Source: Mariprofundus sp. NF
GTDB taxonomy: Bacteria; Pseudomonadota; Zetaproteobacteria; Mariprofundales; Mariprofundaceae
NCBI RefSeq assembly: GCF_013387455.1
Contig: NZ_VWNC01000002.1
Location: 62,001-126,000, forward strand
Length of the DNA: 64,000 nucleotides
Direction of reading: 5' to 3'
Below are positions 1 through 64,000 of this stretch, in pieces. The notes under the pieces are model-generated. The model searched no databases. It was not told the DNA's origin and saw nothing but the letters and a program-made list of their open reading frames with translations. Every line of letters starts with the position of its first letter. Position 1 is the first letter of the stretch. A program made the translations under genes and the position numbers.

Positions 1-114
1 ACAACCTGTAGCTGTATCCCAGATGCGCTCAGCCAAGGCATGAGAAGCGACGTTTAGTACAACTAAATGAGCGCCGAACAACGCTGGATGAGCGTATTTG
101 GGGTGCAGCAGCAA

Positions 115-2052
<1,938 letters not shown>

Positions 2053-2115
2053 CTATACAGAAAACCATTGCAAGAGTGAGGATGGACTTTTGCCGAGAAC
2101 TGCTAGAATAGCCCC

Positions 2116-3072
2116 ATGACAATGAATATCCCCCGTTTATCCGCATCCACTGCCGACAGACTGCTGCAGGGTTTTGTAACCGCCTCACGCAGCCGCTGGG
2201 CAGTTCTAAAAGCCTCCGGCCCTACCCTGCGCGACTATCTGCAAGGCCAGATCACACAGGATATTAAAAAACTCACACCCGAATCCGGTATTCACGCCTG
2301 CCTGCTCTCACCCCAAGGCAAAGCAGTCAGTGAGCTCTATATTTTTGAGGGATTTAATAGCGAACTGATTCTTCTTACCCCCACCTCCCATGCCGTGAGC
2401 ACCGTAGAACGCCTTCGCCGTTTTGCGCTCGGCCACCAGCTGCGCATCGGTGTGGTTGATAGCCTGGCCATCTGTTCCACACAGGGGGCCAATGCCGCAG
2501 AAATCCTGAGCAGTTTCGATCTGTCAGAACCAGCCGATCAATGGCTGGCAAGTAGCCGAAGCAGCTTAGATGACACTATTGCAGTGGTGATGCCCGAGCG
2601 TCCGCGTGGTTTCTGGATTATCAGCAGCAGAGAGAACATCGATAAAATCCTCAGCCAGCATCAACAGATGGACGAAGATGAGTTTGAGGCGATGCGCATT
2701 ATTCGCGGCTTCCCCGATTTCGGCAGAGAGTGGGATGAGTCGGTGCATCCGCTCAATGCCAATCTGATCGAGTTTGATGGCGTATCTTTTGATAAAGGGT
2801 GTTATGTCGGCCAGGAGATTACCGCCCGCATGAACTGGCGCGGCGGCATCAAGAAAAAGCTCTATCGCGTCGCCATTGAAGGGGAACCGGCAACACTGCC
2901 CTGCCCTGTTCTGACCACCGCAAAGATCGGCGAACTCAAATCAGCCGCCATTGATCATGAGAACAACTTTGTCGGTATTGCACTACTGCCGATTGAAATC
3001 GCCGAATCAGATACCGCACTTTCACTTGATGATGGTAGTGTGGTGAAAATCCTGGAGGCCTGTCATGCCTGA
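2116..3072 (+). CDS. ygfZ: Folate-binding Fe-S maintenance protein YgfZ
   Basis: GcvT-like, tetrahydrofolate-dependent protein that supports assembly or repair of certain iron-sulfur enzymes such as MiaB-type radical SAM proteins. The diagnostic motif KGCYVGQEITARM is present around residues 226-240, including its conserved cysteine. The length of 318 residues is normal. A TAGAAT hexamer lies at 2104-2109, only a few bases before the ATG, so the transcript could be nearly leaderless; a second ATG follows two codons later. The 3' end overlaps the next gene by 8 bases, indicating translational coupling. The placement beside thiC, itself an Fe-S enzyme, is suggestive but is not evidence of a shared role. 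Confidence 0.93.
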   Translation: MTMNIPRLSASTADRLLQGFVTASRSRWAVLKASGPTLRDYLQGQITQDIKKLTPESGIHACLLSPQGKAVSELYIFEGFNSELILLTPTSHAVSTVERLRRFALGHQLRIGVVDSLAICSTQGANAAEILSSFDLSEPADQWLASSRSSLDDTIAVVMPERPRGFWIISSRENIDKILSQHQQMDEDEFEAMRIIRGFPDFGREWDESVHPLNANLIEFDGVSFDKGCYVGQEITARMNWRGGIKKKLYRVAIEGEPATLPCPVLTTAKIGELKSAAIDHENNFVGIALLPIEIAESDTALSLDDGSVVKILEACHA

Positions 3073-3337
3073 CACCCAATCCGCATTTATCTGGTACCAC
3101 ACCGACAATCTCAATATGGCCGAGATGAAAGCGTGGCTGGCGCTGGTCAAAGAGCAGACCGGTGCCAAATGTAAACTCTATGTACGCCGCAAAGAGGGTA
3201 AAACCACCTTCATGGAGACCTATGCCAATGTCTCCGAAGCCACCACCATTGCCATTGAAGGCTTGGCTGCCGCCCATCCACTATTTGAAGGCATCGACCG
3301 TCGCGCCGAAAGCTTCCTGAGAATCGACAAGCTCTAA
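3065..3337 (+). CDS. DUF4936 family protein
   Basis: Small 90-residue cytosolic protein with no signal peptide or membrane segment, resembling the DUF4936 family, whose members often sit next to ygfZ in proteobacteria. It begins with an aromatic segment (FIWYHTD), has a basic patch (LYVRRKEGKTTFMETY) and ends in RRAESFLRIDKL. It overlaps ygfZ by 8 bases (ATG at 3065, ygfZ stop at 3070-3072), so the two are almost certainly co-translated. That context suggests a helper of YgfZ or a related one-carbon or Fe-S task, but no biochemical function can be read from the sequence. Confidence 0.75.
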   Translation: MPDTQSAFIWYHTDNLNMAEMKAWLALVKEQTGAKCKLYVRRKEGKTTFMETYANVSEATTIAIEGLAAAHPLFEGIDRRAESFLRIDKL

Positions 3338-3390
3338 GCTTTCAACACCTCAAACGGTTCAAGCTCGTGACTACTCACCATCCAAATCAC

Positions 3391-5970
3391 CTATATCAGA
3401 TATGAATCCGGCCCGGGAGTGGCTTTATCCTGCACTGCAATAACTCCTTCATCGCTTACAATCCTGTTCCTGCCTGATTCCTTGGCCTGATAGAGATGCT
3501 TATCAGCCAGCGCAATCAACTGATCACTGCTCTCCTCGCCTCCGGGATGTGCTGTAGCAATTCCGAGACTCAAGGTTACCTGTCCGGAAACCGGTGAAGC
3601 AGCATGCAGTATTTTTTCCTCCAACAGATGGTTCATAATCTTTCTGGCGATTGGAATGCTCCCCTCCAGCGCAGTATCCGGAAGAATGCAGACAAACTCT
3701 TCTCCGCCATAACGAGCCACCATATCTGTTGGGCGCTGCAGACTCTTCCTGATCACGTTTGCCACCTTAATCAGGCAGTCATCACCAGCCTGATGACCAT
3801 AGTGATCGTTATACAGCTTGAAATGATCAATATCGATCATAAACAGTGATATCGGTGTTTTGTAACGTTCTGCCCTGCGCCACTCCTGCTCCAGATATTC
3901 ATCAAAGCGCCGTCTGTTGGGGATTTGTAACAGTCCATCCATGCTCGCCAGATTCTCCAGCGCCTGCTCTGCGGCTCGCCGCGCCACCTGCTCCTGACGG
4001 GCAACAACGATCTGGCTACAGGCAGCAATCAATGGTTCCATATAATCGAGTAGAGCCTGATCAAAGCCCCCTTTGCGATTGGCTAAACCGATCTCGCCTA
4101 CAATCCGACCACCGGAATAGATTGGCATGCCAAGAAATGCATCAATAGATGGATGTCCGTCCGGCAGTCCACCATGTCTTGGGTCATGGCGTGGATCATC
4201 ACTGATTACTGCTTTGCCACTGGTTATCACCTTGCCTAAAAGATTGTCGAGTTTCCGGAACTCAAAGCCTCTCTTGCGAATGGCATCATAAAGATCCTGT
4301 GTCTTTTTATCCCAGGAGAGATCAGTTATGGCATAGATCTTAAGATAAGGTTTCGTATCCGGATCAATAAGGACCTCACCGATAAAGCCATACTCACTCT
4401 CGCTCAGGGCTATGATATCATCCAAGAGATCACTGTAGAGCGCAAATGGTTCACTATAGGAGATAAATCTCGATTCCATGCGCTCAATGGTTTCAATAAT
4501 CAGACTGCTACGTAGCAGTGCCTCCTCGCTACGCTTGCGTTCTGTAATATCCTGAACTGTACCGATGGAGCGAACAGGCGCGCCTTGATCGTCATACAGG
4601 GTCTCGCCATGCTCATGCACCCATTTCAACGATCCATCCTGCATCAGCAGACGATGTTCGATCTCATAGGGTGTTCTGTTCTCTACTGAATCCCTGTAGA
4701 CCCTGTTTACCTTTTCACGATCATCTGGATGTATGGTGGCCAGAAACGCCTCGTATGAAGCTTCAAACCCCTCCGGATCGATTGCAAAGATTCTAAAGAT
4801 TTCCGGGCTCCAGAATAGTTTGTTATTGCTCAGATCCAGATCCCAGTTTCCGACATGGGAGATACGTTGCGCTTTATTCAAGCTCTCTTCACTGTTAAGC
4901 AGCGCTATTTCATCCTGCCTGCGCCGAAGCTTGGCTTTTGCCAGCAGCCATGAGCCAACCGCCAGTAGTGAGATAAACAGGATTGAAAGTTGTAGCAGAT
5001 AATCTGCAAGGCGCTCTGATTTAGCCAGGAGTTCCGATTCTGGGATTTGGGATACAATTTTCCATTTGTATAACTCAGACCCGATGCGTTTGCTGCTTGG
5101 CATAAATGCTTCGGCTGATCCGGTGCTGGACTTCCACCCTTCCCTCAAGGGGTAGACCGTGTCGAAGGTGTACACCCCTTTTTCGCTCTGAAACTGACCC
5201 GCATCAGAAGCCATAATCTGCTTCCAAGCTTGTGGATAGAGCCGTGCAAATGTTTGATCTTTTTTTTCAGGGTACATAAATCCCCACTCATTCTCAGGGG
5301 ATGCACCATGAAGCCAGAAACCTTCAGCGTTTAGCAGGTGGCTGTGATCAGGATTATCTGAGTGGCTGCGAGCAAAACGATCGAGAAGATTATCACCAAG
5401 ATAATTGAGCATAATCATACCATGCAAATTCCCTTCACCATCAAATACAGGTGTGCCAAAACGGATCATTGGCTTGAGTGGCTGTTCGATTTTACCATGT
5501 TCGACATTCAAGTCGAAGGGGGAGATGAACACCTCACCACGAGCCAGGCTGATGCTATCCTGAAAGTAATAACGCTCCCTCTTATTCTGCAATTTATCAT
5601 CTGCCACAACAGTGGGATTGCCACCATTATAATTGATGCGCACTCGCTCCATACCGGCTTTATCGATAAAGCGGACCTGATCATAGACCCTTTTCTTACT
5701 TGAAAATTCCAGATAATGTCTGGAGAGGTGCTGCCAATCCTGCGCTCCAACGACATCATGAAACTCTGCCTGGTGGGCTAAAAACAGAAGGTCAGAGACA
5801 ACATGGCTAAAGTCGCGGGTGATGGTCTCTTTTTGCAGCTCTATCAATCCGGATTCATGCTCCTTCATGAGCTGTTGTTCGGACAAGTTTTCACTGCTGT
5901 AGAATGTCCACATAACCAGAGCGACAATCAACGTTGAGGGCAGGAAAAGAGCACAGAAATAACGCAGCAT
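3391..5970 (-). CDS. Membrane sensor diguanylate cyclase (PAS-GAF-GGDEF)
   Basis: Predicted inner-membrane enzyme making cyclic di-GMP from two GTP. Order in the 859 residues: a transmembrane helix at about 5-25, a roughly 300-residue periplasmic sensor region of Cache-like character, a second helix near 330-350, a PAS domain at about 370-490 ending in the usual [12 protein letters not shown] linker, a GAF domain at about 500-660, and a C-terminal GGDEF domain with an intact RYGGEEF active-site loop. No EAL domain is present, so synthesis rather than degradation is expected. The PAS domain closely resembles that of the hybrid kinase at 8697-11336 (same GNWxxD, HPDDR and IEHR positions). The signal is unknown. 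It is monocistronic, convergent with the ygfZ unit, and no strong ribosome binding site precedes its ATG. Confidence 0.93.
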   Translation of the reverse strand: MLRYFCALFLPSTLIVALVMWTFYSSENLSEQQLMKEHESGLIELQKETITRDFSHVVSDLLFLAHQAEFHDVVGAQDWQHLSRHYLEFSSKKRVYDQVRFIDKAGMERVRINYNGGNPTVVADDKLQNKRERYYFQDSISLARGEVFISPFDLNVEHGKIEQPLKPMIRFGTPVFDGEGNLHGMIMLNYLGDNLLDRFARSHSDNPDHSHLLNAEGFWLHGASPENEWGFMYPEKKDQTFARLYPQAWKQIMASDAGQFQSEKGVYTFDTVYPLREGWKSSTGSAEAFMPSSKRIGSELYKWKIVSQIPESELLAKSERLADYLLQLSILFISLLAVGSWLLAKAKLRRRQDEIALLNSEESLNKAQRISHVGNWDLDLSNNKLFWSPEIFRIFAIDPEGFEASYEAFLATIHPDDREKVNRVYRDSVENRTPYEIEHRLLMQDGSLKWVHEHGETLYDDQGAPVRSIGTVQDITERKRSEEALLRSSLIIETIERMESRFISYSEPFALYSDLLDDIIALSESEYGFIGEVLIDPDTKPYLKIYAITDLSWDKKTQDLYDAIRKRGFEFRKLDNLLGKVITSGKAVISDDPRHDPRHGGLPDGHPSIDAFLGMPIYSGGRIVGEIGLANRKGGFDQALLDYMEPLIAACSQIVVARQEQVARRAAEQALENLASMDGLLQIPNRRRFDEYLEQEWRRAERYKTPISLFMIDIDHFKLYNDHYGHQAGDDCLIKVANVIRKSLQRPTDMVARYGGEEFVCILPDTALEGSIPIARKIMNHLLEEKILHAASPVSGQVTLSLGIATAHPGGEESSDQLIALADKHLYQAKESGRNRIVSDEGVIAVQDKATPGPDSYLI

Positions 5971-6290
5971 TTAGTATTGATGCCTACAGTAGAAATTTGA
6001 CCCGCTTATTCTCTTTTTTCTCATCGCTATTACCTCGTAAAAGACGATAGGTGAACAGATCATAGTCTTGTGTCTATGGACTATAGATTAAATCTGTAGG
6101 CAATGCATTTCTTTTGCTAGTGAGTAAAAGCCTGCAAGTGACGACTTTTGATTGAAAAAAGTATCCAAACTCCCCTCTTAAAATTGAACTCATCGCACTG
6201 CTCTTTCAGAAAGATCGGGCGAAACCGACCTGGTTCTTCACCAACAGATAAGGAGTACCACCAGCAGCGGGTTTTGATTAGGGTTCCCGC
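5971..6290. other. Intergenic region between two divergent genes
   Basis: These 320 bases separate the diguanylate cyclase (leftward) from dapE (rightward) and must hold both promoters. The part near 6000-6110 is AT-rich. The long antisense reading frame that enters from dapE is a shadow. I see no clear operator, riboswitch or RNA gene. Confidence 0.5.
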
Positions 6291-7415
6291 ATGTCTGAAA
6301 TAGCTACGAATATTGCCGTTAAACTGATCCAGCGCGAATCGGTTACGCCTGATGATGGCGGTTGCCAGAACTACATTAAAACACTGCTGGCTCCGCTCGG
6401 CTTTGTGCGCACCTCTGTGGATGCAGGCGGCGTGACCAACAGCATCTACACCCGTCAGGGCGAGCTTAAAGGTACGCTGGCATTTGCCGGGCATACCGAT
6501 GTGGTGCCAACCGGCCCTGTTGAGAAGTGGGAACATGCACCATTCTCCGGTGAGATTATTGATGGCACCCTGCATGGTCGTGGCGCACAGGATATGAAGG
6601 GGGCGGTGGCCTGCTGGATTGCTGCTGTTGGCAAGCTCTGCGCTGAGTACACCCCTCTGCCAACCATTCAGCTGTTGATCACCTCCGATGAGGAGGGTGA
6701 ATCAATTGATGGCACCATCCGCATGATGGAATATATGCAGGCAAACGATTTACTGCCCGATGCATGTATTGTCGGTGAGCCATCTTGTTCGCAAAAGGTG
6801 GGCGATACGATCCGTCGTGGCCGTCGTGGCGTGGTACAGATCAAAATCACCTTCCACGGCAAACAGGGACACTCCGCCTACCCGCAGGATGCTGATAATG
6901 CCATTCACCATGCAGCACCAGCTCTGGCGCGCATTGCCGATATTGATTGGGGAGAAGCGGCTGTTGGATTCCCGCCAACCAGCTGCCAGATTACCAATGT
7001 GAACGGTGGCACCGGTGCGACCAATGTGATTCCCGGTTTTTGTGAAGCACTGATCGATATCCGCTATAACCCGGCCAACAATTTTGATGGCATCAAAGCC
7101 ACCATTGAAGCGGCCTGCGCTAATTGTGATGTGACCTTTGAATTTGATCATTCAGCCACGGCATTTTCGACTGCCGATGGCCCGTTCCTCGATCTGGTTT
7201 GTAGCAGTATTAAAAACGTAACTGGCATCGATACGCTGCGCGATACCGGCGGAGGCACATCCGATGGCCGTTTTCTTGCTGCTGCAGGTGTACCTGTCGT
7301 GGAGCTTGGCACAACCAACAGTTCGATTCATCAGATTGGCGAGCAGGTTGCGGTGAGTGAGCTTGCAACGCTGACTGAGATTTACAGCGATATTATAGAA
7401 AATTTTGAGGTTTAA
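6291..7415 (+). CDS. dapE: Succinyl-diaminopimelate desuccinylase
   Basis: Zinc/cobalt M20-family hydrolase that removes succinate from N-succinyl-LL-diaminopimelate in the lysine and peptidoglycan precursor pathway. The 374 residues align well with DapE. Metal-site landmarks are AFAGHTDVVPTG (His, Asp), GRGAQDMKG (Asp), TSDEEGE (catalytic Glu) and VGEPSCS; the dimerisation lid region HGKQGHSAYPQDADN follows, and the C-terminal metal His lies in NSSIHQIGE. It is the first gene of a dapE-queF-dapF operon. Its ATG has only a weak Shine-Dalgarno sequence. Confidence 0.96.
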   Translation: MSEIATNIAVKLIQRESVTPDDGGCQNYIKTLLAPLGFVRTSVDAGGVTNSIYTRQGELKGTLAFAGHTDVVPTGPVEKWEHAPFSGEIIDGTLHGRGAQDMKGAVACWIAAVGKLCAEYTPLPTIQLLITSDEEGESIDGTIRMMEYMQANDLLPDACIVGEPSCSQKVGDTIRRGRRGVVQIKITFHGKQGHSAYPQDADNAIHHAAPALARIADIDWGEAAVGFPPTSCQITNVNGGTGATNVIPGFCEALIDIRYNPANNFDGIKATIEAACANCDVTFEFDHSATAFSTADGPFLDLVCSSIKNVTGIDTLRDTGGGTSDGRFLAAAGVPVVELGTTNSSIHQIGEQVAVSELATLTEIYSDIIENFEV

Positions 7416-7418
7416 GAG

Positions 7419-7793
7419 ATGAGTGAAAAACTTGGCGCTGTCATCAACAAGCCAACCCGCTACTTGGAGACATTTGAGAATCCGAATCCTGAGCGCGACT
7501 ACCATATCCGCATCGATTCGCCGGAGTTCACCTGCCTCTGCCCGAAAACAGGCCAGCCGGATTTTGCTGAGATCAAACTCGACTACATTCCGGATAACCT
7601 CTGTGTAGAGCTGAAATCACTGAAACTCTACTACTGGAGCTTCCGCGATGAGGGCCACTTCCACGAGAAGGTGACCAATATGATCGCCAATGATCTGATC
7701 AAGCTGCTTGATCCACGTCAGATCAAAGTGACCGCCGTATTTAATGTGCGCGGTGGTGTCTATACCACGATTGAAGTCGAACATAGCAAATGA
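7419..7793 (+). CDS. queF: NADPH-dependent preQ0 reductase (short QueF)
   Basis: Reduces the nitrile of 7-cyano-7-deazaguanine (preQ0) to preQ1, the last free-base step of queuosine tRNA modification. The 124-residue size is that of the unimodular QueF type. The nucleophilic cysteine lies in [13 protein letters not shown], followed by the NADPH-binding [20 protein letters not shown] segment in shortened form (ELKSLKLY, then EGHFHE). It starts 3 bases after dapE and overlaps dapF by 4 bases, so it is embedded in a lysine/peptidoglycan operon although the pathways are unrelated. Confidence 0.95.
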
Positions 7794-8506
7794 GCGCCAA
7801 CCTCCCCTTCACCAAAATGCAGGCACAGGGCAACGACTTTATCGTGCTCAACGGCCTGAGTTGCGAGATTCCAGAACTCTCCGAGGAGTTTGTACGTAGG
7901 ATTACCGAACGCCGTTTCGGCATCGGCTGTGACCAGCTTCTGGTTCTGCAGGCCAGTGATCATGCAGATGCAGCTATTCGTATCTTTAACAATGATGGCA
8001 CTGAGGCCGCCAACTGCGGCAATGGCCTGCGCTGTGTCGGTGAACTACTGATCAATGAGTCTGGCAAAGAGAGCGTCTCCATTGCACTCGCAGATCGCAC
8101 TGTTAGCGCATCACGCGGTGAGAGTGGTATTCGCGTTGAGATGGGGCCGGCAACGGTTACCGATCAGACAGAGGCGCATGTTGATATCGAAATCGGTAAT
8201 GAACATCGTGTATTCTTTGAAGCGATTGAAGCCTTCCCAACTGATCGCAATGTTGAGATTGTTACCGGCCAGATCGCCGATCATGTCTACATCGATATTA
8301 TTGAACGCGGTGCAGGCCACACACCGGCATGCGGTAGTGGCGCCTGTGCGACTGCGGCAGCAATCTGGACCACTGAGGGTGAAACACGCCCGCTGAAGAT
8401 TGAAATGCCCGGTGGTGAGGTGATTGTTTCAGGCTCTATCGACAACATCATGCTCGAAGGCGAAGTCACTAAAACGTTTGAGGGTCTATTTTCTATCGCT
8501 GACTAA
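7790..8506 (+). CDS. dapF: Diaminopimelate epimerase
   Basis: Cofactor-independent racemase that converts LL- to meso-diaminopimelate for lysine and cell-wall synthesis. Both catalytic cysteine loops are present: [10 protein letters not shown] in the N-terminal half and [10 protein letters not shown] in the C-terminal half, as is the [13 protein letters not shown] opening. At 238 residues it is shorter than the common 270-280, with loops trimmed rather than ends missing. The ATGA overlap with queF couples their translation. With dapE two genes upstream, the operon supplies two steps of the succinylase branch. Confidence 0.95.
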
Positions 8507-8577
8507 AACAGGTGCAATTGATGCTTGCATCCGCGCGTCTTTGAACCATAATCCGCCCCGTTCCGAAAGGGGCACTT

Positions 8578-8653
8578 GGGCAGGTAGCTCAGTCGGTAGA
8601 GCAGTGGACTGAAAATCCACGTGTCGGGGGTTCGATTCCCTCCCTGCCCACCA
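8578..8653 (+). tRNA. tRNA-Phe (anticodon GAA)
   Basis: The 76-nucleotide cloverleaf has acceptor stem GGGCAGG/CCTGCCC (8578-8584 with 8643-8649), discriminator A and an encoded CCA at 8651-8653. The D arm is GCTC...GAGC. The anticodon stem GTGGA/TCCAC encloses loop CTGAAAA with anticodon GAA at 8611-8613. The T loop is TTCGATT. It is followed within 5 bases by an intrinsic terminator. Confidence 0.98.
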
Positions 8654-8657
8654 CATG

Positions 8658-8692
8658 AAAAGGAGTTGCGATTTTCGCAGCTCCTTTTTTAT
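8658..8692 (+). terminator. Intrinsic terminator after tRNA-Phe
   Basis: Hairpin arms AAAAGGAGTTGCG and CGCAGCTCCTTTT (one G-T wobble) enclose a 5-base loop and run into a T tract. It ends the tRNA transcript. The convergent kinase gene stops at 8697, so on the other strand it may act as a weaker terminator. Confidence 0.85.
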
Positions 8693-8696
8693 TGCA

Positions 8697-11336
8697 TCAT
8701 GTTTTATTGCCGTTGATCAAGCTGCGCAGCAACTGGCTTAACTCACCCACATCGTAAGGCTTTGCCAACAGCCTGCTGTTTGCCACAGAACCATCAACCA
8801 GTCCGGTCTTCTCTTCGCTGTAACCGGACACAAAAATAACGGGCAGATCACCGCCCAGCGTCCGGATATGGCGTACCGCTTCAATGCCGCTCATCTTCGG
8901 CATCACAACATCTGAAATGATAATATCAAGCCGTTCACGGTTGGCATTAAACAGCTCAACAGCCTGCTCCCCATCTACCGCTTCAATCACCTGATAACCC
9001 AGTTCACTCAAAACCTCTGCCGATGATTGTCTCATATCATGGTGATCATCCACCAGAAGGATTGTCTCCCCCTCCCCTTTCGCCACATCATCAATCAGCT
9101 CATCGCCTTGCGGCACTCCGGTCTCACTGCAGATGGGCAGGTAAATTTTAAACTCACACCCCTCGCCCTGTTTGCTCGACACCTCAATCACACCACCGTG
9201 ATTGTGAATCGCGCCGTAAGCCATCGAGAGACCAAGACCAGTACCTTTGCCCACCTCTTTGGTAGTAAAGAATGGTTCAAAGATATTCTCCAGAATCCTG
9301 GCCGGAATGCCGTAGCCGTTATCCCTGATCACCAACAGCGCAAAGACATCACCCTCAAGCTCGGGATGGCGTATACGTAAAAATTCATCTGCCGGAGATA
9401 ACTGCAGAGAACAGCTGATCAGGGGGCGCTCTACCTGAGAGACAGCATCGTAGGCATTATTCAGAAGATTCAGTATCACCTGTTCCAGCAGTGAAATATC
9501 ACCGGCTACTGCAAGGTTCTGATCACTTATCTCACTCCTTATTTCAACATCTTCAGCAAAACCTCTTCTGGCCAGCATCACCGTCTCTTCAACCAGCTCA
9601 TTCATCGAGAAGGTCGTCACAGTGACCGTATCCTTACGGGCAAAGGTCAACAGCTTCTTGATCATATCCGCAGCTCTGCCACCCATCTTTTCAACAGCCT
9701 TAAGCTTATCGAGCACCACTTCGTTATCCTGAGCTGCCCTTCTGGCCAGATAGACATTGCCCTGAATCGCCGCCAGCGTGTTATTGAAATCATGTGCGAT
9801 ACCACCAACCAGGGTACCGATCGCCTCCATCTTCTGGGCATGGCGCAACTGATCTTCAAGGCCTCTCTGCTCAGTAATATCCTGAACCGTGCCTATCATG
9901 CGAACCGCTTTATCACCCTCAAAAATTGCGCCGCCCTCTTCGTGTACAAAACGTTCACTGCCATCAGGAAGAACAATTCTGTGCTCGATACTGTAGGGAA
10001 GCCGCTTCTCGACCGCACCCATGGTTGCCTGATTCACCAGATCACGATCATCAGGATGCACTGCAGCAATAAAGGCATCATAGGAGGCCCCGAACTGCTG
10101 CGGCTGTAGCCCGAAGATGCGGTAGATCTCATCCGACCAAGCCAGATGATTGGACGCAATATCCCAGTGCCAGTTGCCCACTTTTGCCATGCGCTGGGCC
10201 TCTCTGAGCATCTTCTCACTATGCTGCAGCGCCTGTTGCGATGCGATGGCAACATTGGCTAATTGCCGCTGCTCTTCGCCATGCCTGACTGCCGAGAAGA
10301 GCAGAAAGCAGAGCCCTCCTGTCAGCAACAGACCAAAACCGATCACAAGGTATGGCATCAACTGCTTCTGAGCCTCAAAAAAAGCAGGCGCCGGGGTGGC
10401 AATGATCTCCCATGTTTTGCCTGCCACCTTGATCTGCTTGGCATAAACTAAAGGCGTGCCAAGCAGGAGTTGTCGGTCACGGGTTGCAGGTGACTCACCA
10501 TCTCTGGTGCGGGATGCATAAGAAGCCAGATGCTCAGGCGTATCTGCATTAGAGATATCAAAGATATCGAGATCAAGACCTGCCGGTTCAAAATCGGCTG
10601 CACTTCTGGCAAGGATTTCGTAGGGCCTGAAAACACCTGCCACGAAACCCTGCAGCTGCTGATCGGAACCATCTGCCGAGGAGCCCTTGAGTACCGGGAC
10701 AAATATGACAATGGCTGCCTGATCTTTGCTTACTTCGAAAACACCCATAGCAGTGGCGCTTGGTTTGAGCTTTCTGCGTGAAACCTCCAAGGCTGGAGCC
10801 TGCACCGGATCCGAGGCCAGATCATAACCCAGAATTTCTATGGCTGAGTTTGCAGGCTCGCGATAGCGAACCGGGAAATACTCCTCCCTGTCTGATGCAC
10901 GCACCATCCTGCCATCGACCTTCTCTCTGATTTCAACGCCAGCGATGCCCGTCCCCAGCAGGGGCCGCTCAAAACCGGTACGATTTGCATGGCTGATACG
11001 GGGAATCCACTGATAACTCAGTCCGACTTCGCTACCTTCGATCAGATGAGAAACAAAGTGGCGGAACTCTTCGGGAGAGACATAGTCAGATGACTCATAG
11101 AATATCGCCAGGGAGTGCAACTCTTCCACCTTATAATCCAAACGTGTTTGCAACGAGGTTATCCTGTCCACAGATGCTGCTACAAAAGTCCGCTGCTGCC
11201 GCTCAGCCGCCCATTGCGAAGCTGTAACATATAAGATCAACGTCACCACAACACCCACGACAGCCGCAACCATGACAGGCAGCAGATGAGGGCGTCGTCT
11301 ATCTTCGGGTGAAATATTTTCGATTATTTGATCCAC
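8697..11336 (-). CDS. CHASE-PAS hybrid sensor histidine kinase
   Basis: Predicted inner-membrane two-component sensor of 879 residues, with a GTG start at 11336 preceded by GAGGA. Order: TM helix at about 20-40, periplasmic CHASE domain at about 50-310, second TM helix near 325-350, PAS at about 370-490 ending in [10 protein letters not shown], HisKA with phospho-acceptor His515 in GGIAHDFNN, HATPase with DNGYGIP and [11 protein letters not shown], then a C-terminal receiver domain with phospho-acceptor Asp809 in ISDVVMPKM. The CHASE domain implies sensing of a small extracellular molecule. No DNA-binding output regulator is adjacent, so it is an orphan. Its kinase-receiver core is closely similar to that of the 53047-56541 kinase. 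Confidence 0.95.
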
Positions 11337-11466
11337 GGTTTCCTCATTGCACCGTCATATATAGTTCGCATCCATCAAAATCGGCAAACCGGGGTAACAT
11401 TAGAAAGAAAGAAGCATGCCATAAGCATATGTACTTCCACTTAAACAACTTAGGGTTATTGGCACC

Positions 11467-11510
11467 CATAAAAAAAAAGGAGCCGAGAAAACCTCAGCTC
11501 CTTTTTTTAT
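11467..11510 (-). terminator. Bidirectional intrinsic terminator
   Basis: An AAGGAGCCGAG / CTCAGCTCCTT hairpin (one mismatch) is flanked by an A run on the left and a T run on the right. On the minus strand it ends the outer-membrane protein gene that stops at 11593. It resembles the hairpin after tRNA-Phe at 8658 (shared AAGGAG...CTCCTTTTTT), at the other end of the kinase gene. Confidence 0.75.
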
Positions 11511-11592
11511 CGACTAAATAGTCGGGTTCAGATCTCTGATTTCCTACGCATCAGCTGGATAAAAAAACCTGCTAATCATCAGATCACCAACA

Positions 11593-12189
11593 TCAAAAGG
11601 ATTTATTTACGATGACACTAATGCCTCTCATTGAAGCCTGTGATCCAGGGCCACTGGCATGCTGAACTGCACTCAAATACTCAATCCACTCAATGGCCAA
11701 AGACCCTGTGAGGCGAAACTGGTACTCCAGCCCAAGGCCGTAAGTGACTCCCGTTTTCCAGGGTACGTGGTTAATACCGCCACTACTTTTGATCGCCTCA
11801 TACTTGACTGCAGTACCACCAAAAATACCATATACCTTAAGCTGATCCGATACTGGAAACTGTGGCTTGAGAAGGTATGAGAAGAAAGCATCAGCTCTAA
11901 CCTTTAAAGATTCTGGAGGTATATTGGCAGGAAAACTCGCACTACCACCTCCTGTCAAACCACCACGAAGCTCAGCTCCTATATATTTTTTATATTGAAC
12001 TCCGGCGTTAAGGAAAGTACCCCAAGTTGATTGATTCATGCCAATATTACTCGTTGCTCTGTTTTCGGTATACTTCAGATGAAACAACCCGGTACCAAGC
12101 CCGATATAGGGTTTTAAATCATTTGCAGAGGCGACAGAGATGCAGCCCAGAAAACACACCATCAGAAGACTAAACCACACTTTTTTCAA
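11593..12189 (-). CDS. Outer-membrane beta-barrel protein
   Basis: A 198-residue exported protein. A cleavable signal peptide (hydrophobic FSLLMVCFLGCISVASA) is followed by alternating beta-strand segments such as YIGLGTGLFHLKYT, YIGAELRGG and GVTYGLGLEYQF. It ends in phenylalanine (VNKSF), the typical outer-membrane assembly signal. The pattern fits the OmpA-like/opacity-antigen group of 8-stranded barrels; no periplasmic OmpA domain is present. The start appears to be TTG at 12189 behind a GGAAAGG site, which is unusual. It is a single gene with its own terminator, divergent from the methyltransferase gene. Function beyond a surface barrel is not readable. Confidence 0.8.
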   Translation of the reverse strand: MKKVWFSLLMVCFLGCISVASANDLKPYIGLGTGLFHLKYTENRATSNIGMNQSTWGTFLNAGVQYKKYIGAELRGGLTGGGSASFPANIPPESLKVRADAFFSYLLKPQFPVSDQLKVYGIFGGTAVKYEAIKSSGGINHVPWKTGVTYGLGLEYQFRLTGSLAIEWIEYLSAVQHASGPGSQASMRGISVIVNKSF

Positions 12190-12360
12190 TGCCTTTCCCC
12201 CTCACTTCCGATCTACTGCCCCAGCAGTCGTGCATAGTTATAAATAGCACGACCAATTTTGACAAGCTAAACCTATCAAAAACAGCTGATGCACGACACT
12301 TTTTGCCGCAACAGTGCAACCGGCATAGACATCGCCTGATGCACTTTCTACATTGCCCCT

Positions 12361-13365
12361 ATGTCGGCAATCGAACTGCTTTATAGAAATATCCGGGACA
12401 CCTCGACAAAAAACGTCCTGGTTCTCAATGCCCAAGCGCATCCACTGCTCAATGATATCTGCAAAGAAGCGGCCAGCTGCCTGCTGCAACAGAGCTTTAA
12501 ACCATCGTGCAATGCACTAAGCAGTTCGGGGTTAAGGTGGGTAACTACCATTTCTACAGATCAACATTTTGACCTGATTCTGATTCACCCTGCAAAAAAC
12601 AGGCAGCAGACCCTCTCCTGGATGGCATATGCCATGCAGCGACTGGTGGACGATGGGAAAATCGTTATGGCCTGTGCCAACAACCACGGGGCCAAAGGTT
12701 ATGAGACTGCCCTGAAAAATCTGGCTGGCACCACTACCTCATCCTCTAAATCCAAATGCCGCATCTTTTCTGCCATAAAATCAGCTGCCTTCAGTAGTGA
12801 ACTGGCAGTGCAGTGGCTGGGTAATGGAAAACCCCAGGGTGTCGCATCGCATGGACTGATCTCCCGACCGGGCCTGTTCAGCTGGGATAGAGCCGACCCC
12901 GGCTCACAACTGCTTCTTTCACAACTGCCCGAACTCTCCGGTTCAGGCATGGATCTCTGCTCCGGTTACGGTCTGCTAAGCGAGAGGATTCTGCACAGCT
13001 CGGAGCGGGTGAACGCTATCCATCTCGTTGAAGCCGAGCAGCTGGCTCTCGATTGTGCTGCTGAAAACTGTGAAGCATGGTCTGCAAAGGTTAGCCTTCA
13101 CTGGCTGGATGCTGCAGCTGAACCGTTGCCCGGCAATATGGATTGGGTTGTTTGTAATCCGCCCTTTCATACGGGGCAGGAACGCGATATTGAACTGGGC
13201 CGGAAAATCATCATCAACGGCTGCCGTGCTCTGAAGCCGGGTGGAGAGATCTATCTGGTAGCCAATCGCAAGCTGCCTTATGAGTCTGTACTGCAATCAA
13301 ACCTGAAAAAAATTCAAACGCTGATCGAAGCTGAAGGGTTCAAGATCATTCGAGGAGTACGATGA
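12361..13365 (+). CDS. RsmC-like SAM-dependent methyltransferase
   Basis: Class I methyltransferase of 334 residues in the RsmC/RlmG style: a degenerate N-terminal half (about 1-165) and a catalytic C-terminal half. SAM-binding motif I is LCSGYGLLSERIL (about 199-211), and the substrate-amino motif is NPPFHTG (about 262-268), as in guanine-N2 methyltransferases of 16S or 23S rRNA. 16S m2G1207 methylation (RsmC) is the likeliest activity but the exact target cannot be proven. It overlaps the following pseudouridine synthase by 4 bases, consistent with a two-gene rRNA modification operon. Confidence 0.82.
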   Translation: MSAIELLYRNIRDTSTKNVLVLNAQAHPLLNDICKEAASCLLQQSFKPSCNALSSSGLRWVTTISTDQHFDLILIHPAKNRQQTLSWMAYAMQRLVDDGKIVMACANNHGAKGYETALKNLAGTTTSSSKSKCRIFSAIKSAAFSSELAVQWLGNGKPQGVASHGLISRPGLFSWDRADPGSQLLLSQLPELSGSGMDLCSGYGLLSERILHSSERVNAIHLVEAEQLALDCAAENCEAWSAKVSLHWLDAAAEPLPGNMDWVVCNPPFHTGQERDIELGRKIIINGCRALKPGGEIYLVANRKLPYESVLQSNLKKIQTLIEAEGFKIIRGVR

Positions 13366-14111
13366 ATAACGTAAAAGCTGAACGGCTGGATAAACTACTC
13401 TCCAATCTCGGCTACGGTGCCAGAAAAGATGTGCGCTTCTGGATTAAGGAGGGATGGATCACGATAGATGGAAAACCGGCCACCTCCCCTGCTCAGAAGG
13501 TGCTGGCAGATCAGGTGCTACTCGATGAAAAACCACTGGATCATCCGCACGGGTTGACCATTATCTATCATAAGCCGCTGGGCACAGTCTGCTCTCGCAA
13601 GGAGAATGGCCGCCTGATCTATGCCGATTTTCCGGATCGCTGGATCGATCGCAAACCGCCACTCTCGGGTGTTGGCAGACTTGATAAAGAGACATCGGGA
13701 CTATTGATTGTAACGGATGACGGCAACCTCAATCACCAACTGACCAGCCCTAAAAAACATATCTCCAAAACCTATGCTGTAACACTGGATCGACCACTGC
13801 AGGGCAATGAGGCAGAACTCTTTGCTGCCGGAACGCTGCTTCTGGAGGGTGATGAGAGACCATGCCTGCCGGCAGAGATGAGTCTGCAGGGTGAAAAGGA
13901 GGTTACACTGGTGTTGCATGAGGGGCGTTATCATCAGGTACGCCGCATGTTTTCAGCAGTTGGTAATCACGTCACCGGACTTACCCGAACTCATATCGGA
14001 GCGCTATCACTCGATAGCTGCGACCTTGGCGAGGGTGACTACAAAGTCACCACCCCGGAGGCACTGATGAAACTTGTTTTAGCGGATTCCGGGAGTCAGT
14101 CAGACGCCTGA
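13362..14111 (+). CDS. rsuA: rRNA pseudouridine synthase, RsuA family
   Basis: RluB/RsuA-type enzyme of 249 residues. The N-terminal S4 RNA-binding domain covers about residues 6-60 (RLDKLLSNLGYGARKDVR). The catalytic domain carries the essential aspartate in GRLDKETSGLLIVTDDG, with the conserved RYHQVRRMF segment near the C-terminus. Size and S4-plus-catalytic layout fit RsuA (16S U516) best, although RluB/E relatives cannot be excluded. Its start overlaps the RsmC-like gene (ATGA), giving a two-gene rRNA modification unit. Confidence 0.88.
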   Translation: MNNVKAERLDKLLSNLGYGARKDVRFWIKEGWITIDGKPATSPAQKVLADQVLLDEKPLDHPHGLTIIYHKPLGTVCSRKENGRLIYADFPDRWIDRKPPLSGVGRLDKETSGLLIVTDDGNLNHQLTSPKKHISKTYAVTLDRPLQGNEAELFAAGTLLLEGDERPCLPAEMSLQGEKEVTLVLHEGRYHQVRRMFSAVGNHVTGLTRTHIGALSLDSCDLGEGDYKVTTPEALMKLVLADSGSQSDA

Positions 14112-14360
14112 TCAGTCGTTGTAAGAGATGCGTCGCAGGTATGCGTCATCATCAAACTTTTGTTGGCGCACATATGGTTTGATATACCTCTGCTTATAAC
14201 TTGAGCGATTACTGCTTAGCATGGTGACTTTAGTAGCCCCATCCATGAAACTGGCCAGAAAAGTTGATTCACCTGACTTGGTTGCTGCATTGAAATCCTG
14301 CGCTGTAGCAGTTCCCGTTAGTAGTAACAATGATGATAGCAATAGCGTAACAGCTTTCAT
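14112..14360 (-). CDS. Small exported protein of unknown function
   Basis: An 82-residue product starting at 14360 behind a perfect AAGGAGGT site. A signal peptide (AVTLLLSSLLLLTGTATA) is followed by a short mature part with no cysteines. The mature part contains a basic stretch (SSYKQRYIKPYVRQQ) and ends in an acidic/basic tail (FDDDAYLRRISYND). I do not recognise a family. It is convergent with rsuA, whose stop it abuts. The strong ribosome binding site and signal peptide support it being real. Confidence 0.6.
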   Translation of the reverse strand: MKAVTLLLSSLLLLTGTATAQDFNAATKSGESTFLASFMDGATKVTMLSSNRSSYKQRYIKPYVRQQKFDDDAYLRRISYND

Positions 14361-14446
14361 ATTGACCTCCTTTCTCACTCTTGCACAGAGCTTGTCTGGT
14401 TATCTTATTGAAACAGTTACTACGGAAATGTGACTCCGATCATTAA

Positions 14447-14481
14447 AACAAAAAAAGCCCCGCAGCAGTGCTGCGGGGCTA
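14447..14481 (-). terminator. Intrinsic terminator of the cyclase gene
   Basis: The perfect palindrome AGCCCCGCAGCA / TGCTGCGGGGCT is followed on the minus strand by a run of eight T. It lies downstream of the cyclase gene that ends at 14524. Confidence 0.92.
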
Positions 14482-14523
14482 AAGGTAAAACAGATTGATT
14501 CAAAAACCCTGTGGTTATTCAGA

Positions 14524-15387
14524 TTACTGGAATATCTTTTTCATGCGACTACTCATACTCGATTCCAGCCCCATCTGCTTGGGTGAAACCTCATACAGGG
14601 TGCTTACACCAACTCCTTTAAGCGTCATGTTTTTCGGTGCTCCAATCAAAATATCACCAGAATAGTCACGCAGTTTGGTGTGAATCAGACCATAAACGAT
14701 CTCATCAATAAGAATCTGGTTACGCAGGGCCTGGGACTCAATACGCGCCCCTTTATCCATAGCGTGGCCAATAAAATCCTGCTCTTTACCAGGAATCTCC
14801 TTCACATAACCACAGGTGATACCGATACGGAAATTCAGCGGGCCAACGATCTTCTTCAATTTCTTGCGTTCACTGGAGAGAGAATTTTTGATCAACATCG
14901 ATGCCATTACCGCATCAATAGCCCGCTCAAACACGATCAAAACGCCATCGCCCAGTTTTTTCACGACCTGCCCGCTGTAACGTTCTACCGCACGCTCACA
15001 GATATCGCAGAAGAGCCTATTGCGCATATAACCTTTGGTGTGGCCCATGGATCGTTTGTATTCGGTTGAGCTCTCCAGATCGGTAAACATGATGCATTTA
15101 TAGTGATCCTGAGTGGTCGCAATGGCGTGCGCCACCTCTTCAATAATCACATCCAGATCCAGAGGTTTGGCATTGACCCGGCTGGCAGGTTTGGAGGCGG
15201 CAAGCCTTGGAACCACTGCCAGATCGCCGGAGGAGACAACCAGGTCGACAGCATTCGCTTTATCCGAAGTTTTTCGGCTCACCGCAGGTTTGCGATTGGT
15301 TGCAGATGCACGACTGGCGCTGGATTTCGGAATAGTAAGCACCTTCACTTCACTACTGCTTTTCTCTGCTTTTCTCACTGCACTCAT
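14524..15387 (-). CDS. Class III adenylate/guanylate cyclase
   Basis: Soluble nucleotide cyclase of 287 residues that should make cAMP or cGMP. The catalytic domain spans about residues 95-270. The first metal aspartate lies in MFTDLESSTEY and the second in KKLGDGVLIVFE; further class III landmarks are FRIGITCGYV and DFIGHAMDKGARIE. The first 90 residues are a Ser/Ala/Lys-rich, probably disordered extension with no membrane segment or recognised sensor domain. The ATG has a GGAGG site and an intrinsic terminator follows, so it is monocistronic. No CRP-like receptor is seen nearby, and substrate choice between ATP and GTP cannot be decided by eye. Confidence 0.9.
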   Translation of the reverse strand: MSAVRKAEKSSSEVKVLTIPKSSASRASATNRKPAVSRKTSDKANAVDLVVSSGDLAVVPRLAASKPASRVNAKPLDLDVIIEEVAHAIATTQDHYKCIMFTDLESSTEYKRSMGHTKGYMRNRLFCDICERAVERYSGQVVKKLGDGVLIVFERAIDAVMASMLIKNSLSSERKKLKKIVGPLNFRIGITCGYVKEIPGKEQDFIGHAMDKGARIESQALRNQILIDEIVYGLIHTKLRDYSGDILIGAPKNMTLKGVGVSTLYEVSPKQMGLESSMSSRMKKIFQ

Positions 15388-15556
15388 ATCAAGCCTCCGG
15401 CAAAACTATGCTGGTCGCAATGCTTGAGGTGATAGCCATTTGAATCTGTGACCTAAATCGCAAAAGCTCAGGTGAGCCTACAATAAGGGCATTAATAGTT
15501 AGTGTAACTATTGAATATTAAAAGAAAGATCTGGAGAAAGGAGTGTTCCTTCAGAT

Positions 15557-16546
15557 TTAATAAGGTCGGTGCGCAGAGAAATCGGCAAGCTCGGCAAGCA
15601 GGCCTCTTATCTCATCATTACTATTTTCAGGCAGCTGTTTCTTGGCTCGTGCTGCATAATCTCTGGCACGCTGCATCGCATACTCTGCGCCATTCTGAGC
15701 CGCCACACGTTCACGCACCCACTCACGGTCGCCATCTTCATAACAGCCGCGTTCTGCCACCTCTTCTACCCGCTGAGCCAGCTCACTATCCCGCTGCATG
15801 GCATGAATCAGCGGCAGGGTAATTTTACCCTCTTCCAGATCATGACCAACAGGTTTGCCCGCCTCTTCAGCTTCAGCCAGATAGTCGAGTGCATCATCCA
15901 TCAGCTGGAAAGCAACACCGAGGCACATACCATAATCAGCCAGATCAGCCACAACCTCAGGGCTTTGACCTGAAACATGCGCACCCACTTCACTGGCAGC
16001 CTTGAACAGCACCGCCGTTTTACGCTCAATCACTTCAAGGCATTCAGCCTCTGTCATGCCGAGATGGAAGGTGCGGGAGAGCTGTAACACTTCACCCTCA
16101 GCAAGTGCATTGGTCACGTCACTCATCAGCTTGAGCATCGCCATATCACCATCAGCCACCATCATCTGGAAAGCTCTGGAGAAGAGGTAGTCACCGACCA
16201 GAACGCTGGCCTGATTACCCCATACGCCATTGGCAGAGGGGGAACCACGACGCTGATCGGATGAATCAACGACATCATCGTGCAGCAGTGATGCCGTATG
16301 AATAAACTCAATCACCACCGAGAGTGGAATATGACTATCGCCTTTGTAGTTAAAGAGTCGGGCGATCAGCAGGCAGAGCAGCGGGCGCAAGCGCTTGCCA
16401 CCACTATTCACAATATAGTGGCCGATAGCCGGAATCATCATGATATCGGATTGCAGATTCTCATGGATACAGGCGTTCACCCGTTCCATGTCCATCCTGC
16501 ACAGCTCCGTTGCACGCTCCAGCGGGGAAATCGTTGCATTAGTCAC
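15557..16546 (-). CDS. ispB: Polyprenyl (octaprenyl) diphosphate synthase
   Basis: Trans-prenyltransferase that extends farnesyl diphosphate to the C40-class side chain of respiratory quinones. The 329 residues contain the first aspartate-rich motif in LLHDDVVDSSDQRRG, the GGKRLRPLL substrate segment, and the second aspartate motif QLMDDALDY. GTG at 16546 is the likely start (GTG ACT AAT). It is divergent from maf. Product chain length is inferred from the family, not seen in the sequence. Confidence 0.93.
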   Translation of the reverse strand: MTNATISPLERATELCRMDMERVNACIHENLQSDIMMIPAIGHYIVNSGGKRLRPLLCLLIARLFNYKGDSHIPLSVVIEFIHTASLLHDDVVDSSDQRRGSPSANGVWGNQASVLVGDYLFSRAFQMMVADGDMAMLKLMSDVTNALAEGEVLQLSRTFHLGMTEAECLEVIERKTAVLFKAASEVGAHVSGQSPEVVADLADYGMCLGVAFQLMDDALDYLAEAEEAGKPVGHDLEEGKITLPLIHAMQRDSELAQRVEEVAERGCYEDGDREWVRERVAAQNGAEYAMQRARDYAARAKKQLPENSNDEIRGLLAELADFSAHRPY

Positions 16547-16608
16547 GGGTTGTGCATCGTAAACGCGATGTTCGTGCCGTCAAGCTTAAGGCAGGTTATG
16601 CTTGGCAG

Positions 16609-17169
16609 ATGGAAGTTATTCTCGCATCCCGATCACCCCGTCGCCTCTATCTGCTGCAAGCTGCCGGGCTTGCTGTTGAAGTGCGCCCCTCACACATCGA
16701 TGAAACACCACTTGCTCATGAAACTGTCGCCGATACCGTTCAACGCCTGTGCAGAGAGAAGGCTCTGGCCTGCCAGACAGATGGTGATATCCCGGTGATT
16801 GCTGCCGATACACTGGTTGCCATTCATGGTGAAGCGCTGGGGCAACCAACTGATCTGAAACATGCCAAACAGATGCTCACACAACTCTCCGGCCATACCC
16901 ATCAGGTGCTGACCGCCGTATGCGTGCGTCTGGGAGATCAGATCCAGAGTGATTGCATTCAGACCAGCGTAAGATTCAGAGAGATCAACAGCGACGAGAT
17001 TGATACCTATCTGGCCCATAATGATATTCTCGATAAAGCTGGCAGTTATGCCATTCAAGGCGGCGCAGCCTCCTTTATTCAGGCCATTGACGGACCACTG
17101 GACAATGTGATCGGTTTGCCGGTCTCCACAACCTTGCATATGATCGCTCAAATGAAGGATAAATTATGA
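16609..17169 (+). CDS. maf: Maf-family nucleotide pyrophosphatase
   Basis: House-cleaning enzyme hydrolysing non-canonical or modified (d)NTPs to monophosphates. The start at 16609 gives the typical Maf N-terminus EVILASRSPRRLYLL (SxRR motif); a longer frame from 16552 adds an unrelated leader. Other family positions are IDET, PVIAADTLV with the catalytic Asp, and DKAGSYAIQGGAASFI. The 186-residue length is normal. Its stop overlaps the rng start, the common maf-rng arrangement. Members vary in dTTP/UTP or m7GTP preference, which I cannot assign. Confidence 0.92.
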   Translation: MEVILASRSPRRLYLLQAAGLAVEVRPSHIDETPLAHETVADTVQRLCREKALACQTDGDIPVIAADTLVAIHGEALGQPTDLKHAKQMLTQLSGHTHQVLTAVCVRLGDQIQSDCIQTSVRFREINSDEIDTYLAHNDILDKAGSYAIQGGAASFIQAIDGPLDNVIGLPVSTTLHMIAQMKDKL

Positions 17170-18692
17170 GTATCGAACTACTGGTTAATGTCGCCCCGTT
17201 TGAAACACGGATTGCCCGCATTGAGAACAATCTGGCTGAAGAGATCTATATTGAACGCGAAAGCGAGCGCGGCCTGAAGGGCAATATCTACAAAGGTCGC
17301 GTGCAGCGGGTTCTGCCGGGTATTCAGGCAGCATTTGTGGATATCGGCATGGAGAAGGCCGGCTTCCTCTATGCCGGAGACATCGCCACGGCAAAACAGG
17401 ATAGTGTTGAATTATCCGATGATATTGAAAACGGGGATGAGTCAGAGCCTGACAACGAAACCCCTGAGACGCATTACTCTCGCCGCTCTGCACCACCTAT
17501 CGCCAATCTGATTAAAGATGGGCAGGAGTTGATGGTACAGGTATCACGCGAACCCATCGCATCAAAAGGACCACGGCTGACAACCCAGGTCGGTCTGGCC
17601 GGGCGTTATCTGGTCTATCTACCACATCTCGATCATATCGGTATCGCTCGCCGCCTTGAAGATCAGGTAGAGCGCGAACGGCTGCTTACTATCGGCAAAA
17701 CCATCAGCCCTGAGCAGGGTGGTGTGATTATTCGTACTGTGGCAGAGGGGCGTGACGAAGATGAGATGCGTCAGGATCTGGATTTTCTGCTTCGTCTCTG
17801 GGCCGATATCGAAAAACGGTCAAAGAGCTCAGGGCTGGGCAAAATCATCCATAAAGAGCTGAACCTCTATCTGCGTGTTATGCGCGATTATGTCGATAGC
17901 GATGTCGAGAAAATTCATATCGACTCGAAAGAGGCATACGAGAGCATGAAAAAGTTCGCCCGCCGCTTTATGCCCGAGGTTGCCAAAAAGCTCTACTACT
18001 ACCCGGGTGATCGTCCCATCTTCGACGTCTACGGCGTTGAAGAGGCGATCGAACGTGCCCTGCAACGGCGCGTACCTTTGAAATCCGGTGGTTATCTCAT
18101 CATCGACCAGACCGAAGCGCTGATCGCCATTGATGTCAATTCAGGCTCCTTTGTCGGCTCCCGTAATATGGAGGAGACCGGCTTTAAAACCAATCTTGAG
18201 GCGGCGCATGAGATTGTGCACCAGCTAAGGTTGCGCAACCTTGGTGGCATTGTTGTTGTCGATTTTATTGATATGCAGGAAGATGAGAACAAGCAGCGTC
18301 TGATGGAGATACTGGAGGAGGCCCTTAAGCGCGATAAGGCCAAGACCCATGTGGTGCAATTCTCCGATCTCGGTCTTGTCGAGATGACCCGTAAACGCAC
18401 ACGCGAATCCCTCGGCCGTATTCTGCTTAATGAGTGCAACCACTGCCACGGTGTCGGCAGCGCTAAAAGTCCGACCACAATCTGTTACCAGCTGTTTCGT
18501 GAGGTGGTTGCCGAAGCCCGCGCCTACCCTTGTGAAAAGCTGATGGTCATTGCCCATCCGACTATTATTGATCTGATGCTTGGCGAAGAGAGTAAAGCCG
18601 TTGAACAGCTCGAAGCGTTTCTGCGTAAGGAGATCAGGCTGGAGAGTAATGAACAGTTTGCGCCGGATCACTACGAAATAGTCCTGCAGTAA
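17166..18692 (+). CDS. rng: Ribonuclease G
   Basis: Endoribonuclease of the RNase E/G family that processes the 5' end of 16S rRNA and degrades mRNA. The 508 residues comprise an N-terminal S1-like domain (GNIYKGRVQRVLPGIQAAFVD in part, near 35-60), a 5'-sensor/RNase H-like region, and a DNase I-like catalytic region whose Mg-binding aspartates lie in ALIAIDVNSGSFVGS and VVVDFIDM. The zinc link is CNHCHG (CxxC). It lacks the long C-terminal degradosome scaffold of RNase E, so RNase G is the better name. An AAGGAT site precedes the ATG, which overlaps the maf stop. Confidence 0.95.
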   Translation: MSIELLVNVAPFETRIARIENNLAEEIYIERESERGLKGNIYKGRVQRVLPGIQAAFVDIGMEKAGFLYAGDIATAKQDSVELSDDIENGDESEPDNETPETHYSRRSAPPIANLIKDGQELMVQVSREPIASKGPRLTTQVGLAGRYLVYLPHLDHIGIARRLEDQVERERLLTIGKTISPEQGGVIIRTVAEGRDEDEMRQDLDFLLRLWADIEKRSKSSGLGKIIHKELNLYLRVMRDYVDSDVEKIHIDSKEAYESMKKFARRFMPEVAKKLYYYPGDRPIFDVYGVEEAIERALQRRVPLKSGGYLIIDQTEALIAIDVNSGSFVGSRNMEETGFKTNLEAAHEIVHQLRLRNLGGIVVVDFIDMQEDENKQRLMEILEEALKRDKAKTHVVQFSDLGLVEMTRKRTRESLGRILLNECNHCHGVGSAKSPTTICYQLFREVVAEARAYPCEKLMVIAHPTIIDLMLGEESKAVEQLEAFLRKEIRLESNEQFAPDHYEIVLQ

Positions 18693-18711
18693 AGCGGCTC
18701 TCACTCACCCT

Positions 18712-19893
18712 ATGGCCGGAATAGTCCGTTCACCACTACTGCTCTATGTGCATATCCCCTTCTGCGCCCATAAATGCCACTACTGTGATTTCAATTCGCA
18801 CCAGCGCCCTGCTCCCGACTGGCAGGGCTATCAACAGGCACTAATCGCTGAACTTGAACATTGGGCTGAAACTCCGATGTTTGCAGGCCGGAAACTGTCA
18901 TCGATATTTATTGGTGGTGGCACCCCGTCACTGGCACCTCCTGAACTGATCGATGCCGTCATTGAGCAGGCAAATAAGCTATATGGATTTGAAGAGAATA
19001 TAGAGATCAGCCTCGAGGCCAATCCGGGCAGTGTCGATGCCGGACATTTCGCTGCCTACCGTCAGGCAGGCATCAATCGCCTCTCTATGGGTGTGCAGAG
19101 CCTTGATGACCGGGAACTTAAGTGGCTGGAACGTATTCATGACAGCAGCGAGGCACTTAACGCTTTTGACATCGCCAGAGATGCCGGTTTCGATAATATT
19201 AATCTCGACCTCATCTATGGCCTTCCGAATCAACCACTGGATCAGTGGCTGCAGAGCCTGCAAACCGCCATCGCGCTTGGCACAGAACACCTCTCCTGCT
19301 ACCAGCTAACCATTGAACCGCACACCAAACTGGCAACCACCCACGCCATCAACCCCATCAATGTACCGGATGATGATCTGGCCATTGCCATGTTCACAGA
19401 GACACGCAATCAACTGCAATCGGCTGGATTAGAAGCCTATGAGATATCCAACTTTGCCAAACCGGGACTGAAATGCCGCCATAACGACGGCTACTGGAAA
19501 TATCATGACTATATTGGCATTGGTGCCGGAGCAGTCGGAAAATGGGATGACTGGATCTCCGAAAACTCCGGTGGCGTCACCCGCTACTGCAACATTCGCA
19601 CCCCTGAGTCCTATATCAAGGCAGCGTTAAAAAGTGGTGAGGCGATCAACAGCCGAGAATCACTGACTAAACAGCAGGCTGCAGCCGAAGCGATATGGGT
19701 TGGCCTCAGACGCAGCAACGGCATCAACCGAGACGCATTCAGAGACCGCTTCGGTCACGATCTATGGGCCCTGTTTTCCGATGAATTCAGCCCTTGGTTG
19801 AACCTGGGCAAGCTTGAATTAAATAATGAGCAGCTCTCGCTGAGCAGCTCAGGCTTACTGCTGGCGGATGAGATATCCGCCAGCGTATTATAA
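18712..19893 (+). CDS. hemW: Heme chaperone HemW (radical SAM)
   Basis: HemN-like radical SAM protein now regarded as a heme chaperone rather than coproporphyrinogen dehydrogenase. The 393 residues open with the radical SAM CxxxCxxC motif in IPFCAHKCHYCDF. The residue after the third cysteine pair is Asp-Phe, not the Cys that marks true HemN. FIGGGTPS, MGVQSLDD and the C-terminal HemN domain follow. It begins 19 bases after rng and probably belongs to the same transcription unit. It is intact, and is followed by a transposase relic. Confidence 0.93.
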   Translation: MAGIVRSPLLLYVHIPFCAHKCHYCDFNSHQRPAPDWQGYQQALIAELEHWAETPMFAGRKLSSIFIGGGTPSLAPPELIDAVIEQANKLYGFEENIEISLEANPGSVDAGHFAAYRQAGINRLSMGVQSLDDRELKWLERIHDSSEALNAFDIARDAGFDNINLDLIYGLPNQPLDQWLQSLQTAIALGTEHLSCYQLTIEPHTKLATTHAINPINVPDDDLAIAMFTETRNQLQSAGLEAYEISNFAKPGLKCRHNDGYWKYHDYIGIGAGAVGKWDDWISENSGGVTRYCNIRTPESYIKAALKSGEAINSRESLTKQQAAAEAIWVGLRRSNGINRDAFRDRFGHDLWALFSDEFSPWLNLGKLELNNEQLSLSSSGLLLADEISASVL

Positions 19894-20304
19894 TCCCATC
19901 AGCATCAGAAGGAGAAAGCCGCAGCCAAAGCACGCTGTTTCCTGAGCTGCTGGATGATTATGTAGCTGAGGACAATCCAGTTCGGGTGATTGTGCAAATA
20001 GTTGTGTGTTGTGTCCCCCTGAATTCTTGGCGATGGTCTCAAGGGGTGGATGTGACTTTGCTGGAAGCACTTGCGGCGTTGCTCTTTTTACACTCTCTGC
20101 ATCTGTGGGTGAACTGAATGAATCATCGGTGGCGAGTGTTGAAAGATTTTTGCTTTAACAAGAGCGATTCCTGACCCGTCCCAAACTGTCATATGAGTTT
20201 GTAGTGTATTTTGGCTGGAAGCAGAAGCATCTGATAAGGTTGAACGCAGCTTTTAAGGTCGCCAAACCTTTGTACTTGAAGGTGTTTTTCTCTATGGTTT
20301 GTAT
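19894..20304. other. Decayed intergenic region with transposase relic
   Basis: This 411-base gap between hemW and the B-box gene contains no intact gene. Its left part holds the IS1182-type fragment annotated separately. The right part (about 20165-20307) has an open stretch on the plus strand ending at the TGA within 20305-20309, which has no recognisable homology. It looks like deletion-scarred mobile DNA. Confidence 0.55.
19923..19992 (+). pseudogene. IS1182-family transposase N-terminal relic
   Basis: The frame starting at 19923 reads SQSTLFPELLDDYVAED followed by NPVRVI. This matches the characteristic opening of IS1182-group transposases (Q-x-LxP-x-LDDYV-x-DNPVRVID). The match breaks off after about 23 codons and stops follow, so only a short piece of the 5' end survives. 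No terminal inverted repeats are apparent. Confidence 0.65.
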
Positions 20305-20820
20305 ATGAAAGAAAAAAGTGCCGCAGAAAGCAAACGTTGCCCCCTGGTTCTTAAAAAGAAAGACGGCTCAACCACGAATATCTACTGCGACGATCACCTT
20401 GAGAGTCGCTCCACATTTAAATGTCTGAAATGCGGCCACTTCTTCTGCGAAGAGTGCGTGGGTGGAGAGGACCACGACAAAACTTACTGTGTTAGCTGCA
20501 AGAGCTTCTATGTGCAGGATGAGAAAAAACGCCAAGCACAAATGAAGAAAGCAACTGATGCCGTGTCATCATCAAAAAAAGTTGAACTTACGCTTTCCGC
20601 ATTGGGGTTTAGTTTGATTATTGCTCTGGGTTATTATGTATATGTAAATAGCCCAGCCCCCGTCGTTCAGAGAAGCAATTTGAGCCCAGAAGAAGCGAAA
20701 ATGGTGCAGGCCGCCAATCGTCTGGTAACTGAGACCGGCCTTTTGGTTCAACAGGAAATCCTTGAGTCCAAACGTCTATTGGAAGAGCCGCTGGATGCCG
20801 CAAGAGTTAGTGATGAATAA
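20305..20820 (+). CDS. B-box-type zinc-finger membrane protein
   Basis: A 171-residue protein. The N-terminal half is a cysteine-rich zinc module: YCDDH, FKCLKCGHFFCEEC and YCVSC give the CxxH / CxxC / CxxC / CxxC spacing of bacterial B-box fingers. A charged linker is followed by one transmembrane helix (about 95-115, FSLIIALGYYVYV) and a roughly 50-residue, probably helical extracytoplasmic tail. The zinc finger would be cytoplasmic. Its stop overlaps the start of a pseudopilin gene by 8 bases, so the two are translationally coupled. No Shine-Dalgarno sequence is obvious before the ATG at 20305. Function is unknown; a pilus or secretion-linked role is an inference from the neighbour. Confidence 0.72.
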   Translation: MKEKSAAESKRCPLVLKKKDGSTTNIYCDDHLESRSTFKCLKCGHFFCEECVGGEDHDKTYCVSCKSFYVQDEKKRQAQMKKATDAVSSSKKVELTLSALGFSLIIALGYYVYVNSPAPVVQRSNLSPEEAKMVQAANRLVTETGLLVQQEILESKRLLEEPLDAARVSDE

Positions 20821-21526
20821 CAGGGAAGATGGATTCACGCTAATCGAGGTAGTCATTGCCACGGCAATTATTGGCATACTTTCAGCTACGGCTATACCTG
20901 CCTATCGTATTTATGCACAGAATAGCGAGATGACGGTAGCAGAAGTCAATCTTCGCAACGGGCTTAAATATTTTGCTGCAGGATTGGAGTACCACCCTGC
21001 TACTGGAGCGCTTAGCGAATTGGTTTCACAGGGTTACCTACCAAACATTCCCAATGATCCATGGACATCGAAAAGCCCAGCGGTTACCAGTACCGAAGAG
21101 GTTGTTGACTGGTTTTACTCAAATGACGGGCAAGAATTGGTACTCTATGCCTTCAGTGGAAGGGGAACAGAAATCAGGATGCCTAGCCTTGGCAATACAG
21201 CGCCTGGAACAGCTGGAGCTGGAGGTGCTGGAAACGATGGGGCTGGAGCCCTTACTCCAGCGCAAACAGCCATGCAGGATCAAATAGATGCTGCCCAAGC
21301 TATACTGGATGCTGCAAACAAAGAGATGGCACATCTGCAGAATCTATTGGCTTTTCACCAAGCGGCTCGTGAGGCCGCTATAGCAGCGGGCCACAAAGGA
21401 AAAAAGAAGCAGGCGAAAATAGACAACGTGCTAAAGAGAATTGATGAATTCAAGAAAACCTTCAGTAGTGCACAGGCAGCAGTCACTTCCCTTCAGGCTC
21501 AATATGATGGACTACCACCGCCATAA
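20813..21526 (+). CDS. Type IV pilin-like (pseudopilin) protein with coiled-coil tail
   Basis: A 237-residue prepilin-like protein from the ATG at 20813, giving the short leader NNREDG followed by the class III cleavage motif FTLIEVVIATAIIGILSATAIPAY. Glycine at -1 and Glu at +5 of the mature part are in place. Residues about 25-120 resemble a GspG/PilE-type globular fold (LVSQGYLPNIPNDPWTS). A Gly/Ala-rich hinge follows (GTAGAGGAGNDGAGA), then a roughly 90-residue Ala/Lys-rich helical tail (AAQAILDAANKEMAHLQNLL and onward) likely to form a coiled coil, which ordinary pilins lack. It is coupled to the upstream B-box gene and convergent with pilQ. Confidence 0.82.
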   Translation: MNNREDGFTLIEVVIATAIIGILSATAIPAYRIYAQNSEMTVAEVNLRNGLKYFAAGLEYHPATGALSELVSQGYLPNIPNDPWTSKSPAVTSTEEVVDWFYSNDGQELVLYAFSGRGTEIRMPSLGNTAPGTAGAGGAGNDGAGALTPAQTAMQDQIDAAQAILDAANKEMAHLQNLLAFHQAAREAAIAAGHKGKKKQAKIDNVLKRIDEFKKTFSSAQAAVTSLQAQYDGLPPP

Positions 21527-21833
21527 GAACTTCTAACGTAACTGAGCTGAATTGTTGCCCTGCTTCTTATTAGTATCAGGTAGAGTCATGTAAAAAGTCG
21601 CGCTAAATTCCATCTGTTTTTCGAGGTCATCATGTTTAAAATAGCTCTGATACTCATTGGGTTCTACCCCATTTCGAAGTCTGGGTTATAACAGGATAGG
21701 TTTACCCGAAAAACGGATAAACCACCCGATCAAAGCCAATCAGGCGATGATCGGGGGATAAAAAGCAAGTTTGCCAAAATTCTCGCTCGAAATATGGGCG
21801 GTGGAATATAATATGGGGTTGTTCAGAGCATCC
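21527..21833. other. Intergenic region between pseudopilin and pilQ
   Basis: A 307-base convergent gap. It contains two adjacent imperfect inverted repeats (annotated separately) and an AT-rich remainder. A 19-codon frame at 21631 is too short to call. No intrinsic terminator with a clear T tract is visible for either gene. Confidence 0.5.
21699..21755. repeat. Pair of adjacent inverted repeats
   Basis: GGTTTACCCG (21699-21708) pairs with CGGATAAACC (21714-21723) with one mismatch. Directly after it CCCGATCA (21725-21732) pairs perfectly with TGATCGGG (21748-21755). They could form two tandem hairpins downstream of both convergent genes and may aid termination or mRNA stability. Neither is followed by a long T run. 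Confidence 0.55.
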
Positions 21834-24281
21834 TTAGATCTTCTCATCACTGATAATAGTCGGTGTAATGAAGATCAACAATTCATTGCGGTTATCCGAT
21901 TTCTGTTTGCGCTTAAAGAGATGACCAACAAACGGTATCTCCATAAGACCAGGTACTCCGCTAATCGTATCTGATGTTGTCTGGGAGTAGATGCCACCCA
22001 GTACTACCGTTTCGCCATTACGCACCAGCAGCTTGGTTACCACCTGCTTTTTGTCGATGGATGGAGCTCCGCCAGGCAGTGGATTATCAATAGGTGTATC
22101 CTTATTCACCACCAACTGCATGATAATACGTTTATCAGCGGTAATCTGAGGCGTCACCTTCAAAGCAAGCTTGGCACTCACCAGCGTTGTTGTAATAGTC
22201 GTCACACCACCGGTGAAGGTCGATGACTGGAACGGAATCTGACGGTCCTGCTCAATCAACGCTTCCTGCAGGTTGCTTGTGAATACACGCGGACTGGAAA
22301 CCACCTTGATATCACCAATCTGTTCGGCAGCCGAAAGTTCTAGGTTCAGATTCAGATTTCCACCAATTTTACCAAGCGTGTAACCAATGGCACCACCTGC
22401 TCCTGCTCCTACCGCGGCAGCCAAATCTACCACATTACCTCCACCTACTCCGCCGGTGAGATTCTGTGTATATTGGGTGGTATTTCTTGTCGCGTTCCCA
22501 CCCCAGCGGATACCCAAATCTCGAGCGAAAGAGTCAGTTGCCTCAACAATACGTGCTTCGATCAATACCTGCTGGGTAGGTTTATCGATCACTGCGACCA
22601 GGCGTTTGATATTATTCAATCGCTCACGTGTATCAGTGATAATCATCGTGTTACTACGCTCATCCAGCAGAATGGAACCACGACTGGAGAGAAGCTTCAG
22701 TTCACCGTCACCGGTAGAGCTACTGGTGGATTCCTTATTGGTCACATCTCCGCCAGTAACCTCACTCTTAACTGAGCCGCCCTGCAGAATAGTTTTCATA
22801 TCATTGACCGATGCGTAACCAAGCGTAATAAATTCGGTATCCAGTGGCGCAACCTCTTCAGCACTCGCCCTGGCCGCTTTTCTGGAATCGGAATCCGCCT
22901 TCAGCACATCCAGCGGGGCAATGCGGATCACGTTACCGCTCTGCTCTTTACCAAGGCCACGAGCCTGCAGAATCAGATCCAGAGCCTGATCCCAGGGCAC
23001 ATCGACAAGGCGCATAGTGAGCACACCAGATACATCATCTGACATGATAATGTTAAAATCGCTCATCTCTGCAATCAGCTGCAACGCATTGCGGATATCA
23101 ATATCTTTATAGCTGAAACTAACCTTCTGACCGGAATAGACCTTCTCATCTCTGACGGCAGCCTCATCGCTCTCAGAGACAGCAACCATATCCTGCGGTT
23201 TCATGGTAACAGTAAGCACATTGCCACTCTGATAGGAGGAGACCACTGCCTTCTGACGCAAGCGGGCTACAATACGAACATCTTTGTTCATGCCATAGCT
23301 GTCGATCTGTTTTACAGGTCCGGGGAAAGCACTCAAATCCTGCGAACGCTCTTGGCCCGAGGCCAGAGTAGCATTCTTCAGATCCAGGATGATTTTACCG
23401 TCCTCTTCCTGCAGGTTGATAATCGGGTTGGTCTCATTGGTGCGAACAACCAGATGCGCAACTCTATCATCGGGTTGAAAATCAACAGAATCGACAGTCA
23501 AACCTACAACGCTCTTCTTCGGTTCAATATTACCAAAACGAATCACCATACTATTGGCATCGGCATCGATCTGGTGGTTGGTACCTGCCCCTGTCCTTAG
23601 TGACAACACCAGACGCAAACGCCCCTCAGCTGAACCAATGGTAACATCATTCAGACGAAGCGCTGTATAGGTGTAATACTCCTTAGGTAGCTTAGATGAG
23701 CCTCCCCAGAAATCCAGCACCAGTGTCTTACCATCGTTAGTCACCAGTGCATTGTGATTGGCGTCCATATGTTCACCACGCAGAACCAGCTCGGTTACAC
23801 TGCCTCTGTCGCTAACAGAGATATCCTGCAGCTCAGCACCTTCACTCTGAGCCCCGGCTTTCATTTCTGAGGTAAAAGAGATCAGCAGGTCATTACCCTT
23901 CTCAGCAATCTCGTATTTGGCACCTTTGGCAAGCGCGATTTCGATACGTACGCCACTACTATCCTGCTGGGGAACGACAGCTGTGACCGCACCATCACCG
24001 GCAACCTCAGAGACGCCTTTAGCCATAGAGGCGTTGGGAAAGTTCAGTACAAGCCGGGTTGGGCCTTCAAGATTAAACACCTGATATTCTGCTGCTTCGT
24101 CCATAGCAATATTCAGACGCTGACCGGCTCGATCTGAAAGCAGATGCAAACCGTTAATGGTTGCCGCTTCAACTTGAGCACCATTCACACTGAGCAGCAG
24201 TGCCAGAGCCACAATACCCACTATTTTTCTGGGCAGCTGCAACAGCCTGCTTTCAGCCCAATGCTTCATGATAAACCCCAT
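21834..24281 (-). CDS. pilQ: Type IV pilus secretin PilQ
   Basis: Outer-membrane secretin through which the pilus fibre exits. From the ATG at 24281 the product is 815 residues: a signal peptide (IVGIVALALLLSVNGAQVEA), three AMIN-like peptidoglycan-binding segments (about 40-90, 140-220, 270-320), an STN/N0 domain (SFSYKDIDIRNALQLIAEM, about 385-440), an N1 domain, and the secretin barrel region with VPGLMEIPFVGHLFK near the C-terminus. The start at 24281 is preferred because GGGAG lies 7 bases upstream; an ATG at 24308 overlaps the pilO stop but has no good site. It follows pilO directly, with no pilP gene between them. Confidence 0.95.
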   Translation of the reverse strand: MGFIMKHWAESRLLQLPRKIVGIVALALLLSVNGAQVEAATINGLHLLSDRAGQRLNIAMDEAAEYQVFNLEGPTRLVLNFPNASMAKGVSEVAGDGAVTAVVPQQDSSGVRIEIALAKGAKYEIAEKGNDLLISFTSEMKAGAQSEGAELQDISVSDRGSVTELVLRGEHMDANHNALVTNDGKTLVLDFWGGSSKLPKEYYTYTALRLNDVTIGSAEGRLRLVLSLRTGAGTNHQIDADANSMVIRFGNIEPKKSVVGLTVDSVDFQPDDRVAHLVVRTNETNPIINLQEEDGKIILDLKNATLASGQERSQDLSAFPGPVKQIDSYGMNKDVRIVARLRQKAVVSSYQSGNVLTVTMKPQDMVAVSESDEAAVRDEKVYSGQKVSFSYKDIDIRNALQLIAEMSDFNIIMSDDVSGVLTMRLVDVPWDQALDLILQARGLGKEQSGNVIRIAPLDVLKADSDSRKAARASAEEVAPLDTEFITLGYASVNDMKTILQGGSVKSEVTGGDVTNKESTSSSTGDGELKLLSSRGSILLDERSNTMIITDTRERLNNIKRLVAVIDKPTQQVLIEARIVEATDSFARDLGIRWGGNATRNTTQYTQNLTGGVGGGNVVDLAAAVGAGAGGAIGYTLGKIGGNLNLNLELSAAEQIGDIKVVSSPRVFTSNLQEALIEQDRQIPFQSSTFTGGVTTITTTLVSAKLALKVTPQITADKRIIMQLVVNKDTPIDNPLPGGAPSIDKKQVVTKLLVRNGETVVLGGIYSQTTSDTISGVPGLMEIPFVGHLFKRKQKSDNRNELLIFITPTIISDEKI

Positions 24282-24307
24282 AACCTGTCTCCCGGCCAAA
24301 ATACGCA

Positions 24308-24922
24308 TTATCTGCGCCGGCCCTTACTATCGCTGTCGGCTTTCGCTTCAACAAACCTGTAGGTAACCGCCTGCCCTTTTACATTCAATTCGTTATCTTT
24401 CGCCTCAGACAAAGTAAGCCCTTTGATATCCACAATACGTGGCATCTCGCCCACCCGTTTCAAAAATGTCAGCAACTGACGGAAACTGCCTGTCACATCC
24501 AGATCAACAGGCACCTCGGCATAGATCTGCCGGGCCACTTCCCTGCCTGGTCTAAACTGTTTGAACTCAAGGCCGGAATCTTTTCCTGCCCACGACACAT
24601 TTTCCAGAAGATCCGGAATCTGTGACTTCTTGGGCAGCATATTCAGAGCCACCTTCAACTGCTTCTCAAGCTTGGCGTACTCTTTCTGTTTACGTGGCAG
24701 GTCATGCGCCAGACGCTGATTTTTGACCAGACGCATTTTCTGCATCGCAACCTGAGACTCCTGCTGGGTAATCTCCTCCTGCAGAGGAATCCAACCCAGA
24801 TAAACATAAGCTCCGGTGATCACTGCAAATGTCACAACCAGCGTCAATAGCTTCTGCCATGCAGGCAGTGGCAGAATCGGGCGCAGCCCTTCGTAGAGGG
24901 ACTCTTTCAGGGAATCAAACAT
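24308..24922 (-). CDS. pilO: Type IV pilus alignment protein PilO
   Basis: Inner-membrane protein of the PilMNOP alignment complex linking the cytoplasmic motor to the secretin. It has 204 residues: a short cytoplasmic start (KESLYEGLRPILPLP), one TM helix (about 25-45), a coiled coil (EEITQQESQVAMQKMRLVKN in part, about 50-100) and a ferredoxin-like periplasmic domain with the conserved SFRQLLTFLKRVGEMPRIV region. It overlaps pilN by the sequence TGATG. Its C-terminus is basic (DSKGRRR). No PilP-like domain is fused to it. Confidence 0.92.
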   Translation of the reverse strand: MFDSLKESLYEGLRPILPLPAWQKLLTLVVTFAVITGAYVYLGWIPLQEEITQQESQVAMQKMRLVKNQRLAHDLPRKQKEYAKLEKQLKVALNMLPKKSQIPDLLENVSWAGKDSGLEFKQFRPGREVARQIYAEVPVDLDVTGSFRQLLTFLKRVGEMPRIVDIKGLTLSEAKDNELNVKGQAVTYRFVEAKADSDSKGRRR

Positions 24923-25515
24923 CAGCCCTTACCCCCCTTGTTAGCCGCAGCACTCGCCTTCTTTCGGTCCGGAAGCTCATCAATGCGACTCATATTCAGG
25001 CTGAACGTTCTTACCGGCAGGCCATCAACTGTAATACGACTGATCACCAGTAGTTGAATATTCGAAAACAGCGGAGATTGGTCCAACTTGCGCATAAAGT
25101 TGGCAACTGCTTTATTGCTTTCACCAAGGCCAGAGAGTTCAATGGTATCTCCACCATCTTTCACCGACTTGATCCATACGTTGTCGGGAATCACCTTGGC
25201 AATCTCATGCAACGTTTTCAGAGAGCGGAAACGCCCCTCCTGCAACCTGTCGACAATATCAAGCTTGCGTTCCACATCACCACGCAGATTAGCAAGATTC
25301 TCAATTTTACCGATCTTCTTCTTCAGTTCAGCATTCTGTTGCTGCACACGAATCGTCTCCTCTTTGAGGTCGGAGAGCTGCATAGAAGCTGTGGTATGGG
25401 CGCCCATAGCAAGCAATACCGCGATAACAACCACGGCAAAGAAGATACTCAGATGATGAACAATCTGCTGCTGGCGTCTGGCATCGCGGTAGGGAATAAG
25501 GTTAATGCGAATCAT
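24922..25515 (-). CDS. pilN: Type IV pilus assembly protein PilN
   Basis: Bitopic inner-membrane partner of PilM and PilO, 197 residues. The N-terminal INLIPYRDARRQQQ is the classic PilM-binding motif. A TM helix at about 22-45, a coiled coil at about 50-95 and a ferredoxin-like periplasmic domain (IPDNVWIKSVKDGGDTIELSG in part) follow. It overlaps pilM by 4 bases (ATGA) and pilO by 3, so pilM-N-O are translationally coupled. Confidence 0.94.
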   Translation of the reverse strand: MIRINLIPYRDARRQQQIVHHLSIFFAVVVIAVLLAMGAHTTASMQLSDLKEETIRVQQQNAELKKKIGKIENLANLRGDVERKLDIVDRLQEGRFRSLKTLHEIAKVIPDNVWIKSVKDGGDTIELSGLGESNKAVANFMRKLDQSPLFSNIQLLVISRITVDGLPVRTFSLNMSRIDELPDRKKASAAANKGGKG

Positions 25516-26594
25516 GAATCGAAGCTCCGCATCGCAAGCCCGACAGGCACCATAAGCATAGGACCAATTCGCCTGATATGCTGTTCATCAAACTTTCGAG
25601 CCGGGATCTTGATACTATCAAATGGGTTTAGAATGGCCGTATCAATACCCAGTCGCTGCTCAAGTTCGGTAGCAATATTGGGGATCAGTGCACAGCCACC
25701 GGAGAGCAGAAGCTTACGCACAGGAAATTCAGCCCTGCTGGCAGAATAGAAATCAAGTGAACGCACCAACTCAGAGGTTAGCCCCATATAAAAACGCTCC
25801 AGAGCCTCTGGATGAACACTATCAAAATCATCTGTCTTCAACTGCTCGGCAGCCTGATAACTGATGTCATGCTCTTTCTGAATCTCTTCAGTCAGATTCT
25901 GACCGCCATAAAACTGATCACGCACAAATGCCATCTGGCCATTAATCAACACATTGATATTCATCATATTGGCGCCGATATTAATCAAAGCATGAACATC
26001 AGCATCCTCATCTGCCAACAGCTGCTCTCCACCCTTGGGAAGGGTATGCTGATCGGTCACCTCTGCACCATTTTCAAGAGCAAAGACAGCGCAATCCACA
26101 CATTTAGCCGTTAACCCGGCCTCGGCAAGCACCATCTGATAATCTTCGACAACTTCACGTTTGCAGGCTGCCAGCACCACATCCATATGCTCCGGATCAT
26201 CAGCTGTCATGCCCTGAATGAAAAAGTCGAGGAATACATCATCGATATCATAGGGAACATGCTGATCGGCCTCGTACTGGATCTGCGCCTCCAGCTCAAA
26301 TTCGCTCACTGTCGGAATGGTGATAGTTTTGATAATCACGGCATTACCTGAAACTGCTAAAGCGACGTTTTTAGTCGATGCTTTGGCGGCATTAACTGCC
26401 TCAACCAGTGCCTGTGTAACTGCAGCGGAGTCAATGATGGTATTTTCAACGATCGCATCGCGAGGTAGGGGAATCGTTGCCAGAGAGACAAGCTCAAAAC
26501 CTGAGCGCGAACGAGACAACTCAACCAGTTTGATCCCGGTCGAACTGATATCCACACCCATGATCCCTTCAGATCTGCTCGAAAAAAAGGACAC
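25512..26594 (-). CDS. pilM: Type IV pilus actin-like ATPase PilM
   Basis: Cytoplasmic FtsA/actin-fold protein of 360 residues that binds the PilN N-terminus and couples the motor to the envelope complex. The phosphate-binding segment GVDISSTGIKLVEL lies near the start and the adenosine region LLLSGGCALIPNI near 295-307. The start is GTG at 26594, supported by GGAGG five bases upstream. It is the first gene of pilM-N-O-Q. Confidence 0.95.
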   Translation of the reverse strand: MSFFSSRSEGIMGVDISSTGIKLVELSRSRSGFELVSLATIPLPRDAIVENTIIDSAAVTQALVEAVNAAKASTKNVALAVSGNAVIIKTITIPTVSEFELEAQIQYEADQHVPYDIDDVFLDFFIQGMTADDPEHMDVVLAACKREVVEDYQMVLAEAGLTAKCVDCAVFALENGAEVTDQHTLPKGGEQLLADEDADVHALINIGANMMNINVLINGQMAFVRDQFYGGQNLTEEIQKEHDISYQAAEQLKTDDFDSVHPEALERFYMGLTSELVRSLDFYSASRAEFPVRKLLLSGGCALIPNIATELEQRLGIDTAILNPFDSIKIPARKFDEQHIRRIGPMLMVPVGLAMRSFDS

Positions 26595-26645
26595 TTACCC
26601 TCCATAGCTTAAGCTTTACTGGCACATACTCGTGCAAAGTACCTT

Positions 26646-26651
26646 ATTATA
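26646..26651 (-). promoter_or_regulatory. Candidate -10 element for pilM operon
   Basis: A perfect TATAAT on the minus strand lies about 50 bases before the pilM GTG. No good TTGACA is found at 16-18 bases, though TTGACT occurs twice upstream (GTTGACTCAC and ACTTGACTTT), suggesting an activator-dependent or repeat-containing promoter. I see no sigma-54 TGGCAC-N5-TTGC match. Confidence 0.35.
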
Positions 26652-26785
26652 AGCAATAAAGTCAAGTCAGTTCACAGTAAAGTGAGTCAACTTAACAGTC
26701 ACAAATCATAGCAAAGATCACGCCATTACGTCAGCTTTTAAACAGCATTCAGCCCCTTGGCTGTCAAATGCATGGTTTCACCCCT

Positions 26786-27604
26786 TTATGCGCTACCCAA
26801 CGAATCAGAAGAGGCCAACTGAAGTGTGGTTGAATCGTCATGGACCCGGCCGACCTGAGCCACAAAAACAGCAAGAAACAGACTGATCCCCACCATCTCA
26901 AGAAACTCCTCCAGAGACTTGGCAAAGTGATCAACCGTGTAATCCTCAAGCATATAGGCCTCTTTGAGCCAACTATACAGATTCAAGGCATGCTCTTTTG
27001 GCATACCTTCAATGAAATCAAGCACAACAGCAACGGCAAGACAGGAGAATGCTGCTATCACCATCAATAGCGGCCGCCCCACGCCCAGCACCCGCCAGAG
27101 AAAATAGAGCATATAGAGCCCAACCGCCGCAAAAAAAGGCAACAAAAACTGCCACTCATAACTGGGAAACATCTCCAGCCACTGCGAAAGGATGCCAACA
27201 TCCCCGCCATTTCCTGATTCAGCAACGATCTCTTCAAACATGGTACCCAACCGCTCATGAATCAATGCCCCGTCATCGGCTGACATATAGGAAAAAAACA
27301 GTGCCAGCACCAACCAGCCTCTGCGCTGAAGAGCTGTAGCACCATCAACAGTGCAACTAAGCCAGTAGAGGAGCCACAACACCAGTGCCGCCACCAGTGT
27401 TTGCGAAGTCATAAACCAGCCGGCCAGCCCATCTTCCCGGGCAATATTAAAAATCCGATGGATCGATCTGTATTCAATCACTTCGGCATAATTAATCACG
27501 ATATCAAGCAGCACGAGTAGCAACTCAATCGCGACGAGAAAAACCAGAACATGCCAGCTTAAGCGATCTGTATTCAGCACCAGTTGGCGTGATTCACTTG
27601 CCAT
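26786..27604 (-). CDS. Multi-pass membrane protein of unknown function
   Basis: A 272-residue integral membrane protein with about six predicted TM helices (near 16-38, 66-92, 98-116, 152-172, 180-205 and 230-250). A conserved-looking polar segment SADDGALIHERLG sits at the end of the third helix, with acidic and His residues near the membrane face; EGMPKEHALNLYSW is a second loop with charged residues. I recognise no named family. The start at 27604 is supported by AAGGAGA. It lies between pilM and the repeat-rich secreted protein genes and runs in the same direction, but a terminator precedes it, so it is probably transcribed alone. Confidence 0.75.
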   Translation of the reverse strand: MASESRQLVLNTDRLSWHVLVFLVAIELLLVLLDIVINYAEVIEYRSIHRIFNIAREDGLAGWFMTSQTLVAALVLWLLYWLSCTVDGATALQRRGWLVLALFFSYMSADDGALIHERLGTMFEEIVAESGNGGDVGILSQWLEMFPSYEWQFLLPFFAAVGLYMLYFLWRVLGVGRPLLMVIAAFSCLAVAVVLDFIEGMPKEHALNLYSWLKEAYMLEDYTVDHFAKSLEEFLEMVGISLFLAVFVAQVGRVHDDSTTLQLASSDSLGSA

Positions 27605-27654
27605 CAATATCTCCTTCATCCGTTCAGGCCATCATGCCAGAAAAGGGCATCTCA

Positions 27655-27684
27655 CAAAAATGGCGCCCATCTATCAGGCGCCAT
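27655..27684 (-). terminator. Intrinsic terminator of the first CHxPPG gene
   Basis: ATGGCGCC (27660-27667) pairs with GGCGCCAT (27677-27684), followed on the minus strand by TTTTTG. It sits 20 bases beyond the stop of the gene ending at 27704. Confidence 0.82.
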
Positions 27685-27703
27685 TCGCATCATAATTTAA
27701 ACA

Positions 27704-28078
27704 CTACTGCCCATAAATAGTTCGCTGCGAATTACCCCTTGCAGGTTTCACACTATCAGGCGGTTCCACGACAGGACAAGCGCCCAGAAGATCACCATGG
27801 GCAAGGTGAGCCGCAACAGCCCCCTCAGCAACAGAGAGGGTCTGCAGATTTTCCGGACTGCCCGGAGGGGCATGGCACAAGGTTACTTTATTATCATCTG
27901 ACGACTCGCTGTCTTCTGACCCCTTCTCACGTTTTTTATCTGCGTTTGACCTACTATCTTCTAAGTTATCTTTTTTCGAATATGCTGCCGACACATCATC
28001 AGAAAAAACACCTGCCTGAGCGCCAAAAGCAAACATCAACATGACTGAAAAAACAGTGACCAATAGATTATGCTTCAT
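27704..28078 (-). CDS. Secreted charged low-complexity protein 1 (CHxPPG module)
   Basis: A 124-residue exported protein. The signal peptide is MKHNLLVTVFSVMLMFAFGAQA. The mature start GVFSDDVSAAYS resembles those of the two genes upstream. A Lys/Asp/Ser/Glu-rich stretch of about 35 residues follows without an exact repeat. Next comes the cysteine module CHAPPGSPENLQTLSV...AAHLAHGDLLGAC (two cysteines and several histidines). The tail is Pro-rich and ends in RTIYGQ. I recall similar CHxPPGNPxN...AHLAHGD segments in many secreted bacterial proteins, but with no known function. The ATG has a GGAGTGAG site, and intrinsic terminators lie on both sides, so the gene is an independent unit. Confidence 0.75.
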   Translation of the reverse strand: MKHNLLVTVFSVMLMFAFGAQAGVFSDDVSAAYSKKDNLEDSRSNADKKREKGSEDSESSDDNKVTLCHAPPGSPENLQTLSVAEGAVAAHLAHGDLLGACPVVEPPDSVKPARGNSQRTIYGQ

Positions 28079-28092
28079 ATCTCACTCCATGA

Positions 28093-28143
28093 ATAAAAAC
28101 GGCGCCTCTCCTCATGCAAGGAAAGGCGCCGTTGATCTGCTTA
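28093..28143 (-). terminator. Intrinsic terminator of the KDSKS repeat gene
   Basis: AACGGCGCC (28098-28106) pairs perfectly with GGCGCCGTT (28135-28143), followed on the minus strand by a T5 tract. The GGCGCC core is shared with the terminator at 27655, hinting that gene and terminator were duplicated together. Confidence 0.82.
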
Positions 28144-28154
28144 TCAATAGAGCC

Positions 28155-28775
28155 TTACTGGCCCATAACTTCGCGATGCGATGATGAAGATGATGGAGAA
28201 ACCGAACCACCGGTACCGCCTGGTGTACCATCAGCACAAACACATGAACTCACGCCTGGAGGGCACACACAACTTGGAGCGCCACCGCCCGCATCAGGAT
28301 CAACACATTCACCCATGGAGTCGCCATGCGCCATATGTGCAGCTACAGCTGATTCACCAACAGAGAGCGTCTGCATATTCTCAGGGTTACCTGGAGGGTA
28401 GTGACAGATGGTCTCTTTATCCTCTTTATCTTTAGAACCACTGTCCTCTTTGGACTTGCTGTCTTTAGAACCACTGTCTTTGGACTTACTGTCTTTGGAC
28501 TTACTGTCTTTGGACTTACTGTCTTTGGACTTACTGTCTTTGGACTTACTGTCTTTGGACTTACTGTCTTTGGACTTACTGTCTTTGGACTTGCTGTCTT
28601 TGGACTTGCTGTCTTTAGACTTGCTGTCTTTAGACTTGGACTTGCTATCCGACTTGGACTTACTGTCCGATTTCGCATCTGCAGATGGAACATCAAAACT
28701 AAACGTTCCTGTCTCACTACTGAACGCAAACGTCAGCAGTGCTGCAAAGAAAATAACCAATACACTGTTTTTCAT
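28155..28775 (-). CDS. Secreted KDSKS-repeat protein 2 (both cysteine modules)
   Basis: A 206-residue exported protein. The signal peptide (VLVIFFAALLTFAFSS) is followed by the shared mature start TGTFSFDVPSADA. A tract of Lys-Ser-Asp repeats follows: ten KDSKS units, then KDSGS, then KDSKS, with irregular edges. Downstream are the module CHYPPGNPENMQTLSV...AAHMAHGDSMGEC and a second cysteine module CVCPPGVSSCVCADGTPGG. The tail is Ser-rich (SPSSSSSHREVMGQ). It therefore combines the modules found separately in the genes on either side. The ATG has an AGGAGAAGG site and the gene has its own terminator. The mature protein has no hydrophobic segment, so it is likely released or matrix-bound. 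Function unknown; metal or mineral interaction is only inference. Confidence 0.78.
   Translation of the reverse strand: MKNSVLVIFFAALLTFAFSSETGTFSFDVPSADAKSDSKSKSDSKSKSKDSKSKDSKSKDSKSKDSKSKDSKSKDSKSKDSKSKDSKSKDSKSKDSKSKDSGSKDSKSKEDSGSKDKEDKETICHYPPGNPENMQTLSVGESAVAAHMAHGDSMGECVDPDAGGGAPSCVCPPGVSSCVCADGTPGGTGGSVSPSSSSSHREVMGQ
28461..28640. repeat. Array of twelve 15-bp units inside the KDSKS gene
   Basis: GTCTTT starts recur at 28461, 28476, 28491 and so on to 28626, exactly every 15 bases, each encoding KDS plus KS or GS on the minus strand. The central units are identical at the DNA level and the outer ones differ by single third-position changes, a pattern expected from recent slippage expansion. 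Period 15 keeps the frame. Confidence 0.9.
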
Positions 28776-28949
28776 ATCCTTCTCCTCTCAATCTCTAAAT
28801 GGCTACTCCGCCATTGGACACACTATCAATCCGATAACTGCCCAATAATGCGACGCAGATCACATTTTCAACTTTTTTCCTGAAACATCACAGGCGTAAC
28901 TTTCACTACTATCAGAGTAAATATCGGTCAAATTCGGAACAACTTAAAT

Positions 28950-28982
28950 AATAAAAGCCGACATCCCATAGAGATGCCGGCT
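28950..28982 (-). terminator. Intrinsic terminator of the DDDDKSKSKS gene
   Basis: AGCCGACATC (28956-28965) pairs with GATGCCGGCT (28973-28982) with one mismatch, followed on the minus strand by TTTTATTATT. It lies 25 bases beyond the stop at 29007. Confidence 0.8.
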
Positions 28983-29006
28983 TGGAATTTAGAGTTCCTC
29001 TACGGA

Positions 29007-29474
29007 TTAATATGCGCGGTGGTGCGTTGGGCCTGCTGCAGTAGGGCTAAGCACCGAACCAGTTCCGGGAAGACCATCAGCACATGTACATGCTGAAATA
29101 CCTGGAGGGCACTCACAACTACCAGTCGATGCGACCGCATCGTCATCGTCACTACTGGCCTGTGAAGTGCTGTCGTCATCGCCACTGCTAATATCAAAAG
29201 TTTCATCGTCATCATCACTCTTGGACTTTGACTTATCGTCATCATCACTCTTGGACTTTGACTTATCGTCATCATCACTCTTGGACTTTGACTTATCGTC
29301 ATCATCACTCTTGGACTTTGACTTATCGTCATCATCGCTCTTGGATTTTGACTTGCTGTCATCATCGCCGGCAGCTGCAACTGGGATATCAAACGTCACA
29401 GTTCCACTCTGAACACTAAATCCAGTCAGCATGAAGAGCGCAGCAAATGCACTATATAGAATTGTCTTTTTCAT
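29007..29474 (-). CDS. Secreted DDDDKSKSKS-repeat protein 3 (CxCPPG module)
   Basis: A 155-residue exported protein starting at 29474 behind GAGGTGACAGG; an open extension to 29675 runs antisense-free into pilX and is not needed. A signal peptide (TILYSAFAALFMLTGFSVQS) precedes the shared mature start GTVTFDIPVAAA. Five KSKSKSDDDD units follow, then an acidic segment DETFDISSGDDDSTSQ and the cysteine module CECPPGISACTCADGLPG. The tail ends GPTHHRAY. It lacks the CHxPPG module present in the other two proteins. The alternating Asp4 and (Lys-Ser)3 blocks make the chain highly charged but near neutral. It is the first of three tandem relatives downstream of pilX. Confidence 0.78.
   Translation of the reverse strand: MKKTILYSAFAALFMLTGFSVQSGTVTFDIPVAAAGDDDSKSKSKSDDDDKSKSKSDDDDKSKSKSDDDDKSKSKSDDDDKSKSKSDDDDETFDISSGDDDSTSQASSDDDDAVASTGSCECPPGISACTCADGLPGTGSVLSPTAAGPTHHRAY
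29203..29370. repeat. 30-bp direct repeat array inside the DDDDKSKSKS gene
   Basis: A 30-base unit encoding DDDDKSKSKS on the minus strand recurs from 29221 at 29251, 29281, 29311 and 29341. Three to four copies are nearly identical and the last is diverged. The period of 30 preserves frame. Confidence 0.9.
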
Positions 29475-29517
29475 AAACCTGTCACCTCGAAAAAAAGCGA
29501 TTATCTCTGTTTTTGTT

Positions 29518-29553
29518 CTGCCGTCAAATTTAACCACAATCAAATTGCGGCAG
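29518..29553. promoter_or_regulatory. Hairpin between pilX and the repeat-protein genes
   Basis: CTGCCG (29518-29523) pairs with CGGCAG (29548-29553), extended inward by imperfect TCAAATTT/CAAATTG pairing. It lies between the pilX stop and the start of the first repeat-protein gene. The downstream minus-strand bases are A-rich rather than T-rich, so it is not a classic terminator; it could affect transcript processing or be an operator. Confidence 0.45.
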
Positions 29554-29587
29554 AATGACGCAACCACACTTTCAGCAAGAATAAGAT

Positions 29588-30571
29588 TTAATAGATAATC
29601 GCACGAATCAGATGGGTTGGTGCACCATTCACGTAACCGATGGCATAAGCTGCCACCCTGTATGGTGGATCCCACGCACCAGCGACAACCTGGCCATCGA
29701 GCCAGAGTCCTGAATTGGCATCACAGGCCCTCGAATTAGCAGTCGATGGCGATCCATCACACGGGCAGCCTGCACCAAGTGCTGTGCAAGCATCCACTGC
29801 CGATTCAGTTGCCCCCGGTTGTAGTGGAAATATTTCAATATCTGAATCAATTTCAGTTTTATCAGCTGCCGTAAGCCAGACAATAGCGCCATTATTGGGG
29901 ATATCTTCACCAACAATCGGACCAACGGTGGTAGTGGTCGGACTCCGGTGTGGCAGCTGTGGTATCGATGCTGTAATTGTGCCATTGTCAGCGATCTCCA
30001 GCTTGATATAACGCGGCAAAAGCGTACTGATATTAAACATCGTGGGCTGTGCTGCAATGAGCCTGTTATCTGTGGGGGCCAGCTGCACATTAATGCAATT
30101 GGGATAGGTTAGAGCCACCCCTGCTCCGGGATCAGGTTCAGAGTTGAAACAGATGGCGCGATTTGCCAAAGGGGTGTTGTCAAAATAGACAACCTGGCCA
30201 GCCAAGCCTGCTGCAGCTGTATCACTGATTGCTGTTGGCCCGGGATCGGAGAGGTAAGCATTCATCTCACTCATATCACCGGCAGTGTCGGCTGCAGGAG
30301 GTGTTGGGTCACCAAATGCTGCATGCCTGTAACTTCCAGCTGTATACGGAAAGTTGTCAAAATCTGCATCATTATGAAATGCCCAGTTGATATAGTTAAT
30401 CGCCGTTTCCGCATAATAGTAGGCTTCAGTTGAGCTCTGCGCAGAAGAGCTGGTCTGCGTTGCTGTGCGGCCGGTAAAGAACATTGCCAAAGACATGAGT
30501 GTCAGCAGACTCAACATGATCAGGGAAGTAATGAGAACAAAGCCCTTCTGATGATTCACTGTGGAGATCAT
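29588..30571 (-). CDS. pilX: Minor pilin assembly protein PilX
   Basis: A 327-residue PilX-type minor pilin. A short leader ending QKG precedes the hydrophobic FVLITSLIMLSLLTLMSLAMF segment with threonine/serine in place of Glu at +5, as in PilX/GspK-like proteins. The next segment, STEAYYYAETAINYINWAF, is the usual PilX helix. The large C-terminal domain contains a cysteine-rich loop (CTALGAGCPCDG) and ends in YAIGYVNGAPTHLIRAIIY. It is the last gene of the fimT-pilV-pilW-pilX operon, starting 1 base after the pilW stop. PilY1, which commonly follows, is not present. Confidence 0.85.
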   Translation of the reverse strand: MISTVNHQKGFVLITSLIMLSLLTLMSLAMFFTGRTATQTSSSAQSSTEAYYYAETAINYINWAFHNDADFDNFPYTAGSYRHAAFGDPTPPAADTAGDMSEMNAYLSDPGPTAISDTAAAGLAGQVVYFDNTPLANRAICFNSEPDPGAGVALTYPNCINVQLAPTDNRLIAAQPTMFNISTLLPRYIKLEIADNGTITASIPQLPHRSPTTTTVGPIVGEDIPNNGAIVWLTAADKTEIDSDIEIFPLQPGATESAVDACTALGAGCPCDGSPSTANSRACDANSGLWLDGQVVAGAWDPPYRVAAYAIGYVNGAPTHLIRAIIY

Positions 30572-30572
30572 A

Positions 30573-31130
30573 TTAGTTCCTCGGCCATGTATTGAACTGC
30601 AGGCTCAACTCTCTGGTCTGTTTGTTCTCATTAAGATACTCGGCAACCAGTGTCACAACCCAGATCCCGGTGGCACTGGAAGCGGTTAGTCCGGTTGCAC
30701 TCATGTCCCGGATCAGTTCCTGACAACCACCGGCGATATTCGGCTGATCCCAGCAGATATAGGGCGTTGGCTTGCCTCCTCCAACATTGGCAGCATTCAT
30801 ACGGAAAGCGCCGTTGGTTGCGTCCACCGTGTCACAGGTACCCAGAGCAACCACGCTATCCAGTGGTTGATAGATAATCTGATTGTTCGTGCCATCCCAG
30901 CAGATATCCTGACCACCCCTCAGCTCCGCCTGCATCAGATGGGATACAAGATAGAGATCAGCCATGCGCTCCCCCCTTGAGGTTACGGCTCGCGAAGCAT
31001 CGTTCATGGAAACAAACATCATGGTTAAACCGGCCAGTATGATCAGCCCCATCGCCATGCCGATCATCATCTCAATCAGGGTAAATCCTGCTTCATCAGA
31101 CAAGGTCATATCCACGCGATCACTTATCAT
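30573..31130 (-). CDS. pilW: Minor pilin PilW
   Basis: A 185-residue minor pilin. The prepilin motif AGFTLIEMMIGMAMGLIILAG follows a 14-residue leader, with Gly-1 and Glu+5 conserved. SRGERMADLYLVSHLMQAELR is characteristic of PilW. Four later cysteines (in ICWDG, GTCD, ICWDQ, GGCQ) likely form disulfides in the globular head. It overlaps pilV by 4 bases. PilW helps prime pilus assembly together with PilV, PilX and FimT/FimU. Confidence 0.87.
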   Translation of the reverse strand: MISDRVDMTLSDEAGFTLIEMMIGMAMGLIILAGLTMMFVSMNDASRAVTSRGERMADLYLVSHLMQAELRGGQDICWDGTNNQIIYQPLDSVVALGTCDTVDATNGAFRMNAANVGGGKPTPYICWDQPNIAGGCQELIRDMSATGLTASSATGIWVVTLVAEYLNENKQTRELSLQFNTWPRN

Positions 31131-31651
31131 GGCATCTTCGTCATATGGGTAAGGAATACGGATCGTGAGTTGCCCTTATTCAACCACGACACGGTCACCA
31201 CCTTTGTCCACGGGGTAATAGTACCAACCATATCCCTTACACCCACAGCACCATTATTGTTAATACCTGCAAAGCTATTGTTTGGAAGTGACGGCAAGGG
31301 TGCCTGAGCAACGGATCTGTTTACTACTATGGTGTAGCTTATGCCAATACCTGCATCCGGCGTACAGCTAACGGTTACCGGATACCCTGCCGGGTCGGCT
31401 CCCAGAGTAGTCAACCCACAAGTGCCGACGGCAATACTTGGTGGCCGATCATTCGCGTCATTCTGCCAGAACTCCAGAACCTGCTCAGCCAGATGTACCG
31501 CTGTCAGTCGCTCCCGTGAAACCTGGCCGCTACCCATAATGGAGATACCGAAGCCACCGAGTGCCAGCACGCCAACTGAGACAATGACCAGCGCCACCAA
31601 GATCTCAATCAGTGTAAAACCTCGCTCAGAATGCATGCTATTCAATATCAT
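31127..31651 (-). CDS. pilV: Minor pilin PilV
   Basis: A 174-residue minor pilin. The leader SERG precedes FTLIEILVALVIVSVGVLALGG, the PilV/GspI-type N-terminal helix with a glycine-leucine rich pattern. AVHLAEQVLEFWQND is the expected following helix, and two cysteines (GTCG, VSCT) lie in the globular part. It overlaps both fimT and pilW by 4 bases, so the operon is translationally coupled throughout. Confidence 0.87.
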   Translation of the reverse strand: MILNSMHSERGFTLIEILVALVIVSVGVLALGGFGISIMGSGQVSRERLTAVHLAEQVLEFWQNDANDRPPSIAVGTCGLTTLGADPAGYPVTVSCTPDAGIGISYTIVVNRSVAQAPLPSLPNNSFAGINNNGAVGVRDMVGTITPWTKVVTVSWLNKGNSRSVFLTHMTKMP

Positions 31652-32145
31652 TGGAAGTATGCCCTGCCGACTATATTAATAGTAATTTGATTGCTCTGAG
31701 CACCAGCCTGAAGAGTCATATTACCAAAATTCACGGTTCCCCGACTGTTAAATGTCCGATCAGTCGGAACCGCTGTAAAAGCCGCGGAGCCAAACTGAGT
31801 TAAATCCATCTGAAGGTTCCGGCAGGTGCCACAAGCGCCAGTGTCGTAGGTGTAAGCCGTGGTTGAGGTGAAATCAATTGTCACACTCCTGTTCTCCGCG
31901 ATAGCGGTCACCCGCGCCTGTTTCAGATGGGACATCAATGTTTGAGTTGCACTGCGAACTGCCTGCCTGTCTCGCCATTCGGAAAAGGCGGGGATCGCAA
32001 TCGTGCTCATCACGCCAATAATGACAACGACAATCATCACTTCGATCAGCGTGAAACCGCGCTGTTTTGACGAGCAAGAGAGAGGCGTAAAAACTCCGGC
32101 TTGCCTGAGCCGTGTGCTTCCGCTTGAATTCGGGTCAATGCGCAT
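31648..32145 (-). CDS. GspH/FimT-type minor pilin
   Basis: A 165-residue pseudopilin of the FimT/FimU group. The prepilin motif is RGFTLIEVMIVVVIIGVMST, followed by IPAFSEWRDRQAVRSATQTL and the GspH-like beta domain with a cysteine pair (GACGTC). The nearest start is the ATG at 32145, which gives an unusually long leader of about 30 residues before the cleavage glycine; further ATGs at 32154 and upstream make it longer still. The start codon overlaps the divergent mrcA start. It is the first gene of the minor pilin operon. Confidence 0.83.
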   Translation of the reverse strand: MRIDPNSSGSTRLRQAGVFTPLSCSSKQRGFTLIEVMIVVVIIGVMSTIAIPAFSEWRDRQAVRSATQTLMSHLKQARVTAIAENRSVTIDFTSTTAYTYDTGACGTCRNLQMDLTQFGSAAFTAVPTDRTFNSRGTVNFGNMTLQAGAQSNQITINIVGRAYFQ

Positions 32146-34546
32146 CCTATCCATTATCGCGAAAATCCTTATCTCCTTGAGCCTGCTAGCTGTGATGGGC
32201 ATCACAATAGGTTATCTTCTCTTCTCCAGCAACCTGCCTAAACTTACCGCACTCTCCGACTACCAGCCACCACTGGTATCCCGTGTTTATAACAGTGACG
32301 GTGAACTGATCGCCGAATATGCCGACGAACACCGTATCCTGACGCCATTTAATCAGATTCCGAAGATGCTCACTCAGGCATTCCTTGCCGCTGAAGACCA
32401 GCAGTTTTACGAACATCCCGGCATCAATCCTGCCCGCATCCTCTCCGCGGCACTGGCTAATTTGCGTGCAGGCCACACTGTGCAGGGCGGCTCAACCATT
32501 ACCCAGCAGGTGGCAAAAAACTTCCTGCTCACCTCAGAGCGCTCCTACACCCGCAAAATCCGTGAAGCGATCCTCGCCTATCGTATTGAAAAATCGTTCT
32601 CCAAAGATGATATCCTCTACCTCTATCTGAATCAGATCTATCTCGGACGCGGCTCTTATGGTGTCGCATCTGCTGCATGGCGCTACTTTCACAAACCGCT
32701 GAATGAATTGACACTGGCTGAGTGTGCCACCATTGCCGGTATGCCGAAATCTCCGGGTAGATATGCACCGCACATCAATCCTGAAAAAGCGACGCAACGA
32801 CGCAATACTGTGTTGCACCTGATGCAGAACAGCGGCTTTGCCAGCCAGATCGAAGTTGAAATGGCAACGCGCGAGCCGATGATCGTTACTGATCTGGAAG
32901 CGCCAAAACTCAATGACGCTTATGCCGATCTGGTCGTGCGTCAGCTGACTGAACGTTTCGGATTGAAAACCCTGCGCAGGCAGGGGCTGACGATTATCGT
33001 ACCGTTTGATCCGATAGCACAGAATGCAGCCATCCGCGCAGTGCGTCACGGTGTGCTCGATATCGAACAGCGCCAACACTACCGCTACCCGGTCAACCAC
33101 CCTTCCGAAACCTGGATGGCACTGCTGGAGAGTTGGAAGAAAGTCCGCGAGGGCAAACCTGTTGCTCCGGCCACAGATGAGATCATTCCGGCACTGGTAA
33201 CCAAGGTAGCGCGCAATGGTGATTTGACTGTTAATGATGGCAGAAACCTTTGGAAGCTAAGTAAACCTGGCTGGGGCTGGAAGCCGATTTCTGAATACAA
33301 AAAAGAGGGTGCAACTGAAGAGCAACTGGCTGAACTGCAAAAACACCCCCGCAGATGGATCAAGGGCGATGAGATCCGATTGCAGGGGACAGCCAAGCAA
33401 GGCGTTCGTCTTGCGCAGGAGCCATCGATTGAATCCTCCCTCTACGCCATCGACATGGAACGCGGCACGGTGCTGGCACGTGTTGGCGGTTATGATTACC
33501 AGACAGCCGGCTTTGATCGCGTGCATCAGGCGATGCGCCAGCCGGGCAGTGCATTCAAACCGCTCCTCTACACCTCAGCCCTGACCAGCGGCTCAACCCC
33601 TGCCACCATTGTCATGGATACACCTGTGGTGTTCGACAGCAGTACCAGTGATGATTTCTGGCGTCCTGAAAACTATAAAGACAAGTTTGCCGGCCCTGTT
33701 CCACTGCGCAATGCACTGGAGCATTCGCGCAATCTCGCCTCGATCAAGGTGTTGCAGAATGTCGGTATCAGACGTTTTCTTAATGATCTCGAACTCTACC
33801 CGCTGGAGCGAAAGTTCCCGCCCCAGCTGGCACTGGCACTCGGTGCAACCGAGGTCTCCCTTGAAGCTCTCACCAACTCCTACACCGTCATGGCCGATCA
33901 GGGTCAGAAGTGGACACCCGTCTCCATTCAGCAGGTGCAGGATCGCACCGGCAATACCCTGCACCGATCTGTGTCAGGCAATCGCTGTCAGGTCTGCCAT
34001 GTTGATCCGGTTATGTCGGCCAGCGACAGCATGCGCCCTGCCCAGCGCGTACTCGATCCTGTTGATAGTTTCCTGATCACCAACATCATGAAAGGTGTTG
34101 TCGAACGCGGCACAGGCCGCCGTGCCCGCGCCCTCAACCGTCCGGCCGCAGGCAAAACCGGCACCACCAACAAACAGGTTGATGCCTGGTTTATGGGTTA
34201 TACACCACAGGTACTTACCGGCGTCTGGTCAGGACGCGATACACCAACGCCGATGGGCCGTAGTGAAACCGGCGCCAGAGCCGCCCTGCCAACATGGTTG
34301 GAATCGATGCAGGCCTTCCACAAAGGGCGTCCCGTCGTGGACTTCACGCCACCTGAAGGTATTGAGTGGGTTGTCATTGATGATAAAACCGGACTACTGC
34401 CCGGCCCTGATAGTGAAGAGGTGTTTCTGGAAGCCTTCCGTAGCGGCACTGCGCCAACTGAAGAGACACCTGCGTTAGAGGGGAGTGATGCAGATCAGAA
34501 TCAGCCGCCCAAAGAGGATACCGGTTTCTTCGGTCTGGGCCTCTAA
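32138..34546 (+). CDS. mrcA: Penicillin-binding protein 1A
   Basis: Bifunctional peptidoglycan glycosyltransferase/transpeptidase anchored in the inner membrane. From the ATG at 32138 it has 802 residues: N-terminal TM helix (about 10-30), GT51 glycosyltransferase domain (EDQQFYEHPGI, GGSTITQQVAKNF), an OB-like insert, then the transpeptidase domain with SxxK in PGSAFKP, SxN in HSRNLAS and KTGTTN. A longer frame from 32003 is antisense to fimT and is rejected. The start has no obvious Shine-Dalgarno and overlaps the fimT start on the other strand. An acidic Pro/Glu-rich C-terminal tail follows the catalytic domain. Confidence 0.95.
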   Translation: MRILSIIAKILISLSLLAVMGITIGYLLFSSNLPKLTALSDYQPPLVSRVYNSDGELIAEYADEHRILTPFNQIPKMLTQAFLAAEDQQFYEHPGINPARILSAALANLRAGHTVQGGSTITQQVAKNFLLTSERSYTRKIREAILAYRIEKSFSKDDILYLYLNQIYLGRGSYGVASAAWRYFHKPLNELTLAECATIAGMPKSPGRYAPHINPEKATQRRNTVLHLMQNSGFASQIEVEMATREPMIVTDLEAPKLNDAYADLVVRQLTERFGLKTLRRQGLTIIVPFDPIAQNAAIRAVRHGVLDIEQRQHYRYPVNHPSETWMALLESWKKVREGKPVAPATDEIIPALVTKVARNGDLTVNDGRNLWKLSKPGWGWKPISEYKKEGATEEQLAELQKHPRRWIKGDEIRLQGTAKQGVRLAQEPSIESSLYAIDMERGTVLARVGGYDYQTAGFDRVHQAMRQPGSAFKPLLYTSALTSGSTPATIVMDTPVVFDSSTSDDFWRPENYKDKFAGPVPLRNALEHSRNLASIKVLQNVGIRRFLNDLELYPLERKFPPQLALALGATEVSLEALTNSYTVMADQGQKWTPVSIQQVQDRTGNTLHRSVSGNRCQVCHVDPVMSASDSMRPAQRVLDPVDSFLITNIMKGVVERGTGRRARALNRPAAGKTGTTNKQVDAWFMGYTPQVLTGVWSGRDTPTPMGRSETGARAALPTWLESMQAFHKGRPVVDFTPPEGIEWVVIDDKTGLLPGPDSEEVFLEAFRSGTAPTEETPALEGSDADQNQPPKEDTGFFGLGL

Positions 34547-34617
34547 CCCCTCACCCCTCACACTCCAGGCAATTCACCAGCAAGTAACGGCAATCCCGTT
34601 GCGCGATAGCTCTTAAA

Positions 34618-34950
34618 TTAAATCCGATTCACCTTCGCTGCCATGATAAAATCATTCTCATGCAGACCGCCGATTTTATGGGTGTAAAAGGTGATCGTGC
34701 AATACCCCCAACCATAAGCAATGTCAGGGTGATGTCCCTCTTCCTCTGAGACTTCGCCAACCGTAACTGCAAACAGCTGCGCATCGACAAAACTTTTAAA
34801 TGTGAAGGAGCGGCGCAACTGCCTGGCATCATCAGAGAGCTGCCAGCCGGGAACATCGATCAGCAACTGCTCGGCCGCTTCTCTGCCCATAGGGGCTATG
34901 CCACCCTGACAGGGGACGCAGCGCTTATCCTGCAGTTGGCTCAAGCGCAC
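34618..34950 (-). CDS. phhB: Pterin-4a-carbinolamine dehydratase
   Basis: A 110-residue PCD/DCoH protein that dehydrates 4a-hydroxytetrahydropterin. The catalytic EEGHHPDI motif (His-His-Pro) and the C-terminal THKIGGLHENDFIMA are clear. The start is a GTG that overlaps the end of cimA by 10 bases. No phenylalanine hydroxylase is in the window, so in this genome it may serve another pterin-dependent step. Confidence 0.92.
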   Translation of the reverse strand: MRLSQLQDKRCVPCQGGIAPMGREAAEQLLIDVPGWQLSDDARQLRRSFTFKSFVDAQLFAVTVGEVSEEEGHHPDIAYGWGYCTITFYTHKIGGLHENDFIMAAKVNRI

Positions 34951-36554
34951 GTCTCATCAGGCGGCGGCACCTGATCAATCACCAGTTTGTACTCAATGGC
35001 ATCATTAAGCGCCCGGTAGGCCGCTTCCAGCACATCGGTAGAGACACCAACGGTACTCCACTTACGATGGCCATCACTCGATTCGATCAACACACGCACC
35101 ATCGCCCCGGTAGCCTGCCGGGTCGAAAGTACGCGCACCTTAAAGTCACTTAACTGCATGGAGCAGAGCCCCGGATAGGCATCAACCAGTGCTGCCCTCA
35201 GCGCTTTATCCATGGCATTGACCGGGCCGTTACCAAGAGCTGCTGCATGCACCAGTTTGCCACCCACACGCACCTGCACGGTAGCCTCCGCCTCAGGCAC
35301 GTCATGGTGTCCCCGTTTCTCGTCATAAACACGAAAACGCACCAGCTCGAAATGGCGCTTAAAGCGACCCATCGCACGGCGCAGCAGCAACTGAAATGAG
35401 GCATCGGCACCCTCAAAGGCGTAACCGGCCGCCTCCAACTCTTTAATGCGTTTCACCGCTTCGGCCACGCCGGGATCATCGGCCGCAAGCCCCGCCTCCG
35501 GCTCAAGCATCTGCATTTTACTCAGGATATTACTGCGTCCGGCCTGATCGGAGACCAATACACGCTGCTCATTGCCCACCACTCCCGGATCAATATGTTC
35601 ATAGAGACTGCTCTGCTTGCGGATCGCCGAGACATGGATGCCACCCTTGTGGGCAAAGGCATTCTGGCCAATAAACGGTTGATGTTTCCATGGTAGACGA
35701 TTGGCCATCTCATTAACAAAACTGGAGAGCGAAAAAAGCTGTTTCAGTTCATCATCGGAGACATCACAATCGATATTCAGTTTAAGTTTCAAAATGGGAA
35801 TCACCGAAATCAGGTTAGTATTGCCACAGCGTTCGCCAATACCGTTAATGGTTCCCTGCACCTGTCTGGCCCCCGCCTGCACAGCAGCAATCGCATTGGA
35901 TACGCCCAGCTCACTGTCGTTATGGGCGTGGATACCAACAGTGGTATCGGGGAAACGGGCCACAACCTCTCTCACGACATCAAAAACACGAGATGAGACT
36001 GAGCCGCCATTGGTATCACAGAGAACCAGAGCATCCGCTCCACCATCGGCAGCAGCCTGCAGTACCTGCATGGCGTATTCCGGATTGGCTGCATAACCGT
36101 CGAAGAAGTGTTCAGCATCAAACATTACCACGCCGAGGTGCTGTTTCAGGTAGGCAACGGAGCCTGAAACCAGCTCCAGATTCTCCTGCAGTGAAATGCC
36201 GAGCGCTTTTGTGGCATGGATATCCCAACTTTTACCGAAGATACAGGCTGCATCAGCACCCGATGCCACAAGATTATTCAACCCGCGATCTTTTTCTGCA
36301 GCATGACCGGGACGCGCTGTCGAACCGAATGCCACCAGTGAACTGTTGGGCCAGTCTCGCTTCCGCATCTGTTCAAAGAAGAGATCATCCTTGGGACTGG
36401 CACCGGGCCAGCCGCCTTCAATCCAGTCCATGCCGAATTCGGCAAGACGATTGGCAATGCGCATCTTATCCTCAACGGAAAAAGAGATGCCCGCAGTCTG
36501 GGCGCCGTCGCGAAGTGTAGTGTCGAAGAGTTCAACCTGCTGAGTAGCTTTCAT
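34941..36554 (-). CDS. cimA: (R)-citramalate synthase
   Basis: LeuA-family condensing enzyme that joins acetyl-CoA and pyruvate into citramalate, the threonine-independent entry to isoleucine. From the ATG at 36554 it has 537 residues: TIM barrel with FDTTLRDGAQTAG, metal-binding HxH in VGIHAHNDSELG and NGIGERCGN, followed by the LeuA-type regulatory domain at the C-terminus (allosteric feedback region). Length and the EGGWPGASPKD segment separate it from isopropylmalate synthase and homocitrate synthase. It overlaps phhB and is divergent from the quinone oxidoreductase. Confidence 0.92.
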   Translation of the reverse strand: MKATQQVELFDTTLRDGAQTAGISFSVEDKMRIANRLAEFGMDWIEGGWPGASPKDDLFFEQMRKRDWPNSSLVAFGSTARPGHAAEKDRGLNNLVASGADAACIFGKSWDIHATKALGISLQENLELVSGSVAYLKQHLGVVMFDAEHFFDGYAANPEYAMQVLQAAADGGADALVLCDTNGGSVSSRVFDVVREVVARFPDTTVGIHAHNDSELGVSNAIAAVQAGARQVQGTINGIGERCGNTNLISVIPILKLKLNIDCDVSDDELKQLFSLSSFVNEMANRLPWKHQPFIGQNAFAHKGGIHVSAIRKQSSLYEHIDPGVVGNEQRVLVSDQAGRSNILSKMQMLEPEAGLAADDPGVAEAVKRIKELEAAGYAFEGADASFQLLLRRAMGRFKRHFELVRFRVYDEKRGHHDVPEAEATVQVRVGGKLVHAAALGNGPVNAMDKALRAALVDAYPGLCSMQLSDFKVRVLSTRQATGAMVRVLIESSDGHRKWSTVGVSTDVLEAAYRALNDAIEYKLVIDQVPPPDETCA

Positions 36555-36689
36555 GTAGAGTGCCTTTGCCTGCAATGGAGGAGCGCGCAATTTTAGACCT
36601 GCTGCGATCAAATGTCAGTGGCTTTCCATATTCAATGAACTATGCTGGAATTTGTACATCACAGATCACCACCGGAGAGGAGAGAAATC

Positions 36690-37709
36690 ATGCGGGCAGT
36701 GTTAATGCAGGAAGCGGGCAATGCGGATCAATTGCTGGTAGGCGAAGCTGAAAAACCGGCATGCGCTGCCAATGAGATCCTGGTCCAGATCGTGGCTGCC
36801 GGCATTAATCCGGTCGACACCAAAGTACGCAGCAATGGCCTCTTCATTGCCGAAGGGCTGCCTGCCATTCTCGGCTGTGATGGTGCCGGCATCGTTGAAG
36901 CGGTGGGTGCCGATGTGACCCGCTTTGAACCGGGTGACCCGGTCTACTACTGCTATGGAGGCCTTGGTCAGAAGGCGGGCAACTACGCCGAATATATTGC
37001 TGTTCCCGAAACCTATGCAGCGATGAAACCTGACTGCCTCGACTTTATCGATGCCGCCGCTGCACCACTGGTGCTGATCACCGCATGGGAAGCACTCTTT
37101 GATCGCGCCCGCATCAACTCAGGCCAGAAGGTGTTCATTCATGCCGGTGCTGGTGGCGTTGGTCATGTCGCCATCCAGCTGGCCAAACTGGCTGGCTGTC
37201 AGGTCGCAACCACGGTCAGCTCCGATGAGAAAGCCGATCTGGTCAAACAGCTCGGTGCAGATCTGGCGATCAACTACCGCAGCGAAAATGTCAGCGAAGC
37301 GCTGCTGGCCTGGACAGACAATGTAGGCGTGGATGTCGCATTTGATACCGTGGGTGGCGATGCCTTCAACCAGCTTGTTGCTGCCACCAGAGTCTATGGC
37401 GATATCGTCACCATCCTGCAGGTGCCTGCTGATACCGACTGGAAAACCATTCGTCTGCGCAACATTCGTGTCTCTCAGGAGCTGATGCTCACCCCGATGC
37501 TGCTCGGTCTGGATGAAGCGGCAGAACATCACAGTGATATCCTTGAGCAGTGCGGCCAGTTCTTTGATCAGCAGCAGCTCTCAATCTTTGTCTCCGAGAC
37601 CTTGCCTCTGGAGCTGGCAGCTGATGCGCACCGCTTGGTTGAAGCAGGTGGCATGAGCGGTAAAGTGGTACTGGAAATTCAGCAGATGGATGGTGAAACA
37701 GATGAGTAA
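36690..37709 (+). CDS. Quinone oxidoreductase-like MDR protein
   Basis: Medium-chain dehydrogenase/reductase of 339 residues, NADPH-dependent and zinc-free. The GroES-like N-terminal half contains GINPVDTKVRS and PAILGCDGAGIVEAVG. The Rossmann half carries the nucleotide-binding AGAGGVGHVAIQLAKLAG (AxxGxxG). The set fits quinone or 2-alkenal reductases (QOR/ZADH class). A GGAGAGGAG site precedes the ATG at 36690; the in-frame ATG at 36642 lacks one. It overlaps the next gene by 8 bases. The substrate is not determinable. Confidence 0.85.
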   Translation: MRAVLMQEAGNADQLLVGEAEKPACAANEILVQIVAAGINPVDTKVRSNGLFIAEGLPAILGCDGAGIVEAVGADVTRFEPGDPVYYCYGGLGQKAGNYAEYIAVPETYAAMKPDCLDFIDAAAAPLVLITAWEALFDRARINSGQKVFIHAGAGGVGHVAIQLAKLAGCQVATTVSSDEKADLVKQLGADLAINYRSENVSEALLAWTDNVGVDVAFDTVGGDAFNQLVAATRVYGDIVTILQVPADTDWKTIRLRNIRVSQELMLTPMLLGLDEAAEHHSDILEQCGQFFDQQQLSIFVSETLPLELAADAHRLVEAGGMSGKVVLEIQQMDGETDE

Positions 37710-38061
37710 TCAGGCAGAAATCGTAGATGACCCGGCCATCGCATCGGCCAAACGCAGTGCAACCATTGTCTATGCACTACAAGCCGTGGCTTTTCTACTG
37801 GCTGTCACCTTCATCGCGGCAGCCGTGGTAAATTATGTTAAAAAGAGTGATGTTGAAAACACATGGGTGGCATCCCATTTCCGCTGGCAGATCAGAACCT
37901 TCTGGTTTGGCGCGCTATGGGTGGTCTTTGGCATTATCACCCTGATTATGGGCATCGGTTATTTTATTCTGATGGGTACCGCTGTCTGGGTGATCTATCG
38001 CATCGCCAAAGGCTGGCTGGCACTGATGGATAACAAACCGATGTACCTGGACGAGAGTTAA
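37702..38061 (+). CDS. DUF4870-like small membrane protein
   Basis: A 119-residue inner-membrane protein. After a short polar start it has a TM helix near 20-45, a conserved-looking loop VASHFRWQIRTFWFG, and two further helices (about 68-100), ending in a polar tail (KPMYLDES). The SHFRWQIRTFW loop is typical of DUF4870-type proteins in proteobacteria; function unknown. It overlaps the quinone oxidoreductase by 8 bases and its stop overlaps the convergent atpF stop by 3 bases. Confidence 0.7.
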   Translation: MSNQAEIVDDPAIASAKRSATIVYALQAVAFLLAVTFIAAAVVNYVKKSDVENTWVASHFRWQIRTFWFGALWVVFGIITLIMGIGYFILMGTAVWVIYRIAKGWLALMDNKPMYLDES

Positions 38062-38573
38062 TCTGCTTTTTTAGACGACGGCTTCTCTAACTCTTCAATC
38101 GCCTCTTCCAGGGCGATCTGTGCTTCCCGGTTATCGATGCGCTGATGAATCACCTTCTCAGCCGCATCAATAACAAGATCGGCTGACTGGGCACGGATAT
38201 CGCTGATCGCCTTCAGACGTGCCGCCTCGGCCTCATCGTGAAAGTCGCGTGTTTTACGCTCCATCTCCTCTTTCCACTCATCCATCAACTGCCCGCGCCG
38301 CTCAACAATCCGCTTCTCTGACTCATCAAACAGCTTTTTCGCCTCGTCATCGATATGGGAGAGCTTCTCTGCGTAATCGAGTTTAATCTCCTCAACCTCT
38401 TCGCGCTGTTGACGCGCATCTTCGATCTCAGCCTTAATCAGGTTGGTGCGCTGCTGAAGATTCGCGGCGATGCGCGGCAGTATCCAGCGGCCCAGCACAA
38501 CATAGAGCACAACAAAAGAGATGATCGTCCAGAAAATCTGTGAAGAGAAAAATGTAGTATCAAATTGTGGCAT
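38058..38573 (-). CDS. atpF: ATP synthase Fo subunit b
   Basis: Peripheral stalk subunit of 171 residues: one N-terminal TM helix (FFSSQIFWTIISFVVLYVVL, about 8-28) and a long charged coiled coil (about 40-150). Only one b-type gene is seen here; alphaproteobacterial Fo operons of this layout usually carry b and b'. It is last in atpI-B-E-F, with an AGGAAG site. No delta or F1 genes follow. Confidence 0.9.
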   Translation of the reverse strand: MPQFDTTFFSSQIFWTIISFVVLYVVLGRWILPRIAANLQQRTNLIKAEIEDARQQREEVEEIKLDYAEKLSHIDDEAKKLFDESEKRIVERRGQLMDEWKEEMERKTRDFHDEAEAARLKAISDIRAQSADLVIDAAEKVIHQRIDNREAQIALEEAIEELEKPSSKKAD

Positions 38574-38658
38574 GAAGCTTCCTGTTTAAAAAAATAGTGC
38601 GACAGTTGAATCTGTCGCCCAATAGTGAGGGAGAGCAACTAGCGAGTCAAAACCAGCG

Positions 38659-38886
38659 CTAACTTTGTCCCATAATGATAAAGGCAATAACCAGCGCATA
38701 GAGCGCAATGGTTTCAACCAGAGCAAAACCGATCCATGCATATTTTGCCAATGTTGGTTCAGCTTCAGGTTGCCTGGCAACCGCTTCGATCATCTTACTG
38801 AAGATCATGCCGATGCCAATGGCAGCTCCGGCCATGCCCAGGGCAGCTAAACCCATACCAATTGGAACCATTGCTGCTACATCCAT
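38659..38886 (-). CDS. atpE: ATP synthase Fo subunit c
   Basis: A 75-residue hairpin of two TM helices forming the rotor ring. The ion-carrying carboxylate is Glu58 in ALVETIALY, and the polar loop is ARQPE (38-41). The position that holds the Na-ligand glutamine in sodium-type rings is Ile25 here, so proton coupling is expected. Gly-rich helix 1 (GMAGAAIGIGM) is normal. The ATG follows an AGGAGG site. Confidence 0.97.
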   Translation of the reverse strand: MDVAAMVPIGMGLAALGMAGAAIGIGMIFSKMIEAVARQPEAEPTLAKYAWIGFALVETIALYALVIAFIIMGQS

Positions 38887-38934
38887 CTCTTCCTCCTATT
38901 GCATTGAGACTCTATTGTTAGATTAGAGTATAAC

Positions 38935-39666
38935 TCAATGATCCACCAGTGCATCATCAATATAGACACATGAAAGCACAACGAAGATATAGGCCTGAAT
39001 AAAGGCAATAATCACCTCCAGACCAATCTGAATCACGGTAAAACCAAGCGGCAACCACTGCAGAAACCATGGCGCTGCAAGGCCTAATACTGCTAGCACA
39101 CCCAGTGCCATATGCCCTGCGGTCATATTGGCAAACAACCTCAAAGCCAACGTGACCGGGCGGGCAAGAAAGGAGAGCATCTCAATGGGCACCATCAACG
39201 GCAACATGATTTTCGGCACGCCTTGCGGAGCAAAAGCGTGAAAGAAACCCCAGCCATGGCGATAAAAACGCAACCCCGCAGCATAGAGAAAGATACCCAC
39301 TGCCAGAGTACCGGTAACCGCCAACTGTGAAGTCGGGGTAAATGCCCCAGGAATCAGGCCAACCAGATTACAGCCGAGGATAAAGGTGAAGAGGGTAAAC
39401 ATCAGCGGGATATACCTCTCGCCTTCACCATGAATATTCAAGCGGGTCTGACGCGCCACAAAACCGTAAAGCAGCTCAGCAATCAGCTGTCCCATGCCGG
39501 GCACCAGTTGCGGGCGACGCAGCATCAGATGCAGTCCGACCACAATCACGGTGACTGCCACCCACATATAGACAGCGGTATTGGAGATCGATAGATCTAA
39601 AGGCCCGATGTGAAGATCGTGGTAGATGATCACCCTGAAATGCTCAAGTGGCCCGCTCATATCCAT
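38935..39666 (-). CDS. atpB: ATP synthase Fo subunit a
   Basis: Membrane stator subunit forming the proton half-channels, 243 residues with five to six helices. The essential arginine lies in the helix containing LALRLFANMTAGH (about 173-185). The start at 39666 is one base after the atpI stop; a second ATG at 39660 is equally possible. The C-terminus IIAFIQAYIFVVLSCVYI is typical. Confidence 0.96.
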   Translation of the reverse strand: MDMSGPLEHFRVIIYHDLHIGPLDLSISNTAVYMWVAVTVIVVGLHLMLRRPQLVPGMGQLIAELLYGFVARQTRLNIHGEGERYIPLMFTLFTFILGCNLVGLIPGAFTPTSQLAVTGTLAVGIFLYAAGLRFYRHGWGFFHAFAPQGVPKIMLPLMVPIEMLSFLARPVTLALRLFANMTAGHMALGVLAVLGLAAPWFLQWLPLGFTVIQIGLEVIIAFIQAYIFVVLSCVYIDDALVDH

Positions 39667-39667
39667 A

Positions 39668-39910
39668 TCAGGGCTCTTTAGGCTCGTTCTTCTTCTGCAG
39701 ATCAACCACCATCAACTGATAGAGATTAATAAAACCAGCAGCTAAGCCAAAGATGGCAAACACGATAAGAAATATCGGACGCGTATCCAGCCAGCGATCA
39801 AGAAAAAAACCGATGCCTAAACCGATCATCGTTGAGGCAACGATTTCGGTTCCTACTCTCAATCCCCACTGATGACCGTGGTGATGCTCTTCCTGTTTCA
39901 GCTTAGGCAT
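39668..39910 (-). CDS. atpI: AtpI/AtpZ-type ATP synthase accessory protein
   Basis: An 80-residue protein with two TM helices (about 22-42 and 46-68). The segment VGTEIVASTMIGLGIGFFLDRWLDT in part is characteristic of the ATPase_gene1 (AtpZ/AtpI) family, linked to c-ring assembly or Mg/Ca transport. It leads the Fo operon with a GAGG site. The N-terminus is His-rich (EEHHHGHQW). Confidence 0.85.
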   Translation of the reverse strand: MPKLKQEEHHHGHQWGLRVGTEIVASTMIGLGIGFFLDRWLDTRPIFLIVFAIFGLAAGFINLYQLMVVDLQKKNEPKEP

Positions 39911-40101
39911 ATTTTTTCCTCATCATATATCCCTGTGCGACAGTGCTAGTGTAACACAAACCCGATCAAAACGATAAGTGCCACATCCGTATTACGAGCA
40001 ATTCTTGTGCCCATATCAGAAGTGGAGGTAGAGAAATATCAACTGATCTGTAATCTATTCTCCGCCCAATCGTCTATTAATGGTGTTGCAAGGAGGGAGT
40101 C

Positions 40102-41718
40102 ATGAATAAAATTGCTCTGTTTAAACTTGAAGAGCTAAAAGATCGACAGCCTGAACATGCGCTGGTGGCCAATGTCGATCTCGTGGTGATCCGCTTTGAT
40201 GATGAGGTGAGTGTACTCTATGGCCGCTGCGCCCATCGTGGTGCCCTGATGAGTGATGGTCATGTCTCCGGTGACAATCTGATCTGCGGCCTGCACAACT
40301 GGGACTACCGACTCGATACCGGCATCAGCGAATACAACAACTCGGAAAAGCTGCACAAGTTCGACCACTGGCTTGAGGATGGCCAGATCTGGGTCGATGC
40401 TGATGCCATCGCAGCTTGGGAGAAAACCAACCCGCAACCCTTCTATCGCAACAGCTATCAGGGTGACTTTCAGGATACCCATCCGGTTCCCGAAGAGCCG
40501 CACGCCTCTTTTATACGTCATCTGGCCAGCTTTGGCCTCTCCAAAACAGGCGGACACGGCCCAAGTGGTGCCATGGGAGTACCACGCAACGAACTGCCGA
40601 TGTGGGATGATCTGCAGTTTGTTACCGCGCAACTTGCCACGCTGCCCCAGCTCGATGAAGTCGCTGTCTCAACCGAACTGGTCATTGGACCACGCGCCAA
40701 ACGACCGCTAAAACTGGATATTCCCATCTTTGTCTCAGATATGAGTTTCGGCTCCCTCTCGGAGGAGGCCAAAACCGCACTGGCCAAAGGAGCAGAGCTG
40801 GCTGGCACCGGCATCTGTTCCGGTGAAGGCGGTATGTTGCCGGAAGAGCAGCAGGCCAATTCAAAATATTTCTATGAACTGGCCTCAGCCCGCTTCGGTT
40901 TCTCGTGGGACAAACTGGAGAAGGTTCAGGCCTTCCATTTCAAAGGTGGACAGGGTGCCAAAACAGGTACTGGTGGTCATCTTCCCGGTGACAAGGTGAA
41001 AGGTAAAATCGCCGAGGTACGTCATCTTCCGGAAGGCCAGACTGCCGTCTCCCCTTCCCGCTTCCCCGATTGGGATTCGCTCGATGATATCAAAGCTTTT
41101 GCCGATGAAGTGCGCGAACGTACCGGTGGCATTCCGATTGGATATAAACTCTCTGCCCAACACATCGAAAAAGATATTGATGCCGCTTTAGAGATTGGCG
41201 TGGATTACATCATCCTCGATGGTCGTGGTGGCGGCACAGGTTCTGCTCCACTGATCTTCCGCGACCACATCTCTGTACCTACATTGCCTGCGATTGCTCG
41301 CGCCCGCCGCCATCTCGACACCAAGGTGAATTCAGATGTCACCCTGATTGTCACTGGCGGCTTAAGAACCCCTTCCGACTTTGCCAAAGCGCTTGCTCTC
41401 GGCGCAGACGGCATCGCCGTCTCCAATGCCGCGATTCAGGCTATTGGCTGCATCGCCATGCGGGCATGCAACACCAACAACTGCCCGGTTGGCATCGCCA
41501 CCCAGAAAGAGGAGCTGCGCAAACGCCTGCCAGTAGAGATTGCTGCTGAACGACTGGCTCGATTCTTCATCGCTTCGACTGATCTGATGAAGGTGCTGGC
41601 CCGTGCCTGCGGCCATACCTCTTTGAATGACTTCAACATCAACGATCTCACCACATGGAAGCGCGATGTTGCCGACCTCACGGGTGTTCACTTTGGTGGC
41701 GATTCGCCTTTAAATTAG
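40102..41718 (+). CDS. Rieske-glutamate synthase domain fusion protein
   Basis: A 538-residue two-part protein. Residues about 1-110 form a Rieske [2Fe-2S] domain with CAHRGALM and CGLHNWDY ligands (CxH and CxxH). The rest is the FMN-binding central/synthase domain of glutamate synthase, with GRGGGTGSAPLIF, LIVTGGLRTPSDFAKALALG and the 3Fe-4S cysteines in CIAMRACNTNNCPVGIATQ. It lacks the N-terminal amidotransferase and C-terminal GXGXG domains of GltB, so it cannot use glutamine by the classical route. Electrons would flow from the Rieske cluster to FMN by inference. An AAGGAGG site precedes the ATG. Substrate unknown. Confidence 0.9.
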   Translation: MNKIALFKLEELKDRQPEHALVANVDLVVIRFDDEVSVLYGRCAHRGALMSDGHVSGDNLICGLHNWDYRLDTGISEYNNSEKLHKFDHWLEDGQIWVDADAIAAWEKTNPQPFYRNSYQGDFQDTHPVPEEPHASFIRHLASFGLSKTGGHGPSGAMGVPRNELPMWDDLQFVTAQLATLPQLDEVAVSTELVIGPRAKRPLKLDIPIFVSDMSFGSLSEEAKTALAKGAELAGTGICSGEGGMLPEEQQANSKYFYELASARFGFSWDKLEKVQAFHFKGGQGAKTGTGGHLPGDKVKGKIAEVRHLPEGQTAVSPSRFPDWDSLDDIKAFADEVRERTGGIPIGYKLSAQHIEKDIDAALEIGVDYIILDGRGGGTGSAPLIFRDHISVPTLPAIARARRHLDTKVNSDVTLIVTGGLRTPSDFAKALALGADGIAVSNAAIQAIGCIAMRACNTNNCPVGIATQKEELRKRLPVEIAAERLARFFIASTDLMKVLARACGHTSLNDFNINDLTTWKRDVADLTGVHFGGDSPLN

Positions 41719-41740
41719 ATGAATATTGAGTGGAGAAATC

Positions 41741-42244
41741 ATGGAACTTGAACGCGCAATTCTGGCCGGTGGCTGTTTCTGGGGCATGCAGGATCTGATC
41801 CGCAAACTGCCGGGCGTTAACTCTACCCGTGTGGGATACAGCGGCGGCAATGTTGCCCATGCCACCTACCGCAATCACGGCACGCATGCAGAAGCAATTG
41901 AGATTATCTTCGATCCTGAGGCAATCTCATACCGCAAGCTGCTGGAGTTCTTTTTCCAGATTCACGATCCGACTACGCCGAATCGTCAGGGCAACGACAG
42001 GGGTTCATCCTATCGCTCGGCCATCTACTATCTGAATGAGACACAGAAAGAGGTCGCCCTCGACACCATTGCTGATGTCGATGCCAGCGGCTTGTGGCCT
42101 GGCAAGGCCATCACTGAAGTCGAACCTGCAGGTGACTTCTGGGAGGCAGAGCCTGAGCATCAGGATTACCTGCTACTCCATCCTGGTGGTTACAGCTGCC
42201 ACTACCCGCGAGCTGACTGGGTACTGCCAAAACGTCGGCAGTAA
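41741..42244 (+). CDS. msrA: Peptide methionine sulfoxide reductase MsrA
   Basis: Reduces methionine-S-sulfoxide in proteins. The 167 residues start at 41741 behind TGGAGAAAT and carry the catalytic cysteine in [23 protein letters not shown] and [15 protein letters not shown] are further family signatures. The region following GCFWG is MQD rather than the common CVE, so the resolving cysteine arrangement may differ. It is cytosolic (no signal peptide) and follows the Rieske fusion by 22 bases, probably in the same transcript. Confidence 0.95.
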
Positions 42245-42273
42245 AGCTGAACTGAAGCTGTTGACCCAACTTT

Positions 42274-43152
42274 CTAATACCTACACTTCTGAAGCAGTTG
42301 CCAGAGGCGTTCGCCGATGGGGCCCATCGGTTCGTTCGCCCGTCTAAACAAATAAATATCGATCTTTAGGGGATCGAGCTCTTTGCCTGAAAGTGCTAAA
42401 AGGCGTCCATCAGCCAGCTCTTCGGCAACCCGGTGCAGCGGCATTCGACCCCAGCCCGCACCGGAGAGAATCATGCGCTTTTTCATATCAAAATCATTCA
42501 CCAGCCACTGATGCGCCCCCTCCAACACACCTGCGGTCTGTTTAGGTTGATTGCGACTGGTATCACGCACCACCACCTGTACATACTGCTCCAGGTCGGA
42601 CTTGCTGATAGCCGGATGTCGGATCGCCAAAGGAAAATCGGCAGAGATCACACTGACCATCTCGGTTGAGGTTAGTGGAACCTCCTCAGTATGGGCAATC
42701 GGCATGAAACGCTCTGCTATAGCTAAATCAACATCCTTCTCCAGCAGCCGCTCCAGCGTGCCGCCCATATTCTCAATCTGCAGGCTCATGCGTGTGGCGG
42801 GTGCCGACTCGGAAACCTCTCTGATCACCGACAACACCTCTTCAACCGGGGCGATAGCACCAAGAGCAATAGATACCTCGGTCTCCTCCCCCTCGGCAAA
42901 GTGACGGGCTGTACTGGAGAGATCTTCGCTGCGGGAGAGAATACTTTTGGCTTTGCCGTAGAGTACCTGTCCTTGCGGGGTTAGAGCCGGTCGATAATCT
43001 TTGCGGTCAAACAGGGAGATGCAGAGCTCCTGCTCCAGATTCTTGATGGCAATACTGATAGCCGACTGGCTACGAAAAAGAGATTGGGAGGCGGCATGAA
43101 AACCACCCTTCTCAACCACAGCACATAAAGCGCGCAACTGTTCCAATGTCAT
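42274..43152 (-). CDS. LysR-type transcriptional regulator
   Basis: A 292-residue LTTR. The N-terminal winged helix-turn-helix covers residues 1-60 (LEQLRALCAVVEKGGFHAAS, QSAISIAIKNLEQEL) and the effector-binding domain about 90-290. It is divergent from cytochrome b561-yceI and 1.5 kb from the redox operon, so it most likely controls one or both. The 118-base spacer before the b561 start is AT-rich, but I do not see a convincing T-N11-A operator. The effector is unknown. Confidence 0.92.
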   Translation of the reverse strand: MTLEQLRALCAVVEKGGFHAASQSLFRSQSAISIAIKNLEQELCISLFDRKDYRPALTPQGQVLYGKAKSILSRSEDLSSTARHFAEGEETEVSIALGAIAPVEEVLSVIREVSESAPATRMSLQIENMGGTLERLLEKDVDLAIAERFMPIAHTEEVPLTSTEMVSVISADFPLAIRHPAISKSDLEQYVQVVVRDTSRNQPKQTAGVLEGAHQWLVNDFDMKKRMILSGAGWGRMPLHRVAEELADGRLLALSGKELDPLKIDIYLFRRANEPMGPIGERLWQLLQKCRY

Positions 43153-43270
43153 AATGAAAAACTAAACGATTCGATTTATTAATCAAGTCTATCAATTTCT
43201 TATGCTTTTTTTAAATCATGTGACTCGCAATAATTCCACCTGTCAAAACAACGAAGGAGGTCAACAAACC

Positions 43271-43819
43271 GTGTTACGCAACTCATCCACATCATACGGT
43301 CTGGTTGCTATCCTTATGCACTGGACAATGGCACTGGTGATATTCGCCATGTTCGCACTCGGCCTCTGGATGGTGGAGCTGAACTATTACGACAACTGGT
43401 ATCACGATGCTCCCTACATCCATAAAGCTATTGGTATGCTGCTACTGTTTCTGCTTATCTTCCGTTTTGGCTGGCGCTTAACCAATACACGTCCACAGCT
43501 AATGGGTGAGGCATGGGAGAAGTTCATCGCCCTGCTTGTGCATCGCAGCCACTACCTGCTGCTCTTTGCCATTACCATCACCGGTTATCTGATTCCAACT
43601 GCTGAAGGTGTGGGTATTGATCTGTTCGGATGGTTCACGGTACCTGCCAGCTTCTCATTCACCAAAGAGCAGGCTGATCTGATCGGCCTGATCCATCTCT
43701 ATGTGGCCTGGGCAGTGATTGGACTGGCTGCAGCCCATGCCGGCGCTGCCCTGAAACATCACTTTATTGACAGAGATAACACCCTGTTACGCATGCTTGG
43801 CATCAACAAGAAAAACTAA
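43271..43819 (+). CDS. Cytochrome b561 family protein
   Basis: A 182-residue inner-membrane diheme cytochrome b561 of the YodB/CybB type with four TM helices. Candidate heme ligands are His in LMHWTMALVIFAMF, YIHKAIGM, HRSHYLLLF and LIHLYVAW. It transfers electrons between quinone and periplasmic or cytosolic partners. The start is GTG at 43271 behind AAGGAGGT; the longer frame from 43202 gives a non-hydrophobic leader and is rejected. It is followed after 15 bases by yceI, a common pairing. Confidence 0.9.
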   Translation: MLRNSSTSYGLVAILMHWTMALVIFAMFALGLWMVELNYYDNWYHDAPYIHKAIGMLLLFLLIFRFGWRLTNTRPQLMGEAWEKFIALLVHRSHYLLLFAITITGYLIPTAEGVGIDLFGWFTVPASFSFTKEQADLIGLIHLYVAWAVIGLAAAHAGAALKHHFIDRDNTLLRMLGINKKN

Positions 43820-43834
43820 AAGGAGAACAACCAT

Positions 43835-44419
43835 ATGAAAATGAAACACCTGTTAACATCACTGATTCTGGCACTTGGTATTACCACCGCTGCACAGGCC
43901 ACTGAAAATTATGCATTCGATATCAAAGGCCAACACGCCTTTATCCAGTTTAAAGTTAAACATCTGGGTTACAGCTGGCTGATCGGTAACTTCAACACAT
44001 TTAATGGATCATACAGCTATGATGAGGCCAATCCGGCCAATAACAGCGTTACGGTCGATATTGACGTGGCAAGTATCGACTCCAACCACGCTGAGCGTGA
44101 CAAACACCTGCGTAGTGCAGACTTCTTCGATGTCGCCGAATTCCCGAAAGCCACATTCACCAGCACCAGCTTTAAAGACAATGGTGACGGCACAGCAGTG
44201 CTGACAGGCAACTTCACCCTGCGCGGTGTCACCAAAGCGATCTCATTTGATGTAAAACAGATCGGTGCCGGTAAGGATCCATGGGGTGGTTTTCGTCGTG
44301 GTTTTGAAGGCTCAACCACGCTGCACCTCTCCGACTACAACATGACCAAAGCCGGCATGCTCGGCCCGGTTGCTGAGAATGTGGAACTCTTCTTCTCCAT
44401 CGAAGGTGTTCGTCAGTAA
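43835..44419 (+). CDS. yceI: YceI family periplasmic lipid-binding protein
   Basis: A 194-residue secreted protein with a clear signal peptide (LLTSLILALGITTAAQA) followed by the YceI lipocalin-like barrel: YAFDIKGQHAFIQFKVKHLG in part, HAERDKHLRSADFFDV and FPKATFTSTSF. Family members bind polyisoprenoid lipids in the periplasm. Co-transcription with cytochrome b561 suggests a quinone-like or isoprenoid cargo connected to electron transfer. An AAGGAG site precedes its ATG. Confidence 0.92.
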   Translation: MKMKHLLTSLILALGITTAAQATENYAFDIKGQHAFIQFKVKHLGYSWLIGNFNTFNGSYSYDEANPANNSVTVDIDVASIDSNHAERDKHLRSADFFDVAEFPKATFTSTSFKDNGDGTAVLTGNFTLRGVTKAISFDVKQIGAGKDPWGGFRRGFEGSTTLHLSDYNMTKAGMLGPVAENVELFFSIEGVRQ

Positions 44420-44427
44420 AGCAGATG

Positions 44428-44580
44428 CACCGTAAAGAGCGCAAAGGTTCGCAAAGTATATTTTCCGGTATCGGTAAGGTGAAAACATCATGCGTATGCA
44501 TGCTATCAAAAGCATTCATTGATCCCGCTCGTTCATAGAACATTGCTTTTTCTTTGCGCAACCTTGCGTCCTTTGCGGTG
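44428..44580. repeat. Long inverted repeat with CGCAAAG motifs
   Basis: The 29-base left arm (44428-44456) and right arm (44552-44580) are complementary at 23 of 29 positions around a 95-base loop. Each arm contains two CGCAAAG-like words and a CACCG(T/C)AAAG end. It fills the yceI-nitroreductase gap. It resembles the dispersed ACCGCAAAGGACGCAAAG-type repeats seen in many environmental genomes (recalled, not searched) and could be a MITE or the remains of one. It contains no gene. Confidence 0.65.
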
Positions 44581-44620
44581 AAAGTTTCAAGAACAGTTTT
44601 GAAGAGTAAGGAGTAGTCTG

Positions 44621-45235
44621 ATGAGCCAAAACAGAACAGGTATCGAAAGTGATATCCACCCGATCATTGCAAACCGCTGGAGCCCACGCGCTTTTGATCA
44701 GGATCGGGGAGTAGAAACCGAAAAGCTGGCCTCCTGCATAGAAGCAGCACGCTGGTCCTCATCCTGTTTTGGTGATGAGCCGTGGCGTTTTATTGTGGCA
44801 GATAAATCGACAGACCCGAATGGCTGGCAGCAGATGCTGACCACACTGGCAGAGAAGAACCAGCTCTGGGCACAACATGCACCCGTGCTGATTCTGGCCT
44901 GTGCTGCCAATAACTTCTCACAAAATGGTAAACCCAATCGCTGGGGGCAGTACGATACCGGCCAGGCAATAATGTCACTGGCTCTGCAAGCTACTTCCAC
45001 GGGCCTGATCACCCACTCAATGGGTGGTTTTGACCCGGCTGCGGCAATAGCCACATTCAACATCCCCGATGATTTCACTGCCATGAGTGTCACGGCAGTC
45101 GGTTATCCGGGAGCGATTGAAACGCTGGATGAGAACTTCCGGGCCGCTGAAAGCGTTGAACGCAGTCGCAAACCGATCAGTGAAATCGCATTCACCACAT
45201 GGAACAGAAGCTGGAACAGTGAGGAGCAGATATGA
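44621..45235 (+). CDS. Nitroreductase family protein
   Basis: A 204-residue FMN-dependent NAD(P)H oxidoreductase of the nitroreductase fold. The FMN-binding N-terminus is NRWSPRAFD, followed by EAARWSSSCFGDEPWRFIVA and the C-terminal AVGYPG. The ATG follows AAGGAG. Its stop overlaps the next gene by 4 bases, starting a five-gene redox operon. The natural substrate (quinone, nitro compound or enone) cannot be told from sequence. Confidence 0.9.
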   Translation: MSQNRTGIESDIHPIIANRWSPRAFDQDRGVETEKLASCIEAARWSSSCFGDEPWRFIVADKSTDPNGWQQMLTTLAEKNQLWAQHAPVLILACAANNFSQNGKPNRWGQYDTGQAIMSLALQATSTGLITHSMGGFDPAAAIATFNIPDDFTAMSVTAVGYPGAIETLDENFRAAESVERSRKPISEIAFTTWNRSWNSEEQI

Positions 45236-46305
45236 ACAAGGATCTTTTATCGCCAATAGCACTGGCAGGTCATACGCTGAACAACCGCATGGTGATGGCA
45301 CCACTGACACGCAACAGGGCACCCGGGTCTCTAGCCAATGCGATGATGGTAAAATACTATGCACAGCGGAGCAGCGCCGGACTGATTATCACTGAAGGCA
45401 CGCAGATCTCAGAGCAGGGGGTCGGCTATCCGGCCACACCGGGCATCTACTCTCAGCAGCAGATCGATGGCTGGAAGCAGGTTACCAATGCCGTACATGA
45501 ACAAGGCGGTGCTATCTTTGCCCAGCTCTGGCACTGTGGCCGCATCTCCCACCCCAGCTTCCACAATGGTGAACTTCCCGTTGCTGCTTCCGCCATTAAA
45601 CCGGCTGGCCAAGCGGTCACCTATGAGGGCATGCAAACCTTCGTTGAGCCGCGAGCACTGTTTGCCGAAGAGATTCCCGGCATTATCGAGCAGTACCGCC
45701 ATGCTGCAGCCTGTGCCAAAGAGGCCGGATTTGATGGTGTGGAGATTCATGCCGCCAACGGCTATCTGATCGATCAGTTTATTCGGGATGGCAGCAACAA
45801 CCGTAGCGACCAATACGGAGGTTCACTGGAGAATCGAACCCGCCTGCTGCTGCAGATCGTTGCCGCAGTTGGCAGTGAAATCGGTTTCCATAAGGTTGGT
45901 GTACGCATCTCTCCGATCAATGCCTTTAACGACATCTCCGACTCCGATCCCCAGAGCACATTTAATCATGTGGCAAGCAGCCTCTCGGGCTTAGGACTGG
46001 CCTACCTGCATGTTGTGGAGGTGGATATGACAGGACAATCCGATCCTGAATTTGATATGCAGCAGTTGCGTGATCGCTTTGACGGCCTCTATATCGCCAA
46101 TGGTGGTTATGACAAAACTCGGGGCAACCAGAGCATTGCCGAGAACCGGGCTGATATGATCGCTTTCGGCGTACCGTTTCTGGCCAATCCGGATCTACCT
46201 GAGCGGTTCAGAACCGATGCCGCACTGAATACGCCGGATCAAGCCACCTTCTACGGTGGTGATGAACACGGTTATACAGACTATCCCACACTGGGAGCTG
46301 AATAA
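45232..46305 (+). CDS. nemA: Old yellow enzyme, alkene reductase
   Basis: FMN-dependent reductase of activated C=C bonds and nitrate esters, 357 residues. Landmarks are MAPLTRNRA, the substrate-facing TEGTQIS, AQLWHCGRISHP and the catalytic-loop HAANGYLIDQFI, with RSDQYGGSLENR after it. The set identifies it as NemA-type. It overlaps the nitroreductase by 4 bases and shares one base with the next gene. In E. coli nemA is induced by electrophiles; here the LysR gene nearby is a candidate regulator. Confidence 0.93.
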   Translation: MNKDLLSPIALAGHTLNNRMVMAPLTRNRAPGSLANAMMVKYYAQRSSAGLIITEGTQISEQGVGYPATPGIYSQQQIDGWKQVTNAVHEQGGAIFAQLWHCGRISHPSFHNGELPVAASAIKPAGQAVTYEGMQTFVEPRALFAEEIPGIIEQYRHAAACAKEAGFDGVEIHAANGYLIDQFIRDGSNNRSDQYGGSLENRTRLLLQIVAAVGSEIGFHKVGVRISPINAFNDISDSDPQSTFNHVASSLSGLGLAYLHVVEVDMTGQSDPEFDMQQLRDRFDGLYIANGGYDKTRGNQSIAENRADMIAFGVPFLANPDLPERFRTDAALNTPDQATFYGGDEHGYTDYPTLGAE

Positions 46306-47261
46306 TGGGTATGATGATTGATGGCAGATGGGAAGCCGATGATGGTAAATGGGCCTCAAAGGATGGCAAGTTCCATCGTGCCCCTTCGAAATTCCACTGC
46401 CCATCCACCTCAGAGGCAACCGGAGAATATGATCTGAAGGCAGAGACAGATCGCTATCACCTCTATGTTTCGCTGGCCTGTCCGTGGGCGCACAGGGCAC
46501 TTATATTCAGAAAACTTAAAGGCTTAGAGGAGATCATTCCGGTCACTGTCGTACAGCCGCACATGCTCGATCAGGGCTGGCAGTTTTCAGAACCAGAACC
46601 GCTCTACGGTTTTACCCATGCGCATCAGCTCTATGGCAAAGCCGATCCTCACTATACAGGGCGGGTCACCGTGCCGATTCTCTGGGACAGAAAAGAGGAG
46701 CGCGTCGTCTGCAATGAATCAGCAGAGATTATCCGCATCTTCAACGCCGCCTTTAATGGACTGACCGGCAATCACGATGACTACTACCCTGAAGCACTGC
46801 GCTCAGAGATTGATCTGATCAATGCATTTGTATACCCCGGCATCAATAATGGCGTCTACAAATGTGGCTTTGCCACCAAACAGGAGCCTTATGAAGAGGC
46901 GTTCGACAACCTCTTTGCGGCCCTGGACACGATCGAGGTCAGACTGGCGAAACAGCGATATCTGGTTGACAACCAGATCACTGAGGCCGACTGGCGACTG
47001 TTCACCACACTGATCCGCTTTGATGCAGTCTATGTCGGTCATTTCAAATGCAATCGCAACCGCATCGCTGATATGCCCAACCTCTCCAACTACCTGCGTG
47101 ATCTCTATCAGCAGCCGGGTATCGCTGAAACGGTCGATTTTGACCATATCAAAGCGCACTACTACTACTCTCACGAATCAATCAATCCGACGCGCATTGT
47201 ACCCAAAGGGCCGGCAGATGATTTCACCGCACCGCACGACCGAGCCCGGTTCACGTCATGA
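46305..47261 (+). CDS. yqjG: Glutathionyl-hydroquinone reductase (YqjG/ECM4 type)
   Basis: Xi-class glutathione transferase of 318 residues that reduces glutathionyl-hydroquinones. The catalytic cysteine lies in SLACPWAHRAL. The thioredoxin-like domain includes VTVPILWDRKEERVVCNESAEI in part, and the helical domain carries the xi-class motif of the DxxLFTTLIRFDAVY region (WRLFTTLIRFDAVYVGHFKC in part). It overlaps nemA by one base and pirin by 4. It detoxifies quinone adducts, matching the theme of the operon. Confidence 0.93.
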   Translation: MGMMIDGRWEADDGKWASKDGKFHRAPSKFHCPSTSEATGEYDLKAETDRYHLYVSLACPWAHRALIFRKLKGLEEIIPVTVVQPHMLDQGWQFSEPEPLYGFTHAHQLYGKADPHYTGRVTVPILWDRKEERVVCNESAEIIRIFNAAFNGLTGNHDDYYPEALRSEIDLINAFVYPGINNGVYKCGFATKQEPYEEAFDNLFAALDTIEVRLAKQRYLVDNQITEADWRLFTTLIRFDAVYVGHFKCNRNRIADMPNLSNYLRDLYQQPGIAETVDFDHIKAHYYYSHESINPTRIVPKGPADDFTAPHDRARFTS

Positions 47262-47977
47262 GTATCTCTATTCATTCAGCCATCACGGTGCCTGAAGGCG
47301 ATGGCGTGACGGTGAAACGGTTGATGCCGGTTGGCGGGCTGCGCAATTTCGATCCCTTTGTACTCTGGGATCATTTTGATATCTCAGGTGGCGGTTTCCC
47401 CGATCACCCGCATCGCGGGTTTGAGGCGATCACCTATCTGTTTGATGGTGGCATGAACCATGCCGACAACCTGGGTAATGTCGGCACCATTCATGCCGGT
47501 GGTGCGCAACGATTCACCGCCGGGCGTGGTTTGGTACATTCAGAGTTTCCCGATGGACGAGCACACGGTATCCAGCTATGGATCAATCTTGCCAAAACAC
47601 TGAAATCCATTGATCCCGCCTATAGTCAGGTAGAGGCCGATGCGATCCCGGAGGTCACTGAGAACGGGGTAAGCATACGAACTATCGTGGGGGAATCCGG
47701 TGCCATCTCCCTGCATACAAATGTCGAGTATCTGGAGATTCGCATGGCTGGCGACTCTGCCATGCAGCGCGCCCTGCCTTCCGGTTTTCGTGGATTCATC
47801 TATGCTGTGGAGGGGCAGACCAATATTGATGGCGAATCACTCAACAGTGGTGAGGCAGCCTTTATTGAAGATGCGTCGCAGATTGCCTTGCAAAGCAGTG
47901 AGGGTGGGCGCTTGATGTGGTGCTTTGGCAGGCCACACCATGAACCGATCCATCAGCATGGTCCCTTCGTCGACTGA
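47258..47977 (+). CDS. Pirin-family cupin protein
   Basis: Bicupin of 239 residues. The N-terminal cupin holds the metal ligands in FPDHPHRGFEAITYLF (two His) and the later His/Glu in AGRGLVHSEFPDG, the pirin signature. Bacterial pirins such as YhhW act as quercetin 2,3-dioxygenases; others have been linked to redox sensing. It overlaps the GHR gene by 4 bases. The GHR-pirin adjacency suggests handling of quinones or phenolics. Confidence 0.9.
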   Translation: MSISIHSAITVPEGDGVTVKRLMPVGGLRNFDPFVLWDHFDISGGGFPDHPHRGFEAITYLFDGGMNHADNLGNVGTIHAGGAQRFTAGRGLVHSEFPDGRAHGIQLWINLAKTLKSIDPAYSQVEADAIPEVTENGVSIRTIVGESGAISLHTNVEYLEIRMAGDSAMQRALPSGFRGFIYAVEGQTNIDGESLNSGEAAFIEDASQIALQSSEGGRLMWCFGRPHHEPIHQHGPFVD

Positions 47978-48014
47978 TTGTTGACCAACGCTCAGCTGAG
48001 CCGAGGAGTTTGAT

Positions 48015-48653
48015 ATGAGTGATAAAATCCAGAAGTATGAAGGTAAAGAGATCACCGTCTATTTCGATGCGCCTCGCTGCATCCATGCAGGCAGATGTGT
48101 GCATGGACTACCCGATGTATTCAAGGCCAATGCACCGGGGCCATGGATTAATCCTGATGCCGCTGATGCCGACACCCTGGCCAGACTGATTGAGAGCTGC
48201 CCTTCCGGAGCCCTTCGTTATGAAAGAAAGAGTGGCAGCAGAGAAACTGCACCAACAACAAACAGCATCACTGTTGAAGCCGATGGACCACTGACAGCTT
48301 ATGGAGACTTCACCATCAATGGCGAAGCACAACCGGCTCCGCGTGCTACCCTCTGCAGGTGCGGTGTCTCAAAAACCAAACCGTGGTGTGATGGTTCCCA
48401 CGCCGAAGCCGGATTTTCAGATGCCGGTGATGTACAGCCGTTTAATCCTGATGAAGAACCACAAACAGGCAGTGTGGATATCAAAACCCTGAAAGATGGG
48501 CCGCTTTATCTGATTGGCCCGCACAGCATATGTGATAGCGATGGAAAAGTGGCAAGGGTATGTGCTAAAAGTGCGCTGTGCAGATGTGGTGCTTCAAAAA
48601 GCAAACCCTATTGCGATGGCAGCCATGCAGCTGTCGGTTTCACTAGTGATTAA
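48015..48653 (+). CDS. CDGSH Fe-S protein with N-terminal [4Fe-4S]-type domain
   Basis: A 212-residue protein predicted to hold three iron-sulfur clusters. Residues about 15-75 are a Fer4_19-type domain (RCIHAGRCVHGLPDVF and SCPSGALRY). Two CDGSH domains follow: CRCGVSKTKPWCDGSH (about 114-129) and CRCGASKSKPYCDGSH (about 190-205), each with C-x-C...C...H ligands for a [2Fe-2S] cluster. It is separated from pirin by 37 bases and preceded by GAGG, ending the redox operon. The fused ferredoxin-like and CDGSH units suggest electron or cluster transfer; the partner is unknown. Confidence 0.9.
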   Translation: MSDKIQKYEGKEITVYFDAPRCIHAGRCVHGLPDVFKANAPGPWINPDAADADTLARLIESCPSGALRYERKSGSRETAPTTNSITVEADGPLTAYGDFTINGEAQPAPRATLCRCGVSKTKPWCDGSHAEAGFSDAGDVQPFNPDEEPQTGSVDIKTLKDGPLYLIGPHSICDSDGKVARVCAKSALCRCGASKSKPYCDGSHAAVGFTSD

Positions 48654-48659
48654 GGCCAG

Positions 48660-50741
48660 CTAACACGCATCAGAAACGGGCACCGGCGAAGCCTTCTCAA
48701 CCATCTTGCGTAGTGCGTTAAAGGTATAGGGTTTACTGAGGAAATCGTCCGGCTGACACTCGTCGGTGAGTTTCAGTGCACTCTCAGCATCATAACCCGA
48801 TGACATCGTAACATAGATTGCAGGGTCAATTTCACGCAAAGCATGCAGACACTCCACCCCATCCATCTCAGGCATCGTCACATCCAGCAGCACCCAGTCG
48901 ATCTCCCGATCATGGGAGAAAATCTCAACAGCCTGCATACCACTCTCAGCGACCACAACATCATGACCAAGTTTCTCAAGCATCCTTCTGGCCACTGTAG
49001 CTACAGATTGTTCATCATCCACCACCAGCACGCGCCCCTTGGCGACCGGTTGTGGCTGTGGTTCCGTTTTTTCCATAAGGCTACTGTCACCCTCACAATC
49101 ACAGGGCAGCCAGACCTCTATTGATGTGCCGACACCGACAGCGCTCTTCACATTCAGGCCCGCAGCATGAGCGCGCAAAATACCGAGGATGGCACTCAGC
49201 CCCAACCCTCGACCGGTAAACTTGGTGGTGAAAAACGGGTCGAACATATGCTCAACCACTTCCGGTTCCATACCACAACCACTGTCCTCTACCGTTGCCA
49301 CGACATAACAGCCCGCTTGCAGCTCAACACCAGAGACCAGATCCTGTTTCACTGCCTTCAGATTATGACAGGAAAGAGAGAGCGAAATCTCACCCCGTTT
49401 TTCATCACCTATCGCTTCAGCAGCATTGATCACCAGATTCAGTAGCACCTGACTGATCTGCCCCTTATCGCCCCTGATCAGATATGCAGATCCATCAGAG
49501 TGCCTGTGCAACGTGATGTGTTTACCAACCGAAACATCGAGCAGAGATTGCATGCCTCCAACCATATCAAGAAGGTCAAAGGACTCTGTTTTCATCAGCC
49601 CTCTGCCGGAGTAGGCCAGCATCTGTTTGCACAGATCGGTAGCCGCATGGGCTGCAGAATCAATACAGTCAAGCGACTCCTGCATCGCCGGGTTTAGACT
49701 CTCCTCCATTTTGACCAGCTCGATACTGCCCTGAATGGCGGTCAGCAGATTATTAAAGTCGTGGGCCACGCCGCCAGCCATAATGCCGAGCGACTCCAGT
49801 CGCTGTGAATGCTGAACCTGCCTCTCCAGTTCTCGCTGCTCCTCTTCAGATTTCAGTTTATCGGTGATATCAATAGCAAAACCGACGACACCCAGCGGCT
49901 CGCCACTGCTATCGGACACCTTCACCTTAATGACATCAAAAACTCTCAGCTCTCCATCCACACAGGCGATCTCATCTCTAAAGAGATAAGGCTCATCTGA
50001 TTCAAGGCATGCCCTGTCAGACTCCAGTGCTTTTTGTCCGAGCTCATCGGAGAGCAGCGTGCTGTAATCTTCTGCCTGCCTGGCCTGCTGCTCTGAGACC
50101 CCGAACCATTGCGCCCAGGCCCTGTTGAGAAACTGAATGCGTCTATTATTGTCCACCATCCAGATGCCTGCCGGTGAATGATCGAGAATCACCTGCAGTC
50201 GCTTCTGTTGAGCTTCCAGCAGCCTGTTGCTCTCAGCCAGCCGCTGCTGTTGAAATTCGATCTGCGATTTATAGAGATGTGCCAACACCGAAAATGAGAG
50301 CACAACAGCTGCCAGACAATAGATCTGAACCTCTGAGTATGGCAGCACATAGATCGCCAAAGCGCTCAACAACGCTCCGAGAAGAAGCCCCATGATATAT
50401 ATCAGGCACCAGTATTTAGCTCTGTTGGCCGAATAGATGAAGTAGGCAATAAACGGATAACCCGCAACCCAGTAGATGCCCGTACCGTCAAGACTCTCAA
50501 AAAGAAACAGCGCAGAGAAAAGCAGAAAGTTCCCCAGCATCAGAATATATTCTATAACAGAAAGCGCTACACCTCTACGAATCTGGAACCAGTTAAACAG
50601 CGCCAGGAATACCAGGAAGGCCTCGATAGCAGAGAGTTCAAAACAGCACCGCTCAAGATAGTGAACGCCTATAAAAAGCAGCAGAACCAGCGCAGAAACC
50701 AGATGCACCCATGCCAAAACCTTACGTCTGTCATCGAACAT
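48660..50741 (-). CDS. Multi-TM PAS hybrid histidine kinase
   Basis: A 693-residue inner-membrane sensor. About six TM helices fill residues 10-175 (membrane-embedded sensor). A short coiled coil, a PAS domain (about 180-300), HisKA with phospho-acceptor His327 in GGVAHDFNN, HATPase (DSGCGMEPE, GRGLGLSAILG) and a receiver with phospho-acceptor Asp620 in LLDVTMPEMDG follow. The start at 50741 is chosen for GGAGAGAGGG upstream; ATG/GTG starts at 50774 and 50798 are possible. It is convergent with the CDGSH gene and has no DNA-binding partner regulator nearby. Confidence 0.9.
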   Translation of the reverse strand: MFDDRRKVLAWVHLVSALVLLLFIGVHYLERCCFELSAIEAFLVFLALFNWFQIRRGVALSVIEYILMLGNFLLFSALFLFESLDGTGIYWVAGYPFIAYFIYSANRAKYWCLIYIMGLLLGALLSALAIYVLPYSEVQIYCLAAVVLSFSVLAHLYKSQIEFQQQRLAESNRLLEAQQKRLQVILDHSPAGIWMVDNNRRIQFLNRAWAQWFGVSEQQARQAEDYSTLLSDELGQKALESDRACLESDEPYLFRDEIACVDGELRVFDVIKVKVSDSSGEPLGVVGFAIDITDKLKSEEEQRELERQVQHSQRLESLGIMAGGVAHDFNNLLTAIQGSIELVKMEESLNPAMQESLDCIDSAAHAATDLCKQMLAYSGRGLMKTESFDLLDMVGGMQSLLDVSVGKHITLHRHSDGSAYLIRGDKGQISQVLLNLVINAAEAIGDEKRGEISLSLSCHNLKAVKQDLVSGVELQAGCYVVATVEDSGCGMEPEVVEHMFDPFFTTKFTGRGLGLSAILGILRAHAAGLNVKSAVGVGTSIEVWLPCDCEGDSSLMEKTEPQPQPVAKGRVLVVDDEQSVATVARRMLEKLGHDVVVAESGMQAVEIFSHDREIDWVLLDVTMPEMDGVECLHALREIDPAIYVTMSSGYDAESALKLTDECQPDDFLSKPYTFNALRKMVEKASPVPVSDAC

Positions 50742-50892
50742 CGACGCAAACCCTCTCTCCGTGACAGAACTCATGCATGCTTTATAGACCCGATTCACAC
50801 CTTAATCAAGGTAGAGAGGCCTGCTCGCAGGATAGAAAAACATCCTTTTCACCGCCCTGTTCAAACATGTAGGGTTGAGGCAAGGAGAGCTT

Positions 50893-51120
50893 ATGCCCAT
50901 TTATGAATATAGATGCAGTGATTGCCAGCAGAAGTTTGAAACGCTGGTGCGCAATAGCTCTGAAACAGTTGAATGTAAATTCTGCAACAGCAGCAACATT
51001 AAAAAGCTGATCTCTGCCCACGCCATCACCTCCGGCTCACCGGAAACAGCCTGTGGAACTGCCCCCTGCTCACCAGCGCCCGCCTGCGGCTCCGGTGGCT
51101 GTTGCCCCGGACTTAACTAA
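50893..51120 (+). CDS. FmdB-family zinc ribbon protein
   Basis: A 75-residue protein. The N-terminus PIYEYRCSDC is the FmdB/CxxC_CXXC zinc ribbon opening, with the second pair in VECKFC. A Cys/Gly/Pro-rich tail with CGTAPCSPAPACGSGGCC contains six further cysteines. FmdB members are putative regulators; the tail could bind additional metal. The ATG at 50893 has an AAGGAGAG site. Confidence 0.87.
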   Translation: MPIYEYRCSDCQQKFETLVRNSSETVECKFCNSSNIKKLISAHAITSGSPETACGTAPCSPAPACGSGGCCPGLN

Positions 51121-51157
51121 ATACGACAACCAAAATAAGCATTAAAAGGCCCTGACC

Positions 51158-51634
51158 ATGAAAAAACTATTCGCACTGCTACTCACTCTGCTTCTGATCG
51201 GCTGCTCTTCGGAGCCTCCCAAACCGTACAATCATCAGCTGGCTGCAGAAAATGCAGCCAAGGGCACTGCCTTTTTGCAGCATAATGCAACCCAGGATGG
51301 TGTCATCACCCTGCCCAGTGGCCTGCAGTATAAGATCCTTAGAGCAGGAACAGGCAAATCCCCTGCACTGAAAGACCATGTCACCGTGCACTATCGCGGC
51401 ACCACCATTGACGGGCGCGAATTCGATAGCTCATATGGCCGCGACAATCCGATGATCTTCCAAACCAACCGCGTCATCCCCGGCTGGACAGAGGCGCTGC
51501 AGCTGATGAAACAGGGTGCTAAATGGCAGCTCTTTATCCCTGAAAATATCGCTTACGGCGCCCGTGGCGCAGGTGATGCCATCGGACCGAGAGAGACACT
51601 TATTTTTGAAGTTGAACTACTGCTGGTGCACTGA
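51158..51634 (+). CDS. FKBP-type peptidyl-prolyl isomerase lipoprotein
   Basis: A 158-residue exported isomerase. The signal peptide ends in lipobox LLIGC, so it should be lipidated in the periplasm. The FKBP domain (about 50-155) has VTVHYRGTTIDGREFDSSY, PGWTEALQLMKQGAKWQLFI in part, and IPENIAYGARG followed by LIFEVELL. It fits the FklB/SlyD-unlike FKBP22 group of periplasmic folding helpers. It stands alone between fmdB and the deaminase. Confidence 0.92.
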   Translation: MKKLFALLLTLLLIGCSSEPPKPYNHQLAAENAAKGTAFLQHNATQDGVITLPSGLQYKILRAGTGKSPALKDHVTVHYRGTTIDGREFDSSYGRDNPMIFQTNRVIPGWTEALQLMKQGAKWQLFIPENIAYGARGAGDAIGPRETLIFEVELLLVH

Positions 51635-51726
51635 ATCGAATCACAGCAATCAAACCCGGATCAGAGAGGACTGAGAGTCATTAGCTCTTTTCAGCCTGTT
51701 GGTACTGATCTTGCTGCTTTAATGTT

Positions 51727-52314
51727 ATGAGTTCACCCATGACAACTATCGCTATCGAGCTGCCCGCCTGGCTCTCCGATTTCATGGCAGGCGATGATAA
51801 GATATATGCAGAACCAGAGAGCCGCATGCAGCTGGCCATCAATCTCGCCCGTCAAAATATTGAACAGCAAACCGGCGGCCCGTTTGGCGCTGCAATCTTT
51901 GATATGGAGAAGCACTCGCTGCTCGCAGCTGGCGTCAATCTGGTTCTACCCTCCAACTGCTCCATGGCCCATGCCGAGATGGTCGCCATCAGCATCGCCC
52001 AGAAAAAACTGGCAACCTTTGATCTGGGTGCAAAAGAGTCCCCCCGCTATGAGCTGGTCACCAGCACTGAACCGTGTGCAATGTGTTTCGGTGCCCTGCC
52101 CTGGTCCGGCATCCGCCACCTGAGCTGTGGCGCACGTGATGAGGATGCCCGAGCCATCGGTTTTGATGAGGGACCGAAAATGGCGAACTGGAAAGAGGTG
52201 CTGGAGGAGCGCGGCATTAGCGTAGAGACGGACATCTGCAGAGATGAGGCTGCGGCGGTGCTAAAAGCGTATGCCATAAATAGTGGAGCGATCTACAATG
52301 GCCGCCGGGCTTAA
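51727..52314 (+). CDS. Nucleoside deaminase of the CDA/TadA fold
   Basis: A 195-residue zinc-dependent deaminase. The catalytic HAE appears in MAHAEMVAI and the zinc cysteines in STEPCAMCFGALPWSG, the PCxxC arrangement of guanine deaminase and TadA-like enzymes. The N-terminus is longer than in TadA and the C-terminal GAIYNGRR resembles guanine deaminase GuaD-type sequences. Base or nucleoside deamination rather than tRNA editing is my preference, with moderate certainty. Its end overlaps the Tsx-like gene by 17 bases, tying the two together. Confidence 0.82.
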   Translation: MSSPMTTIAIELPAWLSDFMAGDDKIYAEPESRMQLAINLARQNIEQQTGGPFGAAIFDMEKHSLLAAGVNLVLPSNCSMAHAEMVAISIAQKKLATFDLGAKESPRYELVTSTEPCAMCFGALPWSGIRHLSCGARDEDARAIGFDEGPKMANWKEVLEERGISVETDICRDEAAAVLKAYAINSGAIYNGRRA

Positions 52315-53059
52315 GCAGATAGTCAGAGCGCTAATATGCTGCTTTTCAGCAGCAATCTGCATACCTGCCGCAGGACACTGCGAGAGTTTCTCAACCACCA
52401 ACCTGCAACTGCTCTACGGCAGCAACTTTCACGACAACTACTACGGCAACAATACCGCCGATGGTAAAATGACCACCCTCACGCTGGAACATTTCGGCAT
52501 CTGGAGCTACGGCGACCACTACTTCTTTATCGATCTGAAATCAGGCGACTTTCTCGACTTCGCGGGTAATCCGACCGCAAACCGTTCACGCATCTACAGT
52601 GAGTGGGCACCGCGCATCAGTCTATCGGCACTCAACGGCAACAATCTCGGCATTGGTATACTCAAAGACGTTTTCATTGCCGCACAGATCAACCGGGATG
52701 GTGAAGGATTCCGGGCTGACATGGGTGGTATCGGCATTGATCTGACCATTCCCGGTTTTAACCTGCTCAGCATCAACGGCTACCTGCGTAAGGATAACCT
52801 CAACAAAATGACCTGGCAGAGTACCACTGTCTGGATGGTGCCACTGGGCCCATGGCTCTCGTTTGAAGGGTTTATTGATCTCTACGGCACAGATAGCAAC
52901 GGCATGGAGATCCACAGCCAGCCGCAACTGCTCTTTAATCCGGGCAAAGCGGCTGATCTGGGCTTTGATAACCTGCTCATTGGGCTGGAGTGGTACTACC
53001 ACCGCAACCGTTATCTCAACAGCAGTGCGTTACAAGGCATGCTAAAATGGGTATGGTAA
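52298..53059 (+). CDS. Tsx-like outer-membrane nucleoside channel
   Basis: A 253-residue outer-membrane protein starting at 52298 within the deaminase 3' end. A signal peptide (LICCFSAAICIPAAGHC) is followed by beta-strands such as TNLQLLYGSNFHDNYYGN, LTLEHFGIWSYGDHYFFIDL in part and LLIGLEWYYHRNRYLNSS, ending aromatic in LKWVW. The pattern fits the Tsx/OmpK nucleoside channel family. Beside a nucleoside deaminase, uptake of nucleosides or bases is a coherent guess. The kinase gene start lies within its last codons. Confidence 0.8.
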   Translation: MAAGLKQIVRALICCFSAAICIPAAGHCESFSTTNLQLLYGSNFHDNYYGNNTADGKMTTLTLEHFGIWSYGDHYFFIDLKSGDFLDFAGNPTANRSRIYSEWAPRISLSALNGNNLGIGILKDVFIAAQINRDGEGFRADMGGIGIDLTIPGFNLLSINGYLRKDNLNKMTWQSTTVWMVPLGPWLSFEGFIDLYGTDSNGMEIHSQPQLLFNPGKAADLGFDNLLIGLEWYYHRNRYLNSSALQGMLKWVW

Positions 53060-56000
53060 CAACCATGCCAATGCGTCATACCCTGCTCCTGCTGTGCAGC
53101 CTCCTTCTGCTGCCGATCTCCAGCTATGCAGAGGAAGCCATCAGCCTGCAGCTGAAATGGAGACACGCATTCCAGTTTGCCGGTTTCTACATCGCCAAAG
53201 AGAAAGGTTTTTACAGTGAGGCAGGGCTGGATGTCACACTGATCGAAGGTGGCCCCGGCAAGAATCCGATAGACCATGTACTGACTGCTCCCGGTCATTA
53301 CGGGCTTACCGATACCGGCATTGTACTAGCCCGCTCCAACCAAAAACCGGTGAAAGCTCTGGCCGCAATCTTTCAGCACTCACCACTGGCTCTGGCTGTG
53401 CGGGAAGATTCAGGTATCAGGACCTTTGAGGAGCTACGCGGCAAACGGATCATGATGCAGTCAGGCCATATGGATGCCGTGATTCTGGCTGCCCTGAACA
53501 AGGCAAAACTGTCAGGGAACGATTTCACCAGACAGGATAGCAGCTTTAACATCCATGACCTCATTGATGGCAATACCGATGCGTTCAGCATCTATATCAC
53601 CGATCAACCCCATCAACTGCAAGAGCTTGGCGTATCCTTTCGCACCCTGCATCCGATTGAATACGGCATCGATTTTTACGGTGATGTGCTTTTCACCTCG
53701 GAAGAGGAGATTAAGAAACATCCGGAACGAACGGCTGCATTTGTTCAGGCCAGCCTGAAGGGCTGGAGTTATGCACTGGAACATATTGATGAGACCATTG
53801 AACTGATTCAGGCCAGATACAACACGCAGAAGCTCTCTCCCGGCCAGCTCTATTTTGAAGCCGAAAAAACCAGTGAGATGGTCTTGAAGGATGTCGTACA
53901 GATCGGTTATATGAGCCCTTCCCGCTGGCAGAGAATTATCGACACCTATGCCATGTTAGGGCTCATCTCTCAACGCAGCTCCGCCAGTGAACTCATCTAT
54001 ACCCGAGAGCCGACATTCTCAGACTTCCTCAAGCAGTATCAGTGGCATCTGCTTGTCGGCAGCCTGATTGTTCTGCTGCTGATCTTCGCACTGCAATCAA
54101 CACTGCTGCGACGCATGGTGCACAACCGAACCGAAAAGCTGGAGGCCAGTGAATCACGATTCAGATCACTGGTGGGCAACATCCCCGGCGCCGTGTTCCG
54201 CTGTATGCCGGACAGTGAGTGCAGCATGGACTTTATTAGTGATGAGGTCGAAGCCATCACCGGTTACCCGGCATCCGACTTTATTCATAACCGCAACCGC
54301 TCTTACCGCGCGCTTATCCATAGCGATGAGAAAGAGCTGGTAGCCACAACCATCCGAAAAGCGCTGAAAAATGGAACACCCTATACCCTAGAATACCGCA
54401 TCATCGATGCTGATGGCGTGGAGCGATGGGTCGTTGAATCAGGGCAACCTGGCCATGATAAGGGTGATCATGCGGCATGGATTGACGGCTGTATTTTTGA
54501 CATCTCAAACCGCAAGCGCTCAGAAGCGCTGCAGCTATCTACTGCAGCTATTCTTGAGATGGTCGCAGGCAACCGGAGTCTGGAGACAATCTTTACCCGC
54601 ATCATCAACATCTATGAGTCCCGCTATCCCGGCATGCGAGCCTCCATTCTTCTAATCAAGGAGAATCGCCTGAGAGCCGGATCTGTTGCCAGCCTTCCCG
54701 ATGCCTACAATGCCGCCATTGATGGCCTTGAGATCGGCCCTTCAGTCGGTTCTTGCGGCACCGCAGCCTTCCATAAAAAACGGGTGATTGTTGAAGATAT
54801 TGAACACGACCCGCTCTGGGCCGATTATGCCGAATTCACGATCGGCTTTAATCTAAGGGCCTGCTGGTCTGAGCCGATATTCAGCTCAGATGGTGAGGTT
54901 CTCGGCACCTTTGCCATGTACTACGATCATCCGCGTCTGCCTGATGCCGAGGAGATATCCGATATCGCCAATGCCGCTCGTCTGGCTGCCATCGCTATCG
55001 AGAGAAACCTCTATATGGAGAAGATGAGAAAACTCTCCAGCGCCATTGAACAGGCCAGTGAGGTGGTCACCATCACCAACAACAAGGGTGAAATAGAGTA
55101 TGTAAATCCAGCCTTTACCCGCATCACCGGCTTCAGCAGCGAAGAGGCGATGGGCCAGACACCGGAGCTGTTCCGCTCTGATGAGTATAAAGCCCTGGCC
55201 ATTGAAATTCGCAAAATCATTCAGCGCGGCGATGCCTGGCAGGGTAAAATCACCGAGAAGAAGAAGGATGGTACCACCTATCCGGCCATGCTTACCCTCT
55301 CCCCGATTCGCGATGAAGAGGGAACCATCACCCACTATGTCGGTGTACATGAAGATATTTCACATATTCAGGAGCTGGAAGCGCAGTTTTATCAGGCTCA
55401 GAAGATGGAGGCGATCGGCACGCTCGTCGGTGGCATTGCCCATGATTTCAACAATATGCTGGCTGGTATTACCGGCAACATCTATCTGGCCAAGAAATAT
55501 GTAGTAAATCAGCCCAATGTCATCGAGAAACTCGACAATACCCAAAACCTGATCGGCAGAGCTGCTGAGATGATCAAGCAGCTGCTCACCTTTGCCAAAA
55601 AAGGGATCGTTGAAAAACGAACAGTACTGCTCACACCATTTCTGAAAGAGACCTTTAACCTGCATAAAGTCACTATCCCTGAGGATGTTGAACTGACTCT
55701 GGATATCGACATGAAAACGAACATGAAGGTGTCAGCAGATATCACCCAGCTTCAGCAGGTGCTGCTGAATCTGATGACCAATGCCCGCGATGCCGTGGAA
55801 GGAGTCAGCCACCCCGCAATTAGCATACGACTAACCGAATACCGGCCTGATAGTGATTTCCTGGCCAGCCATGAATCAGCCGAGGAGATTCCTTATGCGC
55901 ATCTCTCAGTTGCCGACAACGGCCATGGCATTCCTGAAGAGAGTATCAACACTATTTTTGAACCCTTCTTCACAACCAAATCGGTCGGCAAGGGTACAGG

Positions 56001-56541
56001 CCTGGGGCTGTCGATGGTCTTCGGTTCGATCCAGTCCCATGATGGTATCATTGATGTCAGCAGCGAAGTTAACAGAGGATGCACATTCAACATCTATCTA
56101 CCACTGATCAGCAGCGATGTGGCACAAGCCCTGACAACCACAGTAATATCAAAGGCCTCAGAAGGTGAAACCATTCTTCTGGTTGATGATGAAACGGACG
56201 TCCTGACCATTATCGGCGAAGTACTTGAGAGCCTTGGATACAATGTAATAACGGCTGAAAATGGTGAGCAGGCACTGGCCATCTACCATAGAGATCCAAA
56301 AGCTATCGATCTTATCCTCACTGATGTCGTGATGCCTAAAATGGGTGGTCTGGAACTGGCCAAAGCGATCCATCAAAGCGCCCCGGAGATCCCCATCATC
56401 TTCGCAACAGGCTATGATAAGAAACAGGAGATTGAACGTGAAAGTGGACTGCAAGGTTATGCGATCCTCAATAAACCCTTCTCCGTTGAACTGCTGGAGC
56501 AGACATTGAGCAATATGCTGGAGAGTAAACAGGAAAGATGA
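53047..56541 (+). CDS. NMT1/THI5-sensor hybrid histidine kinase
   Basis: A 1164-residue sensor. Order: signal/TM segment (LLLLCSLLLLPISSYA), periplasmic NMT1/THI5-like solute-binding domain (about 30-310; LQLKWRHAFQFAGFYIAKEK in part), TM helix (about 334-356), PAS (about 370-500), GAF (about 505-655), PAS (about 660-785), HisKA with phospho-acceptor His799 in GGIAHDFNN, HATPase ([19 protein letters not shown]) and receiver with Asp1093 in LTDVVMPKM. NMT1 domains bind thiamine pyrimidine precursors and related small molecules, so a periplasmic ligand is expected. The start overlaps the Tsx-like gene; a downstream Met at 53071 is possible. It overlaps the aldo-keto reductase by 4 bases. Confidence 0.93.
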   Translation: MGMVTTMPMRHTLLLLCSLLLLPISSYAEEAISLQLKWRHAFQFAGFYIAKEKGFYSEAGLDVTLIEGGPGKNPIDHVLTAPGHYGLTDTGIVLARSNQKPVKALAAIFQHSPLALAVREDSGIRTFEELRGKRIMMQSGHMDAVILAALNKAKLSGNDFTRQDSSFNIHDLIDGNTDAFSIYITDQPHQLQELGVSFRTLHPIEYGIDFYGDVLFTSEEEIKKHPERTAAFVQASLKGWSYALEHIDETIELIQARYNTQKLSPGQLYFEAEKTSEMVLKDVVQIGYMSPSRWQRIIDTYAMLGLISQRSSASELIYTREPTFSDFLKQYQWHLLVGSLIVLLLIFALQSTLLRRMVHNRTEKLEASESRFRSLVGNIPGAVFRCMPDSECSMDFISDEVEAITGYPASDFIHNRNRSYRALIHSDEKELVATTIRKALKNGTPYTLEYRIIDADGVERWVVESGQPGHDKGDHAAWIDGCIFDISNRKRSEALQLSTAAILEMVAGNRSLETIFTRIINIYESRYPGMRASILLIKENRLRAGSVASLPDAYNAAIDGLEIGPSVGSCGTAAFHKKRVIVEDIEHDPLWADYAEFTIGFNLRACWSEPIFSSDGEVLGTFAMYYDHPRLPDAEEISDIANAARLAAIAIERNLYMEKMRKLSSAIEQASEVVTITNNKGEIEYVNPAFTRITGFSSEEAMGQTPELFRSDEYKALAIEIRKIIQRGDAWQGKITEKKKDGTTYPAMLTLSPIRDEEGTITHYVGVHEDISHIQELEAQFYQAQKMEAIGTLVGGIAHDFNNMLAGITGNIYLAKKYVVNQPNVIEKLDNTQNLIGRAAEMIKQLLTFAKKGIVEKRTVLLTPFLKETFNLHKVTIPEDVELTLDIDMKTNMKVSADITQLQQVLLNLMTNARDAVEGVSHPAISIRLTEYRPDSDFLASHESAEEIPYAHLSVADNGHGIPEESINTIFEPFFTTKSVGKGTGLGLSMVFGSIQSHDGIIDVSSEVNRGCTFNIYLPLISSDVAQALTTTVISKASEGETILLVDDETDVLTIIGEVLESLGYNVITAENGEQALAIYHRDPKAIDLILTDVVMPKMGGLELAKAIHQSAPEIPIIFATGYDKKQEIERESGLQGYAILNKPFSVELLEQTLSNMLESKQER

Positions 56542-57575
56542 AGCAGAATCGACTTGGTCAAACCGATATCAAAATCAGTCAAATCGCGCTGGGCACCATG
56601 ACCTGGGGCGAACAGAACAGTCGAGAGGAGGCTTTCACGCAGATGGACTGTGCCCGTGATCACGGCATCAATTTCTTCGATACCGCAGAGCTCTATGCCA
56701 TCCCTCCCAAAGCTGAAAGCTATGGTGCTACCGAAACAATCATCGGTGAATGGTTCAAGAATACAGGGCGGCGTAGTGAGGTGATCCTCGCCTCCAAGGT
56801 GTGTGGCCCGACCGCCTGGTGCCCGCATATACGCGGCGGTAGAGCCAAACTGGATCGAAGCAACATAATCACCGCCTGCGATGAGTCACTGCAACGACTG
56901 CAAACAGACTATATCGATATCTACCAGACCCACTGGCCGGAACGCAGCACCAACTACTTCGGCAAACTCAATTACAAACATGAGGAGGAGTCCTTCACTG
57001 CCATTGCAGAGACACTGGAAGCGCTCTCCGGGCTCGTAGAGGCGGGCAAGGTGCGCCACATCGGCATCTCCAATGAGACACCGTGGGGAGCCATGCAGTA
57101 CCTTCGCTGCGCTGAACTGATGGGGTTATCGCGTATCGTTTCGATTCAAAATCCCTACAACCTGCTCAATCGCTCTTTTGAAATCGGCCTTGCCGAGATA
57201 TCCTGCCGCGAAAAAGTGGGGCTACTTGCCTATTCACCGCTCGCCTTCGGTGTACTCTCCGGTAAATACCTGAACGATGAATCTCCAAAAGAGGGGCGTC
57301 TGAGCATGTTCGGCCACTATACCCGCTACTCAAATCTCTACGGCAAACTGGCCACGGCAGCCTATGTTGAGGTTGCCCGCAAACACGGACTCAATCCCGC
57401 CCAGATGGCTCTGGCATTTATCCGGCAGCAACCGTTTGTAAGCTCTACAATCATCGGAGCGACCACTATGGCGCAATTGATTGATAATATTGCCAGCCAT
57501 GAGGTTATACTATCCGATGAGTGTTGTGCCGATATTGAAACGGTATTCCAGCAATACCCCAACCCCTGCCCTTGA
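56538..57575 (+). CDS. tas: Tas-type aldo/keto reductase
   Basis: NADP(H)-dependent oxidoreductase of 345 residues. The catalytic tetrad is represented by FFDTAELYA (Asp, Tyr), ILASKV (Lys) and QTHWPER (His). The cofactor region includes GISNETPWG and the C-terminal SSTIIGATTMAQL. The length and the WPERSTNYFGKLNY segment match E. coli Tas. The start ATGA overlaps the kinase stop by 4 bases, so it is co-translated with the signalling protein, an odd pairing. Confidence 0.9.
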   Translation: MKQNRLGQTDIKISQIALGTMTWGEQNSREEAFTQMDCARDHGINFFDTAELYAIPPKAESYGATETIIGEWFKNTGRRSEVILASKVCGPTAWCPHIRGGRAKLDRSNIITACDESLQRLQTDYIDIYQTHWPERSTNYFGKLNYKHEEESFTAIAETLEALSGLVEAGKVRHIGISNETPWGAMQYLRCAELMGLSRIVSIQNPYNLLNRSFEIGLAEISCREKVGLLAYSPLAFGVLSGKYLNDESPKEGRLSMFGHYTRYSNLYGKLATAAYVEVARKHGLNPAQMALAFIRQQPFVSSTIIGATTMAQLIDNIASHEVILSDECCADIETVFQQYPNPCP

Positions 57576-57648
57576 TCATCGTGCAGAGAGCCGTCAACCG
57601 ATCTCCATTTTCGTGCATTTGCCACAACAGCGGGCATAATTGGCTGCA

Positions 57649-58845
57649 ATGAATCAAAATCCTGTCAATCTGATACTGGCCCTGTTGCTGGCCGCCCTGC
57701 TCTCAGCATGTGCGACGGCACAGAATAGCTACGATCCGATTCAGCCGGTCAACCGGGTCACCGACGGGTTCAATGACGGCGTTGACCGGGTAACACTCAA
57801 ACCTGTCGCCCAGGGCTATACCGCCATAGTACCAAAACCGGCACGAACAGCCGTTTCCAACTTTTATGATAACGCGACCTACCTTAATACTGTGCTCAAT
57901 GATTTCCTGCAGGGTAAAGGCGGACAGGGTTTTATGGACCTGTTTCGATTCCTGATTAACTCGACGCTCGGCATTGGCGGACTGGTTGATGTTGCCACAC
58001 CGATGGGACTGGATCGGCATGAAGAGGATTTCGGGCAGACACTGGCTGTCTGGGGTGTTGATAAGGGTGCTTATCTTGTTATTCCACTTCTGGGACCGAA
58101 CTCTGTTCGTGATGCGCCCGACTTTATCACCTCCACTGCAACCGATCCGCTCTTCTGGGCATCACTTGTGGTGGCCCCTGTTGTTACCATTCCAATCACC
58201 CTGCTTAAGTATATCGACAAACGGGCCCAGCTGCTTGATGCCTCGGATATGCGCGATGAGCTGGCACTTGATCCCTATATCTTCACACGTGAAGCGTGGC
58301 GTCAGAACCGTGAATATAACATCCACGATGGCAACCCGCCCAAACCTCAGCAGAGCGATGATGAGGAGTGGGAAGAGGATGAGTGGGGCAGCAATGATCA
58401 AAAGGGCGGTGGTGACGGCTGGGAAGAGGATGAGTTTGATAGCGCTCCTGATGATCCACAACCGAAAACCCGCATCAGCATGCAGGGTGCCTCAACCGAT
58501 ACATCTGCCATGCAGGCCACAGCAGACACATCTGATCTGATGGCTGTAGAAGTTGAAGCGGCTGCCCAAGCTGAAAAAGTGGCGGCAACAGCTACAGCGG
58601 ATCAGCTGTTTATGATTAACCTCATCTCATTTGAATCCGAGGTGGGAGCAGCAGCAGAGCAGGGACGACTGTCCAGAGAGGGCGTCAACGCCCGCATCAA
58701 CCGTGTGGATGTCAATGGCAGAGTCTGGTACAGGCTGGTCAGCAGTGACTATTTTAACATCAATGACGCCAGAGCAAAACTTAAAGAGATCAAACAGCAT
58801 CCGGGCCTTGCAAGCGCCTGGCTGGAACCGGCCCCTTCTAAATAA
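57649..58845 (+). CDS. mlaA: MlaA lipoprotein with C-terminal SPOR-like extension
   Basis: A 398-residue outer-membrane lipoprotein (lipobox LLSAC) of the retrograde phospholipid transport system. The MlaA domain fills about residues 25-225 (NRVTDGFNDGVDRV, FRFLINSTLGIGGLVDVA, VWGVDKGAYLVIPLLGPNS in part). Ordinary MlaA ends near residue 250. Here an acidic Asp/Glu/Trp-rich linker (DDEEWEEDEWGSND) continues to a C-terminal segment (about 320-395) with the SPOR-like pattern FMINLISFESE...VWYRLVSSDYFNINDAR. SPOR domains bind denuded peptidoglycan. An ATG at 57649 is preferred over TTG at 57640. Confidence 0.88.
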   Translation: MNQNPVNLILALLLAALLSACATAQNSYDPIQPVNRVTDGFNDGVDRVTLKPVAQGYTAIVPKPARTAVSNFYDNATYLNTVLNDFLQGKGGQGFMDLFRFLINSTLGIGGLVDVATPMGLDRHEEDFGQTLAVWGVDKGAYLVIPLLGPNSVRDAPDFITSTATDPLFWASLVVAPVVTIPITLLKYIDKRAQLLDASDMRDELALDPYIFTREAWRQNREYNIHDGNPPKPQQSDDEEWEEDEWGSNDQKGGGDGWEEDEFDSAPDDPQPKTRISMQGASTDTSAMQATADTSDLMAVEVEAAAQAEKVAATATADQLFMINLISFESEVGAAAEQGRLSREGVNARINRVDVNGRVWYRLVSSDYFNINDARAKLKEIKQHPGLASAWLEPAPSK

Positions 58846-59006
58846 GTTTCATCGAGCAAGTCTGGGAAATTTCATTCAGCACCATAGAAATACAGGATGA
58901 TGAGAGTACAAACAGTCCCATTATAAACATCTCCAAACATCCTACAGTTCACTATTAAAAAGTGATTCCCAGAGTTCTGCGATGAACCGAAATAAAGGGT
59001 TTGCGT

Positions 59007-60068
59007 TTAAATCCTGCTGGCGCGATGGCGCAGCAGATGATCAGCCAGCACCAGTGCCAGCATCGCTTCTGCAATCGGTACGGCGCGAATACCCACGCAT
59101 GGATCATGGCGACCCTTGGTGACAATATCAGTTTCATTGCCATGAATATCGATCGTTGGTCGGGATGTGAGAATGGATGAGGTCGGTTTCAGTGCCATGC
59201 GGGCACGAATGGTATCACCATTGGAGATGCCACCGAGAATGCCGCCGGCATGATTACTCTGGAAACCGTTGGCACGAATCGCATCACCAAACTCAGAACC
59301 TTTAGCTTCAATGCAGCTCATGCCATCACCAATCTCTACAGCCTTAACTGCCGGGATGTTCATTAGTGCCTTGGCAATATCGGCATCGAGCCGGTCAAAC
59401 ACAGGTTCGCCAAGTCCCGGAATCATACCATGCGCCTCAACGCTTACGCCTGCACCAATGGAGTCACCCGTTTTACGCAGCGCATCCATAAATGTGGCCA
59501 TCTGCTCTGCCGCAGCGGCATCAGGACAGAAGAACGGATTATTGCTTATCTCGTCAGCATTAAAGTTCGCAGCATCAACCTGCACAGGGCCGATCTGGTC
59601 AACCCAGCCCAACACTGAAATACCGGACTGTTTCAGAAGCTGCTTGGCCACTGCACCTGCCGCCACACGTACTGCAGTTTCACGCGCTGATGAGCGGCCA
59701 CCGCCACGATAATCGCGTCGACCATACTTCTCAAAATAGGTAAAATCAGCATGGCCCGGCCGGAACTTATCCATGATATCGGAGTAATCTTTGCTGCGCT
59801 GGTCGGTATTGCGAATCAGCAGTGCAATCGGGCAACCCGTGGTTGTGCCTTCAAATACGCCGGAGAGAATCTCCACCTCATCAGCCTCACGGCGCTGGGT
59901 GGTATATTTGGATTGGCCCGGTTTACGCCGGTCCAGATCAGGCTGGATATCAGCTTCTGAAAGCTTGATGCCTGCAGGGCACCCTTCAACAATGGCGACC
60001 AGTGCCGCCCCGTGTGATTCGCCTGCAGTAGTAACCCGGAAGATCTGACCGGTGGAGGAGCCTGACAC
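59007..60068 (-). CDS. aroC: Chorismate synthase
   Basis: FMN-dependent last step of the shikimate pathway (EPSP to chorismate). The 353 residues include [36 protein letters not shown] and [19 protein letters not shown] in part, all family signatures. The start is GTG at 60068, 3 bases after the fabI stop, so it is co-transcribed behind fabI. Confidence 0.97.
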
Positions 60069-60071
60069 CTT

Positions 60072-60854
60072 TTATTCCGCGCCTGTATCACCGGCACCGA
60101 TATGGAACCCGGCATCGACATAGTGCAGCTCACCGGTCACACCCGAAGCCAGATCAGAGAGCAGGTAGACTGTGGTATTACCCACCTCATCCTGCGTCAC
60201 GTTGCGTTTAAGCATGGCACCGCGTGCGCTCTTCTCCATAAGCTTGCGGAAATCGCCAACCGCAGATGCAGCCAGTGTGCGAATAGGGCCTGCTGATACA
60301 GAGTTAACACGAATGCCGTCAACACCCAGATCCTGTGCCAGATAACGCGTTGAAGCCTCCAGCGCGGCCTTGGCCACACCCATGACACCATATCCGGGCA
60401 CAGCACGTTCAGCGCCCAGGTAGGTCATGGTAACGATACTGCCACCAGCTTTCATCAACGGTGCAGCACGCTGGGCACAGGCAATAAATGAGTAGGCGGA
60501 GACATCGAGAGCCAGCTGGAAATCTTCACGTGTTGTGGTTGAAAAGCGGTTCTGCAAAGCATCTTTGTTGGCAAAGGCAATCGAATGCACAATAAAATCG
60601 ATCTCGCCCCACTGCTCTTTCACCTGCGCGAAAAAGGCGTCGATACTGGCTTCTTCGGATACGTTCATCGGTGCAATAATGTCGGCATCGAGACTCTCTG
60701 CCAGAGGGCGCACGCGTTTCTCCATCATCTCGCCAAGATAGTTAAATCCCAGAGTAGCACCTTCGCGTTTGGCGGCCTGGGCCACACCCCATGCTATGGA
60801 TTTATTGTTGGCCACACCAAGAATCAGACCTTTTTTACCTTCAAGAATTCCCAC
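60072..60854 (-). CDS. fabI: Enoyl-ACP reductase (NADH), FabI
   Basis: Last reductive step of fatty-acid elongation; SDR fold, 260 residues. GVANNKSIAWGVA is the cofactor loop, YLGAERAVPGYGVMGVAKAA holds the catalytic Tyr-x6-Lys (Y...K), and SAGPIRTLAAS is the FabI hallmark and triclosan-binding region. GTG at 60854 giving M-G-I-L-E-G matches other FabI starts; a TTG at 60860 is possible. It is followed by aroC. Confidence 0.96.
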   Translation of the reverse strand: MGILEGKKGLILGVANNKSIAWGVAQAAKREGATLGFNYLGEMMEKRVRPLAESLDADIIAPMNVSEEASIDAFFAQVKEQWGEIDFIVHSIAFANKDALQNRFSTTTREDFQLALDVSAYSFIACAQRAAPLMKAGGSIVTMTYLGAERAVPGYGVMGVAKAALEASTRYLAQDLGVDGIRVNSVSAGPIRTLAASAVGDFRKLMEKSARGAMLKRNVTQDEVGNTTVYLLSDLASGVTGELHYVDAGFHIGAGDTGAE

Positions 60855-60892
60855 GAACAACTACCTCTCACACTTCATTGGCCGAAATAGTA

Positions 60893-62815
60893 TCAGTAGC
60901 TTTTCAAAAGCGCACGTAAATGGCGTTGCAGATCATGTCTGTTCCATAACTTACCCCTGCCATAACAGGCACTTTCCCACTGCTGTACAAAACCCTGCCA
61001 CTGCTCGGCTGCAACCCCTTCAGGCAATGCTGTATCCCGTAGCGGCTGATATGGCCTTCTCTGCACACCACGACGGTGCAACCAGCGATCAAGCTCAGAG
61101 CACAGTAGTTCACGCTTTGGCCTGCGCAATCGTATACGCAGTTGCGCTGCAGATCGCCACATCAACAGCATCAGGCCTATGGCCAGCGCCGCTGAAAGAA
61201 GCCAGTTGCTATAGAGCCTGACACTCTGCCAGAGCGATTTGAGAAAATTTAAGCGATCTGAGTTCTGGAACTCCAGTACATAGCGGTACCAGCCGAGTTT
61301 GGCGGACTCCCAGAGCTGATCGAGGGTCGGGAAGCGGATATGCAGCAGACCATCACGAACAGATGGTGTTGCATCGATCCGCTTCCATGATCCAGCCAGC
61401 CACACCTCACTCCAGCTGTGGGCATGTAGCTCCCTGATCTGTAAAAAATTACCCACCTCATTCCAGTCACCGCCCAGATAACCATTGACCACGCGGGAAG
61501 CAAAACCGAGCTCCCGTGCCGCCAGTGCCAGCGTGGTGGCATACAGTTCACAGTGGCCGGACTTCAACTGTAAAAAAGAGGCTATCGGTCTACTGGCATC
61601 AAGCGGCGTATTCAGGTCATACTCCCAGCCGCGCAGTTCTCTGGCGATGCGCTCAAGTGCCACCTCGGGTGCTTCACCACTGGCTACAAAAGAGTCCAGC
61701 CACTGGCGCAGTTCAGTCGGGATTTTATCCCGCTCATGCTCCCGACGCAGCGGCCCTGCCATTCCATCCGCCTCAGCAGAACTGGCGACATCCATTAACA
61801 GGCGCAACCGCCGGGCTGGAGCACGGATAAACTGAACCGCTGCCGCCCCATCAATGCGAATCGCCTCGGGAAGGTCGCGAATGCCCAGCAGGCCTGACGG
61901 CAGCTGGATATAGGCGTGATCACTGGCCTCTCTATACATCGCCACCTTAAAACTTCCCCCATCCGCCACAACCAGATCTTCACCTGCAGCAATTTGAGAC
62001 TGGCGGCGGGCAGAGATCTTCTGCCAGCCATGACCAGTAAAACGTGAGAGCACAGCGCCGCGCCAGTAGCGACCCATCGTCCATCTGCGAAATTGTTTGA
62101 TGCCATCAGCTGAGTCATCAAGCGGTTCAACCCGCATGATGACCCTGCTATCAAGTGTGCGGGCAAAATCTCCCAACTGCACCAGATCGGAGAAACCACT
62201 GGTCTGCAGTCGTGGCTGTGTAGCCTTGAGTAGCGAATGAAATTCAAAGCGTGGCAGTGTTATAAACAACAGCGCGGTGACTGCCACCATCAGCACCATC
62301 CACCTCCCCTCCTGACGCATCGGCACTGCTGGCAGATCACCTCCCGGCCAGTTAAGGCTGTAGAGGCAGGCTGCTGCCCGCCACAGAAACCACATCATCA
62401 ACAGCAGTGGAATCACATAGAGAACAGAGTCAGTCAACACAGCTGCCGCCAGCACCAGAAACAGTCCCACCAGCATGCGGTGCAGGTGATTACGTGGTGT
62501 GGCCGCTTCAACAACAATGGCAAAGGAGAGAATCAACAGAAAATCGGTAAACGCGACAATCAGCTCACGACCGAAAACAAGTTCAACAATCACCCAGCAG
62601 AAACCGAGCCAACCGACAATACTCGCCTGCAATTCACTCAGGTGCAGCGATGGCCCACGCCAGAGACGCAGGGTTGCAGCCACTGCCGAGAGCAGCCAGT
62701 AGAAGGGGGATACAAAATCAGAGAGTGCAAGGGCGGCAACACCGCACAACAGCACCGCCAGTGTCAGTCGCTCGGCACGCAGTAGTGCTGCGTCGTGGCG
62801 CAGATCAGCGATCAT
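60893..62815 (-). CDS. TgpA-type membrane transglutaminase-like protein
   Basis: A 640-residue inner-membrane protein. About six N-terminal TM helices (20-200; DUF3488 region) precede a periplasmic transglutaminase domain with the Cys-His-Asp triad in LKSGHCELYATT, LHAHSWSEVW and WKRIDATPS. A further TM helix near 560 and a cytosolic tail follow. TgpA-type proteins are cell-envelope components and some are essential. The start at 62815 overlaps the DUF58 gene by 11 bases; a longer frame from 62926 is antisense-like and rejected. With DUF58 and MoxR it forms the standard envelope cluster. Confidence 0.9.
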   Translation of the reverse strand: MIADLRHDAALLRAERLTLAVLLCGVAALALSDFVSPFYWLLSAVAATLRLWRGPSLHLSELQASIVGWLGFCWVIVELVFGRELIVAFTDFLLILSFAIVVEAATPRNHLHRMLVGLFLVLAAAVLTDSVLYVIPLLLMMWFLWRAAACLYSLNWPGGDLPAVPMRQEGRWMVLMVAVTALLFITLPRFEFHSLLKATQPRLQTSGFSDLVQLGDFARTLDSRVIMRVEPLDDSADGIKQFRRWTMGRYWRGAVLSRFTGHGWQKISARRQSQIAAGEDLVVADGGSFKVAMYREASDHAYIQLPSGLLGIRDLPEAIRIDGAAAVQFIRAPARRLRLLMDVASSAEADGMAGPLRREHERDKIPTELRQWLDSFVASGEAPEVALERIARELRGWEYDLNTPLDASRPIASFLQLKSGHCELYATTLALAARELGFASRVVNGYLGGDWNEVGNFLQIRELHAHSWSEVWLAGSWKRIDATPSVRDGLLHIRFPTLDQLWESAKLGWYRYVLEFQNSDRLNFLKSLWQSVRLYSNWLLSAALAIGLMLLMWRSAAQLRIRLRRPKRELLCSELDRWLHRRGVQRRPYQPLRDTALPEGVAAEQWQGFVQQWESACYGRGKLWNRHDLQRHLRALLKSY

Positions 62816-63821
62816 CGCTGACCGCCAGCAGCAGACCATCAACACCGGCTGCCGGATCTGTTTCAGCAGTGGCACCGGCAATAGCCCGCTGCAGAGCCCC
62901 AGATCGCATCGCCTCAGCCAGCTCAAAACGCTGCTGCCCCAGAATCAGGGTGCCGTTTTCACCCTGTGCCAACACCCAGAACCAGACCCGGCCAAGCAGA
63001 GCCTCAAAGGCCGCATCATCAGCATGAGCTGGCATGCGAAGATCAACGCGCAGCATTGATTCAGGTGCCTCCTGAGCATCCAGAGCAAAGCGTTTTACCC
63101 GCCAGTCAGAGATATCCCCTGATGCCTTGCGCCAGTGCACCTGCGCCAGTGCATCTCCCGGCGTATAGAGACGCAGATCATGCCACTCATCTCCACCGAT
63201 ACGCTGCTGACCGGAGTCAGCATGAACACTCTGCCCATCCATCTGCCAGCTGAGAGGTTCAGGCATGACCACCACCTCACCACGATCACCACGTTGCAGT
63301 TCAAGCTGAAACAGCCCCAGCGGTGCGGCACTGGCCAGCGTGAGAGATTGGCAACGGTAGAGACCCCGCCGCTCTGCTTTTATCCGCCCCTGCAGGCGAA
63401 GTCGGCCTGCTTCACAGCGGCCAGACAGAGCAAAGACACCATCACCATAGTGCCAATTGATATCTACAACGGCTGCAGCCGGAATGAGAAGTTCAGCCTC
63501 CCTGCGTACAACCGTGACACTGTTTTGCTGCAACAGCGGTAATAGCGCTGCCGGATCGGGAAAATATTTTAATATGCGTCGGGTCTGCACGATAGCGGCC
63601 AGGCTCATGGCAGTGATCATCGCACCACTGAGATAGAGCAGGTTGTTGCCGGAATAGAGTGCGGCCGCCCACAGCCCGATAAGTGCAGAGAACAAGATGA
63701 TGCCCGGTCGCGTAAAGCCAAGCCTCCACCCCCAGCCAAGCGGTATGCGAATGGCAATCAGCAGATCAAGAAAGCGTAAGAGCCAGCTTGGAAGTTTCAG
63801 GTCAGCCGGATCGTAGGCCAC
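62805..63821 (-). CDS. DUF58 domain membrane protein
   Basis: A 338-residue protein with two TM helices near 35-75 and a C-terminal DUF58 region carrying the signature DLRLYTPGDALAQVHWRKAS. DUF58 proteins accompany MoxR ATPases and transglutaminase-like proteins and may be part of a vWA-like co-chaperone set. It overlaps tgpA by 11 bases and lies 21 bases downstream of the moxR stop. Confidence 0.9.
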   Translation of the reverse strand: MAYDPADLKLPSWLLRFLDLLIAIRIPLGWGWRLGFTRPGIILFSALIGLWAAALYSGNNLLYLSGAMITAMSLAAIVQTRRILKYFPDPAALLPLLQQNSVTVVRREAELLIPAAAVVDINWHYGDGVFALSGRCEAGRLRLQGRIKAERRGLYRCQSLTLASAAPLGLFQLELQRGDRGEVVVMPEPLSWQMDGQSVHADSGQQRIGGDEWHDLRLYTPGDALAQVHWRKASGDISDWRVKRFALDAQEAPESMLRVDLRMPAHADDAAFEALLGRVWFWVLAQGENGTLILGQQRFELAEAMRSGALQRAIAGATAETDPAAGVDGLLLAVSDDR

Positions 63822-63842
63822 TAAATCTCCTGTTTAGGTCGT

Positions 63843-64000
63843 TCAGGCCGGAACAGCTACACTTTCCAGCAGCGCGGTTAACGCCTCGCTGCTATCACCG
63901 ACAGCTACAACACGATGGGCAAGACAGGGTAACCAGACAGTCTGAATATCTGCCGCAGTGACATAGGATTGACCTGCCAGCCAGGCCTGAACACGTGCTG
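63843..64000 (-). CDS. MoxR-type AAA+ ATPase, C-terminal fragment (cut by window edge)
   Basis: The minus-strand frame ending with TGA at 63843 reads RVQAWLAGQSYVTAADIQTV and continues VWLPCLAHRVV, matching the C-terminal lid of MoxR ATPases (R-A-x-A...YVTPEDV...LRHR). About 52 codons are visible; the rest lies beyond the window. It is the first visible gene of the MoxR-DUF58-transglutaminase unit. Confidence 0.8.
   Translation of the reverse strand, partial: ARVQAWLAGQSYVTAADIQTVWLPCLAHRVVAVGDSSEALTALLESVAVPA

Follow-up and report, generated by a model that had tools for sequence, protein, structure and literature searches.

Three exported repeat proteins between pilX and pilM

The window, that is, the whole 64,000-nucleotide stretch of the Mariprofundus sp. 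NF genome that was analyzed, carries on its minus strand the gene order fimT-pilV-pilW-pilX, P3, P2, P1, a membrane protein gene, and pilM-N-O-Q (Table 1), and transcription runs from pilX through P3 and P2 to P1. The three minus-strand open reading frames with secreted repeat products that the preliminary description had reported (P1 to P3, here referred to as the cassette) were all present between pilX and pilM, and their modules were arranged as described there, with module A in P1 and P2 and module B in P2 and P3. Searches of the cassette proteins against Pfam and NCBIfam returned only sub-threshold low-complexity matches, which were disregarded. Between 21834 and 24922, pilO directly adjoins pilQ, without a distinct pilP gene visible between the two.

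Table 1. Features of the cassette and the surrounding pilus genes, in window positions
Feature	Position	Strand	Description
fimT/gspH-like	31648-32205	-	Minor pilin gene
pilV	31127-31651	-	Minor pilin gene
pilW	30573-31130	-	Minor pilin gene
pilX	29588-30571	-	Minor pilin, proposed docking partner
P3	29007-29474	-	155 aa, ATG at 29474; signal peptide, DDDDKSKSKS repeats, module B, tail THHRAY
P3 long signal peptide	29373-29474	-	
P3 tandem repeats	29205-29366	-	30-bp unit, DDDDKSKSKS
P3 module B	29067-29117	-	CECPPGISACTCADGLP
P3 C-terminal tail	29010-29030	-	PTHHRAY; class with R-S/A-F/Y end elsewhere
Hairpin after P3	28955-28983	-	Intrinsic-terminator-like
P2	28155-28775	-	206 aa; signal peptide, KDSKS repeats, modules A and B, tail SHREVMGQ
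P2 long signal peptide	28674-28775	-	34 aa up to AxA
P2 tandem repeats	28447-28670	-	15-bp unit KDSKS, then two 18-bp units
P2 module A	28305-28415	-	ETICHYPPGNP...AAHMAHGDSMGEC; compact beta-beta-alpha unit
P2 module B	28221-28271	-	CVCPPGVSSCVCADGTP
P2 C-terminal tail	28158-28181	-	SHREVMGQ; conserved, PilY1-tail-like
Hairpin after P2	28098-28133	-	Intrinsic-terminator-like
P1	27704-28078	-	124 aa; signal peptide, irregular charged region, module A, tail SQRTIYGQ
P1 signal peptide	27986-28078	-	
P1 module A	27776-27886	-	
P1 C-terminal tail	27707-27730	-	SQRTIYGQ; conserved
Hairpin after P1	27659-27685	-	GC-rich
Membrane protein	26786-27619	-	Multi-helix, companion of the cassette
pilM, pilN, pilO, pilQ	21834-26594	-	Alignment complex and secretin, assigned by sequence and gene order

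Export of P1 to P3 was supported by the signal peptides read from the sequence. The string G(T/V)F..DVPSADA, which had been taken for the start of the mature proteins, more probably forms the latter half of a long signal peptide; family-wide, the signal peptide has a median length of about 33 amino acids, and a conserved AxA marks its end immediately before the repeats. At the DNA level, the P2 array consists of 12.7 copies of a 15-bp unit and the P3 array of 5.4 copies of a 30-bp unit, and the encoded repeats have net charges of +13 and -12, respectively. The strong terminator-like hairpins after P2 and P3 suggest separate, perhaps abundant transcripts.

Module A spans 37 residues, of which C, H, G, A, A, H, H, G, D, G, and C are invariant within the genus. 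AlphaFold predicted it as a confident beta-beta-alpha unit (pLDDT above 90), with module B and the tail less certain. The module has no Pfam entry, a PDB sequence search with it and a literature text search with its string were without a match, and Foldseek and VIA-align comparison of the model of module A, module B, and tail gave no match with an E value of 0.001 or below (best Z, 2.9). With one module A pattern, 273 coding matches came from many bacterial and archaeal phyla of the genome collection (loci L074 to L149 among those noted), often flanked by D/S/G/K-rich, low-complexity acidic or Ser-rich linkers, and only 5 matches came from IMG/VR. The CHxPPGNP...AHxxHGDxxGxC module in secreted proteins of Bacteroidota, Planctomycetota, Chloroflexota, Nitrososphaerota, and other phyla is the same domain, whereas in Mariprofundus it is an optional insert of a pilus-linked family with a tail of its own. 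Judged by its sequence, module A is an unnamed secreted domain that crosses phyla; it is an accessory that other proteins share, and it does not define the pilus-linked family.

Distribution of the family and its place after pilX

The preliminary description had named two checks, homologues in relatives and linkage to pilX, and both were run. Of the 23 genomes of the genus, 21 contained relatives of the cassette proteins, among them all 16 of good quality, indicating that the open reading frames are not chance occurrences. Members in the genus mostly stand in tandem sets of two to four, and the closest named relatives found were M. micogutta, Mariprofundus sp. KV, and M. ferrooxydans PV-1. The signal peptide, the modules, and the tail are conserved, whereas the repeats turn over: the P2 proteins of the window (genome G000) and of genome G009 agree at 31 of 34 signal-peptide positions and over almost all of the C-terminal part, but the repeat unit is KDSKS in the former and SDSKSK in the latter. 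In several genomes, a long repeat interrupts module A between its CH start and the helix, indicating that such a repeat behaves as an extruded loop. The gain and loss of modules that had been read from the three genes was also seen among relatives, since the P3 orthologues of G009 and G006 have a short A module that is absent from the P3 of the window, and the third gene of G005 encodes both A and B, whereas P1 has A only. The conserved C-termini (RTIYGQ, REVMGQ, and HHRAY) and two paralogues on another contig were features beyond the preliminary description. These paralogues (locus L068, G000:C3:294204-296142), module A proteins that each end in YSMRSIYGQ, form a further tandem pair of the same genome outside the pilus locus. 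Some tail-bearing paralogues of the family sit outside pilus loci.

In a survey of the class, 78 Zetaproteobacteria genomes were searched and their pilus loci were read. Besides Mariprofundus, seven genera, two of them from another family, have a member protein in the slot directly 3' of pilX. At 24 of the 34 pilX loci, the window counted (8 genera, 2 families), the next gene encodes a secreted protein with the tail or its R-S/A-F/Y/L variant. The exceptions were a FadL-type gene, unrelated insertions, a contig end, and genus g6. In four genomes (L221:5383-6666, L222, L223, and L236), the gene directly after pilX encodes a FadL/TodX-type outer membrane protein and stands in for the cassette. 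In these genomes (G008, G011, G013, and G019), the cassette is found away from pilX, together with the membrane neighbor. The membrane protein itself was found in 18 of the 78 Zetaproteobacteria and, in the loci read, stood beside pilX or the cassette; it had no Pfam match, and structure comparison gave only weak matches to helical bundles.

In genus g6, which is probably the amorphous-oxide former Ghiorsea, pilX is followed by the membrane protein and next by a Cys protein with D/S repeats, whose C-terminus is FQPF or closely similar. At the g6 loci L232, L233, and L235, the secreted D/S-repeat proteins carry CxC pairs, are encoded between the membrane protein gene and pilM, and end in (A/T)FQ(P/A)F, not in REIxGQ. 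This ending may represent a tail variant belonging to the same slot.

Other genes are inserted beside or inside the cassette elsewhere (L050:9180-13549, L051:5788-8640, L052:3631-6438, L201:3649-6519, and L202:6087-10406). They encode a spermine-synthase-like multi-TM protein with TPRs and multi-TM proteins of 490 to 510 amino acids; an insertion in genome G068 consists of GT2, NAD-epimerase-like, and DegT genes. Together, the inserted genes hint at glycosylation of the Ser-rich repeats.

C-terminal tails and the absence of PilY1

At the extreme C-terminus, nearly all members share the consensus (S/A)-(Y,F,L,H,M)-R-(E,S)-(I,V)-x-G-(Q,N,E,K), and the first-gene class of Mariprofundus ends in R-(S/A)-(F/Y/L). 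The pattern R[EDSQTN][ILV]xGx-COOH matched none of 446 control open reading frames, the sole match being P2 itself, and R[SA][FYL]-COOH matched none of 447. A tail scan of the strain's own genome gave 19 pattern matches, as many as in the reversed control, and brought up nothing new; 4 of the 19 were known family members, and none of seven others that were inspected was a secreted protein of the cassette kind.

PilY1 is often regarded as part of the type IVa pilus tip. Like the gene for PilY1/PilC (PF05567), the cassette comes directly after pilX in the minor pilin cluster, and its products share with PilY1/PilC a signal peptide, a variable outer part, and a conserved C-terminal part, in which the cassette tail resembles the S-W-R-E-I/L tail of PilY1. 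In contrast to PilY1/PilC, the cassette proteins have no beta-propeller, are roughly 5 to 12 times smaller, have a body of low-complexity polyampholyte with tiny Cys modules, and are encoded in several tandem copies. The C-terminal seven-bladed beta-propeller (PF05567) was searched for in P1 to P3 and not found, and they therefore do not belong to PilY1 proper.

PilY1 (PF05567) was detected in none of the 78 Zetaproteobacteria; as a positive control, the same profile matched 30 of the 120 genomes of a phylum sample. Because PilY1 is absent from the class, the ends of the PilY1 proteins from the phylum sample were examined. W[RHQ]x[ILVFY], mostly as GRxSWRE(I/L), ended 15 of 24 nonredundant PilY1 proteins and 6 of 447 controls. 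Cassette tails such as SYREIRGE, SFREIMGQ, SYREIYGQ, SFREINGQ, and AFREIKGK, some of them from other Zetaproteobacterial genera, match the PilY1 tail but for the Trp. For a test of this resemblance, tails were selected by gene position only and not by their C-terminus. These positional tails scored above the controls on a PilY1-trained profile (AUC, 0.74; P = 3e-6; per genus, P = 5e-5), and only 5 of 32 lay past the 99th percentile of the control score, indicating that the resemblance is significant for the group and modest for single tails. The aromatic residue is missing from most Mariprofundus tails, and the P3 class (RS[FY]) and genus g6 (FQPF) deviate. In single-chain prediction, the tail had a low pLDDT of 55 to 61.

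In a published tip model of Myxococcus, AlphaFold-Multimer places the last 8 residues of PilY1 as a beta-strand added to PilX (PMC11046646). In Kingella, losing the minor pilins has the same phenotype as losing PilC1 and PilC2, which are homologues of PilY1 (PMC12607826).

A candidate pilus tip function and its alternatives

Three findings, namely, the location directly after pilX, the conserved tail, and the lack of PilY1, speak for the type IV pilus and not for the metal, mineral, or stalk role that the preliminary description had suggested. The pilus machinery is present: pilM, pilN, pilO, pilQ, and minor pilin genes lie in the window, and a PilT-family ATPase was found in 23 of 23 genomes of the genus. 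We propose, with a probability of about 0.5, that P1 to P3 are type IVa pilus-associated exported proteins of the Zetaproteobacteria that fill the genomic, and probably also the functional, slot of the tip adhesin PilY1. The occurrence of small, fast-changing secreted repeat proteins with PilY1-like last residues in the gene position of PilY1 suggests a new kind of pilus tip protein.

In the proposed sequence of events, the proteins would be exported by Sec through their long signal peptides, and the small Cys modules would fold in the periplasm, probably with disulfides. The extreme C-terminal strand (S-aromatic/hydrophobic-R-E/S-I/V-x-G-Q) would then dock on the minor-pilin cap, most likely on PilX, by beta-strand addition as modeled for PilY1; we infer this docking from the tail resemblance, the gene position, and the absence of PilY1. 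The complex would leave the cell with the pilus via the PilQ secretin and would display at the pilus tip, or release from it, an arm that is disordered, highly charged, and fast-evolving and carries one or two Cys modules. Such an arm may stick to charged surfaces, whether oxide, polysaccharide, or other cells, and with several tail-bearing alternatives encoded in each genome, the tips would be exchangeable. As working analogies, PilY1 comes closest for docking by the C-terminus, and TcpF/CofJ for a small pilus-exported protein with a terminal docking peptide.

TcpF and CofJ, small proteins exported by type IVb pili with a terminal docking peptide (PMC9565799), also provide a rival explanation, in which the cassette proteins are cargo that is exported by the pilus and then released as soluble or matrix proteins, the tail binding a minor pilin in transit only. 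This appears rather doubtful. TcpF and CofJ are indeed pilus-operon proteins bound by a minor pilin via a short terminal peptide, a recognition that is shown there and proposed here, and the several small proteins per genome would suit cargo. The terminators, as far as they suggest separate and perhaps abundant transcripts, would likewise favor released cargo and count against a stoichiometric tip subunit. However, the signal of TcpF/CofJ is an N-terminal aromatic peptide on globular domains in a type IVb system, whereas the conserved end of the cassette proteins is a PilY1-like C-terminus behind a disordered body in a type IVa system. No N-terminal aromatic signal of this type was present in the first 15 mature positions of P2 and P3, as defined by the predicted AxA cut sites; these positions are K/S/D-rich. 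That the tail is instead a sorting or processing signal for a periplasmic or outer-membrane factor, such as the neighboring membrane protein, and is linked to the pilus through shared regulation only, is improbable. A short conserved C-terminus behind a variable linker is typical of sorting tags, and the membrane protein stays with the cassette even away from pilX, but tails occur without the membrane protein gene in G001 to G004 and in other genomes, and the tail has no transmembrane anchor.

Binding of metal, mineral, or polysaccharide by the cassette proteins is possible. As an explanation without a pilus mechanism, in which the charged repeats and Cys/His modules would bind iron or polysaccharide for matrix formation or mineral templating (stalk, dread, or oxide binding), it is unlikely. 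The charged repeats of P2 and P3, the richness of module A in His, Cys, and Asp, and the iron-oxidizing host are in keeping with it; the retention of the place after pilX in 8 genera and the occurrence of module A in many phyla without iron oxidation are not. When restriction to stalk formers was tested as a criterion of membership, relatives were found in G001 and G003, which are probably the dread-forming strains CP-5 and CP-8, and a variant was found in g6, indicating that the family is not linked to stalk formation. The known stalk candidate cluster is sfz (PMC8250860), which likewise has a Zetaproteobacterial surface function but differs, when compared by description, in having polysaccharide-type genes at another place (PMC8250860), none of which was recognized in the cassette. 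The differing repeat units of close relatives beside a fixed signal peptide and tail would also be expected of decoys, that is, fast-varying tip proteins that evade pilus-binding phages and adhere only secondarily, but slippage of tandem repeats gives the same pattern without selection, and this explanation is very improbable.

An association of P1 to P3 with the pilus tip would bear on how Zetaproteobacteria hold and sense iron-oxide surfaces. More tentatively, and at somewhat less than even odds, the whole class may have swapped PilY1 for exchangeable disordered polyampholyte tip proteins that are plugged in by a short C-terminal strand, with tip specificity set by tandem repeats and swappable Cys modules and not by a large folded adhesin. 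A side gain of the analysis is module A as an unnamed secreted domain spread over bacteria and archaea. For overlooked tip proteins, the cassette provides a sequence rule, namely, a signal peptide and a C-terminal S-aromatic-R-E-I in a protein encoded beside pilX. If the proposal is true, the docking tail, and not the propeller, would be the unit of exchange at the pilus tip.
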